Source: Solidesulfovibrio magneticus RS-1 (lineage in GTDB: Bacteria > Desulfobacterota > Desulfovibrionia > Desulfovibrionales > Desulfovibrionaceae). From it: a DNA stretch of 64,000 nucleotides. The DNA lies in assembly GCF_000010665.1 (NCBI RefSeq), contig NC_012796.1, forward strand, positions 1,827,501 to 1,891,500, written 5' to 3'. Numbering within the stretch: the first letter of the stretch is position 1; each line of letters begins with the position of its first letter. Of the stretch, positions 1 to 64,000 are shown one piece after another. The position numbers and the translations under genes are program-made. The notes below the pieces were generated by a model. The model saw only the letters and a list, made by a program, of their open reading frames with translations. It was not told where the DNA came from and did no database searches.

Positions 1-2196
<2,196 letters not shown>

Positions 2197-2241
2197 TTTG
2201 CCAACAGACAATCCCATCCCTTATTTTAACTTATATATTTG

Positions 2242-2358
2242 TCCTGGTGGTCATAGAGGAGGGGGTACACCCGACCCCATTCCGAACTCGGAAGTTAAGC
2301 CCTCCTTCGCCGATGATACTGCATATTCTTGTGTGGGAAAGTAGGTCGCCGCCAGGGC
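2242..2358 (+). rRNA. rrf: 5S ribosomal RNA
   Basis: This is a ~116-base gene 45 bases after the 23S 3' end. The terminal stem pairs CCTGGTGG at the start with CCGCCAGGG at the end. The internal block CCGAACTCGGAAGTTAAGC is the standard 5S loop B/helix III sequence. It completes the usual 16S-23S-5S order of an rrn operon. Confidence 0.96.
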
Positions 2359-2369
2359 TACTTTTCAAA

Positions 2370-2405
2370 AAGCCCCCGAATCGAAAGATTCGGGGGCTTT
2401 TTTTA
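2370..2405 (+). terminator. Intrinsic terminator of the rRNA operon
   Basis: AAAGCCCCCGAATC pairs with GATTCGGGGGCTTT around a short GAAA-type loop and is followed by a run of seven Ts. It sits 12 bases after the 5S gene and is the best-formed terminator in this end of the window. Confidence 0.95.
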
Positions 2406-2439
2406 TGGTTTCCGGGCCGGAAAGAGGACGGGGGTAGGG

Positions 2440-2520
2440 GAGGGACCACGGTCACGGTCACTGTAGGGGACGCGGACACGGTCGGGGACACGACCACGGA
2501 TACGGACGAGGTCAGGGGAT
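2440..2520. repeat. Low-complexity GGACACGG-like tract after the rRNA operon
   Basis: A degenerate run of GGACACGG / CGGTCACGG / GGATACGG units covers about 80 bases. It produces translated frames of Thr-Val-Ser repeats on either strand, which is why ORFs appear here. No coding signal or ribosome site is visible. The rest of the 2406-2696 gap holds only the ribosome-binding site of the next gene. Confidence 0.5.
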
Positions 2521-2696
2521 AGGTTTGCTTTTCTGCCGGCCAGCAGGCAAGAGGAGATGAAAGCACGGGGAAGACACTTGGGGCATGTCGCTAGGCATCC
2601 AGTCAGTATCCAGACATAACGATATGGACTGGAGTTTCATGACGACTCCGTGGTTGCCCGCCATTGCAGAAAAGATTCCTGCGATAAGGAGGCTTC

Positions 2697-3395
2697 ATGG
2701 AACGCACCGCGAACATGTTGGACGCTGTCCCCGACCTGTGGCAGGAAGCATCCGTGGCCGTCTGGGCGGAGCCGGAATCACGCCGTATCGCGTCACTCAA
2801 CTTCGATGACGCTCAGGTAGATAATGTCGCTTCGATCTCCCTCGCGGACGCGCCCCATGCCTCCTTGGGCCTGGACCCGGTATCCCTCAACCGATTTGTC
2901 CTGTGCCTGCTGGCGGCGGACTGGGCCTGCTACCCTGATCCGGCCAACCGCGAAGCTTACCCGCATCTCCAACACGCGGTCACGGTCTTTCCCAAAGGCT
3001 TTCGCCTTTGGACGGCCGGCGCAGGCGGCTGTATCCTGCCTATCGGCTATTCGGCCTTTCACCCTATTTCCCCGGCCACCTTCGCCGTCCTGCGCGACGC
3101 GCCGCAAACCATCACCAATCGTCGCCAGATCACACCCCAGCCCCAGACCGCGTCCGGTGAGCAGTACCTCTATCTCTATAACATCGGCATCCTGCCCCGG
3201 TTCCATCGCACCGAGGCAAGCCAGGCGCTCATGCGGGCGTTTCGCGAAGACCTGGATGCCACGGCGCATCGCGGGCTTGCCGCCATCATCGTCTCGCCTG
3301 ACGGCCAGCGTGTCATCGAACGGTTCGGACTGCGCCAATCAGGCGTCATCACCCATGACGGCCACGAAGAACTGGCGTACGTGAGCGACGAGTAA
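2697..3395 (+). CDS. GNAT-like acetyltransferase-fold protein
   Basis: This 232-residue soluble protein has no signal peptide or membrane segment. The C-terminal half, about residues 160-222, resembles the GNAT acyl-CoA-binding core: a strand (LYLYNIGILPRFH), a helix after it (QALMRAFREDL), then a strand and the pattern ERFGLRQSG, where GNAT proteins keep their 'FyxklGF' element. The N-terminal 150 residues are not recognised. The substrate is unknown. The start is set by a strong AAGGAGG site 6 bases upstream. It is the first gene after the rRNA operon and is followed by an exporter gene 100 bases on, with no visible operon link. GNAT assignment is an inference from motif spacing and could be wrong. 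Confidence 0.6.
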   Translation: MERTANMLDAVPDLWQEASVAVWAEPESRRIASLNFDDAQVDNVASISLADAPHASLGLDPVSLNRFVLCLLAADWACYPDPANREAYPHLQHAVTVFPKGFRLWTAGAGGCILPIGYSAFHPISPATFAVLRDAPQTITNRRQITPQPQTASGEQYLYLYNIGILPRFHRTEASQALMRAFREDLDATAHRGLAAIIVSPDGQRVIERFGLRQSGVITHDGHEELAYVSDE

Positions 3396-3495
3396 CTGCT
3401 GATCTTGTACTGTATCCCAGCTCGCCCGCATTGACAGCCGTCGCCGCCGGGTATAGCCGGCTTTCGAAACATTTCCCGGCACGCACGGAGTTCCC

Positions 3496-4134
3496 ATGCT
3501 TGGCATTCACGATCTGTGGCTTTTTATTGTCTCGGGCATCCTGTTCAACATGGCTCCCGGCCCGGACGTCATTTACGTCGTCAGCCGCAGCGCCGGACAG
3601 GGGGCCAAGGCCGGCATGACAGCGGCCCTGGGCATCGGGGCCGGTTGCTGCGTGCATATCCTGGCCGCCGCCGTGGGACTTTCAGCCGTGCTGGCCGCCT
3701 CGGCTACGGCCTTTTCCGTGATCAAACTGGTGGGCGCGGCCTATCTCGTGTATGCTGGCGTGCGCATGATCCTTGGCGCGCGAAAAAAAACAGCGCCCGA
3801 GGAAATTCCTCAGACGCCTGAAATCCGGCATCGTGGCATCTTCGTCCAGGGCTTTCTCACCAACGCGCTGAACCCCAAGGTGGCGCTGTTTTTCCTGGCC
3901 TTCCTGCCCCAGTTCATCGATCCGGCCGCGCCGCGCAAGGCCCTGGCCTTTGCCGTCTTGGGCGGCATCCTCAACTGCACCGGTACGACCTGGAATCTGC
4001 TCCTGGCCTGGTCCACGGCGCGCGTCGCCGGCGGCCTTGGCCGCGCCCGGCGGCTTGGCCCCTATCTCACCCAGGGGGCCGGTGCCTTGTTCGTGGCCTT
4101 TGGCGTCAAGCTGGCCCTGTCCGAACAATCCTGA
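3496..4134 (+). CDS. LysE/RhtB-family amino-acid exporter
   Basis: This 212-residue inner-membrane protein has about six hydrophobic segments. The N-terminus carries the family signature with NMAPGPD at residues 18-24 and a Gly-rich second helix (AALGIGAGCCVHILAAAVGL). A mid-protein NALNPKVALFFLAFLPQF block is near residue 120 and is diagnostic of RhtB/LysE translocators. Family members export amino acids such as homoserine, threonine, lysine or leucine; the substrate cannot be read here. The start follows GGAG at a good distance. The gene converges with the minus-strand permease gene, with 72 unremarkable bases between. Confidence 0.9.
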   Translation: MLGIHDLWLFIVSGILFNMAPGPDVIYVVSRSAGQGAKAGMTAALGIGAGCCVHILAAAVGLSAVLAASATAFSVIKLVGAAYLVYAGVRMILGARKKTAPEEIPQTPEIRHRGIFVQGFLTNALNPKVALFFLAFLPQFIDPAAPRKALAFAVLGGILNCTGTTWNLLLAWSTARVAGGLGRARRLGPYLTQGAGALFVAFGVKLALSEQS

Positions 4135-4206
4135 TTTCCGCCCCCCTGCCTCACCAAAACGGGCTTCCTGCCCCATCCCGTCTGATTCCGTGCCGTTTGA
4201 CGCCTG

Positions 4207-5574
4207 TTACGCGTTGACGGCCGGATTTTTCGTCGCGCCCGACGCCGAACCGACCTTGAGCCGGCGTCCCGTGGCCCGCCTATACGCCCATTCCAGGCCG
4301 AAAGAGACCGGAAAAAGCCCGAGCATGGTCCAGAAGGCCGGCCGGGAGTGGGCGTACATGTTGGATCCAAGCACGCCCAGCAGCGACAGGCACAAGGCTA
4401 TGGACAGCCAGATGAGCGCCGGCCGGCCGCCGGTGGCGGCGCGCAGGCGCAGGTGGGAGCAGGCCACGGCGGCGTAGATAAACAAAAACGCGCCGCTGCC
4501 CATCATGGCCACGCTGGAAAGATCGAAAAACAGCACGAAAACCAGCACCAGCCCGGCAGTCAGAAAGAGCCCTTCAGGCGCGCGTTTCCAGGCCGTCCGG
4601 TCAAAGGCGGCCGGCAGCTCCCCGTCCTTGGCGATCATCCAGCAGACGTTGGCCGCGCCGTAGAGGGTGGCGTTTAACGCCGCTGCCGTGGCGAACAGCG
4701 CGCCCACGGCGATGACGGTGAAACCGGACTTGCCCATGAACGTGCCGGCCGCCTCGGACAGGGCGTAGTCGCTGGCCGCGTCGATGCGGGCCAGGGGCAG
4801 ATGGCCGAGCACGGCAAACGCTACGCCGAGATAGACCACGATGACCGAAAATACCGACAGATAGAGCGCCCTGGGCAGGGTGCGCGGCGGATCGGCCATG
4901 TCGCCCGCGGCGTTGGCGACCAGGCCGAAGCCTTCGTAAGCGATAAAGAGCATCCCGCCGCCAAAGGCGATGCCCGAGGGTTCGGCCCAGCCGGCCCTGG
5001 ACAGCCCCTGCCAGTCGGCGGTGGCGCAGCCCCAGACCGCGAATACCGACAGCACGGCCAGGTTGACGGTCACGGTCACCAGTTCCGAGCGCCCGACCCA
5101 GGCCGCGCCAAAGACGTTGACCAGGGTAAAAAGGAGCACCGCGCCGACGGCGGCGGCCTTGGGCAGCCAGAGCGGGTGCTCGTGGGGGAAAAAGGTCATG
5201 AGGTAGCCGGCGAAACCGGCGGCGTACATGGCCAGGGCGATGACGTAGCCGATCCACATGTAGATGTTGAGCCCGCCGCTGACCACGCCGTCGCCAAGGC
5301 CGCGCACCAAAAATTCCACCGCACCGCCCTTGGTGGGGTAGCACGCGCCGAGTTTTGCGTAGTTGTAGGAGGTGGCCAGGGCCACCAGCCCGCCGGCCAG
5401 GAAGGAGAGCCACAGGGCCGAACCGGCCACATGGGCGGCCGAGCCGAAGATGGCGTAGACCCCGCCGCCGACCATGCCGCCGATGCCGATGGCCACGGCC
5501 GAGGCCAGGCTCATCTGTTTGGCGGCAGGGGCGGCGGGAGCGCCTTTAGCTGAGGGAGAGGAAGCGGACAGCAT
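4207..5574 (-). CDS. APC-superfamily amino-acid permease
   Basis: This 455-residue polytopic membrane protein has about 12 hydrophobic segments. The first begins with the APC substrate-binding motif, IGIGGMVGGGVYAIFG around residues 28-43 (the GxGxxxGxGI-type unwound helix). GFGLVANAAGDMADPPRTLP near residue 220 matches the typical 'E/D-x-x-D-P-x-R-x-x-P' loop. It should import an amino acid or related amine by proton or sodium coupling. The longer open frame extends 64 codons upstream. I chose the ATG at 5574 because GGAG precedes it and the first membrane helix follows shortly after. It is monocistronic. Confidence 0.9.
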   Translation of the reverse strand: MLSASSPSAKGAPAAPAAKQMSLASAVAIGIGGMVGGGVYAIFGSAAHVAGSALWLSFLAGGLVALATSYNYAKLGACYPTKGGAVEFLVRGLGDGVVSGGLNIYMWIGYVIALAMYAAGFAGYLMTFFPHEHPLWLPKAAAVGAVLLFTLVNVFGAAWVGRSELVTVTVNLAVLSVFAVWGCATADWQGLSRAGWAEPSGIAFGGGMLFIAYEGFGLVANAAGDMADPPRTLPRALYLSVFSVIVVYLGVAFAVLGHLPLARIDAASDYALSEAAGTFMGKSGFTVIAVGALFATAAALNATLYGAANVCWMIAKDGELPAAFDRTAWKRAPEGLFLTAGLVLVFVLFFDLSSVAMMGSGAFLFIYAAVACSHLRLRAATGGRPALIWLSIALCLSLLGVLGSNMYAHSRPAFWTMLGLFPVSFGLEWAYRRATGRRLKVGSASGATKNPAVNA

Positions 5575-5950
5575 GGAAAGGCTCCGGGTAGGGGGTGGGC
5601 GTGGAGTGTGACAATAAGCGTTCGGCGGCTGGTTGCTGGCGGCCAAGGGGCCGTGCCGTAGGGGCGGTGAAGGACGTTTGAAGCTACGACACTGGGTGTG
5701 GCGGCAAGACGTTGGGAAGTCAATGGAAGAGGGGGGGCGAGGCGTGGCCGGAGTGGAGCCGGACATGCTCCACCTTCACCCGCGCCGGCAAACCGCCCAG
5801 TAGGGAGTTTGTCCTTCTTTGCTTAGTCCTGTTCCTGGATGACTGTTGGTGCTTGAAGCCGAGGCCGCCCAAACCGGCCGGTCCGGGCTTGTTGAGGCCG
5901 GCCAAGAGGCGTACAGAGCCCTGACCGGACATCATTTTGCGGAGATTTGC

Positions 5951-6319
5951 GTGACGCAACGGGTTTATTACTGCGCCAAATGCCTGGGGCAGCTTGGCTT
6001 GCTGTGGGGCATTTCCCTGGCCGGCCGGTTTCTGGCCGAGACCCTGGCGCTGCCCGTGCCGGGCAACGTGCTTGGGGTGTTGCTGCTTTTCGGTTTGTTG
6101 TGCCTGGGCGTGGTCAAGCTCGAACAGGTGGCGGCGACGGCGGATTTTCTCCTGCGCCATCTGGTCTTTTTTTTCATCCCCATCGCCGTGGGCCTCATGG
6201 ACTGGGGCGCGACCTTCGCCCAGTACGGCCTGATGCTGCTCGTGGCCGTGGTGATCAGTTCCGTGCTGCCGTTTTTCGCGGTGGGCTATCTCAGCTTGCT
6301 GCTCCAGCGGAGGCGGTGA
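5951..6319 (+). CDS. lrgA: LrgA/CidA-family membrane protein
   Basis: This 122-residue protein has four hydrophobic segments and the family core: PVPGNVLGVLLLFGLL near residues 36-51, then FFFIPIAVGLMDW near 75-88. LrgA/CidA proteins work with LrgB/CidB. They were first described as holin/antiholin-like and are now known in Bacillus and others as subunits of pyruvate or related monocarboxylate transporters. The frame is open much further upstream. I chose GTG 5951 because GCGGAG lies 6 bases before it and homologous proteins start just before this helix. The stop overlaps the start of the next gene (TGATG), so the two are translationally coupled. The 376 bases before the gene hold no other supported feature. 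Confidence 0.88.
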   Translation: MTQRVYYCAKCLGQLGLLWGISLAGRFLAETLALPVPGNVLGVLLLFGLLCLGVVKLEQVAATADFLLRHLVFFFIPIAVGLMDWGATFAQYGLMLLVAVVISSVLPFFAVGYLSLLLQRRR

Positions 6320-7014
6320 TGGACGGACTTGCGCTTGGCGTCGTGTTTGTCGTTTTGACGGTCGCGGTCTATTTGGCCTGTCGCCGGCTGGCGTTTTGGG
6401 TGAACCATCCCTTGCTCAACGTCGTGGCGGTCAGCGCCGGGGTCATCATCGCCGTGCTCGTGGCCTGCGATCTGCCCTACGCCGCCTATGCCCCGGCCCG
6501 GGAGGCCATGACCACGCTGCTTGGCCCGGCTACGGTTGCCTTGGCCGTGCCGCTCTACCGCCATCGCCGGCTGCTGCGCAGCCATGGCCTGGCCATCCTG
6601 GCCAGCGTCGGTGCCGGGGCGCTGCTCGCCATGGTTTCGGCCGGGCTGGCGGCCAGCCTCGGCGGCCTGCCCCGGGAGGTGGTGGTGTCCATCCTGCCCA
6701 AGGGCGTCTCCATACCTTTTGCCGTGGAAATTAGCCGCATATACGATGGGATACCGGCGCTCAGCGCCGCCTTTGTCGTGGCCACGGGCACCCTGGGCTC
6801 GCTCTTCGGCGCCTGGCTGCTGAACCGCTCCGGCATCGATCATCCCGTGGCCCGGGGGCTGGCCCTGGGCACGGTGTCCCACGCCCAGGGCACGGCCACG
6901 GCCCTGCTCGAAGGCGAGGAGCAGGGGGCCATGGCCGGTCTGGCCATGATCCTGGCCGGGGTCTTCACCGCCGGTTTTGCACCGCTGGTGGTGCGGCTGC
7001 TCGGCCTGCTTTAG
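6319..7014 (+). CDS. lrgB: LrgB/CidB-family membrane protein
   Basis: This 231-residue membrane protein has about seven hydrophobic helices. Signature blocks are ILPKGVSIPFAVEISRIYDG near residue 120 and LALGTVSHAQGTATALLEGE near residue 185, both highly conserved in LrgB. It forms the transport partner of LrgA. The ATG overlaps the lrgA stop in TGATG, which fixes the start. Its convergent neighbours are the nickel-pincer cofactor genes of lactate racemase type. That fits a role in monocarboxylate (pyruvate, lactate, glycolate) traffic, but this is inferred from context. Confidence 0.92.
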   Translation: MDGLALGVVFVVLTVAVYLACRRLAFWVNHPLLNVVAVSAGVIIAVLVACDLPYAAYAPAREAMTTLLGPATVALAVPLYRHRRLLRSHGLAILASVGAGALLAMVSAGLAASLGGLPREVVVSILPKGVSIPFAVEISRIYDGIPALSAAFVVATGTLGSLFGAWLLNRSGIDHPVARGLALGTVSHAQGTATALLEGEEQGAMAGLAMILAGVFTAGFAPLVVRLLGLL

Positions 7015-7158
7015 AGCCGCAGTCCTCGACAAGGCCGGGTCATCCTCGGCCTGGAGCACGTAGCGCGGCGCGCTGGCTCGGGGCCGGCACGTCACGCATC
7101 CAGCCGCAGCCGTTCGATGGTTCCTGTGGCCGAGGTTCTCATCCAGATGACGGGCAGA

Positions 7159-7920
7159 CTAGGGTTTCGCCTGGACGAGGTTGTTGATCTTACAGGCTGC
7201 GCAGGCCGCGCCGAAGCCGTTGTCGATGTTGACCACCGTCACGCCGCTGGCGCAGGAGGTGAGCATCCCTAAAAGCGCCGCGACCCCGGAAAAGGCCGCG
7301 CCGTAGCCCACCGACGTCGGCACCGCGATGATGGGCTGGGACAAAAGCCCGCCAATGACGCTGGCCAAGGCCCCCTCCATGCCCGCCGCCACGATGACCA
7401 CCCGGGCGCGGCGGATGTCGGACAGCTTGTCCAAAAGCCGGTGGATGCCGGCCACGCCCACATCCGACACCACAAAGGCCCGGCTGCCAAGCATTTGGCA
7501 GGTTTCACGGGCCTCCTCGGCCACGGCCAGATCGGACGTGCCGGCGGTCACGATGGCGATCTCTCCGTCCTTATAGGCGATCTCGCCGCGCGTGAGCGTC
7601 AGGGTGCGTCCCAGGGCGTTGAAGCGCGCTTGCGGGCACAGCCCGATCACATGGGCCGCCGTCTCGGGCGACACCCGCGTGGCCAGCACATTGGCGTGTT
7701 CGCGCAGGCGCAGGAAAATCTCGCCCACCTGCTCCGGCGTCTTGCCCTCGGCGTAGATCACCTCGGGAAAGCCGTTTCTAAGCGACCGGTGCAGGTCGAG
7801 CTTGGTGTGGCCCATGTCCAGAAAGGGCAGGTCGCGCAGGCGCGAAAGCCCGTCGTCCACGCTCAGGCCGCCGTCGCGGATGTCGTTTAAAAGCGCTCGC
7901 AGAGTCTCATTCGCGTCCAT
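7159..7920 (-). CDS. larB: LarB, pyridinium-3,5-biscarboxylic acid mononucleotide synthase
   Basis: This 253-residue cytosolic protein carries an AIR-carboxylase (PurE-like) domain in the C-terminal half: IVTAGTSDLAVAEEA near residue 122, an SDVGVAGIHRL block, then VVAAGMEGALASVIGGL and the Cys-rich tail ASGVTVVNIDNGFGAA. LarB carboxylates and hydrolyses nicotinic acid adenine dinucleotide, the first step of nickel-pincer nucleotide synthesis. It is the last gene of larC-larE-larB, 117 bases after larE. The ATG at 7920 gives the usual N-terminus but has only a weak ribosome site; an upstream GTG at 7974 would add 18 residues. Confidence 0.93.
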   Translation of the reverse strand: MDANETLRALLNDIRDGGLSVDDGLSRLRDLPFLDMGHTKLDLHRSLRNGFPEVIYAEGKTPEQVGEIFLRLREHANVLATRVSPETAAHVIGLCPQARFNALGRTLTLTRGEIAYKDGEIAIVTAGTSDLAVAEEARETCQMLGSRAFVVSDVGVAGIHRLLDKLSDIRRARVVIVAAGMEGALASVIGGLLSQPIIAVPTSVGYGAAFSGVAALLGMLTSCASGVTVVNIDNGFGAACAACKINNLVQAKP

Positions 7921-8037
7921 GGTTCCGTATCGCTTTGCGCCCGGCGCGGCCTGGTCGATAAGGCCGCGCGGCACGGGTTTCAGGTGTTGCCGGCGTCGTG
8001 CGGACCGGTTGATGGTCGGACCGGCCCGTGCCGATAT

Positions 8038-8883
8038 CTAAGCGTCGCCGCAGGGTGGCGGGACAGACGCCGCGTCCGGCTTTTCGTTGAGGCTGCCCAT
8101 GCGGTAGCCGGCCAGGTCCAGGGTCACGTGGCGGTAGCCCAGGGCCTTGAGCTTGGCGTCGATGTCGTGCCTGGCGTCGGCCTCAAGAACGGCCGGTGCC
8201 TGGTCGCGCGGCACTTCCAGGCGGGCCAGATCGCCGTGGCTGCGCAGCCGCACGGCCGGGAAGCCCAGGCTGCGCAGCCAGGTTTCGGCCGTGTCGATAC
8301 GCTTGAGCTCCTCGGCCGTAACGCGCCTGCCGTGGGGCAGGCGGGTGAGCAGGCAGGCCCCGGACGGCTTGTCCCAGATGGGCAAGCCGGCCTGCCGGGA
8401 AAGCGCCCGGATGTCTGCCTTGCCGATGCCGGCGGACAAAAGCGGGCTGACGATGCCCAACTCGGCCAGGGCGCGCAGCCCCGGGCGATGGTCGCCCAGG
8501 TCGTCCTGGTTGGTCCCGTCCAGCACATGGGCGATGCCCTCGCCGGCGGCCAGCTCCAGCAGCTTGGCAAAAAGCGCCTTCTTGCACAGATAGCAGCGCT
8601 CGGGCGGGTTGTCGCGCAGCGCCTCGGGAAAGGGGACGGGCAGGACCACATGGCGTACGCCAAGGCGGCCAGCCAGGGCCGCCGCCTCGGCGATCTCGGC
8701 CCGGGGGGCGTAGGGCGTGTCCAGGGTGACGGCGGTTAGGCCCTCGCCCATGGCTCGGCTGGCGGCGTGGAGCAGAAAGCTGCTGTCCAGGCCGCCGGAA
8801 AAGGCCAGCACGGCAGATTGCAGCCCGCCCAGATCGGCCAGCAGGCGACGGTACCGCTCGATTCGGCCAGCGTCGTCGGTCAC
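8038..8883 (-). CDS. larE: LarE, ATP-dependent sulfur transferase
   Basis: This 281-residue protein has the PP-loop SGGLDSS at 29-35 that adenylates the substrate carboxylates. Cys177, in PSGACLLTRLPHG, is at the position of the sacrificial sulfur-donor cysteine of Lactobacillus LarE. A second pair, Cys97 and Cys100 (RCYLC), is also present; three cysteines could hold an Fe-S cluster as proposed for some LarE proteins (inference). It converts the LarB product to the bis-thiocarboxylate. GTG 8883 is chosen because it forms a GTGA overlap with the larC stop and has GGGGAAA upstream; ATG 8907 is an alternative. Confidence 0.93.
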   Translation of the reverse strand: MTDDAGRIERYRRLLADLGGLQSAVLAFSGGLDSSFLLHAASRAMGEGLTAVTLDTPYAPRAEIAEAAALAGRLGVRHVVLPVPFPEALRDNPPERCYLCKKALFAKLLELAAGEGIAHVLDGTNQDDLGDHRPGLRALAELGIVSPLLSAGIGKADIRALSRQAGLPIWDKPSGACLLTRLPHGRRVTAEELKRIDTAETWLRSLGFPAVRLRSHGDLARLEVPRDQAPAVLEADARHDIDAKLKALGYRHVTLDLAGYRMGSLNEKPDAASVPPPCGDA

Positions 8884-10337
8884 GGCGTTTCCCCGCGTCC
8901 GGCGCACTGGGACACCACGGCCTGGACCTCGGCCAGGGACAGCCCGTGACGCCTGGCCAGTTCCCGGCAGTCCTCCAGTTCGGGCTTGGAGCGAAGTCGT
9001 ACGCCATTTCGGGCGGCGTGCTTCATGGTCACCGGCCCCAGGGGCGTGTCCAACCGGGAAAAGGTCCGGTCGAGCACGGTTTTCTCCAAACGCAGGACTT
9101 TGACGCCAAGCGTTGTGGTGTGGCGAAAGACCAAGTCCTTGAAGCGTTCTTCGTCGGCGGCGGCGCAGAGCAGCGACAAGGTCGTGCCGGGCCGGTTTTT
9201 CTTCATGAGGATGGGCGTGAAATGCACGTCCATGGCCCCGTGTTCCATAAGCACGTCCATGGCCACGCCCAGGGCCTCGGCGGTCATATCGTCGATGTTG
9301 CAGACAAGCAGCCGGGCGTCGTCCGGGGCCTTGGCCGCCGTGGCGTCCGGGGCTTCGGCCTTGGCTAGGTGGACCCGCAGGACGTTTGGCCGCTCGGTGT
9401 GGCGGTGGCCGATGCCGTAGGCGGTTTTTTCAAGGGTCAGGGCGGGCGTGGCGGTGAAGCGGGTGGACAGGGTCGCCAGGATGGCCGCGCCGGTGGGGGT
9501 GGTGGCCTCGTGGGGTGTGCCGCCCCGGGTGGTGGGAACGCCGGCCAGGATTTCCGTGGTGGCCGGGGCCGGCACGGGCATGAGGCCATGGGCGCAGTGC
9601 ACAAAACCGCCGCCAAGCTCCACCGGCGAGGCCCAGACCGCGTCCACGCCCAGGGCATGATAGCAGATGGCCGCTCCCACGATGTCCACAATGGAATCAA
9701 CGGCCCCGACCTCGTGGAAATGCACCTCGTCCACCGCCTTGCCGTGGACCTTGGCCTCGGCCTCGGCCACCTTGCGGAAGATGGCCAGGCTCGTGTCCTG
9801 GACCGGTTCGCTTAAGGAACTTCCCCGGATGATGGCCTCAATGGCGGCCAGGTTGCGGTGGGGGGCGTGGCCGTGGCTGTGAGAACCGTGGACGTGCTCT
9901 TGCCCAGGCTCGTGGTGGTGGCCGTCGTGGCTATGACGGTGGCCATGGTCGTGGGCTGCCGCGTGGGCATGACGCTTCGCCTGGGCTTCGTGGTGATGCC
10001 CGCCATGGACATGACCGTGCTCTTGCTCCTGGCCGTGTTCATGATGTCTGCCGTGCCCGTGTTCGTGGCCGTGCGGTCCGCCGTGGTCGTGTCCATGTAT
10101 CTCGCCATGTTCGTGATGGCCGCCGGCCGCGTCGTCGGCAGTTAGACGCACGTCCACGCGCAGGCCGTGGATGCCGTTTCGGGCGTCCTCGCCGACGTCC
10201 AGCCGAAATTCCTCATCCAGACCAAGCTTGGACAGTTCGGCCCGCAGGAAGTCGGGCGAAACGCCAAGGCCCATCATGGCGGCCAGGTTCATGTCGCCGG
10301 ATACGCCCGCGAAACAGTCGTAGAACAGTATTTTCAT
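8880..10337 (-). CDS. larC: LarC, nickel-inserting chelatase (single uninterrupted frame)
   Basis: This 485-residue protein inserts nickel into the pincer nucleotide using CTP. The N-terminus KILFYDCFAGVSGDMNLAA is the LarC/DUF111 signature, and later blocks include EVHFHEVGAVDSIVDIVG and CNIDDMTAEALGVAMDVL. Residues 74-160 form a very His-rich stretch (GHDHGGPHGHEHG and similar), much longer than in most homologues, probably a nickel store or chaperone. In Lactobacillus plantarum larC needs a programmed frameshift to join two frames; here the frame is continuous. It is first in the lar set and overlaps larE by four bases. Confidence 0.95.
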   Translation of the reverse strand: MKILFYDCFAGVSGDMNLAAMMGLGVSPDFLRAELSKLGLDEEFRLDVGEDARNGIHGLRVDVRLTADDAAGGHHEHGEIHGHDHGGPHGHEHGHGRHHEHGQEQEHGHVHGGHHHEAQAKRHAHAAAHDHGHRHSHDGHHHEPGQEHVHGSHSHGHAPHRNLAAIEAIIRGSSLSEPVQDTSLAIFRKVAEAEAKVHGKAVDEVHFHEVGAVDSIVDIVGAAICYHALGVDAVWASPVELGGGFVHCAHGLMPVPAPATTEILAGVPTTRGGTPHEATTPTGAAILATLSTRFTATPALTLEKTAYGIGHRHTERPNVLRVHLAKAEAPDATAAKAPDDARLLVCNIDDMTAEALGVAMDVLMEHGAMDVHFTPILMKKNRPGTTLSLLCAAADEERFKDLVFRHTTTLGVKVLRLEKTVLDRTFSRLDTPLGPVTMKHAARNGVRLRSKPELEDCRELARRHGLSLAEVQAVVSQCAGRGETP

Positions 10338-10457
10338 GGGATGCCGCGCCGGTGCGCCGGGTTGCCGGGTTCGTTACGCCGGGTCATGGTTGAGCAATGG
10401 TGGGGCAATCGGCGCGGCTTGTCCAGAGGGGGGCGAGCCGCGCCGACGCGGGCGGGA

Positions 10458-11663
10458 TCAGTCGAGGCCGGCCCGGAAGTGGTTTTTGAGCGCCTCCACC
10501 TCGGCTTGGAAGTTGGGGCCTTCGAAGGCGGCGGCGACCTTTTCCAGTTGGTCGGGGATGGCGATCTGCTGGGGACACTTCTCCAGACACTCGCCGCAGG
10601 CCACGCACTGGGAGGCGTAGCTCTGCTCGCCGTTTGAGGTCACGCCGCTGCCAAAGGCGGTGTACATCATCTTGGCCCCGGAGTTCTCGCCAAACATGTG
10701 CAGCTGATTAAAGAAGTTGAAGCAGTTCGGAATGTTGACGCCCATTGGGCAGGGCAGGCAGTAGGCGCAGCCAGTGCAGCCCACCGGCATGAGTTCTTGG
10801 TATTTGCGGGCCACCCGGTCCACCAGTTCCAGCTCGGCCGGGGTCAGGGAGCCGGGGGCGGCCACGGCGGCCACGGCCAGGTTCTGGGCGATATGGGCCT
10901 CGACGTTCATGCCCGAGAGCACCACCGTCACCTCGGGATGGTTCCAGATCCAGCGCAGCGCCCATTCCACCGGCGTGCGCTTGGTCGCGGCCTCGTCCCA
11001 CAGGGCGGCCACGGCCGGCGGCGCTTCGGGCAGGGCCAGGGTGCCGCCGCGCAGCGGCTCCATGATGATCACGCCCAGGCCCTTGGAGGCCGCGTACTCC
11101 AGGCCCGCCGTGCCGGCCTGGTACTCTTGGTCCAGGAAGTTGTACTGGATCTGGCAGAAGACCCAGTCGTAGCCGTCCACGATGCGGGCGAAATCCTTGC
11201 CCTCGCCGTGGAAGGAAAACCCGGCGTTGACGATGCGGCCGTCGGCCTTGGCCGCGTCCAGGAACTCCCGCACGCCAAGGGCGACCAGTTCGTCCCAGGA
11301 CGAGCCTTTGAGGGTGTGCAGCAGATAGTAATCGATGTGGTCCGTGCCCAGGCGCTCCAGCTGGGCGTTTAAGTACCGGTCCATGTCCTCCCGGGATTGG
11401 ACGAGCCAGGAGGGCAGCTTTGTGGCCACCTTGACGCGCTGCCGGTAGCCGTCTTTGAGGGCCTTGCCGAGCAGGGGTTCGCTTGCGCCGCCGTGGTAGG
11501 GCCAGGCCGTGTCCACGTAGTTGACGCCCTGGTCGATGGCGCTGCGGATCTGGTCGATGGCTCGGGGTTCGTCGATGACGCCGTCCACGGTCGGCATCCG
11601 CATGCAGCCGAAACCAAGAATGGACAGTTCGTCGCCGGTCTTGGGCATTTTTCTGTAGAGCAT
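10458..11663 (-). CDS. Aldo/keto reductase with C-terminal Fe-S cluster domain
   Basis: This 401-residue protein has the AKR TIM barrel over the first ~280 residues, with the catalytic set visible as Asp and Tyr in YVDTAWPYHGG, Lys in VKVATKLPSW and His in DYYLLHTLKG. The C-terminal part adds two ferredoxin-like cysteine clusters, CTGCAYCLPCP at about 295-305 and CVACGECLEKCP at about 350-361. Electrons may thus come from ferredoxin as well as a nicotinamide nucleotide. The start ATG 11663 is preceded by GAGGAG. The AraC-type gene just upstream on the same strand probably regulates it; both promoters carry the same 16-bp motif. The substrate is unknown. Confidence 0.9.
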   Translation of the reverse strand: MLYRKMPKTGDELSILGFGCMRMPTVDGVIDEPRAIDQIRSAIDQGVNYVDTAWPYHGGASEPLLGKALKDGYRQRVKVATKLPSWLVQSREDMDRYLNAQLERLGTDHIDYYLLHTLKGSSWDELVALGVREFLDAAKADGRIVNAGFSFHGEGKDFARIVDGYDWVFCQIQYNFLDQEYQAGTAGLEYAASKGLGVIIMEPLRGGTLALPEAPPAVAALWDEAATKRTPVEWALRWIWNHPEVTVVLSGMNVEAHIAQNLAVAAVAAPGSLTPAELELVDRVARKYQELMPVGCTGCAYCLPCPMGVNIPNCFNFFNQLHMFGENSGAKMMYTAFGSGVTSNGEQSYASQCVACGECLEKCPQQIAIPDQLEKVAAAFEGPNFQAEVEALKNHFRAGLD

Positions 11664-11784
11664 TGTTTCTCTCCTCGTCGCGGGCGGTTGGCCCCGGATG
11701 GTTGCCGCGTTTGTCGGCATGGTGCGACGAGAGGCACCTTATCCGAGGGCAGCGGGCCGATGAACGTCCATTCCTGCTGAAAAA

Positions 11785-11800
11785 TTGCCTGATCCTCGCA
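11785..11800 (+). promoter_or_regulatory. Candidate AraC operator upstream of the aldo/keto reductase
   Basis: TTGCCTGATCCTCGCA lies 122-137 bases upstream of the reductase start. It matches, at 15 of 16 bases and in opposite orientation, a site before the AraC-family gene itself (12851-12866). Two near-identical 16-mers in exactly the two promoters of a regulator/target pair are the expected pattern of an AraC operator. Confidence 0.6.
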
Positions 11801-11842
11801 CGGGTGGGCGTCGCCCTCTTCCGTCGCTTCCGTCGTGCCGTC

Positions 11843-12778
11843 TTAGTCGCCGGCCAGCCGGCGCAGGCTTTTGATGTCGCGAAGCGGCGGCGCGCCGAAA
11901 AGCCGGCTGTATTCCCGGTTGAACTGGGAATGGCTCTCGTAGCCAACAGCAAAGGCCGCGCCGGCGGCGTCGATGCCCCCGGCCAAGAGCAGCCGCCGGG
12001 CCTCGTGCAGGCGCAGCCACTTCTGGTACTGCAGCGGACTCATGGCCGTCAGTTCCCGGAAATGGCGGTGGAAGGTCGAAACGCTCATGCGCGCCTGTTC
12101 GGCCACCTCCTCAACCCGCAGGGCTTCCTTGAAATGGCCCTTGAGCCAGTCGATGGCCACGGCGATCTGGCTGCCGCGCGAGCCGGCCGCCGCGATCTGG
12201 CGCAGACGCGCCCCCTGGTCGCCGGTCAGGAGCCGGAAAAGGATCTCGCGGTACACCAGCGGGGCCAGCGCCGGGATGCTCTCGGGTTCGTCCAAAAGCG
12301 CCACCAGCCGTTGCAGGGCGTCCAGAAGCGGCAGGGTGACCCGGCCCACGGCCATGGCCCGGTTGGTCTGCCGCTCGGGCAGGGGCGGCGGCTTGCTGTC
12401 CACCACCGTCTGGGCCACTTCGCGCTGATCAAGGCGCAGCACCAGGCCGAGATAGGGCGTCTCGGGACTGGCCTCGACGATCTGGGACATCACCGGCAAG
12501 TCCACCGAGGTGATGAGATAGTTGTACGGATCGTACTGGTAGACGTCCTCGCCCAGGTACACCCGCTTGGCCCCCTGGACGATGCAGCACAGGCTCGGCT
12601 CGTGCACGTAGCAGGTCTGGGCCGTGGGCTCGCCGCGCCGCACCAGGGTCAGGGCCGGGATGGCCGTGTCCAGCACGTCGCAAACGGCGGTGCGCCGGGC
12701 GATGCTTTCGGCCAGCCCCTCGCGGGCGACCTTGATGTCTTCGGGTTCGACCCGGCGGGAAGCGCCCTGATCGGTCAT
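11843..12778 (-). CDS. AraC-family transcriptional regulator
   Basis: This 311-residue protein has an N-terminal AraC_N-type sensing domain over about residues 25-185 (for example CCIVQGAKRVYLGEDVYQYDP) and a C-terminal double helix-turn-helix over about 205-300. The latter includes VEEVAEQARMSVSTFHRHF and the second-motif block AAFAVGYESHSQFNREYSRLFG. Regulators of this layout commonly sit beside and activate aldo/keto reductase or alcohol dehydrogenase genes in response to reactive carbonyls. Here the reductase gene follows 179 bases downstream on the same strand. A copy of the shared 16-bp motif is 73-88 bases upstream, suggesting autoregulation. Confidence 0.93.
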   Translation of the reverse strand: MTDQGASRRVEPEDIKVAREGLAESIARRTAVCDVLDTAIPALTLVRRGEPTAQTCYVHEPSLCCIVQGAKRVYLGEDVYQYDPYNYLITSVDLPVMSQIVEASPETPYLGLVLRLDQREVAQTVVDSKPPPLPERQTNRAMAVGRVTLPLLDALQRLVALLDEPESIPALAPLVYREILFRLLTGDQGARLRQIAAAGSRGSQIAVAIDWLKGHFKEALRVEEVAEQARMSVSTFHRHFRELTAMSPLQYQKWLRLHEARRLLLAGGIDAAGAAFAVGYESHSQFNREYSRLFGAPPLRDIKSLRRLAGD

Positions 12779-12836
12779 TGGACACCGTCCTTGCTGTTTT
12801 GGCCAAGGTTACCCGGGTCCGGCCCGGCGGCAAGGC

Positions 12837-12886
12837 TGTTTGATCGTTTTTGCGAGGATTAGGCAAGAAAGCGGCACGATCAAACA
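12837..12886. promoter_or_regulatory. Nested operator region upstream of the AraC-family gene
   Basis: A perfect 11-bp inverted repeat, TGTTTGATCGT (12837-12847) and ACGATCAAACA (12876-12886), flanks the 16-bp motif TTGCCTAATCCTCGCA read on the minus strand at 12851-12866. The motif is the partner of the one at 11785-11800. The outer repeat may bind a second factor or form the looped promoter of the regulator. Confidence 0.55.
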
Positions 12887-12981
12887 ATGCGTTTTCTTCT
12901 TTTTCGGTCTGGCGCTTCGCTGTCCCGGCGCGGACCGGACTGTTTCTTGGCCGTGGGCAAGGGAGGAGCGCCAGAGTTTTG

Positions 12982-13010
12982 TTGACAATGACAATCGTAA
13001 TCAATTATGG
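12982..13010 (+). promoter_or_regulatory. Promoter with overlapping Fur-box-like sequence
   Basis: TTGACA (12982-12987) is a perfect -35 box; 17 bases on is TTATGG as a weak -10. GACAATGACAATCGTAATC at 12984-13002 matches the 19-bp consensus GATAATGATAATCATTATC at 15 positions by my count. Binding there would cover the promoter and repress under iron sufficiency. It precedes the diguanylate cyclase gene by about 80 bases. Confidence 0.5.
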
Positions 13011-13083
13011 CTCCCCAAGCCTGGAACGGACGCTTTGCGGGACAAGGCCGACGAATCGACAGGTCGCGGGAGTGGGGCGGACA

Positions 13084-14190
13084 ATGGCGAGTCAGGACGA
13101 CGAAAGTTTGCGCGAGGCGCGGGCCAGACTGGAGCAGGCCGGGGACGACCCGGCCGAGGCTTTGGCCCTGGCCGCCGATTTTCTGCTTTTGGCCGAGCGC
13201 ATGGCCGGCAAGGCCGAGAAGCTGGCCCGCATCGGCGACCGCACCCAGGCCCGCATGGTGGACCTCAACCGCCGCCTGCGCCAGCAGGAAGAGCGCTACC
13301 GGGGCATTTTCGAGAATTCCACCGAAGGCATCTTTTTGGCCGACGCCGAGGGCGCGCTCATGGCCGTCAATCCTGCCCTGGTCGGCCTGTTGCGACCGGG
13401 CGAGGTGGCCGACGATCCGGCCACAGCCACGCCGGCCCTGGCCGGTGACGTCCAATCCTTGTTCCATGATCCGACCGACTATCAGGCCTTTGCCCAAAAA
13501 CTGGCGGCAAGGGGCCAGGTGCGGCGCATGGAGGCCCGGCTGGCCACCCCGCGCGGGCCGGTCTGGTGTCTGGTGGGCGCGGCCCTGGTCGAGCCCGACG
13601 GCCATGTGGTCGGCATGACCCAGGACATCTCGGCCCGAAAGGCCCTGGAAGAGGAGCTATTGCGCCTGGCCGCCTCGGACCCGCTGACCGGCCTGGCCAA
13701 CCGCCGGGGCTTTTTCGAGGGCGCGGCCCGGATGCTCGGCATGGCCCGGCGCTGCGGCACGCCGCTGTCCATGATCATGCTCGACATCGACCATTTCAAG
13801 GCCGTCAACGACGCCTATGGCCACGACGCCGGGGACGCCGTGCTGCGGGCCGTGGCCGGAAGGTTGCGCGAAAGCCTTCGTGTGTCCGATCTGGCCGGCC
13901 GGGTGGGCGGCGAGGAGTTCGCCGTCCTGTGCCCGGGCACGGACCTGGCCGGCGGCGTCGAACTGGCCGAGCGCCTGCGTCTGGCCTTGGAGGACATGGT
14001 AGTGACGGCCGATTGCCGCGCCGTCAAGGTGACGGCCAGTTTTGGCGTGGCCCAGTGCCGCGATGATCGTGACGCCGCGCCAAGCGCCTGCCTGACCCGG
14101 GCCGACCGGGCGCTGTACGCCGCCAAGCGCGGCGGCCGCAACCGGGTTTGCCTGGAGTCCGACGGTTCCCTTGGCCCCGGGGCCGTGTGA
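13084..14190 (+). CDS. PAS-GGDEF diguanylate cyclase (SiaD-like)
   Basis: This 368-residue protein lacks membrane segments. It has an N-terminal helical region rich in Ala/Arg (about 1-70), a PAS domain (about 75-190, with YRGIFENSTEGIFLADAEG), and a GGDEF domain (about 200-360). The active site is GGEEF at 275-279, and the product-inhibition I-site RVSD lies at 266-269 with the exact five-residue spacing, so it should make c-di-GMP and be feedback inhibited. In Pseudomonas the Sia system ends in a cyclase, SiaD, activated by SiaC; here the cyclase comes before siaA-siaB-siaC. The start at 13084 removes a long unsupported extension of the open frame. Confidence 0.9.
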   Translation: MASQDDESLREARARLEQAGDDPAEALALAADFLLLAERMAGKAEKLARIGDRTQARMVDLNRRLRQQEERYRGIFENSTEGIFLADAEGALMAVNPALVGLLRPGEVADDPATATPALAGDVQSLFHDPTDYQAFAQKLAARGQVRRMEARLATPRGPVWCLVGAALVEPDGHVVGMTQDISARKALEEELLRLAASDPLTGLANRRGFFEGAARMLGMARRCGTPLSMIMLDIDHFKAVNDAYGHDAGDAVLRAVAGRLRESLRVSDLAGRVGGEEFAVLCPGTDLAGGVELAERLRLALEDMVVTADCRAVKVTASFGVAQCRDDRDAAPSACLTRADRALYAAKRGGRNRVCLESDGSLGPGAV

Positions 14191-14200
14191 TGCTTCTCTC

Positions 14201-14223
14201 AAAACATGACGCAGGCATGTTTT
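14201..14223. terminator. Short inverted repeat after the cyclase gene
   Basis: AAAACATG (14201-14208) and CATGTTTT (14216-14223) form an 8-bp stem with a 7-base loop, 10 bases after the stop codon. It is A/T-rich with T at the 3' side, so it may be a weak terminator or a protein site. The remaining bases up to 14483 hold a promoter-like A/T stretch and no supported gene. Confidence 0.4.
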
Positions 14224-14390
14224 CAGGATGTCGCAAAATCTGGCGGTGTTGTTTGTTGTGGTGGTGGCCTTGGCATACGTAAAGCCGGTATACGGCGCTT
14301 GGGCCGTCCCGTGCGGTGAGACGGAGTGCGACAACCTGTGGCCGGAGCCTTGCGGCGCGAAAATCCTCAAAGCCGTCGCAATGTTGCCAT

Positions 14391-14419
14391 TTAATGATAT
14401 TGACATCAATTTTCAATTT
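14391..14419. promoter_or_regulatory. AT-rich operator/promoter-like stretch before siaA
   Basis: TAATGATATTGACATCAATT and the following TTCAATTTCAAT stand out against GC-rich surroundings. ATTGACATCAAT (14399-14410) is a small palindrome. It resembles a Fur site only weakly (about 12 of 19 consensus positions), so I give it as a candidate control region for the sia genes. Confidence 0.3.
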
Positions 14420-14483
14420 CAATAAAGAGGCTCAGGCAAAGGGGTGATCCAGAACACTGGAAGGCCGCAACGGCAAGGAGGCC

Positions 14484-15710
14484 ATGGTGCGCAGATTCAT
14501 TCGAAAATGGCGGGGCGGGGAGGCCGGGGAAGGCGTCATGAAAGCGGGCCTGGGCACGCCGGCCAAGCTTGGTCTGATCCTCTTTCCTTTCGTGGTTGTC
14601 GCTCCCTTGGGCCTCATGTTCGGCCACGCCGCCCTGGACGAGGCCACGCTCAAGGCCGTGCTGGCCGGCTACGTCACCCTGGGCGTGATCCTCTATTACC
14701 CCCTGGTGCGCCTGGCCGGGAAATCCATTGTTTTCGATCAGGTCGGCCGGCTGGTGGACAGCTGCATGCGCATCAAGCAGGGCTGCTACGACACCGCCAC
14801 GGCCCCGCCGGCCCGGGGCGAGTCCGGTGATTTTCCGGGTCTGGCCCGGCAAATCTACTGGCTTGGCCATGCCGTGGCCGTGCGCGAGCGACGCTTAAAC
14901 GACACCCTGGTGAACCTGGAGACGGCGCGCCGCCAGATCGAATCGAGCATCGACTACGCCGCCCGCATCCAGCGCGCCTTTTTGTCCGATCCGGCCGAAC
15001 TGGCCTCGGTGTTTCCCGACAGCTTCGTGTGGTGGGACCAGCGCGACGTGGTCGGCGGCGACGTCTTTTTCCTGGCCAAAAGCGCCGGCGGCGTCTTTCT
15101 CGGCATCGGCGACTGCACCGGCCATGGCGTGCCTGGCGCGTTCATGACGCTTATCGCCAAGGCCGCCCTGGACCGGGTGCGCCTGGAACGCTTCGAGGGC
15201 GATCCGGGCGGCGTTCTGGCCGAGGCCCACCGCTACATGCGCCGCTGGCTCATCGCCGAGGGCGGCGAGGTGGACGACGGCATGGATATGGGACTGGTTT
15301 ATTTCGACGCCGACGACGCCTCGCGGCTGGTCTACGCCGGGGCGCGCCGGCCGCTTTGGGTCGAGCGCGGCGGCGAGGTCGAGGAGATCGGCGCGGACCG
15401 CCTGGGCCTGGGCTACGCCAAAACCCCGGAGGACGCGGTCTTTGCCAACGTGGCCGTGGAGTTGGCTGCGGGCGATACGCTCTTTCTTTTTTCCGATGGC
15501 CTCACCGACCAGATCGGCGGCGTACGGGGCTTGCCGCTGGGCAAAAAGCCCCTTCGCCAATGGCTGGCCGAGGCGGCCGGCGCGCCCCTGGTAGAGCGTC
15601 GGCAGGCCCTGGTCACCATTTTTGAAAACCACAGGGGCCGCGCCTCCCGGCGCGACGACGTGGCCGCCCTGGCCGTGCGCCCCGTTGCCAAGCAAGGAGT
15701 CAATGCATGA
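14484..15710 (+). CDS. siaA: SiaA-like PP2C/SpoIIE phosphatase without large periplasmic sensor
   Basis: This 408-residue membrane phosphatase has two hydrophobic helices at about 28-47 and 58-78 separated by only about ten residues, then a linker and a coiled region, then a SpoIIE/PP2C domain from about residue 165. Metal-binding motifs are visible: DVVGGDVFF, GIGDCTGHGVPGAFMT, LFLFSDGLTDQIGG and RRDDVAALAV. SiaA removes phosphate from SiaC. Pseudomonas SiaA has a large periplasmic sensing domain that is absent here. AAGGAGG is only 2 bases from ATG 14484; GTG 14487 may be used instead. Its stop overlaps the siaB start (ATGA). Confidence 0.88.
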   Translation: MVRRFIRKWRGGEAGEGVMKAGLGTPAKLGLILFPFVVVAPLGLMFGHAALDEATLKAVLAGYVTLGVILYYPLVRLAGKSIVFDQVGRLVDSCMRIKQGCYDTATAPPARGESGDFPGLARQIYWLGHAVAVRERRLNDTLVNLETARRQIESSIDYAARIQRAFLSDPAELASVFPDSFVWWDQRDVVGGDVFFLAKSAGGVFLGIGDCTGHGVPGAFMTLIAKAALDRVRLERFEGDPGGVLAEAHRYMRRWLIAEGGEVDDGMDMGLVYFDADDASRLVYAGARRPLWVERGGEVEEIGADRLGLGYAKTPEDAVFANVAVELAAGDTLFLFSDGLTDQIGGVRGLPLGKKPLRQWLAEAAGAPLVERRQALVTIFENHRGRASRRDDVAALAVRPVAKQGVNA

Positions 15711-16255
15711 CAGGCGGGCCGCAATTCGACAAATGCCGGGAAATGCTGCGCGAGGGCGGCGTGGTCCTCTACTTCAAGGGACCGGTGACCCAGGAGGTGG
15801 TGGAGGGCCTTGGCTCCATGATCCGGCGCAAGGTGGATTTCGAGATCGCCAACCGTTCCCGGGCCTCCCAGGCTTTCGCCGTGCTGGTGGAACAGCTGCA
15901 AAACGTGCTGCGCTACGCCGCCGACGCCGTGGACATGGCCAGCGGCCGCATGGCTTCCGGGGAACTCATCATCCGCCTGGACCCGGCCGGCCTGTGCCTG
16001 AGCTGCGGCAACCTCATCACCAGGGACCTGGGGCCGCGCATCCGGGAACGCCTCGACGCCCTGGCCGGCGTTGACAAGGACGGCCTCAAGGCCCTGTACA
16101 AGGCCGCCCGCCAGCAGGGGCCGGACGAGCAGTCGCGCGGCGCGGGACTGGGGTTTCTGGAGATGGCCCGGCGGGCCGTTTCGCCCATGCGCTACGAGAT
16201 CGAGGCCGTTTCCGACGAGCTGGCCTGGTTTTCCCTGGATGTCGTCATCGCCTAA
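15707..16255 (+). CDS. siaB: SiaB-family protein kinase
   Basis: This 182-residue soluble protein of the SiaB (DUF6272) family has a GHKL-like layout: the helix LVEQLQNVLRYAAD near residues 62-75 and the glycine motif SRGAGLGFLEMARR near 144-157, which should close over ATP. SiaB phosphorylates the small partner SiaC, opposing SiaA. ATG 15707 overlaps the siaA stop and is preceded by AAGGAGT at 6 bases, so it is translationally coupled. The siaC gene follows after 195 bases that contain a repeat element. Confidence 0.88.
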   Translation: MTGGPQFDKCREMLREGGVVLYFKGPVTQEVVEGLGSMIRRKVDFEIANRSRASQAFAVLVEQLQNVLRYAADAVDMASGRMASGELIIRLDPAGLCLSCGNLITRDLGPRIRERLDALAGVDKDGLKALYKAARQQGPDEQSRGAGLGFLEMARRAVSPMRYEIEAVSDELAWFSLDVVIA

Positions 16256-16274
16256 AAGCGTTCTTCAAACAGAC

Positions 16275-16355
16275 GCTCGTGTTATTGTAAAATCATGAGT
16301 TGCAGGTGGTTGTCGGCGAAGTGCCGGATGCTCTTTTTAAGGACGCGACACGAGC
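16275..16355 (-). repeat. 81-bp inverted-end repeat element (copy A) between siaB and siaC
   Basis: Terminal inverted repeats GCTCGTGT (16275-16282) and ACACGAGC (16348-16355) bound the unit. Read on the minus strand it starts CTCGTGTCGCGTCCTTAAAA, the same end as the two 108-bp elements at 58042 and 60356. The interior differs from those copies, so this is a shorter, related family member. It lies inside the likely siaA-siaB-siaC operon. Confidence 0.65.
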
Positions 16356-16450
16356 CGGGAAGACCGCCGCCATTGCAGCCGCCGCGCAAGGTCCGGCCTG
16401 GAAGCGTTTTCAGGGCCGGGACCGGCGCAGGCCATAGGAGAGAAGTTTTC

Positions 16451-16831
16451 ATGCAGCCGTTTGTCTGCGCGCCCACGCGCTCCACGCCGGAAGTCCACTT
16501 TGACGCGGCCAGCCATCGCCACCGCATGAAGGGCGAATGTTATCCGGAAAACGCGGCCGCGTTTTTCGGGCCGCTTTTCACCTGGGTCAAGGCCTATCTG
16601 GCCGCCAAACCGGCCGGCCCGGTCGTGTTCGATCTGGAACTGGTCTATTTCAACTCGTCCTCGTCCAAGGCTCTGCTCGACCTCTTCGAGATCCTGGAGC
16701 GCGCCGCCGCCTCGGGCACGAACATCACCGTCAATTGGCGCTACGACAAGGATAACGACATCGCCTGCGAATGCGGCGAAGAGTTCGCCGAGGACGCCAA
16801 GGCGCTCATATTTACGCTGCTGGCGCTCTAA
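16451..16831 (+). CDS. siaC: SiaC-family regulatory phosphoprotein
   Basis: This 126-residue protein of the SiaC/DUF1987 family has an SpoIIAA-like alpha/beta fold. The motif YFNSSSSKALLDLF at 66-79 is the conserved phosphorylation loop. The Pseudomonas protein has a threonine (T68) at the position that is Ser69 here. Unphosphorylated SiaC binds and activates the diguanylate cyclase; SiaB and SiaA set the phosphorylation state. The start is fixed by AGGAGAG upstream. A chemoreceptor gene follows 98 bases later. Confidence 0.9.
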   Translation: MQPFVCAPTRSTPEVHFDAASHRHRMKGECYPENAAAFFGPLFTWVKAYLAAKPAGPVVFDLELVYFNSSSSKALLDLFEILERAAASGTNITVNWRYDKDNDIACECGEEFAEDAKALIFTLLAL

Positions 16832-16839
16832 CAAGAGGG

Positions 16840-16890
16840 AGATGCCTCCGGCGGCCGGGAGGGGGTAACCCCCTCCCGGACCCTCCCTGA
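16840..16890 (+). repeat. GATGCCTCCGGCGGC-type repeat with hairpin
   Basis: GATGCCTCCGGCGGCCGGG starts at 16841, just after the siaC stop, followed by the stem CCGGGAGGGGG (16855-16865) and CCCCCTCCCGG (16869-16879). The same opening sequence follows queF (53380) and murJ (60542, minus strand). It is probably a terminator or attenuator cassette copied through the genome. Confidence 0.65.
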
Positions 16891-16929
16891 AAGGGGGGCA
16901 ACAAGGATCAAGGAGCGAGGGGGGACGAC

Positions 16930-18321
16930 ATGGATGACGTCGCCATGGTGGCGGATGGGCCGGAAACGGTTCGGAAAATGGCGGCCGGCCGGCCGCTTTG
17001 CTGGCGCGCGCCCCATCCGGCCTCCCTGGCCCTGGCCGGTCTTGTGGCCGTGGCGGCCGGGGGTGCGGCCGGGGCCTGCGTCCTGTGGCAGATGCCGCCG
17101 GTTGCTGCCGTTTTGTTGGTCGGGCTTTCGGCCCTGTGCCTGACCCTGGCCGGCCTGGCTTTGCTGGCGGAAATGCCGGCGCGCCTCATGGCCGACCGGC
17201 TGGCCCAGGCGGCGGAGGGCATTCAAGCCGAGGGGCCGCCGCCTCTGGCGCTTGTCGTCGGCCCTCTGGCCGGGTTGTGGCCGGCGGCCGGTGAGGTGGC
17301 CGGGCGGGTGGCCGACCTTGGGGCCGAAGCCGAGGCTCAGCGCCGCCAGGCCTTCACCGAAAATCGCCAGGCGCTCAAAGCCCTGCGCGACGCGACCAAG
17401 GCCCGCAAGCAGGCCGACCAGGCGCGCGCCGCCGCCGTGGCCGAGGTGGTGGGCGAGGTGCGCGGCCATGTGGACGCCGCCTCGGGTCGGACCCGGTCGC
17501 TGCTGGCCGATAGTTCCGCCGCCGTGGAGCTCGTGGCCGGCCAGTCGGCCAGCCTCGGCGAGGCCATGGACCTCCTCGACCTGGCCCTGGCCGCCGTGCG
17601 TCGGGCCTCCGATGCCGCCCTGGCCGCCGCCGCCAAGGCCAACGCCGCCGCCGCCACAGCCGCCAGCGGCCGCCGCCTGGAAGAGGGGCTGGGGCAGGGG
17701 TGCCGCACCTTGTCCGCGGCCATGGACGGGCTTTCAACCTCCTTTTCCGAACTCCTTGGCGGCTTGCGCTTTGCCGCCGACACCGGCGAAGCCATTGCCG
17801 ACATCGCCGACCAGACCAACATGCTGGCGCTTAATGCCGCCATCGAGGCCGCCCGGGCCGGCGACCACGGCCGGGGATTCGCCGTGGTCGCCGACGAGGT
17901 GCGCCGGCTGGCCGAGCGCTCCAAGGAGGCCGCCGCCCAGGCTGCCGCCCGGTTGGGCCGGGTTCTGGCCCAGGCCGAGGGCAACGCCGGCCTTTTGACC
18001 GAAGCCAACGCCGCCGCCGGCGAGTTCCTCGACCTGTCCGGCCGGCTAGGCGCGGCCCTGGCCTCCATCGCCGGCGACGCCGAGGCCGCCCGGACCCAGG
18101 GGCAAGGCAGCGCCGAGGCCATTGGGCAGTCCCTGGCTTCCTTGGACCGGGCCGGTCAGGCCCTGGCCGAAACCCTGGCCAAGGCCACGGCCATCGAAGA
18201 ATCGTCCCTGGCCGGCCAGGACCATGCCCGCCGGGTGGAAGAAGCCCTGGCCGGCGTGGACAGCCTCATGGCCCGGCTATGCGGCACGACGGCGGCGGAC
18301 GGATCTGTGGCCTGTAATTGA
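16930..18321 (+). CDS. Membrane-anchored chemoreceptor-like protein without periplasmic domain
   Basis: This 463-residue protein has two hydrophobic helices at about 31-50 and 55-80 with almost no loop between, so nothing large projects into the periplasm. A long Ala-rich coiled coil follows, then the MCP signalling hairpin whose tip ([18 protein letters not shown]) lies near residue 293. The protein should dock CheW/CheA but senses the membrane or cytosol, or a partner protein. It follows siaC by 98 bases on the same strand and may belong to the Sia operon; this pairing is unusual. The start has AAGGAG upstream. Its stop lies in the palindrome that precedes feoA. Confidence 0.88.
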
Positions 18322-18341
18322 AAATTACAGCCATTATCAAT
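18313..18341 (+). promoter_or_regulatory. Fur-box-like operator upstream of feoA
   Basis: TGTAATTGAAAATTACA at 18313-18329 is a perfect 7-bp palindrome around GAA, and the overlapping GAAAATTACAGCCATTATC matches the Fur consensus at 14 of 19 positions by my count. It lies about 35-60 bases before the feoA start and overlaps the stop of the preceding gene. Iron repression of feoAB through Fur is well established in many bacteria. Confidence 0.6.
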
Positions 18342-18374
18342 GAATCCGAAATCCAGTCTTGGTTGGGAGGGAAT

Positions 18375-18626
18375 ATGGACAGGCGCGAGGACGACAACCG
18401 CACGCATCTGGGGGCCATTGCCCCGGGCGGGCAATGCACGGTGGCACGGGTGGGCTGCGACGGCTGCCTGGGGCAACGCCTGGGTGATCTGGGGCTGGTG
18501 CCGGGCGAAACGGTGACGGTGGTGCGAAACGCGCCCCTTCGCGACCCCATTGAGATCAAGGTCAGCGGCTTTCTGGTCAGCCTGCGGCGTTGCGAGGCCT
18601 CCCTGGTCGAGGTGACGGCAAAATGA
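18375..18626 (+). CDS. feoA: FeoA, ferrous iron transport accessory protein
   Basis: This 83-residue cytosolic SH3-like protein has the conserved pattern LGQRLGDLGLVPGETVTVVRNAPLRDP (shown in part near residues 32-58) and a final strand carrying VSLRRCEASLVEV. FeoA supports FeoB-driven ferrous iron uptake. ATG 18375 is chosen over an upstream in-frame ATG because GGGAGG lies 4-9 bases before it. The stop overlaps the feoB start in ATGA, so the two are coupled. Confidence 0.93.
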   Translation: MDRREDDNRTHLGAIAPGGQCTVARVGCDGCLGQRLGDLGLVPGETVTVVRNAPLRDPIEIKVSGFLVSLRRCEASLVEVTAK

Positions 18627-21133
18627 GCGCGCGCATCCTCGCCGCCCTGGCCGGCCAGCCCAACTGCGGCAAGTCCACGGTCTTTAACATGCTCACCGGC
18701 GCGCGCCAGCATGTGGCCAATTTTCCCGGCGTCACCGTGGAAAAGAAATCCGGCCATTTCAAGCTCGGCGGCAGCAGTTGCGAACTGGTGGACCTGCCCG
18801 GCGCCTATTCCATCAGCTCCTATTCCCCGGAAGAACGCGTCACCCGCGATTTCCTGCTGTTTGACCACCCCAAGGTGGTGGTCAACGTCATCGACGCCTC
18901 CAATTTGCGCCGCCATCTGTGCCTGACCGTGGAACTGCTCGAGCTTGAGGCCAACGTGGTGGTCCATTGCAACATGATGGACGTGGCCGAGCGCCGGGGC
19001 CAGAAGCTTGACATCGAGGCCTTGGCCGCGCGCCTGGGCGTGCCGGTGTCCTCGGGCGTGGGGCGCAAAGGCCAGGGCCGCGAGAAACTGGCGGCGGTCA
19101 TGACCCAGGCCATGGAACAGCCCCCCAAGGACGAGCCGTTTCGGGTGGATTACGGCCCCCTGGAACCCCACATCCGGGCCGTTGAGGACGTGCTGGCCGA
19201 GGGCGGGGAGCTGGGCGCGCCCAGGCGCTGGCTGGCCGTGCGGCTGCTGGAGGGCGACGCCGGAGCCACGGCGTTCGTGGGCGAGGTGTTTTTCGATCCC
19301 GTGCGCCTGGGAACGCTTGTCGCCGAGCGCCAGCAGGCCTTTGGGGAGGCGTCCGGGGAATCCCCCGCCGCCTTTGCCGCTCTGGCCCGCCGCCGGTTGG
19401 CCAGAAACCTGGCCCAGGCCGCCACGCTCAAGGCCGCCGGCCCCGAGCGCACCGCCACAGACCGCATCGACGACCTTGTGTGCCACAAATTTCTTGGTCC
19501 AGCCATTCTCGTGGCCGTGCTGTTCGTTCTCTACCAAGTGTCCATCGTCTACGGCTACAAGCTCACCAACTACACCTGGCCGCTTCTGGCGGGCCTCAAA
19601 AACTTCGTGGCCGGCTATCTGCCTCCGTCCGGCATGCTCGAAGACCCGGTGCTGCGGTCGCTCGGGCTGTGGTTCATGGATTCCATCAATGCGCTGCTCA
19701 ACTACATCCCGATATTTTTCCTGCTCTTTTTCTGCGTGGCCTTCCTGGAGGACACCGGATACATGCCGCGCATGGCCTTCATCCTGGACCGGCTCTTCCG
19801 GTCCTACGGCCTGCACGGGCAATCAACCCTGCCCATGGTGCTGGCCGGGGTCTATCTCGGCGGCTGCTGCGTGCCCGGGGTCATGGCCTGCAAGGCCATC
19901 CCGGACGACAAGTCCCGGCTGGCCACCATCCTTATTATCCCGCTCATGAACTGTCTGGCCAAGGTGCCGCTCTATGTCCTCTTGGTCGGCGCGTTTTTCC
20001 CCCACGAAGCCTCGGCGGCCATGTTCTTCATCTCCACGGTAACGCTGTTCATGGCCCTGCCCATCGCCCGGCTGCTCTCGGGCACGCTGCTGTCCAACCT
20101 CGACAGCGCGCCGTTTATCATGGAAATGCCGCCATACCATATGCCGACCCTGCGAAACCTCCTCACCAGGGCCATTGAGAAGGTGGCGCTTTTCATTCAG
20201 AAAATCGTCACCGTGGTGGCCGCCGTGGCTGTCATCGTTTTTGTCCTGCTGCAGTTTCCGGGCATCAGCCGGGAGCACAAGGCCGTCTATCAGGCCCGGA
20301 TCGACGAGGCCCGGGGGCAGCTGGACGCCGCCGTGGCCGGGTCGCGCTTCGAGGCCGTCCTGGCCGGCGACGGGCTGCTCCATTTCCTGCGCTACGAGGA
20401 AGCCTACAAGGCGGCCCGGGCCGGCATCGAGGACGCCGAGGCGGCCAAGGCCGTGGACGCCAGGTTCCGCGACGAGAGCCCGGATTTCTTCGCCATCTTG
20501 AAACCCCGGACCGATGCCGCGGCCAAGGCCGCCCAGGCTGGGGTGAAGGGCTTTGCCGCAGCCCGTGACGGCATCACCCTGGAAATGCGCCGGGAGCGCC
20601 TGGAAACGAGCTTCCTGGGCATCCTTGGCCGGGCGCTGGAACCCGTGACCCAGTTCGCGGGATTCAACTGGCGCGTCAACGCCGGTCTGCTTTCGGCCTT
20701 TGCCGCCAAGGAATCGGCCGTGGCCACCATGGGGGCCATCTACAAGCTTGAAGCCGGCGGCAACGACAACGCTTCGCTGGAGGATTCCATGCGCAAGGGC
20801 GAGGCCGATTTCACGCCCTTGCACGCCCTGGCGCTGATGCTCTTCATGGCCTTGTATCCGCCCTGCATGGCCACCTCCATGATGATCAAGGTCCAGACCG
20901 GCCAGGCCAAGTGGATGGTCCTGGCCATCCTCTATCCCATGGTGCTCGGCATTGTCGTGGCCAGCGCCGTTTTCACCGGCAGCCGGCTCCTGGGCCTCGA
21001 CGGCGTCACGGCCATGTGGAGTTTTTACGCCGTGGCCGTGGCCGCCACCATTCTGGCCGGCCTTGTGCCGCACCGGACCCGGGGCATGTTGTCCGTGGCC
21101 GGGAATGCCTGCCCGGCGGTTCCCAATTCCTAG
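18623..21133 (+). CDS. feoB: FeoB, ferrous iron transporter with GTPase domain
   Basis: This 836-residue inner-membrane protein begins with a small GTPase domain: G1 GQPNCGKST at 11-19, G2 Thr in FPGVTVEK, G3 DLPG, and G4 NMMD. A helical guanine-dissociation-inhibitor region follows, then the membrane part with two Gate-type repeats (for example GGCCVPGVMACKAIPD and AAKESAVATMGAIY). It imports Fe(II). A hydrophilic insert of about 130 residues, rich in Ala/Asp/Glu, lies between membrane blocks near residues 545-665. Expressed with feoA and followed by two exported proteins. Confidence 0.97.
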   Translation: MSARILAALAGQPNCGKSTVFNMLTGARQHVANFPGVTVEKKSGHFKLGGSSCELVDLPGAYSISSYSPEERVTRDFLLFDHPKVVVNVIDASNLRRHLCLTVELLELEANVVVHCNMMDVAERRGQKLDIEALAARLGVPVSSGVGRKGQGREKLAAVMTQAMEQPPKDEPFRVDYGPLEPHIRAVEDVLAEGGELGAPRRWLAVRLLEGDAGATAFVGEVFFDPVRLGTLVAERQQAFGEASGESPAAFAALARRRLARNLAQAATLKAAGPERTATDRIDDLVCHKFLGPAILVAVLFVLYQVSIVYGYKLTNYTWPLLAGLKNFVAGYLPPSGMLEDPVLRSLGLWFMDSINALLNYIPIFFLLFFCVAFLEDTGYMPRMAFILDRLFRSYGLHGQSTLPMVLAGVYLGGCCVPGVMACKAIPDDKSRLATILIIPLMNCLAKVPLYVLLVGAFFPHEASAAMFFISTVTLFMALPIARLLSGTLLSNLDSAPFIMEMPPYHMPTLRNLLTRAIEKVALFIQKIVTVVAAVAVIVFVLLQFPGISREHKAVYQARIDEARGQLDAAVAGSRFEAVLAGDGLLHFLRYEEAYKAARAGIEDAEAAKAVDARFRDESPDFFAILKPRTDAAAKAAQAGVKGFAAARDGITLEMRRERLETSFLGILGRALEPVTQFAGFNWRVNAGLLSAFAAKESAVATMGAIYKLEAGGNDNASLEDSMRKGEADFTPLHALALMLFMALYPPCMATSMMIKVQTGQAKWMVLAILYPMVLGIVVASAVFTGSRLLGLDGVTAMWSFYAVAVAATILAGLVPHRTRGMLSVAGNACPAVPNS

Positions 21134-21232
21134 CCGTCGATGTTTCAAGAAGCCGTAAATCCCGGGCGCGGCCTTGCCCCCGCCCGGGAAAACCTCAACC
21201 CGCGCGGACGCGGATGATCGGAGAGACGTATC

Positions 21233-21556
21233 ATGCAACTGAAAATGAAAATGCTTTTCGTTATCGTTAGTCTGGTGCTGGCCCTGCCCGGAGTTGCCCT
21301 GGCCCACACCGCCCTTTGCACCTGCTTTGACAACGCCGACGGCACCATCACCTGCGAAGGCGGCTTTTCCGACGGCTCCTCGGCCTCGGGCGTGAGCCTT
21401 ATCGTCAAGGACGGCGGGGGCAAGGTCATCGAACAAGGGGCCATGGACAAGACGTCCAAGTACACCTTCAAGAAGCCCGCCGGCGCGTACACAGTCGTTT
21501 TCGAGGCCGGCGAAGGCCACAAGATCGAGATCGACGGCAAAAAGATCCTGGAATAA
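21233..21556 (+). CDS. Small exported protein of the feo operon
   Basis: This 107-residue protein has a clear signal peptide (LFVIVSLVLALPGVALA, cleavage after ALA near residue 24), followed by HTALCTCFDNADG. The mature part looks like a small beta-sandwich (carboxypeptidase-regulatory-like): VSLIVKDGGGKVIEQG and GAYTVVFEAGEGHKIEI. The mature N-terminal His and two Cys (HTALCTC) could bind metal. The gene follows feoB by 100 bases and precedes a second exported protein by 27 bases. A role as periplasmic accessory in metal uptake is inferred from context. Confidence 0.75.
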   Translation: MQLKMKMLFVIVSLVLALPGVALAHTALCTCFDNADGTITCEGGFSDGSSASGVSLIVKDGGGKVIEQGAMDKTSKYTFKKPAGAYTVVFEAGEGHKIEIDGKKILE

Positions 21557-21583
21557 CGCGGAAACCCCACAAAGGAGCACGAC

Positions 21584-22408
21584 ATGCAGCACAAAAAAAC
21601 CGTTGCCGGCGTTTTGGCCGCCCTGGCCTTGGCCCTTCCCGGCCTGGCCCTGGCCCACTTCCAGATGATCTACACGCCGGAAATCGCCCTGGACAAGGGC
21701 GGCGAAGTGGACATGCGCCTGGTGTTTACCCACCCCTTTGAGGCCGGGCATTCCATGGACATGGGCGCGCCGGAGCAGTTTTTCATGGTCTACCAGAAAG
21801 GCGGCGAGGGCGAGCCGCAAAAGACCGACCTCAAGGCGGGGCTGGCCCCCATCGTCTGGAAGAGCCTGGGCAACACCGGCAAGGCCTACACCTTCAAGCA
21901 AAAGCTGCGTAGCCCCGGCGACTATGTTTTCGCCCTGGTCCCGGCGCCCTATCTTGAGCCCGAGGAAGGTGCCTACATGCAGCAGATCACCAAACTGGTG
22001 CTCAACGTCGGCGGCATCCCCGGCAACTGGGACAAGCCGGTGGGCCTGCCCGCCGAGATCGTGCCCCTGGCCAAGCCCTACGGCCTCTACACCGGCAACG
22101 TGTTCGTGGGCCAGGTCTTGTCCGAGGGCAAGCCCGTGCCCAATGCCGAGATCGAGGTGGAATACTTGAACCACGCCCCGAACATGGCCGCCAACAGCTT
22201 CGACAAGAAAGCCGCCGTGGCCGCCCCTCACGACTGCTTCATCACCCAGGCCATCAAGGCCGACGCCAATGGCGTCTTCGTCTACGCCATGCCCAAGGCC
22301 GGCTGGTGGGGTTTTGCCGCCATGGGCGTGGGGCCGGTCAAAGAGTTCGAGGGCAAGGCCATGTCCCAGGACGCGCTCATCTGGGTCAAGGCCGTGGACA
22401 TGAAATAG
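21584..22408 (+). CDS. DUF4198-type periplasmic metal-uptake-associated protein
   Basis: This 274-residue exported protein has a signal peptide ending in LPGLALA, with mature start HFQMIYTPEIALD. The pattern of beta strands, including FTHPFEAGHSMDMGAPEQF and GDYVFALVPAPYLEPEEGAYMQQ, matches the DUF4198/NikK-like family, often found next to nickel or cobalt transporters. The mature N-terminal His and the internal His/Met/Asp residues may bind a divalent metal. Here it follows feoAB, which suggests iron rather than nickel; not proven. RBS AAGGAG is upstream. Confidence 0.8.
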   Translation: MQHKKTVAGVLAALALALPGLALAHFQMIYTPEIALDKGGEVDMRLVFTHPFEAGHSMDMGAPEQFFMVYQKGGEGEPQKTDLKAGLAPIVWKSLGNTGKAYTFKQKLRSPGDYVFALVPAPYLEPEEGAYMQQITKLVLNVGGIPGNWDKPVGLPAEIVPLAKPYGLYTGNVFVGQVLSEGKPVPNAEIEVEYLNHAPNMAANSFDKKAAVAAPHDCFITQAIKADANGVFVYAMPKAGWWGFAAMGVGPVKEFEGKAMSQDALIWVKAVDMK

Positions 22409-22439
22409 TTCCCCCCATGCCGGGAACCCTCCGGGAAAG

Positions 22440-22475
22440 CGGGGCGTCCGTTTATGGGCGTCCCGTTTTGTTTTT
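22440..22475 (+). terminator. Intrinsic terminator of the feo operon
   Basis: CGGGGCGTCC (22440-22449) pairs fully, with two G-U pairs, to GGGCGTCCCG (22456-22465), followed by TTTTGTTTTT. It lies 32 bases after the last feo-operon gene. Confidence 0.9.
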
Positions 22476-22609
22476 GGTCCATCGCCGGACGGCTCCTGGC
22501 GTCGCGTCCTTGGAAGCGCAGAAGCCGTATTGCCGGCGGACACACGGAAGCCAAGGTTCTTTCAAATGTCGACCCGTCCGCGCGGGGGGAGCGGGGACGG
22601 GTCAGGCGG

Positions 22610-23449
22610 TCAGGCCAGGCCGAGAATCCAGCCCTCGATGGCGACGGCCTCGCGTTCGGCGTCGCTCAGCGACGGCTCCAGGAACGCGCTCAGCCGGCCG
22701 GCCCGGTCCGTGGCCTGGAGCCAAGCGCACAGGCAAAACGCGTCGTGTTGATCCGGGGTGCGGCCGTTCCGGGGATAGAGATGGCTGACCAGGGACGGAT
22801 AGGCTTCGGCGACCACTGATGCCCCGGCCGGGGGCATGAAGCCGTCGAAGGGCCAGAAAACTGCCTTGCCGTCGGTCTCCTGGCGGATGCGACGCAGCAT
22901 GGTCAGGCCGGCGAAGGTCGCCTTGGCCACCGATCCGGGCACATCGAAATGAAACACCGACTTGGCCCGGCCGGTGCGGATCTCGCACAGCCGCCGCCAG
23001 CGCGAACTGCCCATACGGGCCGCGCCGTCGCCAAACGCGCCTTGGCGGATAAAGTCCACGTACATATAGGGCTCGTCCGTGGGCCAGTGGGCGGCGAAGT
23101 CGTCGAGAAAGGCCGGCCAGTCGTCGGGAAGCCCGTACTGTTCGAAATAGGCCAGGGGAAAGGAAAACCCGTGGTCGATGCCGACCAGGGTCGGGATGTC
23201 TTCGCCCAGGCGCTGGGCGAGCCAGTCGGTTAGCGCCTGACGGCACCAGTATTTGCGGCCCGGTTCGGTGGTGGTCGCCTCGCGGGGCGGGCCGTCGCCG
23301 TCGGCGACATAGGCGCGAAGACCCTTTAAAGGGGAGGTGGGAACCTCGGCCCCGGAATAGTCGATGCCGATGTAGCGGGCGAAACGAGGCTTTTTCTCGG
23401 GCTTGGGCACGAGGCGCAGCCTTGGGGGATCGGATGGACAAGCGGGCAT
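22610..23449 (-). CDS. Conserved protein with RNase-H-like N-terminus, function unknown
   Basis: This 279-residue soluble protein contains FARYIGIDYSGAEVP near residue 25 and TLVGIDHGFSFPL near residue 90. This pattern of two beta strands with acidic residues is seen in RNase-H-fold and DUF429-like proteins. Later blocks are WPTDEPYMYVDFIRQGAFG and a C-terminal YPRNGRTPDQHDAFCLCAW, in which Asp-Gln-His-Asp-Ala resembles the third acidic site. No catalytic assignment is safe. ATG 23449 is chosen because GGAGC lies 6 bases upstream; an earlier GTG-type start is possible. It diverges from ybaK. Confidence 0.75.
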   Translation of the reverse strand: MPACPSDPPRLRLVPKPEKKPRFARYIGIDYSGAEVPTSPLKGLRAYVADGDGPPREATTTEPGRKYWCRQALTDWLAQRLGEDIPTLVGIDHGFSFPLAYFEQYGLPDDWPAFLDDFAAHWPTDEPYMYVDFIRQGAFGDGAARMGSSRWRRLCEIRTGRAKSVFHFDVPGSVAKATFAGLTMLRRIRQETDGKAVFWPFDGFMPPAGASVVAEAYPSLVSHLYPRNGRTPDQHDAFCLCAWLQATDRAGRLSAFLEPSLSDAEREAVAIEGWILGLA

Positions 23450-23588
23450 GGCGGCGCTCCTTGCCCTGACCATATCGGGTCCCGGCGACGGCGTATAGGG
23501 GCGGGCGATCCGCCACCCGGCCTCCCTTGCCGCCTTTCGGCCGATCGGCTATCCCAGGGCGGCGCAAAGACGCAGGGGAGCGCACGAC

Positions 23589-24062
23589 ATGTCCAAGACC
23601 ACCCGGGCCACCCAGGCCCTGGCCAAGGCCGGCGCGGCCTTTGATGTCCTGACTTACGATTATCAGTCCGGAGCCGAGCGCATCGGCCTGCAAGCCGCCG
23701 CCGCCATTGGCGAACCGCCCTCGCGGGTGCTCAAGACGCTCATGGTGCTGGTGGACGGCAAACCGGCCTGCTGCGTGGTCCCCTCCGACGGCGAGCTGTC
23801 CATGAAACGCGTGGCCGCCGCCTTTGGCGGCAAGGCCGCCGCCATGATGCCCCCGGCCGAAGCCGAAAAAGCCACCGGCTACCACGTGGGCGGCATCAGC
23901 CCCTTTGGCGCGAAAAAGCGCCTGCCCGTGGTCATCGAGGCGGCGGCGCTGGACGAACCCTACGTCATCATCAACGCCGGCCAGCGCGGCGTCATGGTCC
24001 GCCTGTCCCCGGCCGAGGCCGTGCGCGTGGCCGGCGCACTGTCTGCGCCGCTGCTTGCCTGA
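23589..24062 (+). CDS. ybaK: Cys-tRNA(Pro) deacylase, YbaK family
   Basis: This 157-residue protein is a close match to YbaK: RATQALAKAGAAFDVLTYDY at the start, RVLKTLMVLVDGKPACCVVPSDGELSMKRVAAA in the middle (seen in pieces around residues 46-80), ATGYHVGGISPFGAKKRLPV near 98-117, and VIINAGQRGVMVRLSP. YbaK hydrolyses cysteine mischarged on tRNA-Pro. The Lys in VLKTLM is the key substrate-binding residue. ATG 23589 has GGGGAG 9 bases upstream. Confidence 0.95.
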   Translation: MSKTTRATQALAKAGAAFDVLTYDYQSGAERIGLQAAAAIGEPPSRVLKTLMVLVDGKPACCVVPSDGELSMKRVAAAFGGKAAAMMPPAEAEKATGYHVGGISPFGAKKRLPVVIEAAALDEPYVIINAGQRGVMVRLSPAEAVRVAGALSAPLLA

Positions 24063-24156
24063 GCTTCCTGTCTGCGCATCCGTTTTTATCCGTGATTCTG
24101 GTTTGTTGTGACGCGTTGCGGCTTGACGGCCGCGCGCGGTGGTTGGCAGCGTTTTC

Positions 24157-24247
24157 TCGCTGGTCGCTGGTCGCTGGTCGCTGGTCGCTGGTCGCTGGTC
24201 GCTGGTCGCTGGTCGCTGGTCGCTGGTCGCTGGTCGCTGGTCGCTGG
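24157..24247. repeat. Perfect heptamer tandem repeat, 13 copies of TCGCTGG
   Basis: From 24157 to 24247 the 7-base unit TCGCTGG is repeated 13 times without a mismatch. Because 7 is not a multiple of 3, every copy gained or lost shifts frame. Overlapping ORFs on both strands exist only because of the repeat. The flanks (24063-24156 and 24248-24444) show no gene. Confidence 0.97.
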
Positions 24248-24444
24248 CGTGTGACGCTGCGAAGCTGCTGCGGCTAAGTGACCAAGGCTGCCGGCTCAGG
24301 AGCACCGGCCAGGGCCGGACGTGCCGGCTAGGAAGAGTCCGCCAGCCGCCGCAAGAAAACAGGCATCGGTTGGCGCCATGGCAGTTCGCTGACGATGCGC
24401 GGCGACGGACCCTTCCCGGCCGGCGCGTCCGGCCGGACCGGGGG

Positions 24445-24476
24445 CCGCCGCGCCGGGAATCTCCCCGGCGCGGCGG
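24445..24476 (-). terminator. GC-rich hairpin downstream of the alcohol dehydrogenase gene
   Basis: CCGCCGCGCCGGG (24445-24457) and CCCGGCGCGGCGG (24464-24476) form a perfect 13-bp stem with a six-base loop, 10 bases after the minus-strand stop. There is no T run, so it may slow polymerase or protect the 3' end rather than be a classical terminator. Confidence 0.6.
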
Positions 24477-24485
24477 GCCTGGCGG

Positions 24486-25667
24486 CTACATGGCCGCCGT
24501 GTAGATGTCGGCCACGTCCTTGTCCGTGGCGCAGCGCGGATTGGTGAAGCGGCAGATGTCCTTCTGGGCGTTGGCGGTCATGGTCGGAATGTCACCCGCC
24601 TTGACCTCCTTGCCGTAGCGCCGGCCAAGCTCGACCAGATTGGCCGGGATGCCGACGTCGGTCGAGAGCTGGCGGATGGCCTTGAGCGCCAGTTCGGCGG
24701 CGTCGCGCGGGGCCAGACCGGCCGTGTTCTCGCCCATGATGGCGGCCATTTCGGCGAATTTTTCCACCTTGGCGATGAGGTTGAACTTCTCGACGTAGGG
24801 CAGAAGCAGGGCGTTGCATTCGCCGTGGGGCAGGTTGTAGAAGCCGCCGAGCTGGTGGGCCATGGAATGCACGTAACCAAGGCTGGCGTTATTAAAGGCC
24901 ATGCCGGCCAGGTACTGGGCAAAGCACATGCCTTCCCGGGCGGCCAGATCCTGGCCGTTGGCCACGGCCTTGCGCAGGTGGGTGAAGATGAGTTTCATGG
25001 CTTCCACGGCGCAGGCGTCGGTCATGGGGTTGGCGATGGTGGAGACGAAGGCTTCCACGGCGTGGGTGAGCGCGTCCATGCCGGTGGCGGCCGTCAGCGC
25101 CGGGGGCATCCCGACCATGAGCACCGGATCGTCTATGGCGATGCCCGGGGTGACGCGCCAGTCGGCGATGGCCATTTTGACGTGGCGCGAGGTGTCGGTG
25201 ATGACCGCGAACCGGGTCATCTCCGAAGCCGTGCCGGCGGTGGTGTTGACGGCGAGGTAGGGCATGAGCGGCTTGGTGGCCTTGTCGATGCCTTCGTAGT
25301 CGTGGATCTTGCCGCCGTTGGAAATGAGCAGTCCGATGCCCTTGCCGCAGTCGTGGGAGGAACCGCCGCCCAGGGTGATGAGGCTGTCGCAGCCCGAGCT
25401 TTTGTAGAGTTCCGTCCCTTCGGCCACGTTGAGGTCAGTGGGGTTGGGCACGGTCTTGTCGTAGACCGTGTAGGGCATGGCGGCGGCGTCGAGGAGTTCG
25501 GTCACCTGTTTGAGGATGCCGGCCGCAACCACGCCTTTGTCCGTGACGACCAGCGGTTTGCTGCCCCCCAGCGCCTTGATCTTCTCCGGGATGAGCTTGG
25601 ACGCGCCGATGCCGATGAGGGTCACGCTGGGAATGAAGAAACCGTATACCTGTTCCTGAACTGCCAT
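24486..25667 (-). CDS. Iron-containing alcohol dehydrogenase
   Basis: This 393-residue cytosolic group III alcohol dehydrogenase has the nucleotide-binding loop GGGSSHDCGKG near residues 97-107. The metal-site residues are visible as Asp and His in MDALTHAVEAF and the two His in HSMAHQLGGFYNLPHGE. It interconverts primary alcohols such as ethanol with aldehydes using NAD(H); homologues are very abundant in Desulfovibrio. RBS GGAGGAC precedes the ATG. A sigma-54 activator gene is the next gene upstream on the same strand and a sigma-54 promoter candidate lies 260-275 bases before the start. Confidence 0.96.
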   Translation of the reverse strand: MAVQEQVYGFFIPSVTLIGIGASKLIPEKIKALGGSKPLVVTDKGVVAAGILKQVTELLDAAAMPYTVYDKTVPNPTDLNVAEGTELYKSSGCDSLITLGGGSSHDCGKGIGLLISNGGKIHDYEGIDKATKPLMPYLAVNTTAGTASEMTRFAVITDTSRHVKMAIADWRVTPGIAIDDPVLMVGMPPALTAATGMDALTHAVEAFVSTIANPMTDACAVEAMKLIFTHLRKAVANGQDLAAREGMCFAQYLAGMAFNNASLGYVHSMAHQLGGFYNLPHGECNALLLPYVEKFNLIAKVEKFAEMAAIMGENTAGLAPRDAAELALKAIRQLSTDVGIPANLVELGRRYGKEVKAGDIPTMTANAQKDICRFTNPRCATDKDVADIYTAAM

Positions 25668-25926
25668 GGCGTCCTCCGAGACGGTTTGATGGTTAGATCT
25701 TGCCTGTACATGGCATGCAACAACATCGCTTATGACAGATCCTGTCTCGATTGAAGCGAACGACAGGACGTGTCGTGACGGCTGCCGCAGCCGAGTCGGT
25801 CTTTTCCTCGTGCGTCAATCGGATTTTCTGGTCGAGTTCACGACCTCGACGCGGAGGAAAAGGCGACGCCTGTGGTCAGGATTCGTTGTTGTTGCATACG
25901 GTCCGGCAATGTCTTGTCAGCGCTAC

Positions 25927-25942
25927 AGCAAGAGGCGGACCA
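25927..25942 (-). promoter_or_regulatory. Candidate sigma-54 promoter of the alcohol dehydrogenase gene
   Basis: On the minus strand the sequence is TGGTCCGCCTCTTGCT. The GG and GC dinucleotides are exactly 12 bases apart, as needed at -24/-12, and TTGCT is the consensus -12 element; only the TGGCAC part is imperfect. Transcription would start about 12 bases further on, giving a leader of roughly 250 bases. That leader region, down to 25680, shows no other feature. Confidence 0.55.
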
Positions 25943-26037
25943 GAACTCTCAGAAGGGCCGTTTGAAGAGGATCATTAATTATTATAGTCTGTTGGCTGAG
26001 ACGATGCGGTGACTGACCTAGTCGAAGGTGTTCAGAA

Positions 26038-26066
26038 ACCGGACATGTCAACCTGACATGTCCGGT
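26038..26066. terminator. Perfect 13-bp inverted repeat after the sigma-54 activator gene
   Basis: ACCGGACATGTCA (26038-26050) and TGACATGTCCGGT (26054-26066) enclose a 3-base loop, 11 bases after the activator stop. On the minus strand it is followed by TTTCT, so it is most likely a terminator separating this gene from the alcohol dehydrogenase promoter. A dyad operator role is possible. Confidence 0.65.
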
Positions 26067-26076
26067 TTACGGCCGG

Positions 26077-28038
<1,962 letters not shown>

Positions 28039-28184
28039 GAAGGTCTCCCCTGCCGCCTCCGGACGGCGAGCCGGCGTCCGGGCAGCATAGGGCCGGGGCC
28101 GGGGCAATTCAAGCCTTGGTCCGCATTGTCTTTCCCCGGGCGAAAGGCTACCTGTCGGGCGGCGGTTGGAGGCCGCCGCGCCGT

Positions 28185-30416
28185 ATGAACACCCCTCGCG
28201 ACGTTCTCAAACAGGTTTTCGGCCACGACCGCTTCCGCGGTCCCCAGCAAGCCATCGTCGAGCACGTGCTTGGCGGCGGCGACGCCGTGGTGCTCATGCC
28301 CACCGGCGGCGGCAAGTCGCTGTGCTACCAGATCCCGGCCATCCTGCGCCCGGGCACGGCCATCGTTATTTCACCGCTCATCGCGCTCATGCGTGACCAG
28401 GTGCAAACGCTCTCCGGCCTTGGCGTGCGGGCCGAGTGCCTGCATTCGGCCCTGCCGGCCGGCGCGGCCCGGGAGGTCATGGCCAGTCTGCGTCGGGGCG
28501 AGCTCGACATTCTCTACACCGCCCCGGAGCGGTTCATGACCCAGGGTTTCGCCAATCTCCTGGCCGGGTTGCCCCTGGCCCTATTCGCCATCGACGAGGC
28601 CCACTGCGTCTCCCAGTGGGGGCATGATTTTCGGCCGGAATATCTGCAGCTGGCCTCCATTGCCCATGATTTTCCCGGCGTGCCCCGCATGGCGCTGACG
28701 GCCACGGCCGACGGTCCGACCCGGGCCGACATCCTCACGCGCCTGGAACTGTCCCAGGCCCGGGTCTTCGCCACCGGCTTCGACCGGCCAAACATCCGCT
28801 ATCTGGTCGAACCCAAGGACCATCCCCGCAGGCGGCTGTTGCGGTTTATCCGCGAGGAGCACCCCGGCCAGTCCGGCATCGTCTACCGCCTGTCTCGGGC
28901 CAAGACCGAGGACACGGCCCAGTGGCTTACCGACAACGGAATCCCGGCCCTGGCCTACCATGCCGGTCTGGCCCCGGCCGAGCGCGACCGCCGCCAGGAC
29001 CGCTTCATGCGCGAGGAAGGTCTGGTCATGGCCGCCACCGTGGCTTTTGGCATGGGAGTGGACAAGCCCGACGTGCGCTTCGTGGCCCATCTCGATCCGC
29101 CCAAAAGCCTGGAGGCCTACCATCAGGAGACCGGCCGGGCCGGGCGCGACGGCGAACCGGCCACGGCGCTGATGCTCTACAGTCTGGCCGATTTCGCCGC
29201 CCTGCGCCGGCTCATCGCCCCGGAAGGCGGCGAGGGCACGCGCACCCGCATTGATCTGTCCAAGCTCGACGCCCTGGCCGGCTACTGCGAGACCGATTGT
29301 TGCCGCCGCCAGACCTTGCTTGGGTATTTCGGAGAGGCCCGGCTTGAGCCGTGCGGCAACTGCGACGTCTGCCTGGACCCGAGCCAACCCGAGGACGCCA
29401 CCGTGGCCGCCCAGAAGGCGTTGTCGTGCGTTTTTCGCACCGGCCAGCGCTTCGGGGCCGGCCATTTGGTCGACGTGCTGCTCGGCCGGCCGACCACCCA
29501 GGTGGAACGCTTCAACCACCGCGAGGTGAGCACATTCGGCATCGGCGCGGACCTGACCAAGGACCACTGGCGGGCCATCTACCGCCGTCTGGCCGCCATG
29601 GGGGCCCTGGCCCCGGACGAGGCCGGCCACGGGGGCCTGGTGCTCACGCCGCTGGCTTGGGAGATCCTCAAGGGGCAGCGGCCCTTTGCCATGCGCCTGC
29701 CCAAGGAACCGCCGCCCAAGGAGCGGCGCAAGCGCTCCCGGGGTACCGCCGGGGAGGGCGGCGGCAAGAAGAGCTGGGTGTATGACCACCTGTCCACCCC
29801 CGAGGACGCGGCCCTTTGGGACCGGCTGCGCTCCTGGCGGGCCGAGACGGCCAAGGAGGGCGGCGTGCCGCCCTATGTGGTCTTCCATGACCGCACGCTG
29901 CTGGACGTCGTGCTGCTAAAGCCCCAGGACCCTGCCGGGCTGGCCGGAGCTGGCGGCATGGGCCAGGCCAAGATCGACAAATACGGCCAGACGCTGCTTA
30001 CCATGCTCGCCGAGCACTATGCCGCCCACGGCCGGGCCGCGCCGCGTCCGGCCCTGCCGCCCGAGGCCGGCGCGCTTGCTCCCCGCGAACCCAACGACAC
30101 GGCGGCCAAGTCCTTGGCCCTGTTTCAGGAACTCGGTTCGGTGGAGGCGGTGGCCCAAAAGCGCGAGCTGGCCGTGTCCACCATCCACGGGCATCTGCTG
30201 GCCTATGTGGCCTGGGGTAAGATCGAGGCGGCGAACGTGTGCGGTTTGCCGGACGAGCTCATGGCCCGGGCGCGCGAGACCCTGTCGCGGCTGCGGCGCG
30301 AGGGTGTGCCCGGCCTGGGCGCCGCCCACGAGGCTTTGGGAGGCGCGGTCTCGTTTGAGGCTCTGCGCTGCATCGACGCCGAGCTTCGGGCCAAGGCCCG
30401 GGACGGGCAGGTGTGA
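28185..30416 (+). CDS. recQ: ATP-dependent DNA helicase RecQ
   Basis: This 743-residue superfamily 2 helicase has Walker [10 protein letters not shown] at 38-46 and DEAH at 137-140, followed by the RecQ-specific loop [13 protein letters not shown]. The RQC zinc site has Cys residues between about 367 and 395 ([17 protein letters not shown]). A winged helix follows, then an HRDC domain (about 545-625) and a C-terminal helix-turn-helix-like extension (about 645-735) with [16 protein letters not shown]. It unwinds DNA in recombination and repair. ATG 28185 is preceded by GGAGG. The stop overlaps the next gene. Confidence 0.95.
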
Positions 30417-32413
30417 TGGCGTTGCAAGGGGCGACCGGTCCCAACGACGCGCGCCAAGGACAGGAGCCGGCCGGCGGATTCGTGTCGCGCGCGGCGAGGC
30501 TATTGGACAACAGGCCCCTACGCTGGGCCGCCCTGGCCGTGGTGGTGGCGCTCCAGGGCGTGCTGTTCCTGTCGGGCTACCGCCTCACGCCTGACCAATT
30601 GGCTCTGCACCGGGTGTCTATGCTGGGTTTCGACGCCATCCTGACCGAATCCGTGGCCGCCGCCGTGGTGTCCGGGCGTTTCTGCTTTTTCTTTTCGCCG
30701 CTGTCGTATTACGCCGAGTTGCTGTCCGACTATTTTGTGGTCCGGGCGCTGTTTATCGGCGTCTACTTCGGGTTCTTGTGGGCCTTTGCCGCCTATTGGG
30801 CCCGGCTGGTCCGGGCCGAGGCCGCGCTGTTGCTATTGCTCTTGCTCGTGTCCCTGCAAATCCTTGATTTCAACAACCTGCCGCCCAACAGCTTCACCAT
30901 CGCTTTTACCCTGCCGGCGCTGCTGCTGGTGTGCTCGCGCCGTGTCTTGCTGTCATGGGACGGCGCGCTCTCCCAGGCCTCGACGGCCAAACGGCTGGCT
31001 CTTTTTGCCGTGGTGCTGGCCGCCTATCTGGCCAGCGATTATGTTTTTATCTTCGGCGTCTCCCTGCTGCTCCTGGAGTACGCCCTGGCCTGGTGGCGTG
31101 GCCGGGGCGGGTTGATTGCCAAGGCCAAGGGACTTCTGCGGCGCAAGAAAACCTGGTTCGACGCGGCCCCGGTGGCCTTGGCCGCCCTGGCCTACGGCGG
31201 CTGGCGGCTGCTCCATCCGCCGGCCTACGCCGGCACCACCCTGGCCGCGGCCTTCGATCCGATCCTGATCCTGGCCACGGCCGCAACCCACGCCGTGGGG
31301 GGCTTCACCCTGGCCCGGCCCGAGCTCTACGCCGTGCTGGCGGCCAACGCCTCGCCGCCGCCCGGCGGCTGGCTTCCCCTTGTCGGGGTGTTTGTCGGCA
31401 GCGCCTTCCTGGGGGCGGCCACGCTCCAGGAGCTGCGGGGGCTGGCCTTGGGCAAACGCCTGGCGGTGGTCTGCCTCGGCCTGGCCTTTTTCGTGGTCCT
31501 GCCCTTGGCGCTTTCGCCCAAGTATCAGCAATTGCAGCTGGAACATCTCCCGGCCTATGTCGACAGCCGGTTCGCCTTCCTGTGGGCCACGGCCGCCCTG
31601 GCCTGCCTTGTCTGCCTCCTTGGCCGGCATCTCGGCCACGGGGCGCGGCGGCTTTTTCTCTCGATGCTGTTCGGGCTGATTCTCGGCGCTGCCTCGGCCT
31701 ACACCTACTATCACAATGCGGACATGAGCCAGGCCATGCTGGAGTACACGGCCGCCTGGGACCGGGCCGGACGTCTCGCCGCCGAGGCACGTGCCGTCAC
31801 CGGGGCGGGCGGTTCCGAATCGGGTCGAAACGGCGGCCTTGCCGCCCGCGTCGATCCTTTGGGACTGGTGGCGGGCCATCCCGAATTCGACCTGGAAGCC
31901 TATTGGCGGCAGTACGTCACCTGGCGCGAAGCGCGCCGGGGCGACGCCTGGCTTGGCGAAAGCCTCGGGCGTTTTGCCGCCCGGCCCGTGACGCTTACTC
32001 CCGGCCGTCTCTACGCGGCGGCAGAGCTGCCTCGGCGGTTTTACGGCCGCGCCGGCTGGTATTGGCCGGCTGCCTGGGGCGTGTACAGCCGGGGCGAGCG
32101 GGCCTGTCTGCCGTTTGAGGGCGTGGCCCTCGGCAAGGACGGTGTGCTGGCCTTCACCGCCGGCGGGGTGCTGGCCCCGGGACGGGTTTCCCAGGCTCTG
32201 GAAGTGTGGGTCAACGGTCAGCCGCTGGCAACGCTCGATCTGACGGCCACGCCGGCCGTGCAGCAGATTGCCGTGCCCGGAGAGCTTCTGTCAGGCGGAC
32301 AGGCGACGTTCGAATTTCGCCTGGACCGGGCGTTTTCGCCGGCTTCCCTGGGCGGGGAAGACCACCGTAGGCTCGGGTTCGCCCTGCTCAACGTCCTGTT
32401 CGTCCAGCCCTGA
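30416..32413 (+). CDS. Large polytopic membrane protein, function unknown
   Basis: This is a 665-residue protein. The first ~430 residues contain roughly nine or ten hydrophobic helices with a Leu-rich cluster near residue 135. The C-terminal ~220 residues are hydrophilic and end in a beta-rich block (LEVWVNGQPLATLDLTATP, GGQATFEFRLDRAF), probably periplasmic. The layout recalls integral glycosyltransferases of the GT-C type or surface-polymer proteins, but I see no conserved catalytic acidic motif I can name. Start codon ATG 30416 overlaps the recQ stop in TGATG (a GTG three bases earlier is possible), so it is coupled to recQ. Confidence 0.7.
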   Translation: MALQGATGPNDARQGQEPAGGFVSRAARLLDNRPLRWAALAVVVALQGVLFLSGYRLTPDQLALHRVSMLGFDAILTESVAAAVVSGRFCFFFSPLSYYAELLSDYFVVRALFIGVYFGFLWAFAAYWARLVRAEAALLLLLLLVSLQILDFNNLPPNSFTIAFTLPALLLVCSRRVLLSWDGALSQASTAKRLALFAVVLAAYLASDYVFIFGVSLLLLEYALAWWRGRGGLIAKAKGLLRRKKTWFDAAPVALAALAYGGWRLLHPPAYAGTTLAAAFDPILILATAATHAVGGFTLARPELYAVLAANASPPPGGWLPLVGVFVGSAFLGAATLQELRGLALGKRLAVVCLGLAFFVVLPLALSPKYQQLQLEHLPAYVDSRFAFLWATAALACLVCLLGRHLGHGARRLFLSMLFGLILGAASAYTYYHNADMSQAMLEYTAAWDRAGRLAAEARAVTGAGGSESGRNGGLAARVDPLGLVAGHPEFDLEAYWRQYVTWREARRGDAWLGESLGRFAARPVTLTPGRLYAAAELPRRFYGRAGWYWPAAWGVYSRGERACLPFEGVALGKDGVLAFTAGGVLAPGRVSQALEVWVNGQPLATLDLTATPAVQQIAVPGELLSGGQATFEFRLDRAFSPASLGGEDHRRLGFALLNVLFVQP

Positions 32414-32620
32414 GTCGCACGGACTTGGCCGGCCGGCCACAGTCCGGCCATGGGCGGCGGGCGCCTGATCTACGCCAGGAGCTTTCACGGTTGCGCGGGC
32501 GCGGCTCAAAACGGAGCGGGCGGCGGAACTGATAAACGAGACGTGGCCGGTTGCGCGGGCGCAGCAAGAAGGCGGCGGCAGGACGGCGGCCAGTCCCGAA
32601 GCCTTCCCTTGGAGCAAAAC

Positions 32621-32657
32621 ACAAGGCCCGGGCCGACAGCGTCGGTCCGGGCCTTGT
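32621..32657 (-). terminator. Terminator of the purD-purE operon
   Basis: ACAAGGCCCGGGCCGAC (32621-32637) pairs with GTCGGTCCGGGCCTTGT (32641-32657), a 17-bp stem with one G-U. On the minus strand it is followed by GTTTTGC. It lies 18 bases after the purE stop. The rest of 32414-32675 holds no supported gene. Confidence 0.85.
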
Positions 32658-32675
32658 CCATGAAAAAACGTCCGG

Positions 32676-33173
32676 CTACAGCTTGCTGCCGAGCTTGGCG
32701 GCGGCGGTTTCCACGTCGCTGGCAAAGCCTTCGCGGGCGGCGCGGATGCGTCCGGCCAGTTCGGCGTCGCCCAGGGCCAGGATGGAGGCGGCCAGCCAGG
32801 CGGCGTTTTTCGCGCCGGCCCCGTCCAGGGCCACGGTGGCCACCGGATAGCCCGGGGGCATCTGCACGGTGGAGAGCATGGAATCCAGCCCGCCCAGGGC
32901 CGAGCCCGGGGCGGAAAGCGGCACGCCGATGACGGGCTTTATGGTGCGCGCGGCCACGGCCCCGGCCAAGTGGGCGGCCAGGCCGGCGGCGCAGATGAAG
33001 ATCTGGCAGCCCCGGGCCTCGCACTCGCGGATGACCCGCTCGGTGCGCTCCAGGGTGCGGTGGGCCGAGGTGACGGTAAAGATATGTTCGATGCCCAAGG
33101 AATCAAGGACCTTGGAGCAAGGACGCATTTTCTCTTCGTCGGACATGGAGCCGATCAAAATGGCGATGCGCAT
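32676..33173 (-). CDS. purE: PurE, N5-carboxyaminoimidazole ribonucleotide mutase
   Basis: This 165-residue protein opens with MRIAILIGSMSDEEKM, the family phosphate-binding loop. It then has the TSAHRTLERT catalytic His motif near residues 35-44 and AAGLAAHLAG and PVIGVPLSAPGSALGGLDS. It converts N5-CAIR to CAIR in purine synthesis. The ATG follows the purD stop directly (TAG-ATG), so both are on one transcript. Residue pattern fits the bacterial class I (mutase) enzyme. Confidence 0.96.
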   Translation of the reverse strand: MRIAILIGSMSDEEKMRPCSKVLDSLGIEHIFTVTSAHRTLERTERVIRECEARGCQIFICAAGLAAHLAGAVAARTIKPVIGVPLSAPGSALGGLDSMLSTVQMPPGYPVATVALDGAGAKNAAWLAASILALGDAELAGRIRAAREGFASDVETAAAKLGSKL

Positions 33174-34460
33174 CTATTTTCCCTCCCGTTTAAGGCCCTT
33201 GTCGCCGATGTCGCGGCGGCAAAAGGCCCCGTCGAAATGCAATTTCTCCACAGCCCGGTAGGCCGTCGCCTTGGCCTGGGCCAGTCCGTCGCCAAGGGCC
33301 GTCACGCCCAGCACCCGGCCGCCCGAGGTCACGACCTGGCCGTTAACGAGCTTCGTGCCGGCCTGGAACACCTTGACCAGCCCGTCGCCGGCCGCCTCGG
33401 CCGCCTCGATGCCGGTGATGGCCATGCCCTTGGGGTAGCTGCCCGGATAGCCCGGCGCGGCCATGACCACGCACAGGGCGCTTTTGTCCGACCAGCGCAC
33501 CAGTTCCGGGCTGAGCTTGCCGGCCCGGCAGGCCAGCATGATGGCCGGCAGGTCGCTAGCCAGGCGCATGAGCAGCGGCTGGCACTCCGGGTCGCCGAAA
33601 CGGACGTTGTATTCGAGCACCTTGGGGCCGGCCTCGGTCATCATGAGTCCGGCGTAGAGGATGCCGGTAAAGGGATGGCCGCGCTTGGCCATCTCCTTTA
33701 AAATCGGATGGATGACCAGATCCATCATCTCGGCGTAGCGCGCGGGCGGCAAGACCGGGGCCGGGCAGTAAGCGCCCATGCCGCCGGTGTTGGGGCCCTG
33801 GTCGCCGTCGAAGACCGCCTTGTGATCCTGGCAGGCGGTCATGGGCACGGCGGTTTCCCCGTCGCAAAAAGCCAGGAACGAGGCTTCCTCGCCCACGAGC
33901 ATTTCTTCCACGACCACGGTGCCGCCGGCCGCGCCAAAGGCCTTGTCCACCATGGCTTCGTCGATGGCGGCCAGGGCTTGGGCCGTCTGCGTGCAGACCG
34001 TGACGCCCTTGCCGGCGGCCAGGCCGTCGGCCTTGACCACCACGGGCCGGCCGAGGTCCTGGGCGTAGGCCCGGGCCTTGGCCGCGTCGGTAAACGACGC
34101 GTAGGCGGCGGTGGGCACGCCGGCCGCGGTCATGACGTCCTTGGCGAAGGCCTTGCTGCCCTCAAGCTGGGCGGCGTAGGCGTCGGGGCCGAAGCAGGGC
34201 ACGCTGGCGGTTTCCAGGGCGTCGCGCAGGCCGGCCACCAGCGGCGCTTCCGGGCCGACCACGACCAGATCCATGCCCCGGTCCTTGGCCAGGGCCACGA
34301 TGCCGGGCACGTCGGTATCGGAAAGCGGCACGTTCTCGCCGCAGGTCGCGGTGCCGCCGTTGCCCGGCGCGGCGATGACCGCCGACACGTCAGGGCTTTT
34401 GAGCAGGGTATGGGCCAGGGCGTGCTCGCGGCCGCCGGAGCCGACCACCAGAATGCGCAT
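33174..34460 (-). CDS. purD: PurD, phosphoribosylamine-glycine ligase
   Basis: This 428-residue ATP-grasp enzyme begins MRILVVGSGGREHALAHTL. The ATP-grasp core contains PVVVKADGLAAGKGVTVC near 140-158 and GPNTGGMGAYCPAP, and YNVRFGDPECQPLL supplies metal ligands. It forms glycinamide ribonucleotide in purine synthesis. The open frame extends 84 codons further, but ATG 34460 has GGAGGCG at the right distance and the homologous N-terminus. It is transcribed with purE. Confidence 0.97.
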   Translation of the reverse strand: MRILVVGSGGREHALAHTLLKSPDVSAVIAAPGNGGTATCGENVPLSDTDVPGIVALAKDRGMDLVVVGPEAPLVAGLRDALETASVPCFGPDAYAAQLEGSKAFAKDVMTAAGVPTAAYASFTDAAKARAYAQDLGRPVVVKADGLAAGKGVTVCTQTAQALAAIDEAMVDKAFGAAGGTVVVEEMLVGEEASFLAFCDGETAVPMTACQDHKAVFDGDQGPNTGGMGAYCPAPVLPPARYAEMMDLVIHPILKEMAKRGHPFTGILYAGLMMTEAGPKVLEYNVRFGDPECQPLLMRLASDLPAIMLACRAGKLSPELVRWSDKSALCVVMAAPGYPGSYPKGMAITGIEAAEAAGDGLVKVFQAGTKLVNGQVVTSGGRVLGVTALGDGLAQAKATAYRAVEKLHFDGAFCRRDIGDKGLKREGK

Positions 34461-34639
34461 GTCGCGCCTCCTTGGGCGGGGGATAGGCCCAGAGCGTCCG
34501 GCCTTGGGAGACCCCGGCCGGAACCATCGGGAACGCTCCCCGCGATATTGGCTGTCGTGGGGGACGAGCGGCCGGGCAACCCGGCAAAGCCCATCCCAAA
34601 GGAAAAAATCCATTAGCCGTAACGCCCGAAAAAGGCAAA

Positions 34640-34673
34640 CCGGTCCGGGAGCCTGGCAAGGCTCCCGGACCGG
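34640..34673 (-). terminator. Terminator downstream of the first chemoreceptor gene
   Basis: CCGGTCCGGGAGCC (34640-34653) and GGCTCCCGGACCGG (34660-34673) form a perfect 14-bp stem with a six-base loop. Read on the minus strand it is followed by TTTGCCTTTTT. It lies about 105 bases after the chemoreceptor stop and before purD, in the otherwise empty gap 34461-34778. Confidence 0.8.
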
Positions 34674-34778
34674 CGTAAAACGGCTTTCCAGGCCTAAATA
34701 GCCTACTTCCAAGGGGGGGGCCGGACCCGTTTGAGCACCCTTGGCCGCTTGCCCGAAAAAAATGACTCCCGAAGTATT

Positions 34779-37115
34779 TTATTGGCCAAGGGCCCTGGGC
34801 GCGTCGTTCGCGCTACCCAGGCTGACCATCAGGCTGTTGAGTTCCTGGGCCTGCCGGGCCAGATCGGACACCGCCTGGGCCGACTGGTGCATGGCCTGGG
34901 CAGTTTCGTGGGCAATGGAACTTATGGATTCCACGGAGCGGTTGATTTCGTCGGAGGTGGCCGACTGCTGCTCAGCCGCCGTGGCGATGGCCCGGACCTG
35001 ATCGCCGGCCGCCTCCACCACGGAGACGATTTCGGTCAGGGCCGCCTCGGACTTCTCGGCCAGCCCCGAAGCCGTCTCGACCTTGGAAACGGCGCGCTCC
35101 ACCCGGGACACCGCGTCGGCCGTGCCGCGTTGGATGCCGGCGATGGCCTGGCCCACTTCCTTGGTGGCGTTCATGGTTTTTTCGGCCAGTTTGCGGACCT
35201 CGTCGGCAACCACGGCGAAGCCGCGCCCGGCCTCGCCGGCCCGGGCCGCCTCGATGGCGGCGTTGAGCGCGAGCAGGTTGGTCTGGTCGGCGATGTCGGA
35301 AATGACGTCCATGATGGCCCCGATGCCCTTGGCCTGATCACCCAGGCTCCGCATGTTGTCGGTCAGGACCACCGCTTCCTCGCGGATGGAGCCTACGGCG
35401 CTCTCCACGTCGGCCACGAGCTTCGCGCCGCCCCGGGCCTTGTCCCTGGCCAGTTCGGCGCTGCCGGCCGTGGCCGCGGCGTTTCGGGCCACTTCGATGA
35501 TGGTGGCGTTCATTTCTTCCACGGCCGTGGCCGTCTCCTGGACTCGGCCGTTTTGTTCCTCGGCTCCCCGGCTGGACTGCTCAATCTGGGCCGAGAGTTC
35601 CTCGGAAGCGGCGGCCACCCGGTCGGCCACGGCCGAGGCGCTGGCGGCGGTTTGGGCGATGACCGCGTTTTTCTCCTCGATTTGCTGCTTTTGCTCATAG
35701 AGTTCGGTGATGTCGTTCCAAAAGGAGATAGAGCCGAGCAGCGTTCCGTCGAGGTCGTAAAAGGGCGTGGTGCGGATGGCGATGCGCAGCTTGCGGCCGG
35801 TCACGGTGGTGAAGTCGTTTTCCGCCGCGAGCATCCGGCGTTCCTGAATGGCCCGGTCGGAAAGGGTGTTCTTGGCCGGATCGTTCAAGTAGAACTGGCC
35901 CGAGGTTTGGCCGACGAAGGATTTGCCGGGTTCGTATTTGTCGAGGAGCCGGCTGATTTCTTCGTTGTGCCACAGCATATTGAAGTCCGGGCCGACGATG
36001 CCGCAGGGGGAGGGGATGCCGTTTAACACGCCTTGGGCGAAGCCGAGTTTGGCTTTGAGTTCGGCCACCATCTGGCGCAGGTTTTCGCCGAAGGCCGCCA
36101 GTTCGGCCCGAAGCGGGCACTGGATGGCGGCGTCAAAGTCGCCGCCGGCCACCTTGGCGGTGAAATTGCTCAGACACAGCAGCGGCCGCAGCACCAGCCG
36201 GCGGGTGATGAGCACGATGACGGCCACGGCCAGGGCGGCCACGCCCAGGCCCAGGGCCACGAGCGTATTGCGCTGCTCGCCGGCCAGGGTCGTCATCTCG
36301 TCGGTGTAATAGGACATGCACACGAGCCAATCAGTGGAGGGAATGCGGGCCACGGCCATGGCCTTGCGCTCGCCGTTCCAAAGGTAATCGAAGGTGCCCG
36401 AGCCCTTGTCCATGGCCGCCTTGAATGTCGGATTGGTGGCAAAGCTCTGGAGCAACAGTTTCTGGTCCGGGTGGGAGATAAAATTGCCGTCGCTATCGAC
36501 CATGAAACCATAGCCGCGTTTTCCGAAGCGAATCGGATCCATGATGGCGGCGGTGAAACGTCCCCAAAGCGGAGCGGCGGCGACGCCGCCCAGGAGCTTG
36601 CCGTCCGGGCCGCGCAAGGATTTGGCTACAACATAGATGAGTTCCGAGCCGGATCCGGACTGGAAGACGGACCGGCTGTGGACCGTGTCCTGGCCGGCCA
36701 GGATGGCTTTGACGTAATCCCGGTCCTTGCGGTCGCCGCCGCTGATGTCCTGGCCATTGGAGTTGTAGCCGGCGACGATTTTGCCAGAGGTGTCAAAGAC
36801 GGTGAAAGAAAAGAAATCCTTATGGTTTTTGATGAAGGAGAGCAATAACCTCTGGGTCTCTTCCTTGTTTCCCGAAAAAACAGCCTTGATCTCGTCCTGG
36901 GCGGCCAGGGAATCAAGCACCGAGGCCGTGCCCTTGAGGTAGATGTCGGCGGCGCGGGCGGTGAGGGCGGCCGTTTGTTCCAGGCCGCTTTCCTGCACGT
37001 TCTCGATCATGGTGAACGAACTTTTCGCGACGTAAATCACGAGGGCCGCGACGCCGGCCAGAATGGTCGCGGCGACGGATGCGGCGATGATGGTGGTGAT
37101 GCCTGACTTGCCCAT
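34779..37115 (-). CDS. Methyl-accepting chemotaxis protein, Cache-HAMP-PAS
   Basis: This 778-residue chemoreceptor has a membrane helix at about 8-30, a periplasmic Cache-type ligand domain at about 35-275 (with [21 protein letters not shown] and [18 protein letters not shown] seen in part), and a second membrane helix near 285-305. HAMP, a PAS domain (about 365-490, [16 protein letters not shown]) and the signalling hairpin with tip near residue 608 ([19 protein letters not shown]) follow. It should pass periplasmic signals to CheA/CheW. There is no C-terminal CheR-tethering pentapeptide. The start is fixed by AAGGAG. It is the last of four same-strand receptors; each pair is separated by 270-1400 bases. 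Confidence 0.95.
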
Positions 37116-37406
37116 GGCGTTCTCCTTGGTATGCGGCGTCTGGCGCTGTTTGGACGCCGCATCGGTGGTTGCTATTGCGCCACAGCTGACTGTCACCACT
37201 CTGGGAACGACAAGCGGTCGGGTAAGGGGCTGCTCGGTGCAGGCCCCTGCGGTGTCGGCAACCGCAGGGCGTCATGTAGGAAAACGCCGCCCGCACGGCC
37301 GCTGCTGCGGACTGTGCGGACGGCGCCGTATGCGGACGACCCGGCGTCGCTTGTGGGCAATGGGGGCAATGTCTACTTTGAAAATGGGAAATGGGCAAGC
37401 CTTACG

Positions 37407-39758
37407 TCAGCCCTTTTTTCCCTGGGGCAGGGCAAAAGGCTTGGCATCCTGTTGTTGGAGATCGCGTATCAGTTCATTAAGATTGTTTGCCAGATCAGCC
37501 AGTTCGCGCACCGCGTCGGCGCAGTGGTCCAGGGTGTCGGCGGCTTTGGCGGCCAGGGCGTTGATGTCGCCGACGGACGCGTTGATGGCTTCGGTGGTGG
37601 CGGATTGCTGTTCGGCGGCGGCGGCGATGGACCGGACCTGGTCCCCGGCTCCGGCCACGAGGTCGACGATGCGGGCCAGGGCCTGGCCCGAGCGTTCGGA
37701 CAAGCCGGTGGCGTCGGCCACCCGGGCGGCGGCCTGATCCATGCGGGAGGCGGTCTCGTCGGCCCCGCGCTGGATGCCGGCAATGGCCTGGCCCACGTCC
37801 TTGGTGGCGGCCATGGTCTTTTCGGCTAGCTTTCTCACCTCGTCGGCCACCACGGCAAACCCTCGACCAGCCTCGCCGGCCCGGGCCGCCTCGATGGCGG
37901 CGTTAAGAGCCAGCAGATTGGTCTGGTCGGCGATGTCGGAAATGACGCCCATGATGGCCCCGATGCCCTTGGCCCGTTCGTCGAGTTCGCCCATGGTGGC
38001 GGCCAGGGCGGCGGATTGCTGGCGCACGGCGTCCACGGCCTTGGCCGCCTCGCCGGCCAGCCCCGCCCCTTCATCGGCGGTGTCCCGGGCCTTTTCCGCC
38101 AGGCTGGCGGTGTCGCCGGCGTTTCTGGCCACGTCCATGATGGTGGCGGAAAGCTCGGCCACGGCTGAAGCGGTTTCCTGGACGCGGTGGCTTTGTTCCC
38201 GTGCCCCAAGGCTGGCTTCCCCGATGCTGCGGGCCAGATCGTCGGCGGCGGCGGCCATGCGATCGGCCACCTGGGAAGCCTGGCCGGCCAGACTGGAGAT
38301 CAGCGCGTTTTGCTCCTCGATGCGGTTTTTCTGGCTCACGATGCCGGTCATGTCGTTCCAGAAGATGACGCAACCAAGCAGATTGCGGTCCATATCGTAA
38401 AACAGCGTGGTGTCCACATGCAGATGCAGGACACGGCCGCGCCGGGTGGTGAAGTCCAGGTCGAGGGAAAGCCCGCGCCCTTCGCGCAGGGTGCGTTGGG
38501 AAAGGGTTTCCCGGTTCGGGTCGCCGTAGAAGAGTTGGCCGGTCACCTGCCCCTTGGCCGATTCCGGGGTGGCGTCGAGGTCGAGCAGGTCGATGACCTG
38601 CCGGTTGAGCCACAGGATGCGCCCGTCCGGGCCGGCGATGGCGCAGGGGGCCGGGATGCCGTCGAGGACGCCCTGGGAGAAGCCGAGCTTGTTTTTGAGG
38701 TCGGCCACCATGGCGCTGACGCTGGCCGCCAGGTCGGCCAGTTCGAAGCGGAAGCGGCCGACGAGTTTTGCTCCGAGATTGCCGGCCGTGACCTCACGGG
38801 CGTAGGCGGCCACCCGGGTTAGCGGACGCAGCGCCATGGCCCGGTTGGCCAGGGTGATGCCGGCCACGGCGGCGACGAGGCAGCAGGCCCCGATGACCAG
38901 GAGCAGGTTGCGCTGGGCGGCGGCGGTAGCCGTCATCTCGGATTCGTAAGCGGTCATGCACACGACCCAGCCGGTAAGTGCCACCGGCGCAAAGGCCATG
39001 AACTTGCGCTCGCCCTTCCAATCGTAGGCGACCACGCCTTCCTTGCGGGCCAATGCTTCCTTGGCAAAGGGCTGGTCGGCCATGCTTTTGAGCAGCAGTT
39101 CCTTGTCGGCGGCGTGGGCAATGACGTTGCCCTTGCCGTCGAGCATGAGGCCGTAGCCGCGCGTGCCAAAGCGCAGGGGGTCGATGAAGTTCTTGGTGAA
39201 GACGTTCCATTTGGGGCACACGGCCACGCCGCCAAGCAGCTTGCCGTCCGGGCCGCGCACGGCCTTGGCCACCACGAAGATGAGGATGTCGCCGGTCTTG
39301 GCGCTCATGATCTGGTCGGTGAAAAAGAGGTCTTTGCCGCCGAGCACGGCTTTGACGTAGTCGCGGTCGGAGCGGTCGCCGCCGGCCATGTCCTGCAGGT
39401 TGGCGTTGAAGCCGGAAACAACCTTGCCTTTGAGATCGAAGGAGAAGATGGCCCAGTAGTGCTTGTAACTCTCGATGTAGTTGCGAAAACGGTCCTGGGA
39501 GCGCTTGGCGTCGCCGGACAGGCCGGCAATGACGGCGTCCTGGGTGGCCAGGGCCCGGGCCACGTCGGCGGCGTCTTCGAGATAGAGGTCCAGGGTGCGG
39601 CTGGTGGAGGAGGCCAGCTGGCTTAAGGCCGTTTCCTGCAGGTCGGAAGCCATGCGAAACGAGGTGCGCGAGACGTAGAGCACCAGGACGACGATGGCGA
39701 CGGTGACGCAGCCGGCGACGAGCACGGTGAGCACGGTGTTGACGCTGCCCTTGGCCAT
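37407..39758 (-). CDS. Methyl-accepting chemotaxis protein, Cache-HAMP-PAS
   Basis: This 783-residue receptor has the same layout as its neighbours: membrane helix 7-28, Cache domain about 32-280, second helix near 285-310, HAMP, PAS near 365-485 ([20 protein letters not shown]), and a hairpin tip near 609. The periplasmic domain shares the pattern [20 protein letters not shown] with the other receptors. The signalling domain carries more Ala substitutions and the tail ends in GKKG rather than a CheR motif. The ligand is unknown. GGGAGG precedes ATG 39758 closely. The 291-base gap to the next receptor holds only a 9-bp hairpin near 37245-37269. Confidence 0.94.
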
Positions 39759-40071
39759 GAGCCCTCCCGGGGATTGGGTCCCACGGGCGGCCGGAAGATC
39801 CGGCGGCGGCAAACGGCCAAGAGACGCCCTGAGACGCTGTTGGCAGGAATTATTACGGAACGGCAACGAAAAGCGCAACGGCAAAACGTGATAATATCCA
39901 GCTTGTCCGGCGGAGGCCGCCGGCCGGGACAGGGGCGGCTCACGCGCCGCTTGCGGAGGCCCGGACGAAGCGCGGGCGAGTGGGGGCTGGTTTGGGGCTT
40001 GCGGCCGGCCTGTCGAGAGACTGGCGGGCGGCATGGCCCAAGGGCGTTCTCCTTTGCGGCGCTGGTGTCCG

Positions 40072-40097
40072 CCGCCGTGAGGCGTGCCTCACGGCGG
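40072..40097 (-). terminator. Hairpin downstream of the third chemoreceptor gene
   Basis: CCGCCGTGAGGC (40072-40083) and GCCTCACGGCGG (40086-40097) form a 12-bp stem, 31 bases after the minus-strand stop. There is no clear T run. It is the only structure in the gap 39759-40127. Confidence 0.45.
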
Positions 40098-40127
40098 TCA
40101 GTGCATGTTGGTAAAAAGGGGCAAACG

Positions 40128-42461
40128 CTAGGCCGTCAGCGCGGCCTGGCCGCTGCCGCCCTTGATGTCGGCCACCAGGGTGTTGAGTTCGTGGGCCTGG
40201 GCGGCCAGCTCGGTGACGGCCTGGGCGGACTGGCCCATGGCTTCAGCGGTTTCCGAGGCGATGCGGCTGATGGCTTCCACGGCCCGGTTGATCTCCTCGG
40301 AGGTGGCTGATTGCTCCTCGGCCGCCGTGGCGATGGCCCGGACCTGATCGCCGGCGGTTTCCACCACCGCGACGATTTCGCCCAGGGCGTCGCCGGAACG
40401 CTTGGCCAGGGCCGTTGCCTGCTCCACGGCGGAGGAAGCCTGTTCCACCATGGTCACGGTGTCGGCCGTGCCGCGCTGGATGCCGGTTATGGCCTGGCCC
40501 ACTTCCTTGGTGGCGTGCATGGTTTTTTCGGCCAGCTTTCGCACTTCGTCGGCAACCACGGCAAAGCCGCGCCCGGCCTCGCCGGCCCTGGCCGCCTCGA
40601 TGGCGGCATTAAGCGCCAGCAGGTTGGTCTGGTCAGCGATGTCGGAGATGACGCCAAGCACCGCGCCGATGCCCTGGGCCTGCTCGCCCAGGCCGTGCAT
40701 GTTGGTCTTGAGCTTGTCGGCAGCCAGCCGCACCTTGTCCACGGCGGCCACGACATCCACCACCAGGCTGGCCCCTTCCCGGGCCTTGTCCCGGGCGGCG
40801 GCGGCGTTGCCGGCGGTCTCCCCGGCGTTTCGGGCCACTTCCAGGATGGTGGCGTTCATCTGCTCCACGGCGGTGACGGTTTCCTGGACGCGGTGGTTCT
40901 GTTCCTGGGCGCCCTGGTTGGCCTGTTCGATCTGGGCCGAGAGTTCCTCGGCGGCCGAGGCCATGCGGTCGGCGGTGTTGGAGGCGGCGTCGGCCGTGTC
41001 GGCCATGAGCGCGTTCTGGGCGGCGATGCGCTCCTGCTGGAGGTAGCGTTCGGTCTGATCGTTCCAGAAGGAAATGGACCCGAGGAGATTGCCGTCCATG
41101 TCGTAGAAGGGCGTGGTGATGACATCAATGCGCAGTTTCTTGCCCGAGGGGGCGGTGAACTCGTTGTGGGCGGCGATGGCCCGGCGTTCGGCCAGGGCGC
41201 GGTCGGAGCAGGTCTCCCTGGAGGCGTCGTTCAAATAAAACTGGCCGGATTTCTGGCCAAAAAAGGTTTCAGGCGGGGCGGTTTTTTCCAACAGATCGCA
41301 GATCTGCTTGTTGGCCCAGAGCATGTTGCAGTCCGGCCCGACAATGCCGCAGGGGGCGGGGATGCCTTCCATGACCCCCTGGGCGAAGCCGAGTTTGTTT
41401 TTGAGTTCGGCCACCATGCGTTCCAAGTTGTGGGCCAGGCCGGCCAGTTCGAAGCGGAATCGGCCGGACAGCACGGCTTTGAGGTCGCCGCCGGCCACGG
41501 CGGCAGCGTAGGCGGCGATGGCGGCCAGGGGCGAGAGCACCACAATCTTGTTGAATATGATGATGAGCCCGGCCACGAGCGCCAGCACGGCCGCGCCGAT
41601 GACCAGCAGTACGCTGCGTTGGCCCGAGGCCAGGGCGGCCATTTCCGATTCCGAGGCGGTCATGCACACCAGCCAGCCGGTGGCAGGCACTTCGGCCACG
41701 GCCATGAACTTTCCCTCTCCCTTGAACATGTAGGCCATGATGCCGTTTTTCAGGGCCAGGGCGCGGTCCGAAATGGTTTTGTCGGCCGGCGCGCTAAGCA
41801 CCATGGATTTGTCCTTGGCATGGGCGATGACGACGCCTTGGCCGTCCAGCATGTAGGCGTAGCCGGACTCGCCAAAGCGGACAGGGTCAAGATACCGCTT
41901 GGTGAAATTCTCCCAGATGGGGCTGACGATGACCATGCCAACGGTTTTGCCTGCCGCGTCCTTGACGGCATGGGCGGCCACGAAAAGGAGCGTGCCGCTG
42001 GTCTTGCCCTTGAGGATGGATTTGGTGACGTAGCTTTGTTGCCCGGCCATGATGGCCTTATAGTATTCGCGGTCGGCGTAGCTCGCGGCCAGGCCCTCGC
42101 CGCTTTTCAGGGCGCCGGCCACGGGTTTGCCGGACGTGTCGATAATGAGCGCGGAAAAGAGGTTGTCGGCGTTGGCGATAAACTGGCGCAGCATGGTTTG
42201 GGCAGCCTCGGGCGAGCCGGACAAGGCGTTGACCACGGTAGGCTGGCTGGCCAGGCTTTCCACCTGGTCCTCGGCGCTGCTGATGTAGAGTTCGAGGATG
42301 TTGCCGAGGTTTTTGGCGGTGCGCTCCAGGGCTTCCTGTTCCAGATGCAGGGAAATATCGTAGGTCGATTTGGCGGTGTAGCCGATGATGCCGGCAATGC
42401 CGCAGAAAAGGGACGCCAGGACGGCGAGGGTCAGCACCTGATTGAGGCCAAGGCGTTTCAT
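40128..42461 (-). CDS. Methyl-accepting chemotaxis protein, Cache-HAMP-PAS
   Basis: This 777-residue receptor has membrane helix 7-28, a Cache domain of about 32-280 ([20 protein letters not shown] and [17 protein letters not shown] seen in part), a second helix near 285-310, HAMP, PAS near 365-485 and signalling tip near 607. It is the same length as the receptor at 43866 and the two agree through most of the PAS and signalling regions, so they are recent tandem duplicates separated by the unknown gene at 42741. There is no CheR pentapeptide. ATG 42461 has GAGGAG upstream. Confidence 0.95.
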
Positions 42462-42684
42462 GGGGCAATCTCCTCGAATGGCGCGCTCCAAGAGTCATCG
42501 ATGCGGCGAGAGAACGCATCCGGGCAGGAGCGGCGGGCAAGAAAATGGGGGGATGTGCTCGGGCCGCGCTTGGCCGGGAACAGCTTGCGGCGCGTGGCGC
42601 CGCCGGCGTCTTGTCAGTCCGAGTTCTGGCGTTGGTAGCTAGAGGAAAGGACGGTACATTACTAGAACCTTTTTTTGGTTTTAT

Positions 42685-42713
42685 TTGACAATAAATAAAT
42701 ACCAAAATACTCT
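42685..42713 (+). promoter_or_regulatory. Promoter with dyad upstream of the unknown gene
   Basis: TTGACA (42685-42690) and TACTCT (42708-42713) are separated by exactly 17 bases. The strongly AT-rich surrounding sequence contains an imperfect palindrome, GGTTTTATTT against AAATAAATACC, centred on the -35 region, which could be an operator. Nothing similar lies before the other genes nearby. Confidence 0.6.
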
Positions 42714-42740
42714 TTGTCCTTGTAGTATTGGAGGGTTGGC

Positions 42741-43658
42741 ATGACGCCGGGAAGACCGCGGGCGGTGCGACTGGGTGGAACGGGCGACAAGCTCTATATG
42801 GCGCTCAAGCTGCTGGGGCTGTCCTGGAGCACCAGGGTCGAGGCGGAGCGGCTGACCAGTGACGGTCACTGGCGGCAATGCCGCCTGCCGCGCAGCGTCA
42901 ACACCGTGCTGGAAGACATCCGCTGCGGCATGGCGGCCGAGCGCCTGGAGCGCTACGCCCAGTTCTTCAAGGTTTCGGCGGGGCTGTTTCTTGACGAGGC
43001 CATCGGGGCCTATGCTCCCGAGTTCTCCTGTCAGATCCTGAAAAGCCGCCACGACGCCCGGGCCGTCAGCCCGTTTGACTTCGGACGCGGCGTGGTCAGC
43101 CTGGAGCTGCTCAACCGGCAAAACGACGCCGTCTATTTGAACGACCTGCTCGGACTGCTTGGCGGCTGCTACGATCTGGCCGTGCGCACCGCGCCCTCGG
43201 ATGTCTGGCTCCTCGGCGCGGCCGTCATCGGCGAACCGGCCGACGACGCCATGCAAACCGTGGGCGTGCTGGCCGTGCCCGACGCGCCTGTCGATTTCCA
43301 CGGCCGCATCTTCCGTTGGCACAACTATCTCCATGTGCACTACGCTTCCACGGACAACCAGCTCATCGGCTACATGATGACCCCCGACCCCCTGCAATCG
43401 GTACTGGTGCGCCACCGGCGGCCGTTTTACATGAAGTTCAACGCCCTGGCCGGGAATCTGGTTCCCTCGGCCCAGCCCGATATCTCCGTCATCTACGCGC
43501 TGCGCCGGGCGGAACCGGCGGCGGCCTTCGAGGAATTGCGTCGGGCGGCCATCCAGCGACCGATTTTGGAGCCGGGCCATCCCCGTTATGAGGTGATCAT
43601 GGAAATGTTGACCCGGGCCGAGGCCGCTCCGGCCGAGAACGGCGCGGCCAGTTCCTGA
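42741..43658 (+). CDS. Unknown protein in the chemoreceptor cluster, possible XRE-like N-terminus
   Basis: This is a 305-residue soluble protein. Residues about 15-85 include a helix block ending LERYAQFFKVSAGLFLDEAI, which resembles the last helices of Cro/C1-type DNA-binding domains; the family cannot be confirmed. Residues 110-290 form an unrecognised alpha/beta region with SDVWLLGAAVIGEP and WHNYLHVHYASTDNQ. TGGAGGGT gives a strong start. It is on the opposite strand from the four receptors, inserted between the two most similar ones, with its own promoter and terminator. It could be a regulator of the receptors, but this is only suggested by position. Confidence 0.75.
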   Translation: MTPGRPRAVRLGGTGDKLYMALKLLGLSWSTRVEAERLTSDGHWRQCRLPRSVNTVLEDIRCGMAAERLERYAQFFKVSAGLFLDEAIGAYAPEFSCQILKSRHDARAVSPFDFGRGVVSLELLNRQNDAVYLNDLLGLLGGCYDLAVRTAPSDVWLLGAAVIGEPADDAMQTVGVLAVPDAPVDFHGRIFRWHNYLHVHYASTDNQLIGYMMTPDPLQSVLVRHRRPFYMKFNALAGNLVPSAQPDISVIYALRRAEPAAAFEELRRAAIQRPILEPGHPRYEVIMEMLTRAEAAPAENGAASS

Positions 43659-43804
43659 ATCCGTCTGTCCGGGCGCGGCCCGGGACCGGCCAGGAGCCGA
43701 AGCGCCGGCCGAACCCATTGCGGGACTTCTTCGGGTGCCGCCGCCGTGAGCTGTCGGCCAAGGCTCGCCCGGCCGGTTGTCGCGGCGCGGCTCCCCAAAA
43801 TGTG

Positions 43805-43839
43805 AACGGCCCTTTCCGGTTTTTCCGGAAAGGGCCGTT
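43805..43839. terminator. Bidirectional terminator between the unknown gene and the fourth chemoreceptor
   Basis: AACGGCCCTTTCCGG (43805-43819) and CCGGAAAGGGCCGTT (43825-43839) form a perfect 15-bp stem with a TTTTT loop, followed by T on the plus side. The genes converge here, so it can serve both. Confidence 0.88.
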
Positions 43840-43865
43840 TGGCGTGGCGAAACGTCGCTGGCGCG

Positions 43866-46199
43866 TCAGGAGGCGATGGCGGCCTGGCCGCCGCTGCCGC
43901 CCTTGATGTCGGCCACCAGGGCGTTGAGTTCGTGGGCCTGGGTGGCGAGTTCCGCCACGGCCTGAGCGGATTGGCCCATGGCGTCGGCGGTTTCCGAGGC
44001 GATACGGCTGATGGCGTCCACGGCCCGGTTGATCTCCTCGGCGGTGGCCGACTGCTCTTCGGCCGCCGTGGCGATGGCCCGGACCTGATCGCCGGCGGCC
44101 TCGACCACCGAGACGATTTCCCCAAGGGCCGCGCCCGAGCGCGAGGCCAGGGCCGTGGCCTGATCCACGGCCGCAGCCGCCTGATCCACCATGGTCACGG
44201 TGTCGGCCGTGCCGCGTTGGATGCCGCTGATGGCTTGGCCCACTTCCTTGGTGGCGTGCATGGTTTTCTCGGCCAGTTTGCGGACTTCGTCGGCCACGAC
44301 CGCGAAACCGCGCCCGGCCTCGCCGGCCCTGGCCGCCTCGATGGCGGCGTTAAGGGCCAGCAAGTTGGTCTGGTCGGCGATATCGGAAATGACGCCCAGC
44401 ACCGCGCCAATGCCCTGGGCCTGTTCGCCCAGGCCCCGCATGTTGGTCTTGAGCTGTTCGGCGGCGTCGCGCACCTTGTCCACGGCCTCCATCACGTCCA
44501 CGACCAGCTCGGCCCCTTCGCGGGCCTTGTCCCGGGCGGCGGCGGCGTTGCCGGCGGTCTCGCCGGCGTTTCGGGCCACTTCCAGGATGGTGGCGTTCAT
44601 CTGCTCCACGGCGGTGACGGTTTCCTGGACGCGATTGTTCTGTTCCTGCGCGCCGTGGTTGGCCTGCTCGATCTGGGCCGCGAGCTGCTCGGCGGCCGAG
44701 GCCATGCGGTCGGCGGTGTGGGAGGCGGCGTCGGCCGTGTCGGCCATGAGCACGTTCTGGGCGGCGATGCGTTTTTGCTGGTTGTGGAGTTCGGTCTGGT
44801 CGGTCCAGAAGGACAGCGCGCCAAGGAGCGTGCCGTCCATGTCGTAAAACGGCGTGGCGACGATGTGGACGTTAAGGGTGCGGCCCGAGGGGGTGACGTA
44901 TTCGCTGTCGGCTTCCTGGGCCTGGCGCTGGGCCAGGGCGCGGTCGGAGCGGGTCTCCTTGGAGGCGTCGCCCAGGAAGAACAGACCGGACTTCTGGCCG
45001 ACGTAGCTGGACGGGGCCTCGGACTTTTCCAGCAGATCGCAAATCTGCTGGTTGGCCCAGAGCATGTTGCAGTCCGGGCCGACGATGCCGCAGGGGGCGG
45101 AGATGCCTTCCATGACGCCTTGGGCGAAGCCGAGCTTGTGTTTGAGTTCGGCCACCATGCGTTCGAGGTTGCGGGCCAGATCGGCCAGTTCGAAGCGGAA
45201 GCGGCCGGCGAGGGCGGCCTTGAGGTCGCCGTCGGCCACGGCGGCGGCGTAGGCGGCGATGGCGGCCAAGGGCTTAAGCACCACCACCCGGTTGAAGATG
45301 ATGATGAGCGCGGCCACAAGCACCAGGGCGGCCGCGCCGATGGCGATGAGCACGTTGCGCTGCCCCACGGCGCGCTGGGCCAGTTCGTCCGAGGACACGG
45401 TCATGCACACCAACCACTGGACGCCGGAGATCTGGGCCACGCCCATGAATTTTTTCTCGCCGTTGTAGGCGTAAGGCATGACGCCGTTTTTGAGCGCCAG
45501 GGCGCGCTCGCCAATGGTGCGGTCGGCGGGCTGCTTGAGCAGGAGCGACTTGTCCTTGGCGTGGGCGATGATGCGGCCCTGGTCGTCGAACATGAAGCCG
45601 TAGCCGGTCTCGCCGAAGCGGATGGGGGACAGGTACTTGCGGATGAGTCGGTTCCAGTCCGTGGCCAGCACGATCATGCCCCGGGACTTGCCGTCCGGGC
45701 CGTGAACGGCGTGGGCGGTGAGGAAGTAGGGCTTGCCGGCGTCGTCGACGCGGATTTCGCCGCTGGTGAAGTCGTCGCTGCCGGCCGTGATCTTCTTGAA
45801 GAAGTCCCAGTCCTTGTAGGAATCGGCCAGGGGCTTGCCGGATTTGTAGACGCCGGAGACGGCCTTGCCGTCGTTGTCCACCACAGCCACGGCCAGCAGG
45901 GAGGTGGAGCTTTTGAGGTAGCCTTCCAGCATTTTCTGGGCCCGGTCGGGCGCGCCGATCAGCGCTTCGAGAAAGATCGGCAGCGAGGCCAGGGTGTCGA
46001 CGCTTTCCTTGGCGGTATCGAGGCTCAAGCCGATTAGGTTGACCATGTCCGTGGCCGTGCGCTGGAGTTCCTCCTCTTGCAGGGAGGTGGAAATCTCGTT
46101 GGTGGAGACGGCGGCGTAGGTGATGATGGCGGCGATGCCGCAAAAAAGCGAGACGATGACGGCCAGGGTCAAAACGGCGTTGAGGCCCAGTCGGCGCAT
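43866..46199 (-). CDS. Methyl-accepting chemotaxis protein, Cache-HAMP-PAS
   Basis: This 777-residue receptor has membrane helix 7-28, a Cache domain of about 32-280 ([20 protein letters not shown]), a second helix near 285-310, HAMP, PAS near 365-485 ([20 protein letters not shown]) and hairpin tip near 606. It is nearly parallel to the receptor at 40128 in length and in all domains; the largest differences are in the Cache domain, so the pair probably detect different ligands. The start follows GGGAG. Two palindromes lie 100-210 bases upstream. Confidence 0.95.
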
Positions 46200-46300
46200 G
46201 ACAATACTCCCGTATGCGGTAAATGATGCTGGGTGCTTAAGGCCAGGGGAGCGGCGACGGACGTCGTCTGACGTGCGGCAATCGGCAAGGCCGATGACCG

Positions 46301-46326
46301 GCGTTTTTCCAAGATTGGAAAAACGC
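46301..46326. promoter_or_regulatory. Perfect 12-bp palindrome upstream of the fourth chemoreceptor
   Basis: GCGTTTTTCCAA (46301-46312) and TTGGAAAAACGC (46315-46326) are separated by two bases, about 100 bases before the receptor start. It could be an operator or, with its T and A runs, a small bidirectional terminator. Confidence 0.55.
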
Positions 46327-46386
46327 GCCCCCCTTGGGCAAGGGATACGAAAAACGCGGCCGGGAAGCCAGCAGTATTTTTTGCGC

Positions 46387-46405
46387 CAACATTCACGTGA
46401 TGTTG
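46387..46405. promoter_or_regulatory. Palindrome CAACAT-CACGTG-ATGTTG
   Basis: CAACAT TCACGTG ATGTTG is a near-perfect palindrome with one unpaired base at the centre. It is about 190 bases upstream of the receptor start and may be an operator. The remainder of the 543-base gap 46200-46742 has no supported gene. Confidence 0.45.
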
Positions 46406-46742
46406 ACGTTTTCGTGTCGGTGACGCGACTTGTCGCGGACGATGTTCGTTTTCTGGCCGAAAAATGCAATGTCGGCTGCCCGATTCGCGTCATCGGGGAG
46501 CGGTCGGCGGCAAACGCCGCAAGACCAGGGCGCTCGATGTGCTTGTCGCGTCAGAGTTACAAGGGAGGCGGCCGATGGCCCCAAAGGCTTGGCGCGTCGG
46601 CCGTGGCGGCGTGAGGCGGCCGGAAAACGCGGTTGGCGCGGCGGCGAGGGGCAGCAGAGGTCTGTACAACACCCAAGCGACGGCGTACGTTCATGATGCG
46701 CTATTTCCGATAACGGCCAACCTGCGTCCCCGGAGACCGCCC

Positions 46743-46919
46743 ATGAGCAACGGCGTATTCCTCCTCGTGCTGATCGGCCTCGGCTTTGCCTTTCTCATCT
46801 ACTTCCATCAGCGCTCCAGGAACTATCAAGAGCGCCATCCCGGGGAGGATAACCCGGTGGACAAGTGGCTGACGGGCAAGGACAAGGACGATGAAGACGA
46901 TTCGGACGCGAAACGTTGA
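46743..46919 (+). CDS. Small single-pass membrane protein
   Basis: This 58-residue protein starts MSNGVFLLVLIGLGFAFLIYFH, one membrane helix at 5-21, followed by a highly charged cytosolic tail rich in Lys/Asp/Glu (DKWLTGKDKDDEDD). The open frame is longer, but GGAGA at the right distance before ATG 46743 and the hydrophobic start support this one. No family is recognised. The next gene, uvrA, converges. Confidence 0.65.
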   Translation: MSNGVFLLVLIGLGFAFLIYFHQRSRNYQERHPGEDNPVDKWLTGKDKDDEDDSDAKR

Positions 46920-46927
46920 GAGGCGGA

Positions 46928-46959
46928 CGGCGGCAACGTGCTTAAGCGCATTGCCGCCG
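46928..46959. terminator. Hairpin between the small membrane protein and uvrA
   Basis: CGGCGGCAA (46928-46936) and TTGCCGCCG (46951-46959) form a 9-bp stem with a 14-base loop, 8 bases after one stop and 55 bases after the other. It lacks a T run and may act as a shared, weak terminator. Confidence 0.4.
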
Positions 46960-47013
46960 GATAGGCTTGGAGAACGGGCAGCCCAGGCCCCGTGTCAGGC
47001 TTGGGATACGGTG

Positions 47014-49770
<2,757 letters not shown>

Positions 49771-50012
49771 CATGCCTCCAAACTGCCAAACGACAAGGAG
49801 GCAAAATAAGGACCCTGGCCGGAAAGGCAAGGGCGATTGCCAAAATGTCGCCAATCGGGCACACCCTGGAAGCTCATGGACTGTTTTCTGGCCCGGGCTG
49901 CGGCGCATTTCGAGGCCGGCCGACGTTGGGAATCGTTGCGGTTAACACTCGTTTACATTATGTCGATCTTGCCGGGCCGCCCGCGCGGCGTTGCCCCGGC
50001 AAAGGAGCGACC

Positions 50013-51068
50013 ATGCGCTACGAGGTCCCCTTTGTGCCCGATCCGGCCTACGGCGCGCTGCTCGCCGGCGCGGCGGACAGGCTGGCCGGCGTCTACTTCC
50101 GCCTCGGGCCCGAAACCCCGGACGCCCGGATGCCCGGCTTGGCCGATCCCTCGCCCATGGAATTGGCCGCCGGCTTGTCGGGCCTGCCGCCCATGCCCCG
50201 TTTGGGCCTGCTCAACGCCGCCTTCCACGCCCAGGAAACCCTGTCCAAGGACGGGCTGCGCGATCTGCTCATGCTCCTCGACGGCTATCTGGCGGCCGGG
50301 GCGCTGACCGGCATCGTCTACGCCGACCAGTACCTTTTGCAGGCCTTGTCCGATGCCTCGCCGTCGGTTGCCCGGGAGCTGTGCGCCGTGCCGGGCATCA
50401 ATTTCCGGCTGGACAACTTCGAGCGGGCGGCGGCCGTGGTGGACGCGGCCTGCTCCTCCCGGTTTCGCCCGCCGCCGCGCATCATCCTTGACCGTGACGT
50501 CAACCGCGACCTGGACGGGTTGACCGCCATGGCCGGGAAGCTGCGCCGGGAGTGGCCGGACATGGGACTGGGGCTTATGGCCAACGAGGGTTGCCTGTAC
50601 GCCTGCCCCTTCAAGCAGGCCCACGACGCCCACATCGCGCTGTCGCGCCTGGCCGCCTGCCGGGTCGGGCCGGATCTCAACCGCGACCTGGGCTGCCTGC
50701 GCAGCTTCGCCGAAGCGCCGGGACGCTTGCTCGCCTCGCCCAGCATCCGCCCCGAGGACGCCGGGCGCTACGAAGGCGTCGTCGATTGCCTGAAGCTGTG
50801 CGGCCGCAGCCGGCCGGCGGCCGATGTGCGGGCCATTGTCGCGGCCTATCTGGACGGGCGCTTTGACGGCAATCTGGTCTGGCTTCTCGACGCCCAGGAG
50901 GCGCTGTCCGACCGTTTCGCCATCGACAACGCCGCCTTGCCCGAGGATTTTTTCGAGGTTACGGCGTCCTGCTCCCGGCGCTGCGCCGCCTGCCGTTACT
51001 GCGACGAACTGGCCGAGCGGCTGCTTGTCACCCGCGCCCCCGGCCTTGTGCCCTACGGAGCCGGCTGA
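50013..51068 (+). CDS. U32-like cysteine-rich protein, function unknown
   Basis: This is a 351-residue soluble protein. Residues about 60-260 have an alpha/beta repeat pattern ending in a Cys block GLMANEGCLYACPFKQAHD near 188-206, which recalls the NRGCxYxCxFC-type site of U32 proteins (UbiU/UbiV, TrhP, PrtC), many of which carry a [4Fe-4S] cluster. Two further cysteine groups follow: CLKLCG near 256-261 and CSRRCAACRYC near 325-335. A role in RNA or cofactor modification is possible but not supported further. AAGGAG fixes the start. It converges on queC with 27 bases between. Confidence 0.65.
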   Translation: MRYEVPFVPDPAYGALLAGAADRLAGVYFRLGPETPDARMPGLADPSPMELAAGLSGLPPMPRLGLLNAAFHAQETLSKDGLRDLLMLLDGYLAAGALTGIVYADQYLLQALSDASPSVARELCAVPGINFRLDNFERAAAVVDAACSSRFRPPPRIILDRDVNRDLDGLTAMAGKLRREWPDMGLGLMANEGCLYACPFKQAHDAHIALSRLAACRVGPDLNRDLGCLRSFAEAPGRLLASPSIRPEDAGRYEGVVDCLKLCGRSRPAADVRAIVAAYLDGRFDGNLVWLLDAQEALSDRFAIDNAALPEDFFEVTASCSRRCAACRYCDELAERLLVTRAPGLVPYGAG

Positions 51069-51095
51069 TCCGGCCCCGCCCGTGTCGGGCCAGGG

Positions 51096-51803
51096 CTACA
51101 GGCTCGGCCGATAGCGGGTGGGGTCGGCCACGCCGGCTTCCTCGAAGCCTTTCCTTCGCAGCAAACAGCTGTCGCAGCGGCCGCAGGCCAGGCCGTCCGG
51201 GGCCGGGTCGTAGCAGGAGTGGGTGAGGCCATAGTCCACGCCCAGGCTCGTGCCGAGTTCCACGATGCCGGCCTTGGACAGATGCAGCAGCGGGGTGTGG
51301 ATGCGGATGGCCAGCCGGCCTTCCACCGCCTCCTTGACGGCCAGATTGGCCATGGCCTCAAAAGCGGCGATGAATTCCGGCCGGCAGTCGGGATAACCCG
51401 AATAGTCCAGGGCGTTGACGCCGATGTAGATGTCGCTGGCCCCGAGCACCTCGGCCCAGCCCAGGGCCATGGACAGGAAGATGGTGTTGCGGGCAGGCAC
51501 GTAGGTGACCGGAATGTCGGCTTCCATCTCACCAATATCGCGGTCCTTGGGCACGTCGATGTCGGCCGTCAGCGCCGAACCGCCGATGGACCCCAGCGGC
51601 AGAGGCAGGATCAGGTGGGTGGTCACGGCCATGGCCTTGGCCACCCGGCGGGCGGCCTCCAGCTCCACCTTGTGGCGCTGGCCGTATTCGAAACTGAGCG
51701 CGCACGGCAAAAATCCGTCGCGCCGGGCCACGGCCAGACAGGTGGTGGAATCCAGGCCCCCGGAAAAAAGGACCACGGCTTTTTGGGGTGCGTCGGTCGT
51801 CAT
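51096..51803 (-). CDS. queC: QueC, 7-cyano-7-deazaguanine synthase
   Basis: This 235-residue PP-loop ligase has SGGLDS at 14-19, which binds ATP, and [18 protein letters not shown] near 107-124. A zinc site with Cys near 204, 212, 215 and 218 (CYDP..CGRCDSC) closes the protein. It converts 7-carboxy-7-deazaguanine to preQ0 in queuosine and archaeosine-type pathways. AAGGAGA lies upstream. It is the last gene of queD-queE-queC, 16 bases after queE. Confidence 0.97.
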
Positions 51804-51819
51804 AGCGGCCGTCTCCTTG

Positions 51820-52452
51820 TCAGACGCCCCGGGCGTCGGGGCTCCAGATGTGCTTGTGCAGTTGCAGCCCCAGGCGCGCCTGGACCCGGTCGGCCACCAT
51901 CCAGGCGGCCAGCTCGGCCGAGGCAAGGGTCGCGGCCACGGGCGAAAAATGGACGATGTGAGTGCGCCAGATCCGTGAGGCGATGTCCAGGGCGAAATCG
52001 TAATCAGTCCGGTCGGCCAGCACGAATTTCACCTCGTCATGGGGACGCAGCCGCTCCAGATTGCCGTAATCGTTGCGATGCTCCATGCCGCTGCCCGGAC
52101 ATTTGACGTCCACCACGGCCGTGGCCCGGGCATCAAGCACGGCGATGTCGAAGCTGCCGTTGGTCTCGACCAGCACGGTCAGGTCCAGATCGCACAGGCG
52201 CTTGACCAGCTCCGGGGTCTGCGGGGCCAGAAGCGGCTCGCCGCCGGTCACTTCCACCAGCGGCAGCCCCAGCCCGGCCAGGGCGGCCGTGGCGTCGGCC
52301 ACGGTCATTTCGGCGTAGGAATCCCCGGCATGGAGGGTGTCGCACCAACGGCAGGCCAGATTGCAGCCCGACAGGCGCAAAAAACCGCAGGGCCAGCCGG
52401 CATAGCTCGACTCGCCCTGGATGCTGGCAAATATTTCATGAACCTTGAGCAT
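51820..52452 (-). CDS. queE: QueE, 7-carboxy-7-deazaguanine synthase
   Basis: This 210-residue radical SAM enzyme has the cluster motif CNLACRWC with Cys30, 34 and 37, of the compact CxxxCxxC kind, and TGGEPLL near residue 69. The short length fits the Gram-negative-type QueE with a shortened core. It rearranges carboxytetrahydropterin. The ATG overlaps the queD stop (TGATG); the GTG one codon before is possible. Confidence 0.96.
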
Positions 52453-52823
52453 CACGCCTCGCGGCAGGTGGCGGCCAGGCCACGGCTTTCCACCACCGTC
52501 ACGGCCGTGACGCGCACCCTTCCGTCGTCGAGCCGAGCCTTGAGCCGCGAGAGGATGTAGCCGGCCAGCACCTCGGCCGTGGGCGGATCAAGGGCGGGCA
52601 CGTCGTTTAGGCAGGCGTGGTCCAGATCGGCGAAAATGGCGTCCATGGCCGTGCGGACATCCAGGAAATCCGCCACCATGCCGTTTATCAGGCTGTCGGC
52701 GCAGATTTCGGCCGTGACCTGGAAATTGTGGCCGTGCATGGCGGCGCAGGGGCCGGGATGGCCCGGCAGACGGTGGGCGGCGCTGAAGTCGCCGGCAACG
52801 GCGATGGTATAGATCGGCGGCAT
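52452..52823 (-). CDS. queD: QueD, 6-carboxy-5,6,7,8-tetrahydropterin synthase
   Basis: This 123-residue protein has zinc ligands His17, His30 and His32 (FSAAHRLPGH and AAMHGHNFQV) and catalytic Cys26, the QueD arrangement. It makes carboxytetrahydropterin from dihydroneopterin triphosphate. It heads queD-queE-queC and stands back-to-back with queF across 108 bases, so a shared control region is likely. GTP cyclohydrolase FolE, needed for the first step, is not in the window. Confidence 0.97.
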   Translation of the reverse strand: MPPIYTIAVAGDFSAAHRLPGHPGPCAAMHGHNFQVTAEICADSLINGMVADFLDVRTAMDAIFADLDHACLNDVPALDPPTAEVLAGYILSRLKARLDDGRVRVTAVTVVESRGLAATCREA

Positions 52824-52931
52824 GGCTGGGACTCTCCCTGGCGTTGAACATCGGGGCGAGGAAAGCTATGGAGGGTCGCCCGAAAGGTCAAGACAACCAC
52901 GGCCGCTCCCGGCCGTCAAGGAGACGTACCC

Positions 52932-53363
52932 ATGCCGCATCGCGTACCCAGAGACGACGTCAGCACGCTCAAAACCCTCGGCCAGGGGGCCACGGTCTAC
53001 CCGAGAAACGTCACCCCCGGCCTGCTCGAAACCTTCCCCAACGCCTTCCCGGACCGGCGCTACGACATCACCTTCGCCTCCGACGAGTTCACGAGCCTGT
53101 GCCCCAAGACCGGCCAGCCCGACTTCGGCACCATCACCATCCGCTACGTGCCCGACAAGCTGTGCATCGAATCCAAGTCGCTCAAACTCTACCTCTTCAG
53201 CTACCGCGACGAAGGCGCTTTCATGGAAACCCTCACCAACCGCATCCTCGATGACCTCGTGGAAGTCTGCCAGCCGCATCATATGGAAGTCACCGGCGAC
53301 TTCGCCGCCCGGGGCGGCATCACTATTTCGGTGACGGCGACGTTTGTGAAAGAGAAGAAATAG
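52932..53363 (+). CDS. queF: QueF, NADPH-dependent preQ0 reductase
   Basis: This 143-residue protein of the short, unimodular type has catalytic Cys57 in [13 protein letters not shown] with Asp64, and the QueF motif [18 protein letters not shown] near 80-97. It reduces preQ0 to preQ1, so the organism makes queuosine rather than archaeosine. It diverges from queDEC. The start is supported by AAGGAG-like sequence (CAAGGAGACG) 8-12 bases upstream. A GATGCCTCC-type repeat follows the stop. Confidence 0.97.
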
Positions 53364-53379
53364 GGAGAGATAGGAGGAA

Positions 53380-53437
53380 GATGCCTCCGGCGGCTGGGGG
53401 CCTGAGGCCCCCAGACCCCCCACTTGGGAAAATGGGG
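53380..53437 (+). repeat. GATGCCTCCGGCGGC-type repeat with hairpin
   Basis: GATGCCTCCGGCGGCTGGG begins at 53380, 16 bases after queF. It contains the palindrome CTGGGGGCCT (53394-53403) with AGGCCCCCAG (53405-53414), then GACCCCCCACTTGGGAAAATGGGG. A near-identical copy is after murJ (60483-60542). Probably a terminator cassette. Confidence 0.8.
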
Positions 53438-53439
53438 AA

Positions 53440-54369
53440 TCAGCTCCGCGAGCGGCGGGCCAGGCGGCCGGCGCGCAGGCGGTCGAAGAGGCTGGCCGGC
53501 GACAGCCGCCGCCGCAGGGCCGACGGGCCATGGTCGCGCCGCCACAGGCGCAAGAACCAGGCTCCCCACAGCACCAGACAGGCGTTGTACTGCAGCCACA
53601 ACAAAAACAGCACCGCCCCGCCCAGGGAACCGTATACGAGTTCGTAGCGCCCGCCATGGGCCACGAACTGCCCGAAAGCCGCCGTCACCGCCCAGGCCGC
53701 GACGGCCAGCAAGGCCGACACGCCGGCGATGGCCCGAAGCGGCCGCCGCCCCGGCAAAAACAGCAGATAGGCGGCGGCGAACATGCCGGTCAGGCAGAGA
53801 ACGCCCCAGGCCGCCGACCACTGGCGCGCCAGACTCCCGCGCGGCTCCAGGCGCGGCAGATAGGCCAGATACAGGGCCGCCGTCAGCGCTCCCAAGAACA
53901 AGACGCCGGCAATCGCCCCCCAGGCCGTGCTCATCAATCGCGCGGCCAGGGGCGGCCGTTGTTCCGGGGCCGCCTCGCCAAGAGGCCGGCGTAGCGCCCG
54001 GCGAAACGCGCCCAGAAACAGCCACGACGACCACAGCACAAACACCGCGCTTTCCAGGGAAAACCCCGGCGAGGCCCACAGCAGCCGCCTGGCCCGGGAG
54101 ACCAGCAGTTCGTCGATATACGGCGTGAGGATGGCGAGCTGGCGGCGTAGGGCCATTTGGCCGGTCCAGTCCTCGCCCGACACCGCCCCGCACAGGGCCA
54201 GCATGGCAAAAAGCAGCGGCACCGAAGAGAGCAGCGCGTAAAAGGCTAGGGCGGCGGCCTGGGTCGGCCCGCCCGAGCGGAAAAAGGCGGCCGTGGCCTT
54301 GACGGACAAGCGTCCGACCTCCCGCAGCCAGGCGGTAACATCACGTCGCCGCAACCGGGTCAGGATCAA
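53440..54369 (-). CDS. YihY/BrkB-family membrane protein
   Basis: This 309-residue protein has six hydrophobic helices and the family motif QAAALAFYALLSSVPLLFA near residue 37, with YGSLGGAVLFLLWLQYNACLVLWGA near 225-250. YihY-family proteins are membrane proteins of uncertain role. The start is TTG 54369, chosen because it overlaps the phytase stop (TTGA) and GGAGG lies 9 bases before it. It is the last gene of a three-gene unit with two phosphatases. Confidence 0.88.
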   Translation of the reverse strand: MILTRLRRRDVTAWLREVGRLSVKATAAFFRSGGPTQAAALAFYALLSSVPLLFAMLALCGAVSGEDWTGQMALRRQLAILTPYIDELLVSRARRLLWASPGFSLESAVFVLWSSWLFLGAFRRALRRPLGEAAPEQRPPLAARLMSTAWGAIAGVLFLGALTAALYLAYLPRLEPRGSLARQWSAAWGVLCLTGMFAAAYLLFLPGRRPLRAIAGVSALLAVAAWAVTAAFGQFVAHGGRYELVYGSLGGAVLFLLWLQYNACLVLWGAWFLRLWRRDHGPSALRRRLSPASLFDRLRAGRLARRSRS

Positions 54370-55361
54370 GGCTTCGCGCCTCCGGCCAGCCAGGCGGTCC
54401 AGCCCAGGGGCGCGCCGCCGGGATTGGCCCGGGCGTATTCGTAAAACCGGCGCAGAAATTCCAGGCGCTGCCGGGCCAGGGCGTCGCGGCCCGGGGCGCT
54501 GCCGTCGCTGGTCTTGGCCAGATCCGAGCCGCCCAGGGCCTTTTGGCGGGCGATGATGTCCTCGAAAGCCACGCTAGGAGCGTTTCGCAGCATGTCGACC
54601 AGGGTCATGAAGGTGGTGGTGCGTCCGGCCCCGCCCCGGCAGTGGAAATGCAGCCAGACGTCCGGGGGCAGGCTGCGGGAGAATCGCACGAACCGTTCGA
54701 CCACGGCGTCGTCGGGCCGGGTATGGTCGGACACGGCCAGGCGCAGATAGCCCAGGCCCAGGGACGCGGCGGCCTGGGCTTCGCTGACGGCGGGTAGCGG
54801 GCCGAGGGTCAGGGGGGTGGGGCCACCGCGCCTGGCTTCCCGGGCCACGACGATGTCCGGCCGCTCATCGATGGCGGCCAGGAGGGCGGCTTCGGCCTCG
54901 GCCACGAAAGCAGCGTCGCGGCCCGGGTTGCCCTGGTTGTCGGGCAGCCGCCAGGACACGGCATTACCGCCGAGAAAACCGTGGGATTCCCGGCGCAGAT
55001 CGACGATGACGGCGCGCGGCGGAAATTGTTCGCGCATAAGGGCCAGCCCGGCCAGGGAGAACTGGCTGCTGCCGGAGACGCGCAGCCCGTTTAAGCCCTC
55101 CCGTGAGGGGACGGCAGCCCCGTCCGACGCGGTCAGGGGGAAAAAACAGGTGCGAAACCGATGGGGCAGGGCGCTGGCGGCAGGGGCGTCCAGGGTCAAA
55201 ACCCCGACGTCCGGTCCGGGTTCGGCCGAGGCGGCAGCGCTCGGACCGGCCAGGAACAGGGCCAACACCACGGCCAGCAGCCCGGCCAGGGGCCAGGGCG
55301 CCGCAAGGCGCGGCCGAGCGGACCGGCGAAGCCGGCGGCACGACGGCGGCAGGGCGGACAT
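54366..55361 (-). CDS. PTP-like phytase (inositol polyphosphate phosphatase), exported
   Basis: This 331-residue protein has a membrane/signal segment at about 22-45 (LAGLLAVVLALFLAGPSAAASA). The active-site loop is HCRGGAGR with catalytic Cys241 and Arg247, flanked by TTTF, the pattern of protein-tyrosine-phosphatase-like phytases from Selenomonas and others. An Asp in SDHTRPDD near residue 212 is in the general acid position. It should cleave inositol phosphates in the periplasm. Start fixed by AGGAGGA. It follows the acid phosphatase by 12 bases. Confidence 0.88.
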   Translation of the reverse strand: MSALPPSCRRLRRSARPRLAAPWPLAGLLAVVLALFLAGPSAAASAEPGPDVGVLTLDAPAASALPHRFRTCFFPLTASDGAAVPSREGLNGLRVSGSSQFSLAGLALMREQFPPRAVIVDLRRESHGFLGGNAVSWRLPDNQGNPGRDAAFVAEAEAALLAAIDERPDIVVAREARRGGPTPLTLGPLPAVSEAQAAASLGLGYLRLAVSDHTRPDDAVVERFVRFSRSLPPDVWLHFHCRGGAGRTTTFMTLVDMLRNAPSVAFEDIIARQKALGGSDLAKTSDGSAPGRDALARQRLEFLRRFYEYARANPGGAPLGWTAWLAGGAKP

Positions 55362-55373
55362 GGCTTCCTCCTG

Positions 55374-56069
55374 TTACTGGGCCAGCCCCAGGGCGCTGCG
55401 GACTTCGGCCCGGGCGGCGGCGTACTGCTGCTGGAATTCCGGGCTGTTGAACAGGAAGGCGGCGATGACCGTGCCGGTGATGCGGCCGGCGGCCACGTCG
55501 CTGGGATAGTGGACGCCGCCGATCTCCCGGTTGAAGCGGTACTGCTCGGCCCGGGCCGCCAGGGCTTGGGCCTTTTCCGGGACCATGTTGGCCAGGATGA
55601 TGCCCATCAAGGTGCCGTAGGTGGAATGGCCGCTGGGGTAGGAGGCGTTGCCGGGCTTGGGCACGCAGGGATCGATTTGCGAACTAGCGGCATAGGGTCG
55701 GGGGCGGTCCCAGTGCTTCTTGGCGTTGCCGAGAATGGCGTCGCCGTTTTCCTTGACCGCCTTGAAAAAGGCCGCCGCCACGGGTAGCTTTTCAGCCGTG
55801 AACTGGGGGCCGACCACATCGGTGAAGCGGAAAACCTCGCGGGCGGCGTCGGCCTGGGCAAAGGCCACCATGTCCGGGGTGCGGTCCTTTTGCAGTTGCA
55901 GGAGCAGGGCGATCTCGTCGCGCTGCTCGGCCGAGTCCATGGCCGGCGGCGGCGGCAGCAGCCGGGCCAGATCGACTTGCTGCGGGCTGACGAACTGCGT
56001 TTCGGACCAGGCCAGCTGCGGCAGCGACAGCAGCAGGACCAGCAGGAGCAGGCGGAACCGGGCAAGCAT
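55374..56069 (-). CDS. Periplasmic class A acid phosphatase (PAP2 superfamily)
   Basis: This 231-residue protein has a signal peptide, LLLLVLLLSLPQLAWSE, cut near residue 20. The three PAP2 motifs are K-x6-RP in KKHWDRPRP near 124-132, PSGH in YPSGHST near 150, and NREIGGVHYPSD near 185-196 where Arg, His and Asp act. It hydrolyses phosphomonoesters in the periplasm. The ATG has GGAGG. With the phytase it would strip phosphate from inositol phosphates (inference from operon). Confidence 0.93.
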   Translation of the reverse strand: MLARFRLLLLVLLLSLPQLAWSETQFVSPQQVDLARLLPPPPAMDSAEQRDEIALLLQLQKDRTPDMVAFAQADAAREVFRFTDVVGPQFTAEKLPVAAAFFKAVKENGDAILGNAKKHWDRPRPYAASSQIDPCVPKPGNASYPSGHSTYGTLMGIILANMVPEKAQALAARAEQYRFNREIGGVHYPSDVAAGRITGTVIAAFLFNSPEFQQQYAAARAEVRSALGLAQ

Positions 56070-56317
56070 GGCGGACCTCCTTGGGTTGACGGGCATGGGG
56101 CCGGCCGGGACGGCGCAGCCGGGGCTGGGCAAGTTATAGGGCCTTGGCCGGCGGCTGTCACGGCCGGGGCTGCAACCGGCTTGGGCTTTGGAGCGACTGA
56201 CGGGCATCGGCGCGGGGGGTTGGGGGGATGGGAGTGTCCCTGGCCTGCGCCGGCCTGAAGCAGGACGATTGTGGAATGGATTCTGCATGATCGCCTGCAT
56301 ACAGGGAGGAATTGCCC

Positions 56318-56482
56318 ATGTTCGCACCAAGTATCCATGTGGAATGCGTGAGTTTTTTTGAACCGTCCAAGGGGGAATGGCGGGAGGAGCGCGTCAAGGG
56401 TCTGGCGGAAGAGGAGTCTTCGCGCTGCCCGGACGACGAGGATGAGGACTTTCTTTCCTTCTGCCGCCGCTCGCTGCTGTAA
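56318..56482 (+). CDS. Small acidic protein, function unknown
   Basis: This is a 54-residue protein with a strong GGGAGGA site 8 bases before the ATG. It starts MFAPSIHVECVSFF and ends in an acidic run (PDDEDEDFLSFCRRSLL) with three cysteines in total. No match to a family is recognised. The good ribosome site and separation from neighbours argue it is real, but the short length leaves doubt. The gap 56070-56317 before it has no other feature. Confidence 0.55.
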   Translation: MFAPSIHVECVSFFEPSKGEWREERVKGLAEEESSRCPDDEDEDFLSFCRRSLL

Positions 56483-56683
56483 TTGCCGGCCAGCCTTGAT
56501 GGGGCCGATGCGAAACAGGCAGCGGCGTTACGGGGGGGAGAAGTTATTTCTCGAAACAACCATATTTTTTGAGGCGAATCCCAGCCGAGCCACGATGACG
56601 GCGCAATATTTGCTTGCTTTCGAGAACCGGGCCGACGCGTTGTTTGCCGCGCGGCCGGTCCCGGCCAGAAACTCGGAGGCTTC

Positions 56684-56911
56684 ATGAAACGCCTGCTGTG
56701 CATCCTGGCTTTGCTGGCCTTTGCCTTCACGGCCGCCGGCTGCCCGCCGCCGCGCCGGCCCCTGCCGCCGCCCGGTCCGGGAGCCTATCAGCCCGGCCCC
56801 TACCACCCCGCGCCCGGTCCCGGAGGATACCCGCCCGGCCCCGGTCAGGCACCGTATCAACCCGGCCCCGGCCCTTACGGCCATCCAGGCGGTTATCCGC
56901 CCGCGCCTTAA
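56684..56911 (+). CDS. Small Pro/Gly/Tyr-rich lipoprotein
   Basis: This 75-residue protein has a signal peptide LLCILALLAFAFTAAG followed by Cys20 (lipobox TAAGC). The mature chain is a low-complexity run of Pro, Gly, Tyr and His, with PGPGxYQPGP-type units repeated three or four times. Such chains lie on the outer or inner membrane face and may bind metals or polymers. GGAGG 8 bases upstream supports the start. A terminator follows at once. Confidence 0.75.
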   Translation: MKRLLCILALLAFAFTAAGCPPPRRPLPPPGPGAYQPGPYHPAPGPGGYPPGPGQAPYQPGPGPYGHPGGYPPAP

Positions 56912-56926
56912 GCTTTTGAACGCAAC

Positions 56927-56962
56927 AACGCCGGCTCCTCGAAAGGGGCCGGCGTTTTGTTT
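56927..56962 (+). terminator. Intrinsic terminator of the Pro-rich lipoprotein gene
   Basis: AACGCCGGC (56927-56935) with GCCGGCGTT (56948-56956), extended by three inner pairs, gives a 12-bp stem followed by TTTTGTTTT. Confidence 0.9.
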
Positions 56963-56982
56963 TCCACCCGGGCGTGGCCTTT

Positions 56983-57735
56983 CTACTTCACGCCGATGGG
57001 CGCGCCGGAAGCAAACGCCGGCTCATGCAGCGGCAGCAGGATGTGGGCCGCCTTCTTGACGCGGACCATGATGTCGTAGGCCGCGTAAGGATTGACGCAG
57101 GTGCCGGGCGGGATGACGTCCATCTCTCGGGCCGTTACGGCCTTGGGCGGAAAGAAATTCTCGTTGATGACGCAAAAGCCGGTGATGACGGCCTGGCCGG
57201 CCGGGGTGTCCACAAAGACCGACATGCCGCCTTCGGTGTGGGCCGGGGTGTGGACCATGCGCAGGCCGGGCAGGATCTCCGTGTCGCCGGTGATCGCCTG
57301 CATCTGGCCGGAATCGATGACGTCTTCCACGTATTCGGCGTTGTAGCGAAAGTCCAGGGGATGCGGGTCGCTCACGTGGGCCAGCTCCCGTTCATGGGCG
57401 TAGATGACCGCGTTTTCCAGATAGGCGTCGTTTTCGCAGTGGTCGTTGTGCAGGTGGGTGTGGATGACCACGTCGATGTCGGCAGGGGTCAGACCGTACT
57501 GGGCCAGGCCCGATTCCAGGGTGTGGATTGTGCCGCCAAGGGCCGCCTCGCGGGCGGCGGACTGCACCGGGCGTATCTCGCCGGTGTCCACCAGCACCTT
57601 CTTGCCGCCGCCTTCCAGATACCAGCCGTAGATGGGGATGGTGTAAGGCGTGCCGTAGTCGAACTGGTAGGTCATCATGCCCTTGTCGAATTCCTTGGAG
57701 CCAAGGACAATGGGATGGATCACGTACTTGCCCAC
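56983..57735 (-). CDS. MBL-fold hydrolase resembling N-acyl-homoserine lactonases
   Basis: This 250-residue cytosolic protein has the metal motif HTHLHNDHCEND near 94-105 (HxHxDH), then a second His in HTPAHTEGGM near 170 and an Asp/His further on. The fold and the start GKYVIHPIVLGSKEFDKG match the AiiA/AttM lactonase branch. It may cleave acyl-homoserine or other lactones. GTG 57735 is favoured: GGAGG lies upstream and homologous proteins begin here; the ATG at 57786 lacks a ribosome site. It has no operon partner. Confidence 0.8.
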   Translation of the reverse strand: MGKYVIHPIVLGSKEFDKGMMTYQFDYGTPYTIPIYGWYLEGGGKKVLVDTGEIRPVQSAAREAALGGTIHTLESGLAQYGLTPADIDVVIHTHLHNDHCENDAYLENAVIYAHERELAHVSDPHPLDFRYNAEYVEDVIDSGQMQAITGDTEILPGLRMVHTPAHTEGGMSVFVDTPAGQAVITGFCVINENFFPPKAVTAREMDVIPPGTCVNPYAAYDIMVRVKKAAHILLPLHEPAFASGAPIGVK

Positions 57736-58041
57736 AGTAAATAAACCTCCGCTGCGCGCGCAAAAGTTCCCCGGGACGTGCGGCATCCCGGCGCGTCAGT
57801 CGACCGCCCGCGGCAAAGGTAAGCAGTCGGCGGCGACGCGGCAAGGGGGAGGCGCCCGGCGGCGAGTTGACGGCGGCGGCAAAGACGGACACAACGCCCA
57901 TGGCGATGCGCGCCGCCAGACGCCCCAACAGGCGGGCGATTTGAAGCGCTCCACTTGAAAATGCAGCCGTATTTTCAAGAAAATGTCTTGGAATTTTGGC
58001 CGTTGCCGACAAATGAACCGGTAGGCTTTTCGAGCGCGCGT

Positions 58042-58150
58042 CTAGTGTCGCGTCCCTTAAAAAATATGAGAGTATTTTTTAAGAAAAATAAATGGTTTTA
58101 GCTTGTTGACTACAAAACACCATATGCGCTTTTCGCGGACGCGACACTAG
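58042..58150 (+). repeat. 109-bp inverted-end repeat element (copy B)
   Basis: Ends are CTAGTGTCGCGTCC (58042-58055) and GGACGCGACACTAG (58137-58150), a perfect 14-bp inverted repeat. Inside lies a perfect stem CTTAAAAAATA (58056-58066) and TATTTTTTAAG (58073-58083). Copy C at 60356-60463 is the same element in reverse, recognisable also by the shared interior (GGTTTT, then CTTGTTG-like, then GCGCTTTTCG). The rest of the 57736-58254 gap shows no gene. Confidence 0.85.
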
Positions 58151-58254
58151 CCGCGACGGCGCGCCCGCCAGGCCTTGCCGCCTGGTGCGTTTCTCCGCGC
58201 GATATGGCGGTCCGCGCCCGCAAACCGACGCCCACACGTTCAGGTGACCCCTCT

Positions 58255-59262
58255 ATGATGTATTCCATTCAGATTTTGCGGATCATCGGCATGTTGATGA
58301 TCGTCTATATCCATGTCGGCGTCTACATGACGCTGGTGAACAACGTCGGCGATTCCCTCTTTCACGTCATCCCCGACGCGTACATGTGCAAGGCCTTCAT
58401 CTTTTTCAGCATCTCCGGCTTTATCATGGCCTTTCTCATCGACATCGGCTACCGCAACTTTCTGGTGCGGCGCATCCTGCGCGTCTATCCGACCTTCCTC
58501 ATCGCCTGCGGCCTGGCCATCGCCTTGCGCTATCTGCTTTTTGACCAGCTGCCGGGCAAGGACATGTTCCTGGCCATGACGCTTTTGCCCGTAGGCTTCG
58601 TGGATTATCCCCTCAAGATCGAATGGACGCTGATTTACGAAGTCTGCTATTATCTCATCATCACGCCCTTTGCTTTCCCCAAGACGCGACGCTACTTCGT
58701 GCCGTTTCTCTTTGTCTGGCTCGGCGTCATTTGCATCGCCTACTACGCTTCGGGCATCACGGCCTTTTACGTGCTGCCGCCCTGGAAGCGGCTGTTCGTC
58801 TCCTATGTCAACATCTACTTCATCACCGGGGCCCTGGCCTACCACGCCGCCAAGCGCCTGCGGTTCGACTGGTGGCCGGCCTATGTCCTGGCCATCCTGG
58901 CCAGCGCCGCCGTCACCGTGGCCACTTCGGACGCCTGGAAGCTTGAACCCTACAACATGAAACAGTTGGCCACCTGGAGCCTGTGCACCGCCGTGACGCT
59001 GGTTTCCCTGGTCAAGCTTGAAAACCATTTCCAGGCCCCCTGGGTGAAGGCCATCGGCCAGTGGGGCGACTACGCCTACGCCGTCTACCTGACCCACGCC
59101 CTGGTGGTTGGGGTCTTTTTCTCCTGGCTGGTCTACCGGTACGGCTGGCAGCTCGACAACCGGGCGGCGTTTCTTGCCGTGGGCCTGATTCTCGTCGTGG
59201 GCTATGGCCTGGGCCGGCTCGACGCCGCCGTGCACGGCTATTTCAAGCGGAAATTCGCCTGA
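58255..59262 (+). CDS. Acyltransferase-3 family membrane protein (OafA-like)
   Basis: This 335-residue membrane protein has about ten hydrophobic helices. It begins MMYSIQILRIIGMLMIVYIHVGVYMT, in which Arg and the YIH sequence match the first-helix catalytic His/Arg pattern of acyltransferase-3 proteins, and contains FSISGFIMAF and RRILRVYPTFL. The family transfers acetyl or other acyl groups from the cytosol to sugars or polysaccharides at the cell surface. ATG 58255 is preferred over the longer frame because AGGTGA lies 7 bases before it. It pairs with an SGNH esterase. Confidence 0.9.
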   Translation: MMYSIQILRIIGMLMIVYIHVGVYMTLVNNVGDSLFHVIPDAYMCKAFIFFSISGFIMAFLIDIGYRNFLVRRILRVYPTFLIACGLAIALRYLLFDQLPGKDMFLAMTLLPVGFVDYPLKIEWTLIYEVCYYLIITPFAFPKTRRYFVPFLFVWLGVICIAYYASGITAFYVLPPWKRLFVSYVNIYFITGALAYHAAKRLRFDWWPAYVLAILASAAVTVATSDAWKLEPYNMKQLATWSLCTAVTLVSLVKLENHFQAPWVKAIGQWGDYAYAVYLTHALVVGVFFSWLVYRYGWQLDNRAAFLAVGLILVVGYGLGRLDAAVHGYFKRKFA

Positions 59263-59267
59263 TGCTC

Positions 59268-59433
59268 TCCGGCGGGAAGGTCAGATGCCGCATTACTTCG
59301 TTTCGGATGGCCTCTGGGCTGCGGTTCTCGTGACGCTGGGCGGCGGGAAGGCGTGATGTCCGACAATCTTGCGCCGTATGTCCTAGATGATGCGGTTTTC
59401 GTGACGCCGTGCGGTGGGACGAGCTGATGCCGG
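59268..59433 (+). repeat. Degenerate tandem repeat with 71-bp period
   Basis: GGCGGGAAGG-like cores occur at 59271, 59342 and 59413, exactly 71 bases apart. The longest matching part is TGCGGTTCTCGTGACGCTGG at 59320 against TGCGGTTTTCGTGACGCCGT at 59391. The third copy runs into the start of the SGNH gene. Confidence 0.65.
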
Positions 59434-60359
59434 CTTCCCGTTCGTTTTTCGACCGGGCGGCTAACGTGGCGCTGATTGCCGCCACGGTGTTGGCCCTGGG
59501 CTGGGCCGGTCGTGAGGTGGCCGTTGATCTTCGGCTCACCCGCCTTCAGGAACAGGCGGCCCGGCGTGTGCCGCATTTTCCCGACGCGGCCTCGCGCACG
59601 GCGTTTACTGACGCCGCCGGCCGCGACAAGGCCCTGTGCGCGGCGTTTCTTGGCCGCAAGCCCCTGGTCGTCCTGACCATCGGCCAATCCAACATCGCCA
59701 ATTCGGCTCTGGGGCAGTTCACCCCCAGCCACCGCCTCGGAAACTATTTCGAGGGATCGTGCTATATCGCGGCCAATCCGCTTCTCGGCACGTCGGGCGA
59801 GCGGGCGGCGGCGGTGCTTGATTTAGCCGACGCGGCCCTGGATGCGGGACTCTACGACAGCGCGCTTGTCGTGCCGCTGGCGGTGCAGGGTTCGTCGGTG
59901 TGGAACTGGGCGCGGCACGGCGACTTGCGGCCCATGCTCGAAAGCGCCCTGCGCCGCCTGAACGGGCTGGGGATCAAGCCCAATCTTGTCCTCTACCATC
60001 AGGGCGAGGCCGATTGTCTGGTGGGGATGGAAGGGAGGCTTTATGCCGAGGCCCTGGACAATATCATCGGTGATTTGCGGCGCATGGGCGTTGCCGCGCC
60101 GGTGGTGGTCTCGCAAGTCAGCCGCTTCAAGGCGTTGGACTGCCCGGACGCCGATCCCGGGGCTTGTTCGCGCATCTGTCCGGACATCCGCCAGGCCCAG
60201 GCCGGGGCGGCCGACGCCTCGCGCGGCGTCTTCGCCGGCCCGGACACGGACATGGCCGTAGCCGAGCGGTTCGACGGCTACCACATGACCGACGACGGCC
60301 GCCGCCGCTTCGCCGCCATGCTGCTGGAAACCGTGCGCGCCCTGCCCCAAACGCCCTAG
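59427..60359 (+). CDS. SGNH-type O-acetylesterase, exported or membrane-anchored
   Basis: This 310-residue protein has an N-terminal hydrophobic helix at about 12-32 (NVALIAATVLALGWAG), then an SGNH/sialate-O-acetylesterase domain: catalytic Ser in GQSN at 86-89, HQGEAD near 191-196, and Asp-Gly-Tyr-His in FDGYHMTDDG near 280. It should remove acyl groups from surface sugars. The start is uncertain: ATG 59427 with GACGAG, or GTG 59409 with no ribosome site. Its TAG stop lies inside repeat copy C. Confidence 0.82.
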   Translation: MPASRSFFDRAANVALIAATVLALGWAGREVAVDLRLTRLQEQAARRVPHFPDAASRTAFTDAAGRDKALCAAFLGRKPLVVLTIGQSNIANSALGQFTPSHRLGNYFEGSCYIAANPLLGTSGERAAAVLDLADAALDAGLYDSALVVPLAVQGSSVWNWARHGDLRPMLESALRRLNGLGIKPNLVLYHQGEADCLVGMEGRLYAEALDNIIGDLRRMGVAAPVVVSQVSRFKALDCPDADPGACSRICPDIRQAQAGAADASRGVFAGPDTDMAVAERFDGYHMTDDGRRRFAAMLLETVRALPQTP

Positions 60360-60463
60360 CGTCGCGTCCTCGAAAAGCGCCTCGGACATTCCGCAGACAA
60401 CAGACGAAAACCACTTATTTTCTTAAAAAATACTCTCGTATTTTTTAAGGGGCGCGACACGAG
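60356..60463 (-). repeat. 108-bp inverted-end repeat element (copy C)
   Basis: Left end CTAGCGTCGCGTCC (60356-60369) and right end GGGGCGCGACACGAG (60449-60463) are imperfect inverted repeats. The inner perfect stem CTTAAAAAATA (60422-60432) with TATTTTTTAAG (60439-60449) is the same as in copy B, in reverse. The element's first bases supply the TAG stop of the SGNH gene. Confidence 0.85.
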
Positions 60464-60482
60464 CTCTCCCCCGGCGAAGCCA

Positions 60483-60542
60483 CCCCCTTTCCCCATTCGG
60501 GGGGTCCGGGGGCCTCAGGCCCCCAGCCGCCGGAGGCATCTT
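60483..60542 (-). repeat. GATGCCTCCGGCGGC-type repeat with hairpin, downstream of murJ
   Basis: Read on the minus strand it starts GAAGATGCCTCCGGCGGC within 6 bases of the murJ stop and continues with the CTGGGGGCCTGAGGCCCC palindrome and GGACCCCCCGAATGGGG. It is nearly the same as the copy after queF, again immediately downstream of a gene. Confidence 0.8.
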
Positions 60543-60547
60543 CCTCT

Positions 60548-62086
60548 TTATTTTCTTCGTCTTATCATCTTCCTACGAACAAAATCGGTAAGCATCCGGG
60601 CTTCCTCGACGCGTAGCAGCGAGGCCACGCTCATGTAGGCTATGGCCCACAGGATGATGAGGATGAGCGAGAGGTAGGGGCGGTCGGCCGTGGCGTGGGC
60701 GCCGAAGCCGACGCCGATGCTTAAGATTGTGCCGATGAAGGTGGTGCGGCCCAGGCGCAGCCAGCCGGGGCCGAGCTTTTTGCGCAGGACCAGGCCCAGG
60801 GCGGCGATGTTGACCCAGGACGAGATGGAGGTGGCCAGGGCCAATCCGACATGGCCGGTAGGTCCCATGAGGGCCAGGCCGGCGATGACGTAGACCACCA
60901 GGCACACGGCGGCCACGATGGCCGGGGTGCGGGTGTCGGACAGGGCGAAATAGGCGGAATACAGCGGCCGCACGCAGGCAAAGGCGGGCAGGCCCACGCC
61001 GTAGGCCACCAGCGCCCCGGCGGTGGCGGCGATGGCTGCCTCGCCAAAGGCTCCGCGTCCGAAAAGCACCCGCACCATGGGATCGGCCAGGGCAATGAGC
61101 CCGGCGGCGGCCGGCAGGCAGATGAAAAGGGTCAGGCGCAGCGAGGCGTTTAGGGTATCGACGAATTCCCCGGTCTTGCCGGCCGAGGCGAGCTTGGCCA
61201 GCCCGGGCAGGGCCACCGTGCCCACGGCCACGCCGAAGACGCCCAGGGGAAATTGCACCAGCCGGTCGGCGTAGTAGAGGTACGAGATGGAGCCGGTGGG
61301 CAGGTAGGAGGCGAGAAGCGTCCCCAGCACGATGTTGAGCTGGTAGACCGCCGCGCCAAAGGCCGTGGGCAGCATGAGCAGGCCCATGCGCAGCACGCCC
61401 TTGTCGCGAAGGGACCATGGACCGCGCCAGGTAAAGCCGAACTTCCGCAGTTGCGGCAGCTGCATGTAGACCTGCCCGATACCGCCGATGACCACGCTCC
61501 AGGCCAGGGTGTAGGCCGGATCGAAGCCGAACAGCCAGGCCACGCCCGCGCCGAGGATGATGATGGTGTTGAGTTCGGATGTGGCCAGGGCCGGAGCCAG
61601 GAAATGGCCGAAGGAATTGAGCACGCCCATGCACAAGGCCACGGCGGAAATCTCGATGATGTAGGGGAAGACGATGCGCGTGAGATCCACGGTCAGATCA
61701 AACAGCGCCGGATCGTCGGCAAAGCCCGGGGTGATGAGTTTGGTGAGCGGCCGGGCGAAGACAATTGCCAACGTGGTCAGGACGCCGAGGATGATGAGCA
61801 GCCAGACCATGGCCGAACGCGGCATGGAAAAGGCCTTTTCGTCGCCCACCTCCTCGCGCAGCTTTTGAAAGACCGGCACAAAGGCCATGGTCATGGAACC
61901 TTCGGCGAAAAGCCGGCGCATCATGTTGGGCAGGCGATAGGCTACGTAAAAGGCGTCGGCGGCAATGCCGGCCCCCAGCACGTAGGCCAGGATCATATCC
62001 CGGAAAAACCCGAGTATCCTCGACAACAAGGTCGCGCCCCCGACAATAGAGGCATCCTTGGCAATCTGTCTGACGTGTTGCGACAT
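60548..62086 (-). CDS. murJ: MurJ, lipid II flippase
   Basis: This 512-residue protein of the MVF/MOP superfamily has 13-14 hydrophobic helices. It opens ASIVGGATLLSRILGFFRDM near 12-31, the classical MurJ start with the functional Arg, and RLPNMMRRLFAEGSMTMAFVP near 51-71. It moves lipid II across the inner membrane for peptidoglycan synthesis. The ATG lacks a good ribosome site at the usual distance and a strong palindrome lies in its leader (62095-62138), an odd arrangement. The C-terminal end is basic (KMIRRRK). Confidence 0.96.
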   Translation of the reverse strand: MSQHVRQIAKDASIVGGATLLSRILGFFRDMILAYVLGAGIAADAFYVAYRLPNMMRRLFAEGSMTMAFVPVFQKLREEVGDEKAFSMPRSAMVWLLIILGVLTTLAIVFARPLTKLITPGFADDPALFDLTVDLTRIVFPYIIEISAVALCMGVLNSFGHFLAPALATSELNTIIILGAGVAWLFGFDPAYTLAWSVVIGGIGQVYMQLPQLRKFGFTWRGPWSLRDKGVLRMGLLMLPTAFGAAVYQLNIVLGTLLASYLPTGSISYLYYADRLVQFPLGVFGVAVGTVALPGLAKLASAGKTGEFVDTLNASLRLTLFICLPAAAGLIALADPMVRVLFGRGAFGEAAIAATAGALVAYGVGLPAFACVRPLYSAYFALSDTRTPAIVAAVCLVVYVIAGLALMGPTGHVGLALATSISSWVNIAALGLVLRKKLGPGWLRLGRTTFIGTILSIGVGFGAHATADRPYLSLILIILWAIAYMSVASLLRVEEARMLTDFVRRKMIRRRK

Positions 62087-62094
62087 ACTATTTT

Positions 62095-62138
62095 GTGGGG
62101 AGGAAACCCCTTTTTGAAAAAAGGGGTTTCCTCCCCAC
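62095..62138. promoter_or_regulatory. Strong palindrome in the murJ leader
   Basis: GTGGGGAGGAAACCCC (62095-62110) and GGGGTTTCCTCCCCAC (62123-62138) pair perfectly over 16 bp; T5 and A6 in the centre can extend the stem. It starts 9 bases before the murJ start codon. Its likely role is terminator of upstream transcription or a translation control element. Confidence 0.65.
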
Positions 62139-62212
62139 GCCCCTCCTTCCCCAAAAACTTTTAACGGTGGGGTTTCACCGTGTGTGGCTTCTCTCTTGGA
62201 CTTCCTGGCTGT

Positions 62213-62270
62213 GGGGGCGTTTTTCGCGGCCGGCAGGGTCTTCCCTGCCGGCCGCGAAAAACGCCCCCAT
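62213..62270 (-). terminator. 27-bp perfect hairpin between fpg and murJ
   Basis: TGGGGGCGTTTTTCGCGGCC (62213-62232) continuing to 62239 is matched without error by the reverse complement at 62244-62270, around a four-base loop TCTT. It is the strongest hairpin in the window. It lies 42 bases after the fpg stop and probably ends fpg transcription. A smaller GC hairpin (62278-62305) lies between. Confidence 0.75.
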
Positions 62271-62311
62271 AATCAGGGGGTCCGGGGGGGATGATCCCCC
62301 CCGGGAAAGTA

Positions 62312-63157
62312 TTACTTTTGACACTTCCTGCAATAGGTGGACGTGCGGCCGGCGATTTTGGCGTGGGTCAGCGGCGCGGCGCAGGCCGGGCAGGGGTCGC
62401 CGGATTTGCCGTAGACCTGGAAATGGTTCTGGAAGCCGCCTTCCACGCCGTCCGGGGTGCGGTAGTCGCGGATGGTGCTGCCGCCGGCGGCGATGGCCGC
62501 CGCGATGACGTTTTGGACGGCTTTGAGGAGGCGTTGCCGTTGGGCCGGGGTCAGGTCCTTGGCCGGCGTGTCGGGCCGGATGCGGGCGGCGAAGAGCGAT
62601 TCGTCGGCGTAGATGTTGCCGATGCCGGCGATGACGGTCTGATCGAGCAGCGCCGCCTTGATGCGGGTGGACTTGCGGCCAAGGGCCTCCTCGAAGGCTT
62701 GCGGCGTCATGTCCCAGGGTTCGGGGCCAAGGGACGCGTGGAAATCCCAGGCGCTCAGGGCCTCGGGGGTGAGCACCCGGGCCGTGCCGAAGCGGCGCAG
62801 GTCGGCAAAGACCAGGGTGTTGCCGTCGGAGAGCCGGACGAGCAACCGGGCGCGGTCGGGATCGGGAGCGCCCGGCGGCGCGATGTGGAAACGGCCGGTC
62901 ATCTTGAGATGAAAGGCCAGGACGGCCGGGCCGTCGCCCGGGACCTGGGGGCGCGGGCCGAGGGTGAGCAGCAGCAGCTTGGCCCGGCGGCCGACGGATT
63001 GGATGGTCCGGCCTACGGCCATGGCGGCGAAATCGGCCCGGCGTTTGGGGCCGGCCAGCACCTTGGCGTCCGGGACGTCGACGCCGACGATGACGCGGCC
63101 GACAAGGCCCGGAGCCAGGGCTCGTGCGATGGTTTCGACTTCGGGAAGTTCGGGCAT
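62312..63157 (-). CDS. mutM: Fpg/MutM, formamidopyrimidine-DNA glycosylase
   Basis: This 281-residue repair enzyme starts PELPEVETIARAL, where the N-terminal Pro2 and Glu3 are catalytic. It has the helix-two-turn-helix block DQTVIAGIGNIYADESLF near 165-183 and a C-terminal zinc finger CPAC...CRKC (about 249-279). It removes 8-oxoguanine and cleaves at the site. The start is supported by homology at residue 1. There is no obvious operon; the ChaN-like gene lies 108 bases upstream on the same strand. Confidence 0.97.
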   Translation of the reverse strand: MPELPEVETIARALAPGLVGRVIVGVDVPDAKVLAGPKRRADFAAMAVGRTIQSVGRRAKLLLLTLGPRPQVPGDGPAVLAFHLKMTGRFHIAPPGAPDPDRARLLVRLSDGNTLVFADLRRFGTARVLTPEALSAWDFHASLGPEPWDMTPQAFEEALGRKSTRIKAALLDQTVIAGIGNIYADESLFAARIRPDTPAKDLTPAQRQRLLKAVQNVIAAAIAAGGSTIRDYRTPDGVEGGFQNHFQVYGKSGDPCPACAAPLTHAKIAGRTSTYCRKCQK

Positions 63158-63265
63158 GGCGGATGCGCCTACGGGCGGTTCAGGCCGCCGGCCGGGCGGC
63201 GCGACGGACGGTTTGCCGGAGAGGCAGGCCCGGTGGTGTTGCGGCGGTACGACGGCGGCATGGCG

Positions 63266-64000
63266 CTACTTGGCGGCGGGCAGGGCGATGGGGATGTCGA
63301 TGGTCAGGGTTTCCCCGGCCCGGAAGACGGTAAGCGACAGCGTTTTGCCGTCCTTGACGGCCTCGATGGCGGCCTTGTGGAGCACGGATAGGTTGTCGGC
63401 CGGGTGGCCGCCGGCGGCGACGACGGCGTCGCCGGGCAGGAGTCCCGCCTTGGCGGCCGGGGAACCGGGGGCCACGGCGGTGACCAGCGGCAGGGTGGCG
63501 GGGTTGCCGGGGGCGGGCTGGTCCTGGGTCAGGGTCATGCCGAGCCGGCTTTTCTGGGCGGCCGGGCAGGCGAAGAAGTAGGGCGCGGCTTCGGCGTCCG
63601 GGGCCTCGCCGCCGCGCCAGGGCATGACCAGAACGACCTTGGCCGAGGGATCAAGCACGGCCAGGCGGCGGGCGATGCCCCAGCCGTTGGCCACATGCCC
63701 GGCTCCGGCGACCACGGCCACGGGCCGGCCGGACACGGCTCGGGCATAGAGCGCCCGGGCGGCCATCTGGGTGTCCCACAGGGACTGCACGGTAACGAAA
63801 TTTTCAAAGGGATCGCGGACCGGCGCGGCGTCCCGGGGGGCCGGCTTGGCGGAGGCTTTGGCCTTGGCGCTGGACGTGGCGGCGCTCTTGGCGGTCGGCG
63901 GCGCGGCGGCGTCGCCCGATGCGGCCTTGGCCTGGGCAGCCGTCGCGGTCTTGGGCAGGCTTTCGGGTTTGGCGGCCGGCTTGGCGTTCGCCTGCTCAGG
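63266..64000 (-). CDS. ChaN-like lipoprotein/PDZ protein, 5' end outside window
   Basis: The frame is open to the window edge, so the protein is at least 244 residues and its N-terminus is missing. Residues before 63790 are an Ala/Lys/Pro-rich linker (KSAATSSAKAKASAKPAP). Then comes the ChaN/DUF399 C-terminal block VQSLWDTQMAARALYA with GAGHVANGWGIARRL, followed by a PDZ domain from about 63560 down (LPLVTAVAPGSPAAKAGLLPGD). ChaN proteins bind heme and are linked to iron uptake. The role here is inferred from family only. Confidence 0.82.
   Translation of the reverse strand, partial: PEQANAKPAAKPESLPKTATAAQAKAASGDAAAPPTAKSAATSSAKAKASAKPAPRDAAPVRDPFENFVTVQSLWDTQMAARALYARAVSGRPVAVVAGAGHVANGWGIARRLAVLDPSAKVVLVMPWRGGEAPDAEAAPYFFACPAAQKSRLGMTLTQDQPAPGNPATLPLVTAVAPGSPAAKAGLLPGDAVVAAGGHPADNLSVLHKAAIEAVKDGKTLSLTVFRAGETLTIDIPIALPAAK

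Follow-up and report, generated by a model that had tools for sequence, protein, structure and literature searches.

The Sia-type signalling genes of Solidesulfovibrio magneticus RS-1 are best explained, judging from their sequence, as part of an iron-starvation cassette in which predicted Fur control probably brings together a Sia switch, a dedicated chemoreceptor (MCP) without a sensor domain and a ferrous iron transporter (Table 1). The initial annotation of the window, the whole 64,000-nucleotide stretch of DNA that was analysed, had placed a cyclase, SiaA, SiaB, SiaC and an MCP in that order; all five genes are intact, and their order and boundaries stand. The Sia logic is likewise complete, with homologues of the phosphatase, kinase, phosphoprotein and cyclase present and the MCP grouped with them. 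The supposed end at 18321, however, is not the end of the unit, which extends through feoA-feoB and a pair of small exported proteins and reaches about 22408. Because the same gene order was found again in relatives from the genus, we consider the arrangement to be more than chance; recurrence in four genera, together with co-occurrence, led us to reject a chance neighbourhood. Nor is a leading cyclase unusual, as had been claimed, since it lies 5' of siaA in 19 of the 26 loci with a sensorless SiaA in the first set. Genes in the compared loci were called with a simple codon-model caller, so that their starts are approximate, and one of the family genomes with siaC (G075) was left out of the locus comparison.

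Table 1. Features of the proposed cassette, numbered from the first letter of the window
Feature	Position	Strand	Remarks
Fur-box-like site TGACAATGACAATCGTAATCA	12983..13003	+	5' of cyclase; 17/21 to TGATAATGATAATCATTATCA
PAS-GGDEF diguanylate cyclase (SiaD role)	13084..14190	+	PAS and GGDEF domains
Single SiaC-binding stalk motif KLARIGDRTQARMVDLN	13219..13269	+	SiaD counterpart KVARISDRYQQMMRDLN
Two overlapping Fur-box-like sites (14395, 14401)	14395..14421	+	6-bp shift; 5' of siaA
siaA-like PP2C/SpoIIE phosphatase	14484..15710	+	Two membrane helices, no periplasmic sensor domain; start at 14538 a plausible alternative
siaB-like kinase (DUF6272 / SiaB family)	15707..16255	+	Family matches
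siaC-like phosphoprotein	16451..16831	+	Likely phosphosite Ser69 in NSSSS
Hairpin GGGAGGGGG-TAA-CCCCCTCCC	16857..16877	+	Strong; in siaC-MCP gap; no T-run
MCP without periplasmic domain	16930..18321	+	Signalling tip intact
Fur-box-like site TGAAAATTACAGCCATTATCA	18319..18339	+	5' of feoA; 16/21; missed by stricter pattern TGAWWWTGAWWWTCAWWWTCA
feoA, 83 aa	18375..18626	+	TTG start at 18318 also allowed
feoB, ferrous iron transporter, 836 aa	18623..21133	+	In the genus, type found only with sensorless Sia set
Small exported protein	21233..21556	+	Fur-box-like sites overlap start
Fur-box-like sites (21240, 21246)	21240-21266	+	Overlap start of first exported protein
Exported DUF4198 protein	21584..22408	+	

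Predicted Fur boxes lie 5' of the unit and are conserved in relatives. The sites at 12983, 14395/14401, 18319 and 21240/21246 had been overlooked; window-wide, 21-bp double-Fur-box-like sites occur only in the cassette. With up to three mismatches, the pattern TGAWWWTGAWWWTCAWWWTCA gave five matches at three places in the 64 kb, all within the cassette, and none in 100 shuffles; genome-wide it gave 33 matches versus 3 for a reversed control, one of them 5' of another feoAB and one 5' of an apparent flavodoxin. The 15-bp single-box form (up to three mismatches) had matches beyond the cassette as well (10322, 24983 and 59019). In the part of the source available, the Desulfovibrio Fur regulon (Rodionov 2004, PMC545781) has the same type of site, with pairs of boxes shifted by 6 bp as in RS-1, and its predicted members include feoAB, flavodoxin, a P-type ATPase, a MoxR-like operon and the GGDEF gene gdp; unlike the RS-1 cassette, the regulon as given there names no siaABC and no MCP. 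The site upstream of the cyclase had a shuffle p of 0.003, the smallest value that 300 shuffles allow, in a test that covered 36 of 41 upstream stretches and that put the operon start in the wrong place at some loci, L078 and L080 included.

Across loci, the presence of such sites mostly follows the form of SiaA. Scoring any site of at least 15/21 within 600 bp 5' of the first core gene, we found one in 19 of 25 assessable sensorless-SiaA loci versus 0 of 10 assessable long-SiaA loci in the first set, and in 8 of 9 versus 1 of 9 in a fresh set, for which 20 of 24 newly found siaC loci were retrieved (the g5 loci G254, G263, G264 and G268 being left out). Both forms of SiaA occur within each of the genera g1, g29, g31 and g43. 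The sensorless-SiaA loci of the first set that had no site by this rule were L070, L071, L072, L077, L080 and L083, and four of these (L070, L072, L080 and L083) carry a Fur-box-like site elsewhere near the operon; L167, in the fresh set, has none.

All four Sia proteins (SiaA, SiaB, SiaC and SiaD) fall below the NCBIfam equivalog cut-offs. The PP2C part of SiaA matches 6k4e (E 1.2e-44), and the NCBIfam SiaA model aligns only from position 302 of 658; together with hydropathy, which puts helices at residues 29-47 and 59-77 with 11 residues between them, this bears out the loss of the N-terminal sensor part. SiaB exceeds the cut-off of its subfamily NF038262 (148.8 versus 85), reaches 104 of the 225 asked by equivalog NF038264 and matches 6kko_A (E 2.6e-22). 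SiaC scores 140.2 bits against PF09345 (cut-off 24.5) and 106.7 of 150 for its equivalog, and carries NSS, not NTS, at the site of P. aeruginosa Thr68. In the MCP, whose signalling domain scores 91.5 bits with PF00015 (cut-off 34.6), no ligand-binding domain was matched and hydropathy places helices at 33-51 and 61-79, 9 residues apart, as the claim of a receptor without a periplasmic domain had implied. Loops of 11 residues in SiaA and 9 in the MCP therefore leave no room for a periplasmic domain in either protein.

The cyclase has an intact active site and I-site (GGEEF at 13906-13920 and RVSD at 13879-13890, read from the sequence), as initially reported, and it is the only protein in the RS-1 genome matched by a profile of the SiaC-binding stalk motif. 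That profile found a match in all 7 siaC genomes searched and in 0 of 5 siaC-less members of the genus. Among 177,635 PDB sequences it ranked the SiaD of the SiaC-SiaD crystal (7e6g) second, at an E value of only 0.036, and the match falls on the proximal SiaC-binding motif of SiaD. The RS-1 cyclase has one copy of the motif versus two in SiaD, and it has Gly at the position of SiaD Ser82. In the available part of the paper that gives the SiaD contact residues for SiaC, Ser82 is the contact of SiaC Thr68 (PMC8457831), and the Gly counts against the SiaC-cyclase part of the best explanation. Overall, the RS-1 set resembles P. aeruginosa SiaABCD in its four homologues and in having a stalk motif on the cyclase, and differs from it in a SiaA that lacks some 300 residues at the N-terminal end of the model, a Ser for Thr68 in SiaC, a cyclase that comes first, carries a PAS domain and has one stalk motif instead of two, and the attachment of Fur-box-like sites, an MCP and feoAB.

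The RS-1 type of FeoB occurs in 6 of 14 genomes of the genus, exactly those with the sensorless Sia set. Of the 35 family genomes that have a siaC above the cut-off, 18 carry a FeoB of this type no more than about 12 kb from it. At four loci from three genera (L071, L072, L077 and L080) feoB stands between siaA and siaB, and in three of the four it overlaps the end of siaA. Among the titles of the open-literature matches listed, we found no work on SiaC with FeoB, nor on SiaB or SiaC in Desulfovibrio.

An MCP lies directly 3' of siaC in 12 of 62 loci from four genera (11 of 41 in the first set, 1 of 21 in the fresh one), and in all 12 the SiaA is sensorless. The check on conservation of the MCP beside siaC did not refute the initial proposal: all 6 genus loci with a sensorless SiaA, counting that of the window, keep the MCP there, and it recurs in some loci of three further genera. 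In the window the siaB-siaC gap is 195 bp and the siaC-MCP gap 98 bp, and outside RS-1-like genomes the siaC-MCP gap is -1 to 32 bp (n=8 measured). There could be promoters, terminators or processing sites in these two gaps of the window; in the siaB-siaC gap, scans marked 16313 as terminator-like and 16264 as promoter-like, with scan totals of 8 terminators versus 5.8 expected and 4 promoters versus 0.5 expected. A terminator between siaC and the MCP, which the initial annotation had named as evidence against the grouping, was sought in the sequence and not found, the terminator scan listing none there and the hairpin in that gap ending without a T-run. The MCP count drops clustered candidates without a signalling tip, and labels of "MCP" derived from clustering at L060, L085, L087, L091 and L092 were not counted (L060 and L092 are PAS/STAS-type).

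Like other MCPs without a ligand-binding domain, the RS-1 receptor has two helices, a short loop and an intact tip; unlike them, it belongs to a set tied to siaC. The 11 usable siaC-linked sequences all share the two-helix plan and a 162-residue spacing, and they fall on one side of a single branch versus 42 other MCPs (100/99), which were hand-picked controls, 40 from g1 and g22 only and two from g8, with unlinked MCPs of g14 and g5 absent. An earlier tree grouped all 10 siaC-linked MCPs (99/99). When the g14 receptors and five long-branch rows were removed, the tree so reduced did not bring the g1 and g22 receptors together, although their forming a single group was not rejected (p-AU 0.396). 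A pre-signalling-coil profile from which g1 had been left out recovered the g1 receptor in 0 of 5 genomes, and the reverse profile found 1 of 5, weakly (E 0.007); with leave-genus-out tests failing or weak, we rejected the idea that a single coil profile covers every Sia-linked MCP. The MCPs carry no SiaC-binding stalk motif, and binding of SiaC to the MCP through the known motif was rejected on that ground.

These features suggest how the cassette might work. When Fe(II) is scarce, Fur would leave the boxes 5' of the cyclase, siaA and feoA. Cyclase, SiaA, SiaB, SiaC, MCP and FeoAB would then be produced together, as the sites and their conservation predict. By homology with P. aeruginosa SiaABCD, and given the conserved motif, unphosphorylated SiaC would grip the single stalk motif of the cyclase dimer and turn on c-di-GMP synthesis; SiaB would phosphorylate SiaC, probably at Ser69, freeing it from the cyclase, and membrane-bound SiaA would strip the phosphate off again. 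Since SiaA has no sensing domain, the main input would be the amount of protein, set by iron, and the PAS domain, the membrane or the neighbouring transporter may provide fine tuning. The MCP may join the chemoreceptor array of iron-starved cells and bias it, settling (through c-di-GMP) and swimming then shifting together.

It is also possible, if doubtful, that Fur turns on the c-di-GMP switch and, separately, an iron-related chemoreceptor, the two sharing promoters or timing and making no protein contact. The Fur sites alone would account for the co-location; the MCPs have no SiaC-binding motif; genus g8 (L166 and L168) has, some 1.1 kb beyond siaC, an MCP of the ordinary kind that possesses a periplasmic domain and is preceded or accompanied by Fur-box-like sites of its own; and the MCP is not directly after siaC in 24 of 36 sensorless-SiaA loci examined, so that the module can do without it. 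Yet the 12 loci with a sensorless MCP directly after siaC, at gaps down to -1 bp, do not look like random positions in a cluster, and the operons of g16 and g31 have a HATPase- and CheW-domain protein in place of the MCP. The 24 loci also weigh against the initial proposal that the chemoreceptor array or the membrane signals into Sia through the MCP, which draws on the conserved adjacency, on SiaA and the MCP both being sensorless and on Sia and Che2 being near neighbours in P. aeruginosa by locus number (siaB/siaC are PA0171/PA0170 and the Che2 cluster PA0173-PA0179 in the parts of the sources available; we take PA0172 to be siaA). Iron acting on transcription through Fur is the better-supported input, and we regard entry through the MCP as highly improbable.

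That the MCP is instead a receptor for FeoB or iron uptake (iron taxis), with no tie to Sia, seems very unlikely. Although feoAB lies 3' of the MCP in those g1 loci with a long enough stretch (L054-L057 and the window) and downstream of it in L078, the MCP of L075, L079 and L082 stands between siaC and siaA with no FeoB in the fetched stretch, and the sensorless MCP always adjoins siaC. An extension that we consider unlikely casts FeoB as the missing sensor: sensorless SiaA would read FeoB activity in the membrane, the sensorless MCP (or the CheW-domain kinase-like protein of g16 and g31) would relay the same state to the chemotaxis array, and one Fe(II) transporter complex would set both c-di-GMP and swimming.

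The iron-starvation cassette that we favour would place a Sia-type switch in a definite physiological context, that of iron limitation under Fur, in which loss of the SiaA sensor domain goes with a different mode of control. It also names a recurrent set (a Fur box, a sensorless SiaA, often FeoB, and sometimes an MCP or a CheW partner) that lends itself to direct tests of whether a c-di-GMP partner switch is linked to the chemotaxis array, and it draws attention to the Sia/Che2 neighbourhood of P. aeruginosa. In RS-1, a sulfate-reducing bacterium and apparently one used for iron biomineral research, cells may in this way couple iron hunger to settling or moving.

Pfam and NCBIfam domains bore out the gene set and order of the initial annotation (cyclase, phosphatase, SiaB, SiaC, and MCP), namely, PAS plus GGDEF, SpoIIE/PP2C (SiaA-like), SiaB family, SiaC family, and an MCP signalling domain, on a 5,248,049-bp contig of the 5.3-Mb genome. 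The intact GGEEF and I-site claimed for the cyclase could also be read from the sequence (GGEEF and RVSD), as could PP2C acidic residues of SiaA that look intact. None of the four window Sia proteins reached its NCBIfam equivalog cut-off, and they are therefore relatives of the Pseudomonas aeruginosa Sia proteins, not those proteins themselves. They matched solved SiaC (6k4f, 6kko; E = 2.4e-23), SiaB (6kko; E = 2.6e-22), and SiaA-PP2C (6k4e; E = 1.2e-44). At the likely phosphosite, window SiaC reads VYFNSSSSK and P. aeruginosa SiaC LYLNTSSIK; NSS occurs in 40 of 42 SiaC rows of relatives, with NTS in L084 and neither in one L091 copy. Nearly identical SiaCs occur in Solidesulfovibrio magneticus UBA7700 (96%) and in Desulfovibrio sp. 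UBA12339, S. aerotolerans DSM 16695, and Desulfovibrio sp. DV (82-87%).

The unit had been taken to end at the MCP, but it continues through feoA and feoB into genes for two small exported proteins. FeoB proteins 86-100% identical to that of the window were found in 6 of the 14 genomes of the genus, the same six that carry the sensorless Sia set, and the remaining eight have only FeoBs of 40% identity or less; siaC is also present in a seventh genome, G109, whose SiaA is of the long type. In a family draw of 149 genomes, 35 had siaC above the cut-off, and in 18 of these (counted from lists) a FeoB sharing 42% identity or more with that of the window lay within about 12 kb of siaC. Such a FeoB was present in 34 genomes of the draw: 18 siaC-linked, 2 with siaC elsewhere, and 14 without siaC.

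Coordinates of features in the window and in related siaC loci
Feature	Locus	Position	Remark
AraC-type regulator and Fe-S aldo/keto reductase	window	10458-12778	minus strand
Cyclase	window	13084-14190	stalk motif at residues 46-62
siaA	window	14484-15710	
siaB	window	15707-16255	
siaC	window	16451-16831	
MCP	window	16930-18321	
Fur-box-like sites, 21-bp double form	window	12983, 14395, 18319, 21240/21246	only matches at six or fewer mismatches
Additional match, 19-bp form	window	58293	6 mismatches
Further matches, 15-bp single form	window	10322, 24983, 59019	
HD-GYP-like gene after siaC	L058	385-2505	relative to siaC
HD-GYP-like gene after siaC	L060	385-2448	relative to siaC
Class III cyclase-like gene	L087	359-1399	relative to siaC
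Ordinary MCP	L166, L168	1494-3674	relative to siaC, same strand

Among 41 siaC loci (the window plus L053-L092), 26 had a short SiaA of <450 residues that lacks the periplasmic sensor domain, 11 had a long SiaA of >500 residues, and 4 had no SiaA nearby. Two close helices exceeded the threshold in 25 of the 26 short SiaAs (one helix in L056), and of the long SiaAs seven had helices >140 residues apart, three had none, and one was cut. Iron genes accompany the short class: FeoB, absent from the fetched stretch of all 11 long loci, Fur-family genes (a cluster domain-tested on one member), and P-type ATPase clusters (L067, L074, and L083). All three loci have at least two P-type ATPases downstream of siaC (after the MCP in L067), together with small proteins rich in Gly/Gln or in Ala, an arrangement that may resemble ferrosome (fez) clusters; L074 also encodes a FeoA-domain protein and L083 its relative. 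Loci of genus g5 carry a MoxR-like ATPase gene after siaC (L063, L064, L066, L068-L070, and L169-L173; after the MCP in L172), accompanied by a VWA/CoxE-like gene and a third gene in those of them that were read closely. A MoxR/CoxE operon is among the Fur-regulated units listed by Rodionov et al. 2004 (PMC545781).

The same paper gives the delta-proteobacterial Fur box as WTGAAAATNATTTTCAW, paired in Desulfovibrio with a 6-bp shift. The 21-bp double form, TGATAATGATAATCATTATCA, gave the window sites listed in the table, and a stricter 21-bp pattern gave five window matches, all inside the cassette, with none in 100 shuffles; genome-wide it matched 33 times versus 3 for a reversed control, one match preceding another feoAB (L103) and one a flavodoxin-like protein (L100), both named by eye. 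The regulator and reductase diverge from the intergenic stretch of the site at 12983, which could thus also serve them. Under a fixed rule (a score of at least 15/21, no more than 600 bp before the start of the first core gene), a site preceded 19 of 25 assessable short loci versus 0 of 10 assessable long loci, and 2 of the 4 loci without SiaA (L081 and L086); against shuffled upstream stretches, p was ≤0.007 for 19 of the 22 short loci examined and for none of 10 long ones. In a check set made up of L093 and 20 loci retrieved later, sites preceded 8 of 9 assessable short loci (none in L167; L093 cut) and 1 of 9 assessable long loci (a weak 15/21 match in L157; L161 cut), a contrast that is partly lineage, since these long loci belong to different families within the order; L164, with no same-strand SiaA, had no site. 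In the first set, both SiaA classes occur within each of genera g1, g29, g31, and g43.

The stalk motifs held by SiaC in the SiaC-SiaD crystal include R80, I81, S82, D83, R84, and Q86, according to the section of PMC8457831 available. The window cyclase carries KLARIGDRTQARMVDLN where SiaD has KVARISDRYQQMMRDLN, and is likely, from this motif, a SiaC target. By regular expression, 27 of the 31 GGDEF proteins encoded close to siaC contain the motif; the other four were cut by the contig end (L067) or have a form diverged by eye (L088-L090). A profile of 14 segments, the window's own included, matched one protein in the RS-1 genome and proteins in 7/7 siaC genomes versus 0/5 siaC-less members of the genus; against the PDB it reached 7e6g at E = 0.036, ranked second behind a designed coiled coil. 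In G108, a matching protein (G108:C12:173524) lies on a different contig from siaBC-MCP-siaA, and a SiaC target may therefore act in trans. The genes after siaC in L058 and L060 read by eye as HD-GYP phosphodiesterases with an N-terminal SiaC-like stalk motif, NRLVRMSDRF (that of L058 also matched by the profile), and the L087 class III cyclase-like protein has QRLMRLSDRN. Several second-messenger enzymes may, judging from such motifs, be under SiaC control.

The MCP placed beside siaC by the initial annotation held for all short loci of RS-1's genus (g1, 6/6) and recurred in g14 (2/2), g22 (3/6 short), and g5, yet only 12 of 36 short loci, and 0 of 21 long loci, have it. It directly follows siaC on the same strand in 11/41 first-set loci and 1/21 second-set loci (L172); in L053 the gene is interrupted by the contig end and resumes on L098. 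The siaC-MCP gap measures 98, 196, and 197 bp in the RS-1-like genomes and ranges from -1 to 32 bp in the eight remaining loci other than L172. In all 11 usable sequences the two helices are separated by 7-22 residues, and the signalling tip lies 162 residues from an (R/K)(R/K)xAFxE segment; this spacing had already been recognized when the L172 MCP came to light. A tree that included 42 other MCPs placed the 11 siaC-linked receptors on one side of a single branch (100/99; 100% of 200 bootstrap trees), but leave-genus-out coil profiles failed in one direction and were weak in the other, the g1 branch is long and of odd composition, and without g14 the single grouping was lost, yet not rejected. 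The g14, g22, and g5 receptors are thus probably one family, and membership of the RS-1 receptor is less sure. The coil profile scored 100-106 bits in all five searched genus genomes with the set (G150 left out) and ≤36 bits in eight without it, the high scores being partly by construction because the profile contains g1 rows. In g16 and g31, the place of the MCP is taken by a protein that combines HATPase and CheW domains and is encoded after the cyclase; such a protein lies there in L071, L072, and L077 (Pfam on the L077 copy), where feoB sits between siaA and siaB. In g8, both L166 and L168 carry, some 1.1 kb beyond siaC, an ordinary MCP whose periplasmic domain is large; it is preceded by Fur-box-like sites (15-17/21) and was excluded from our count.

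In P. aeruginosa, siaA is, we take it, PA0172. PMC4768041 gives siaB as PA0171 and siaC as PA0170, and PMC13024080 gives the Che2 chemosensory cluster as PA0173-PA0179, a likeness in that, from locus numbers alone, the Sia genes neighbour a chemosensory cluster; the word "iron" is absent from the part of PMC7647112 at hand.

From the gene content, motif, sites, and co-occurrence, we infer a scheme in which low iron would lift Fur repression, SiaC would activate the cyclase, SiaB and SiaA would set SiaC phosphorylation, and the MCP would enter the array of iron-starved cells. The tie between MCP and Sia could be co-expression alone; direct contact we consider rather improbable, though well short of negligible. 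The boldest reading open to data is that FeoB may be the sensor for SiaA. The locus represents a real form of the Sia switch that recurs in other genomes, in a setting that is probably iron-regulated, and it is more interesting than the reason first given for it, because its input is now testable.
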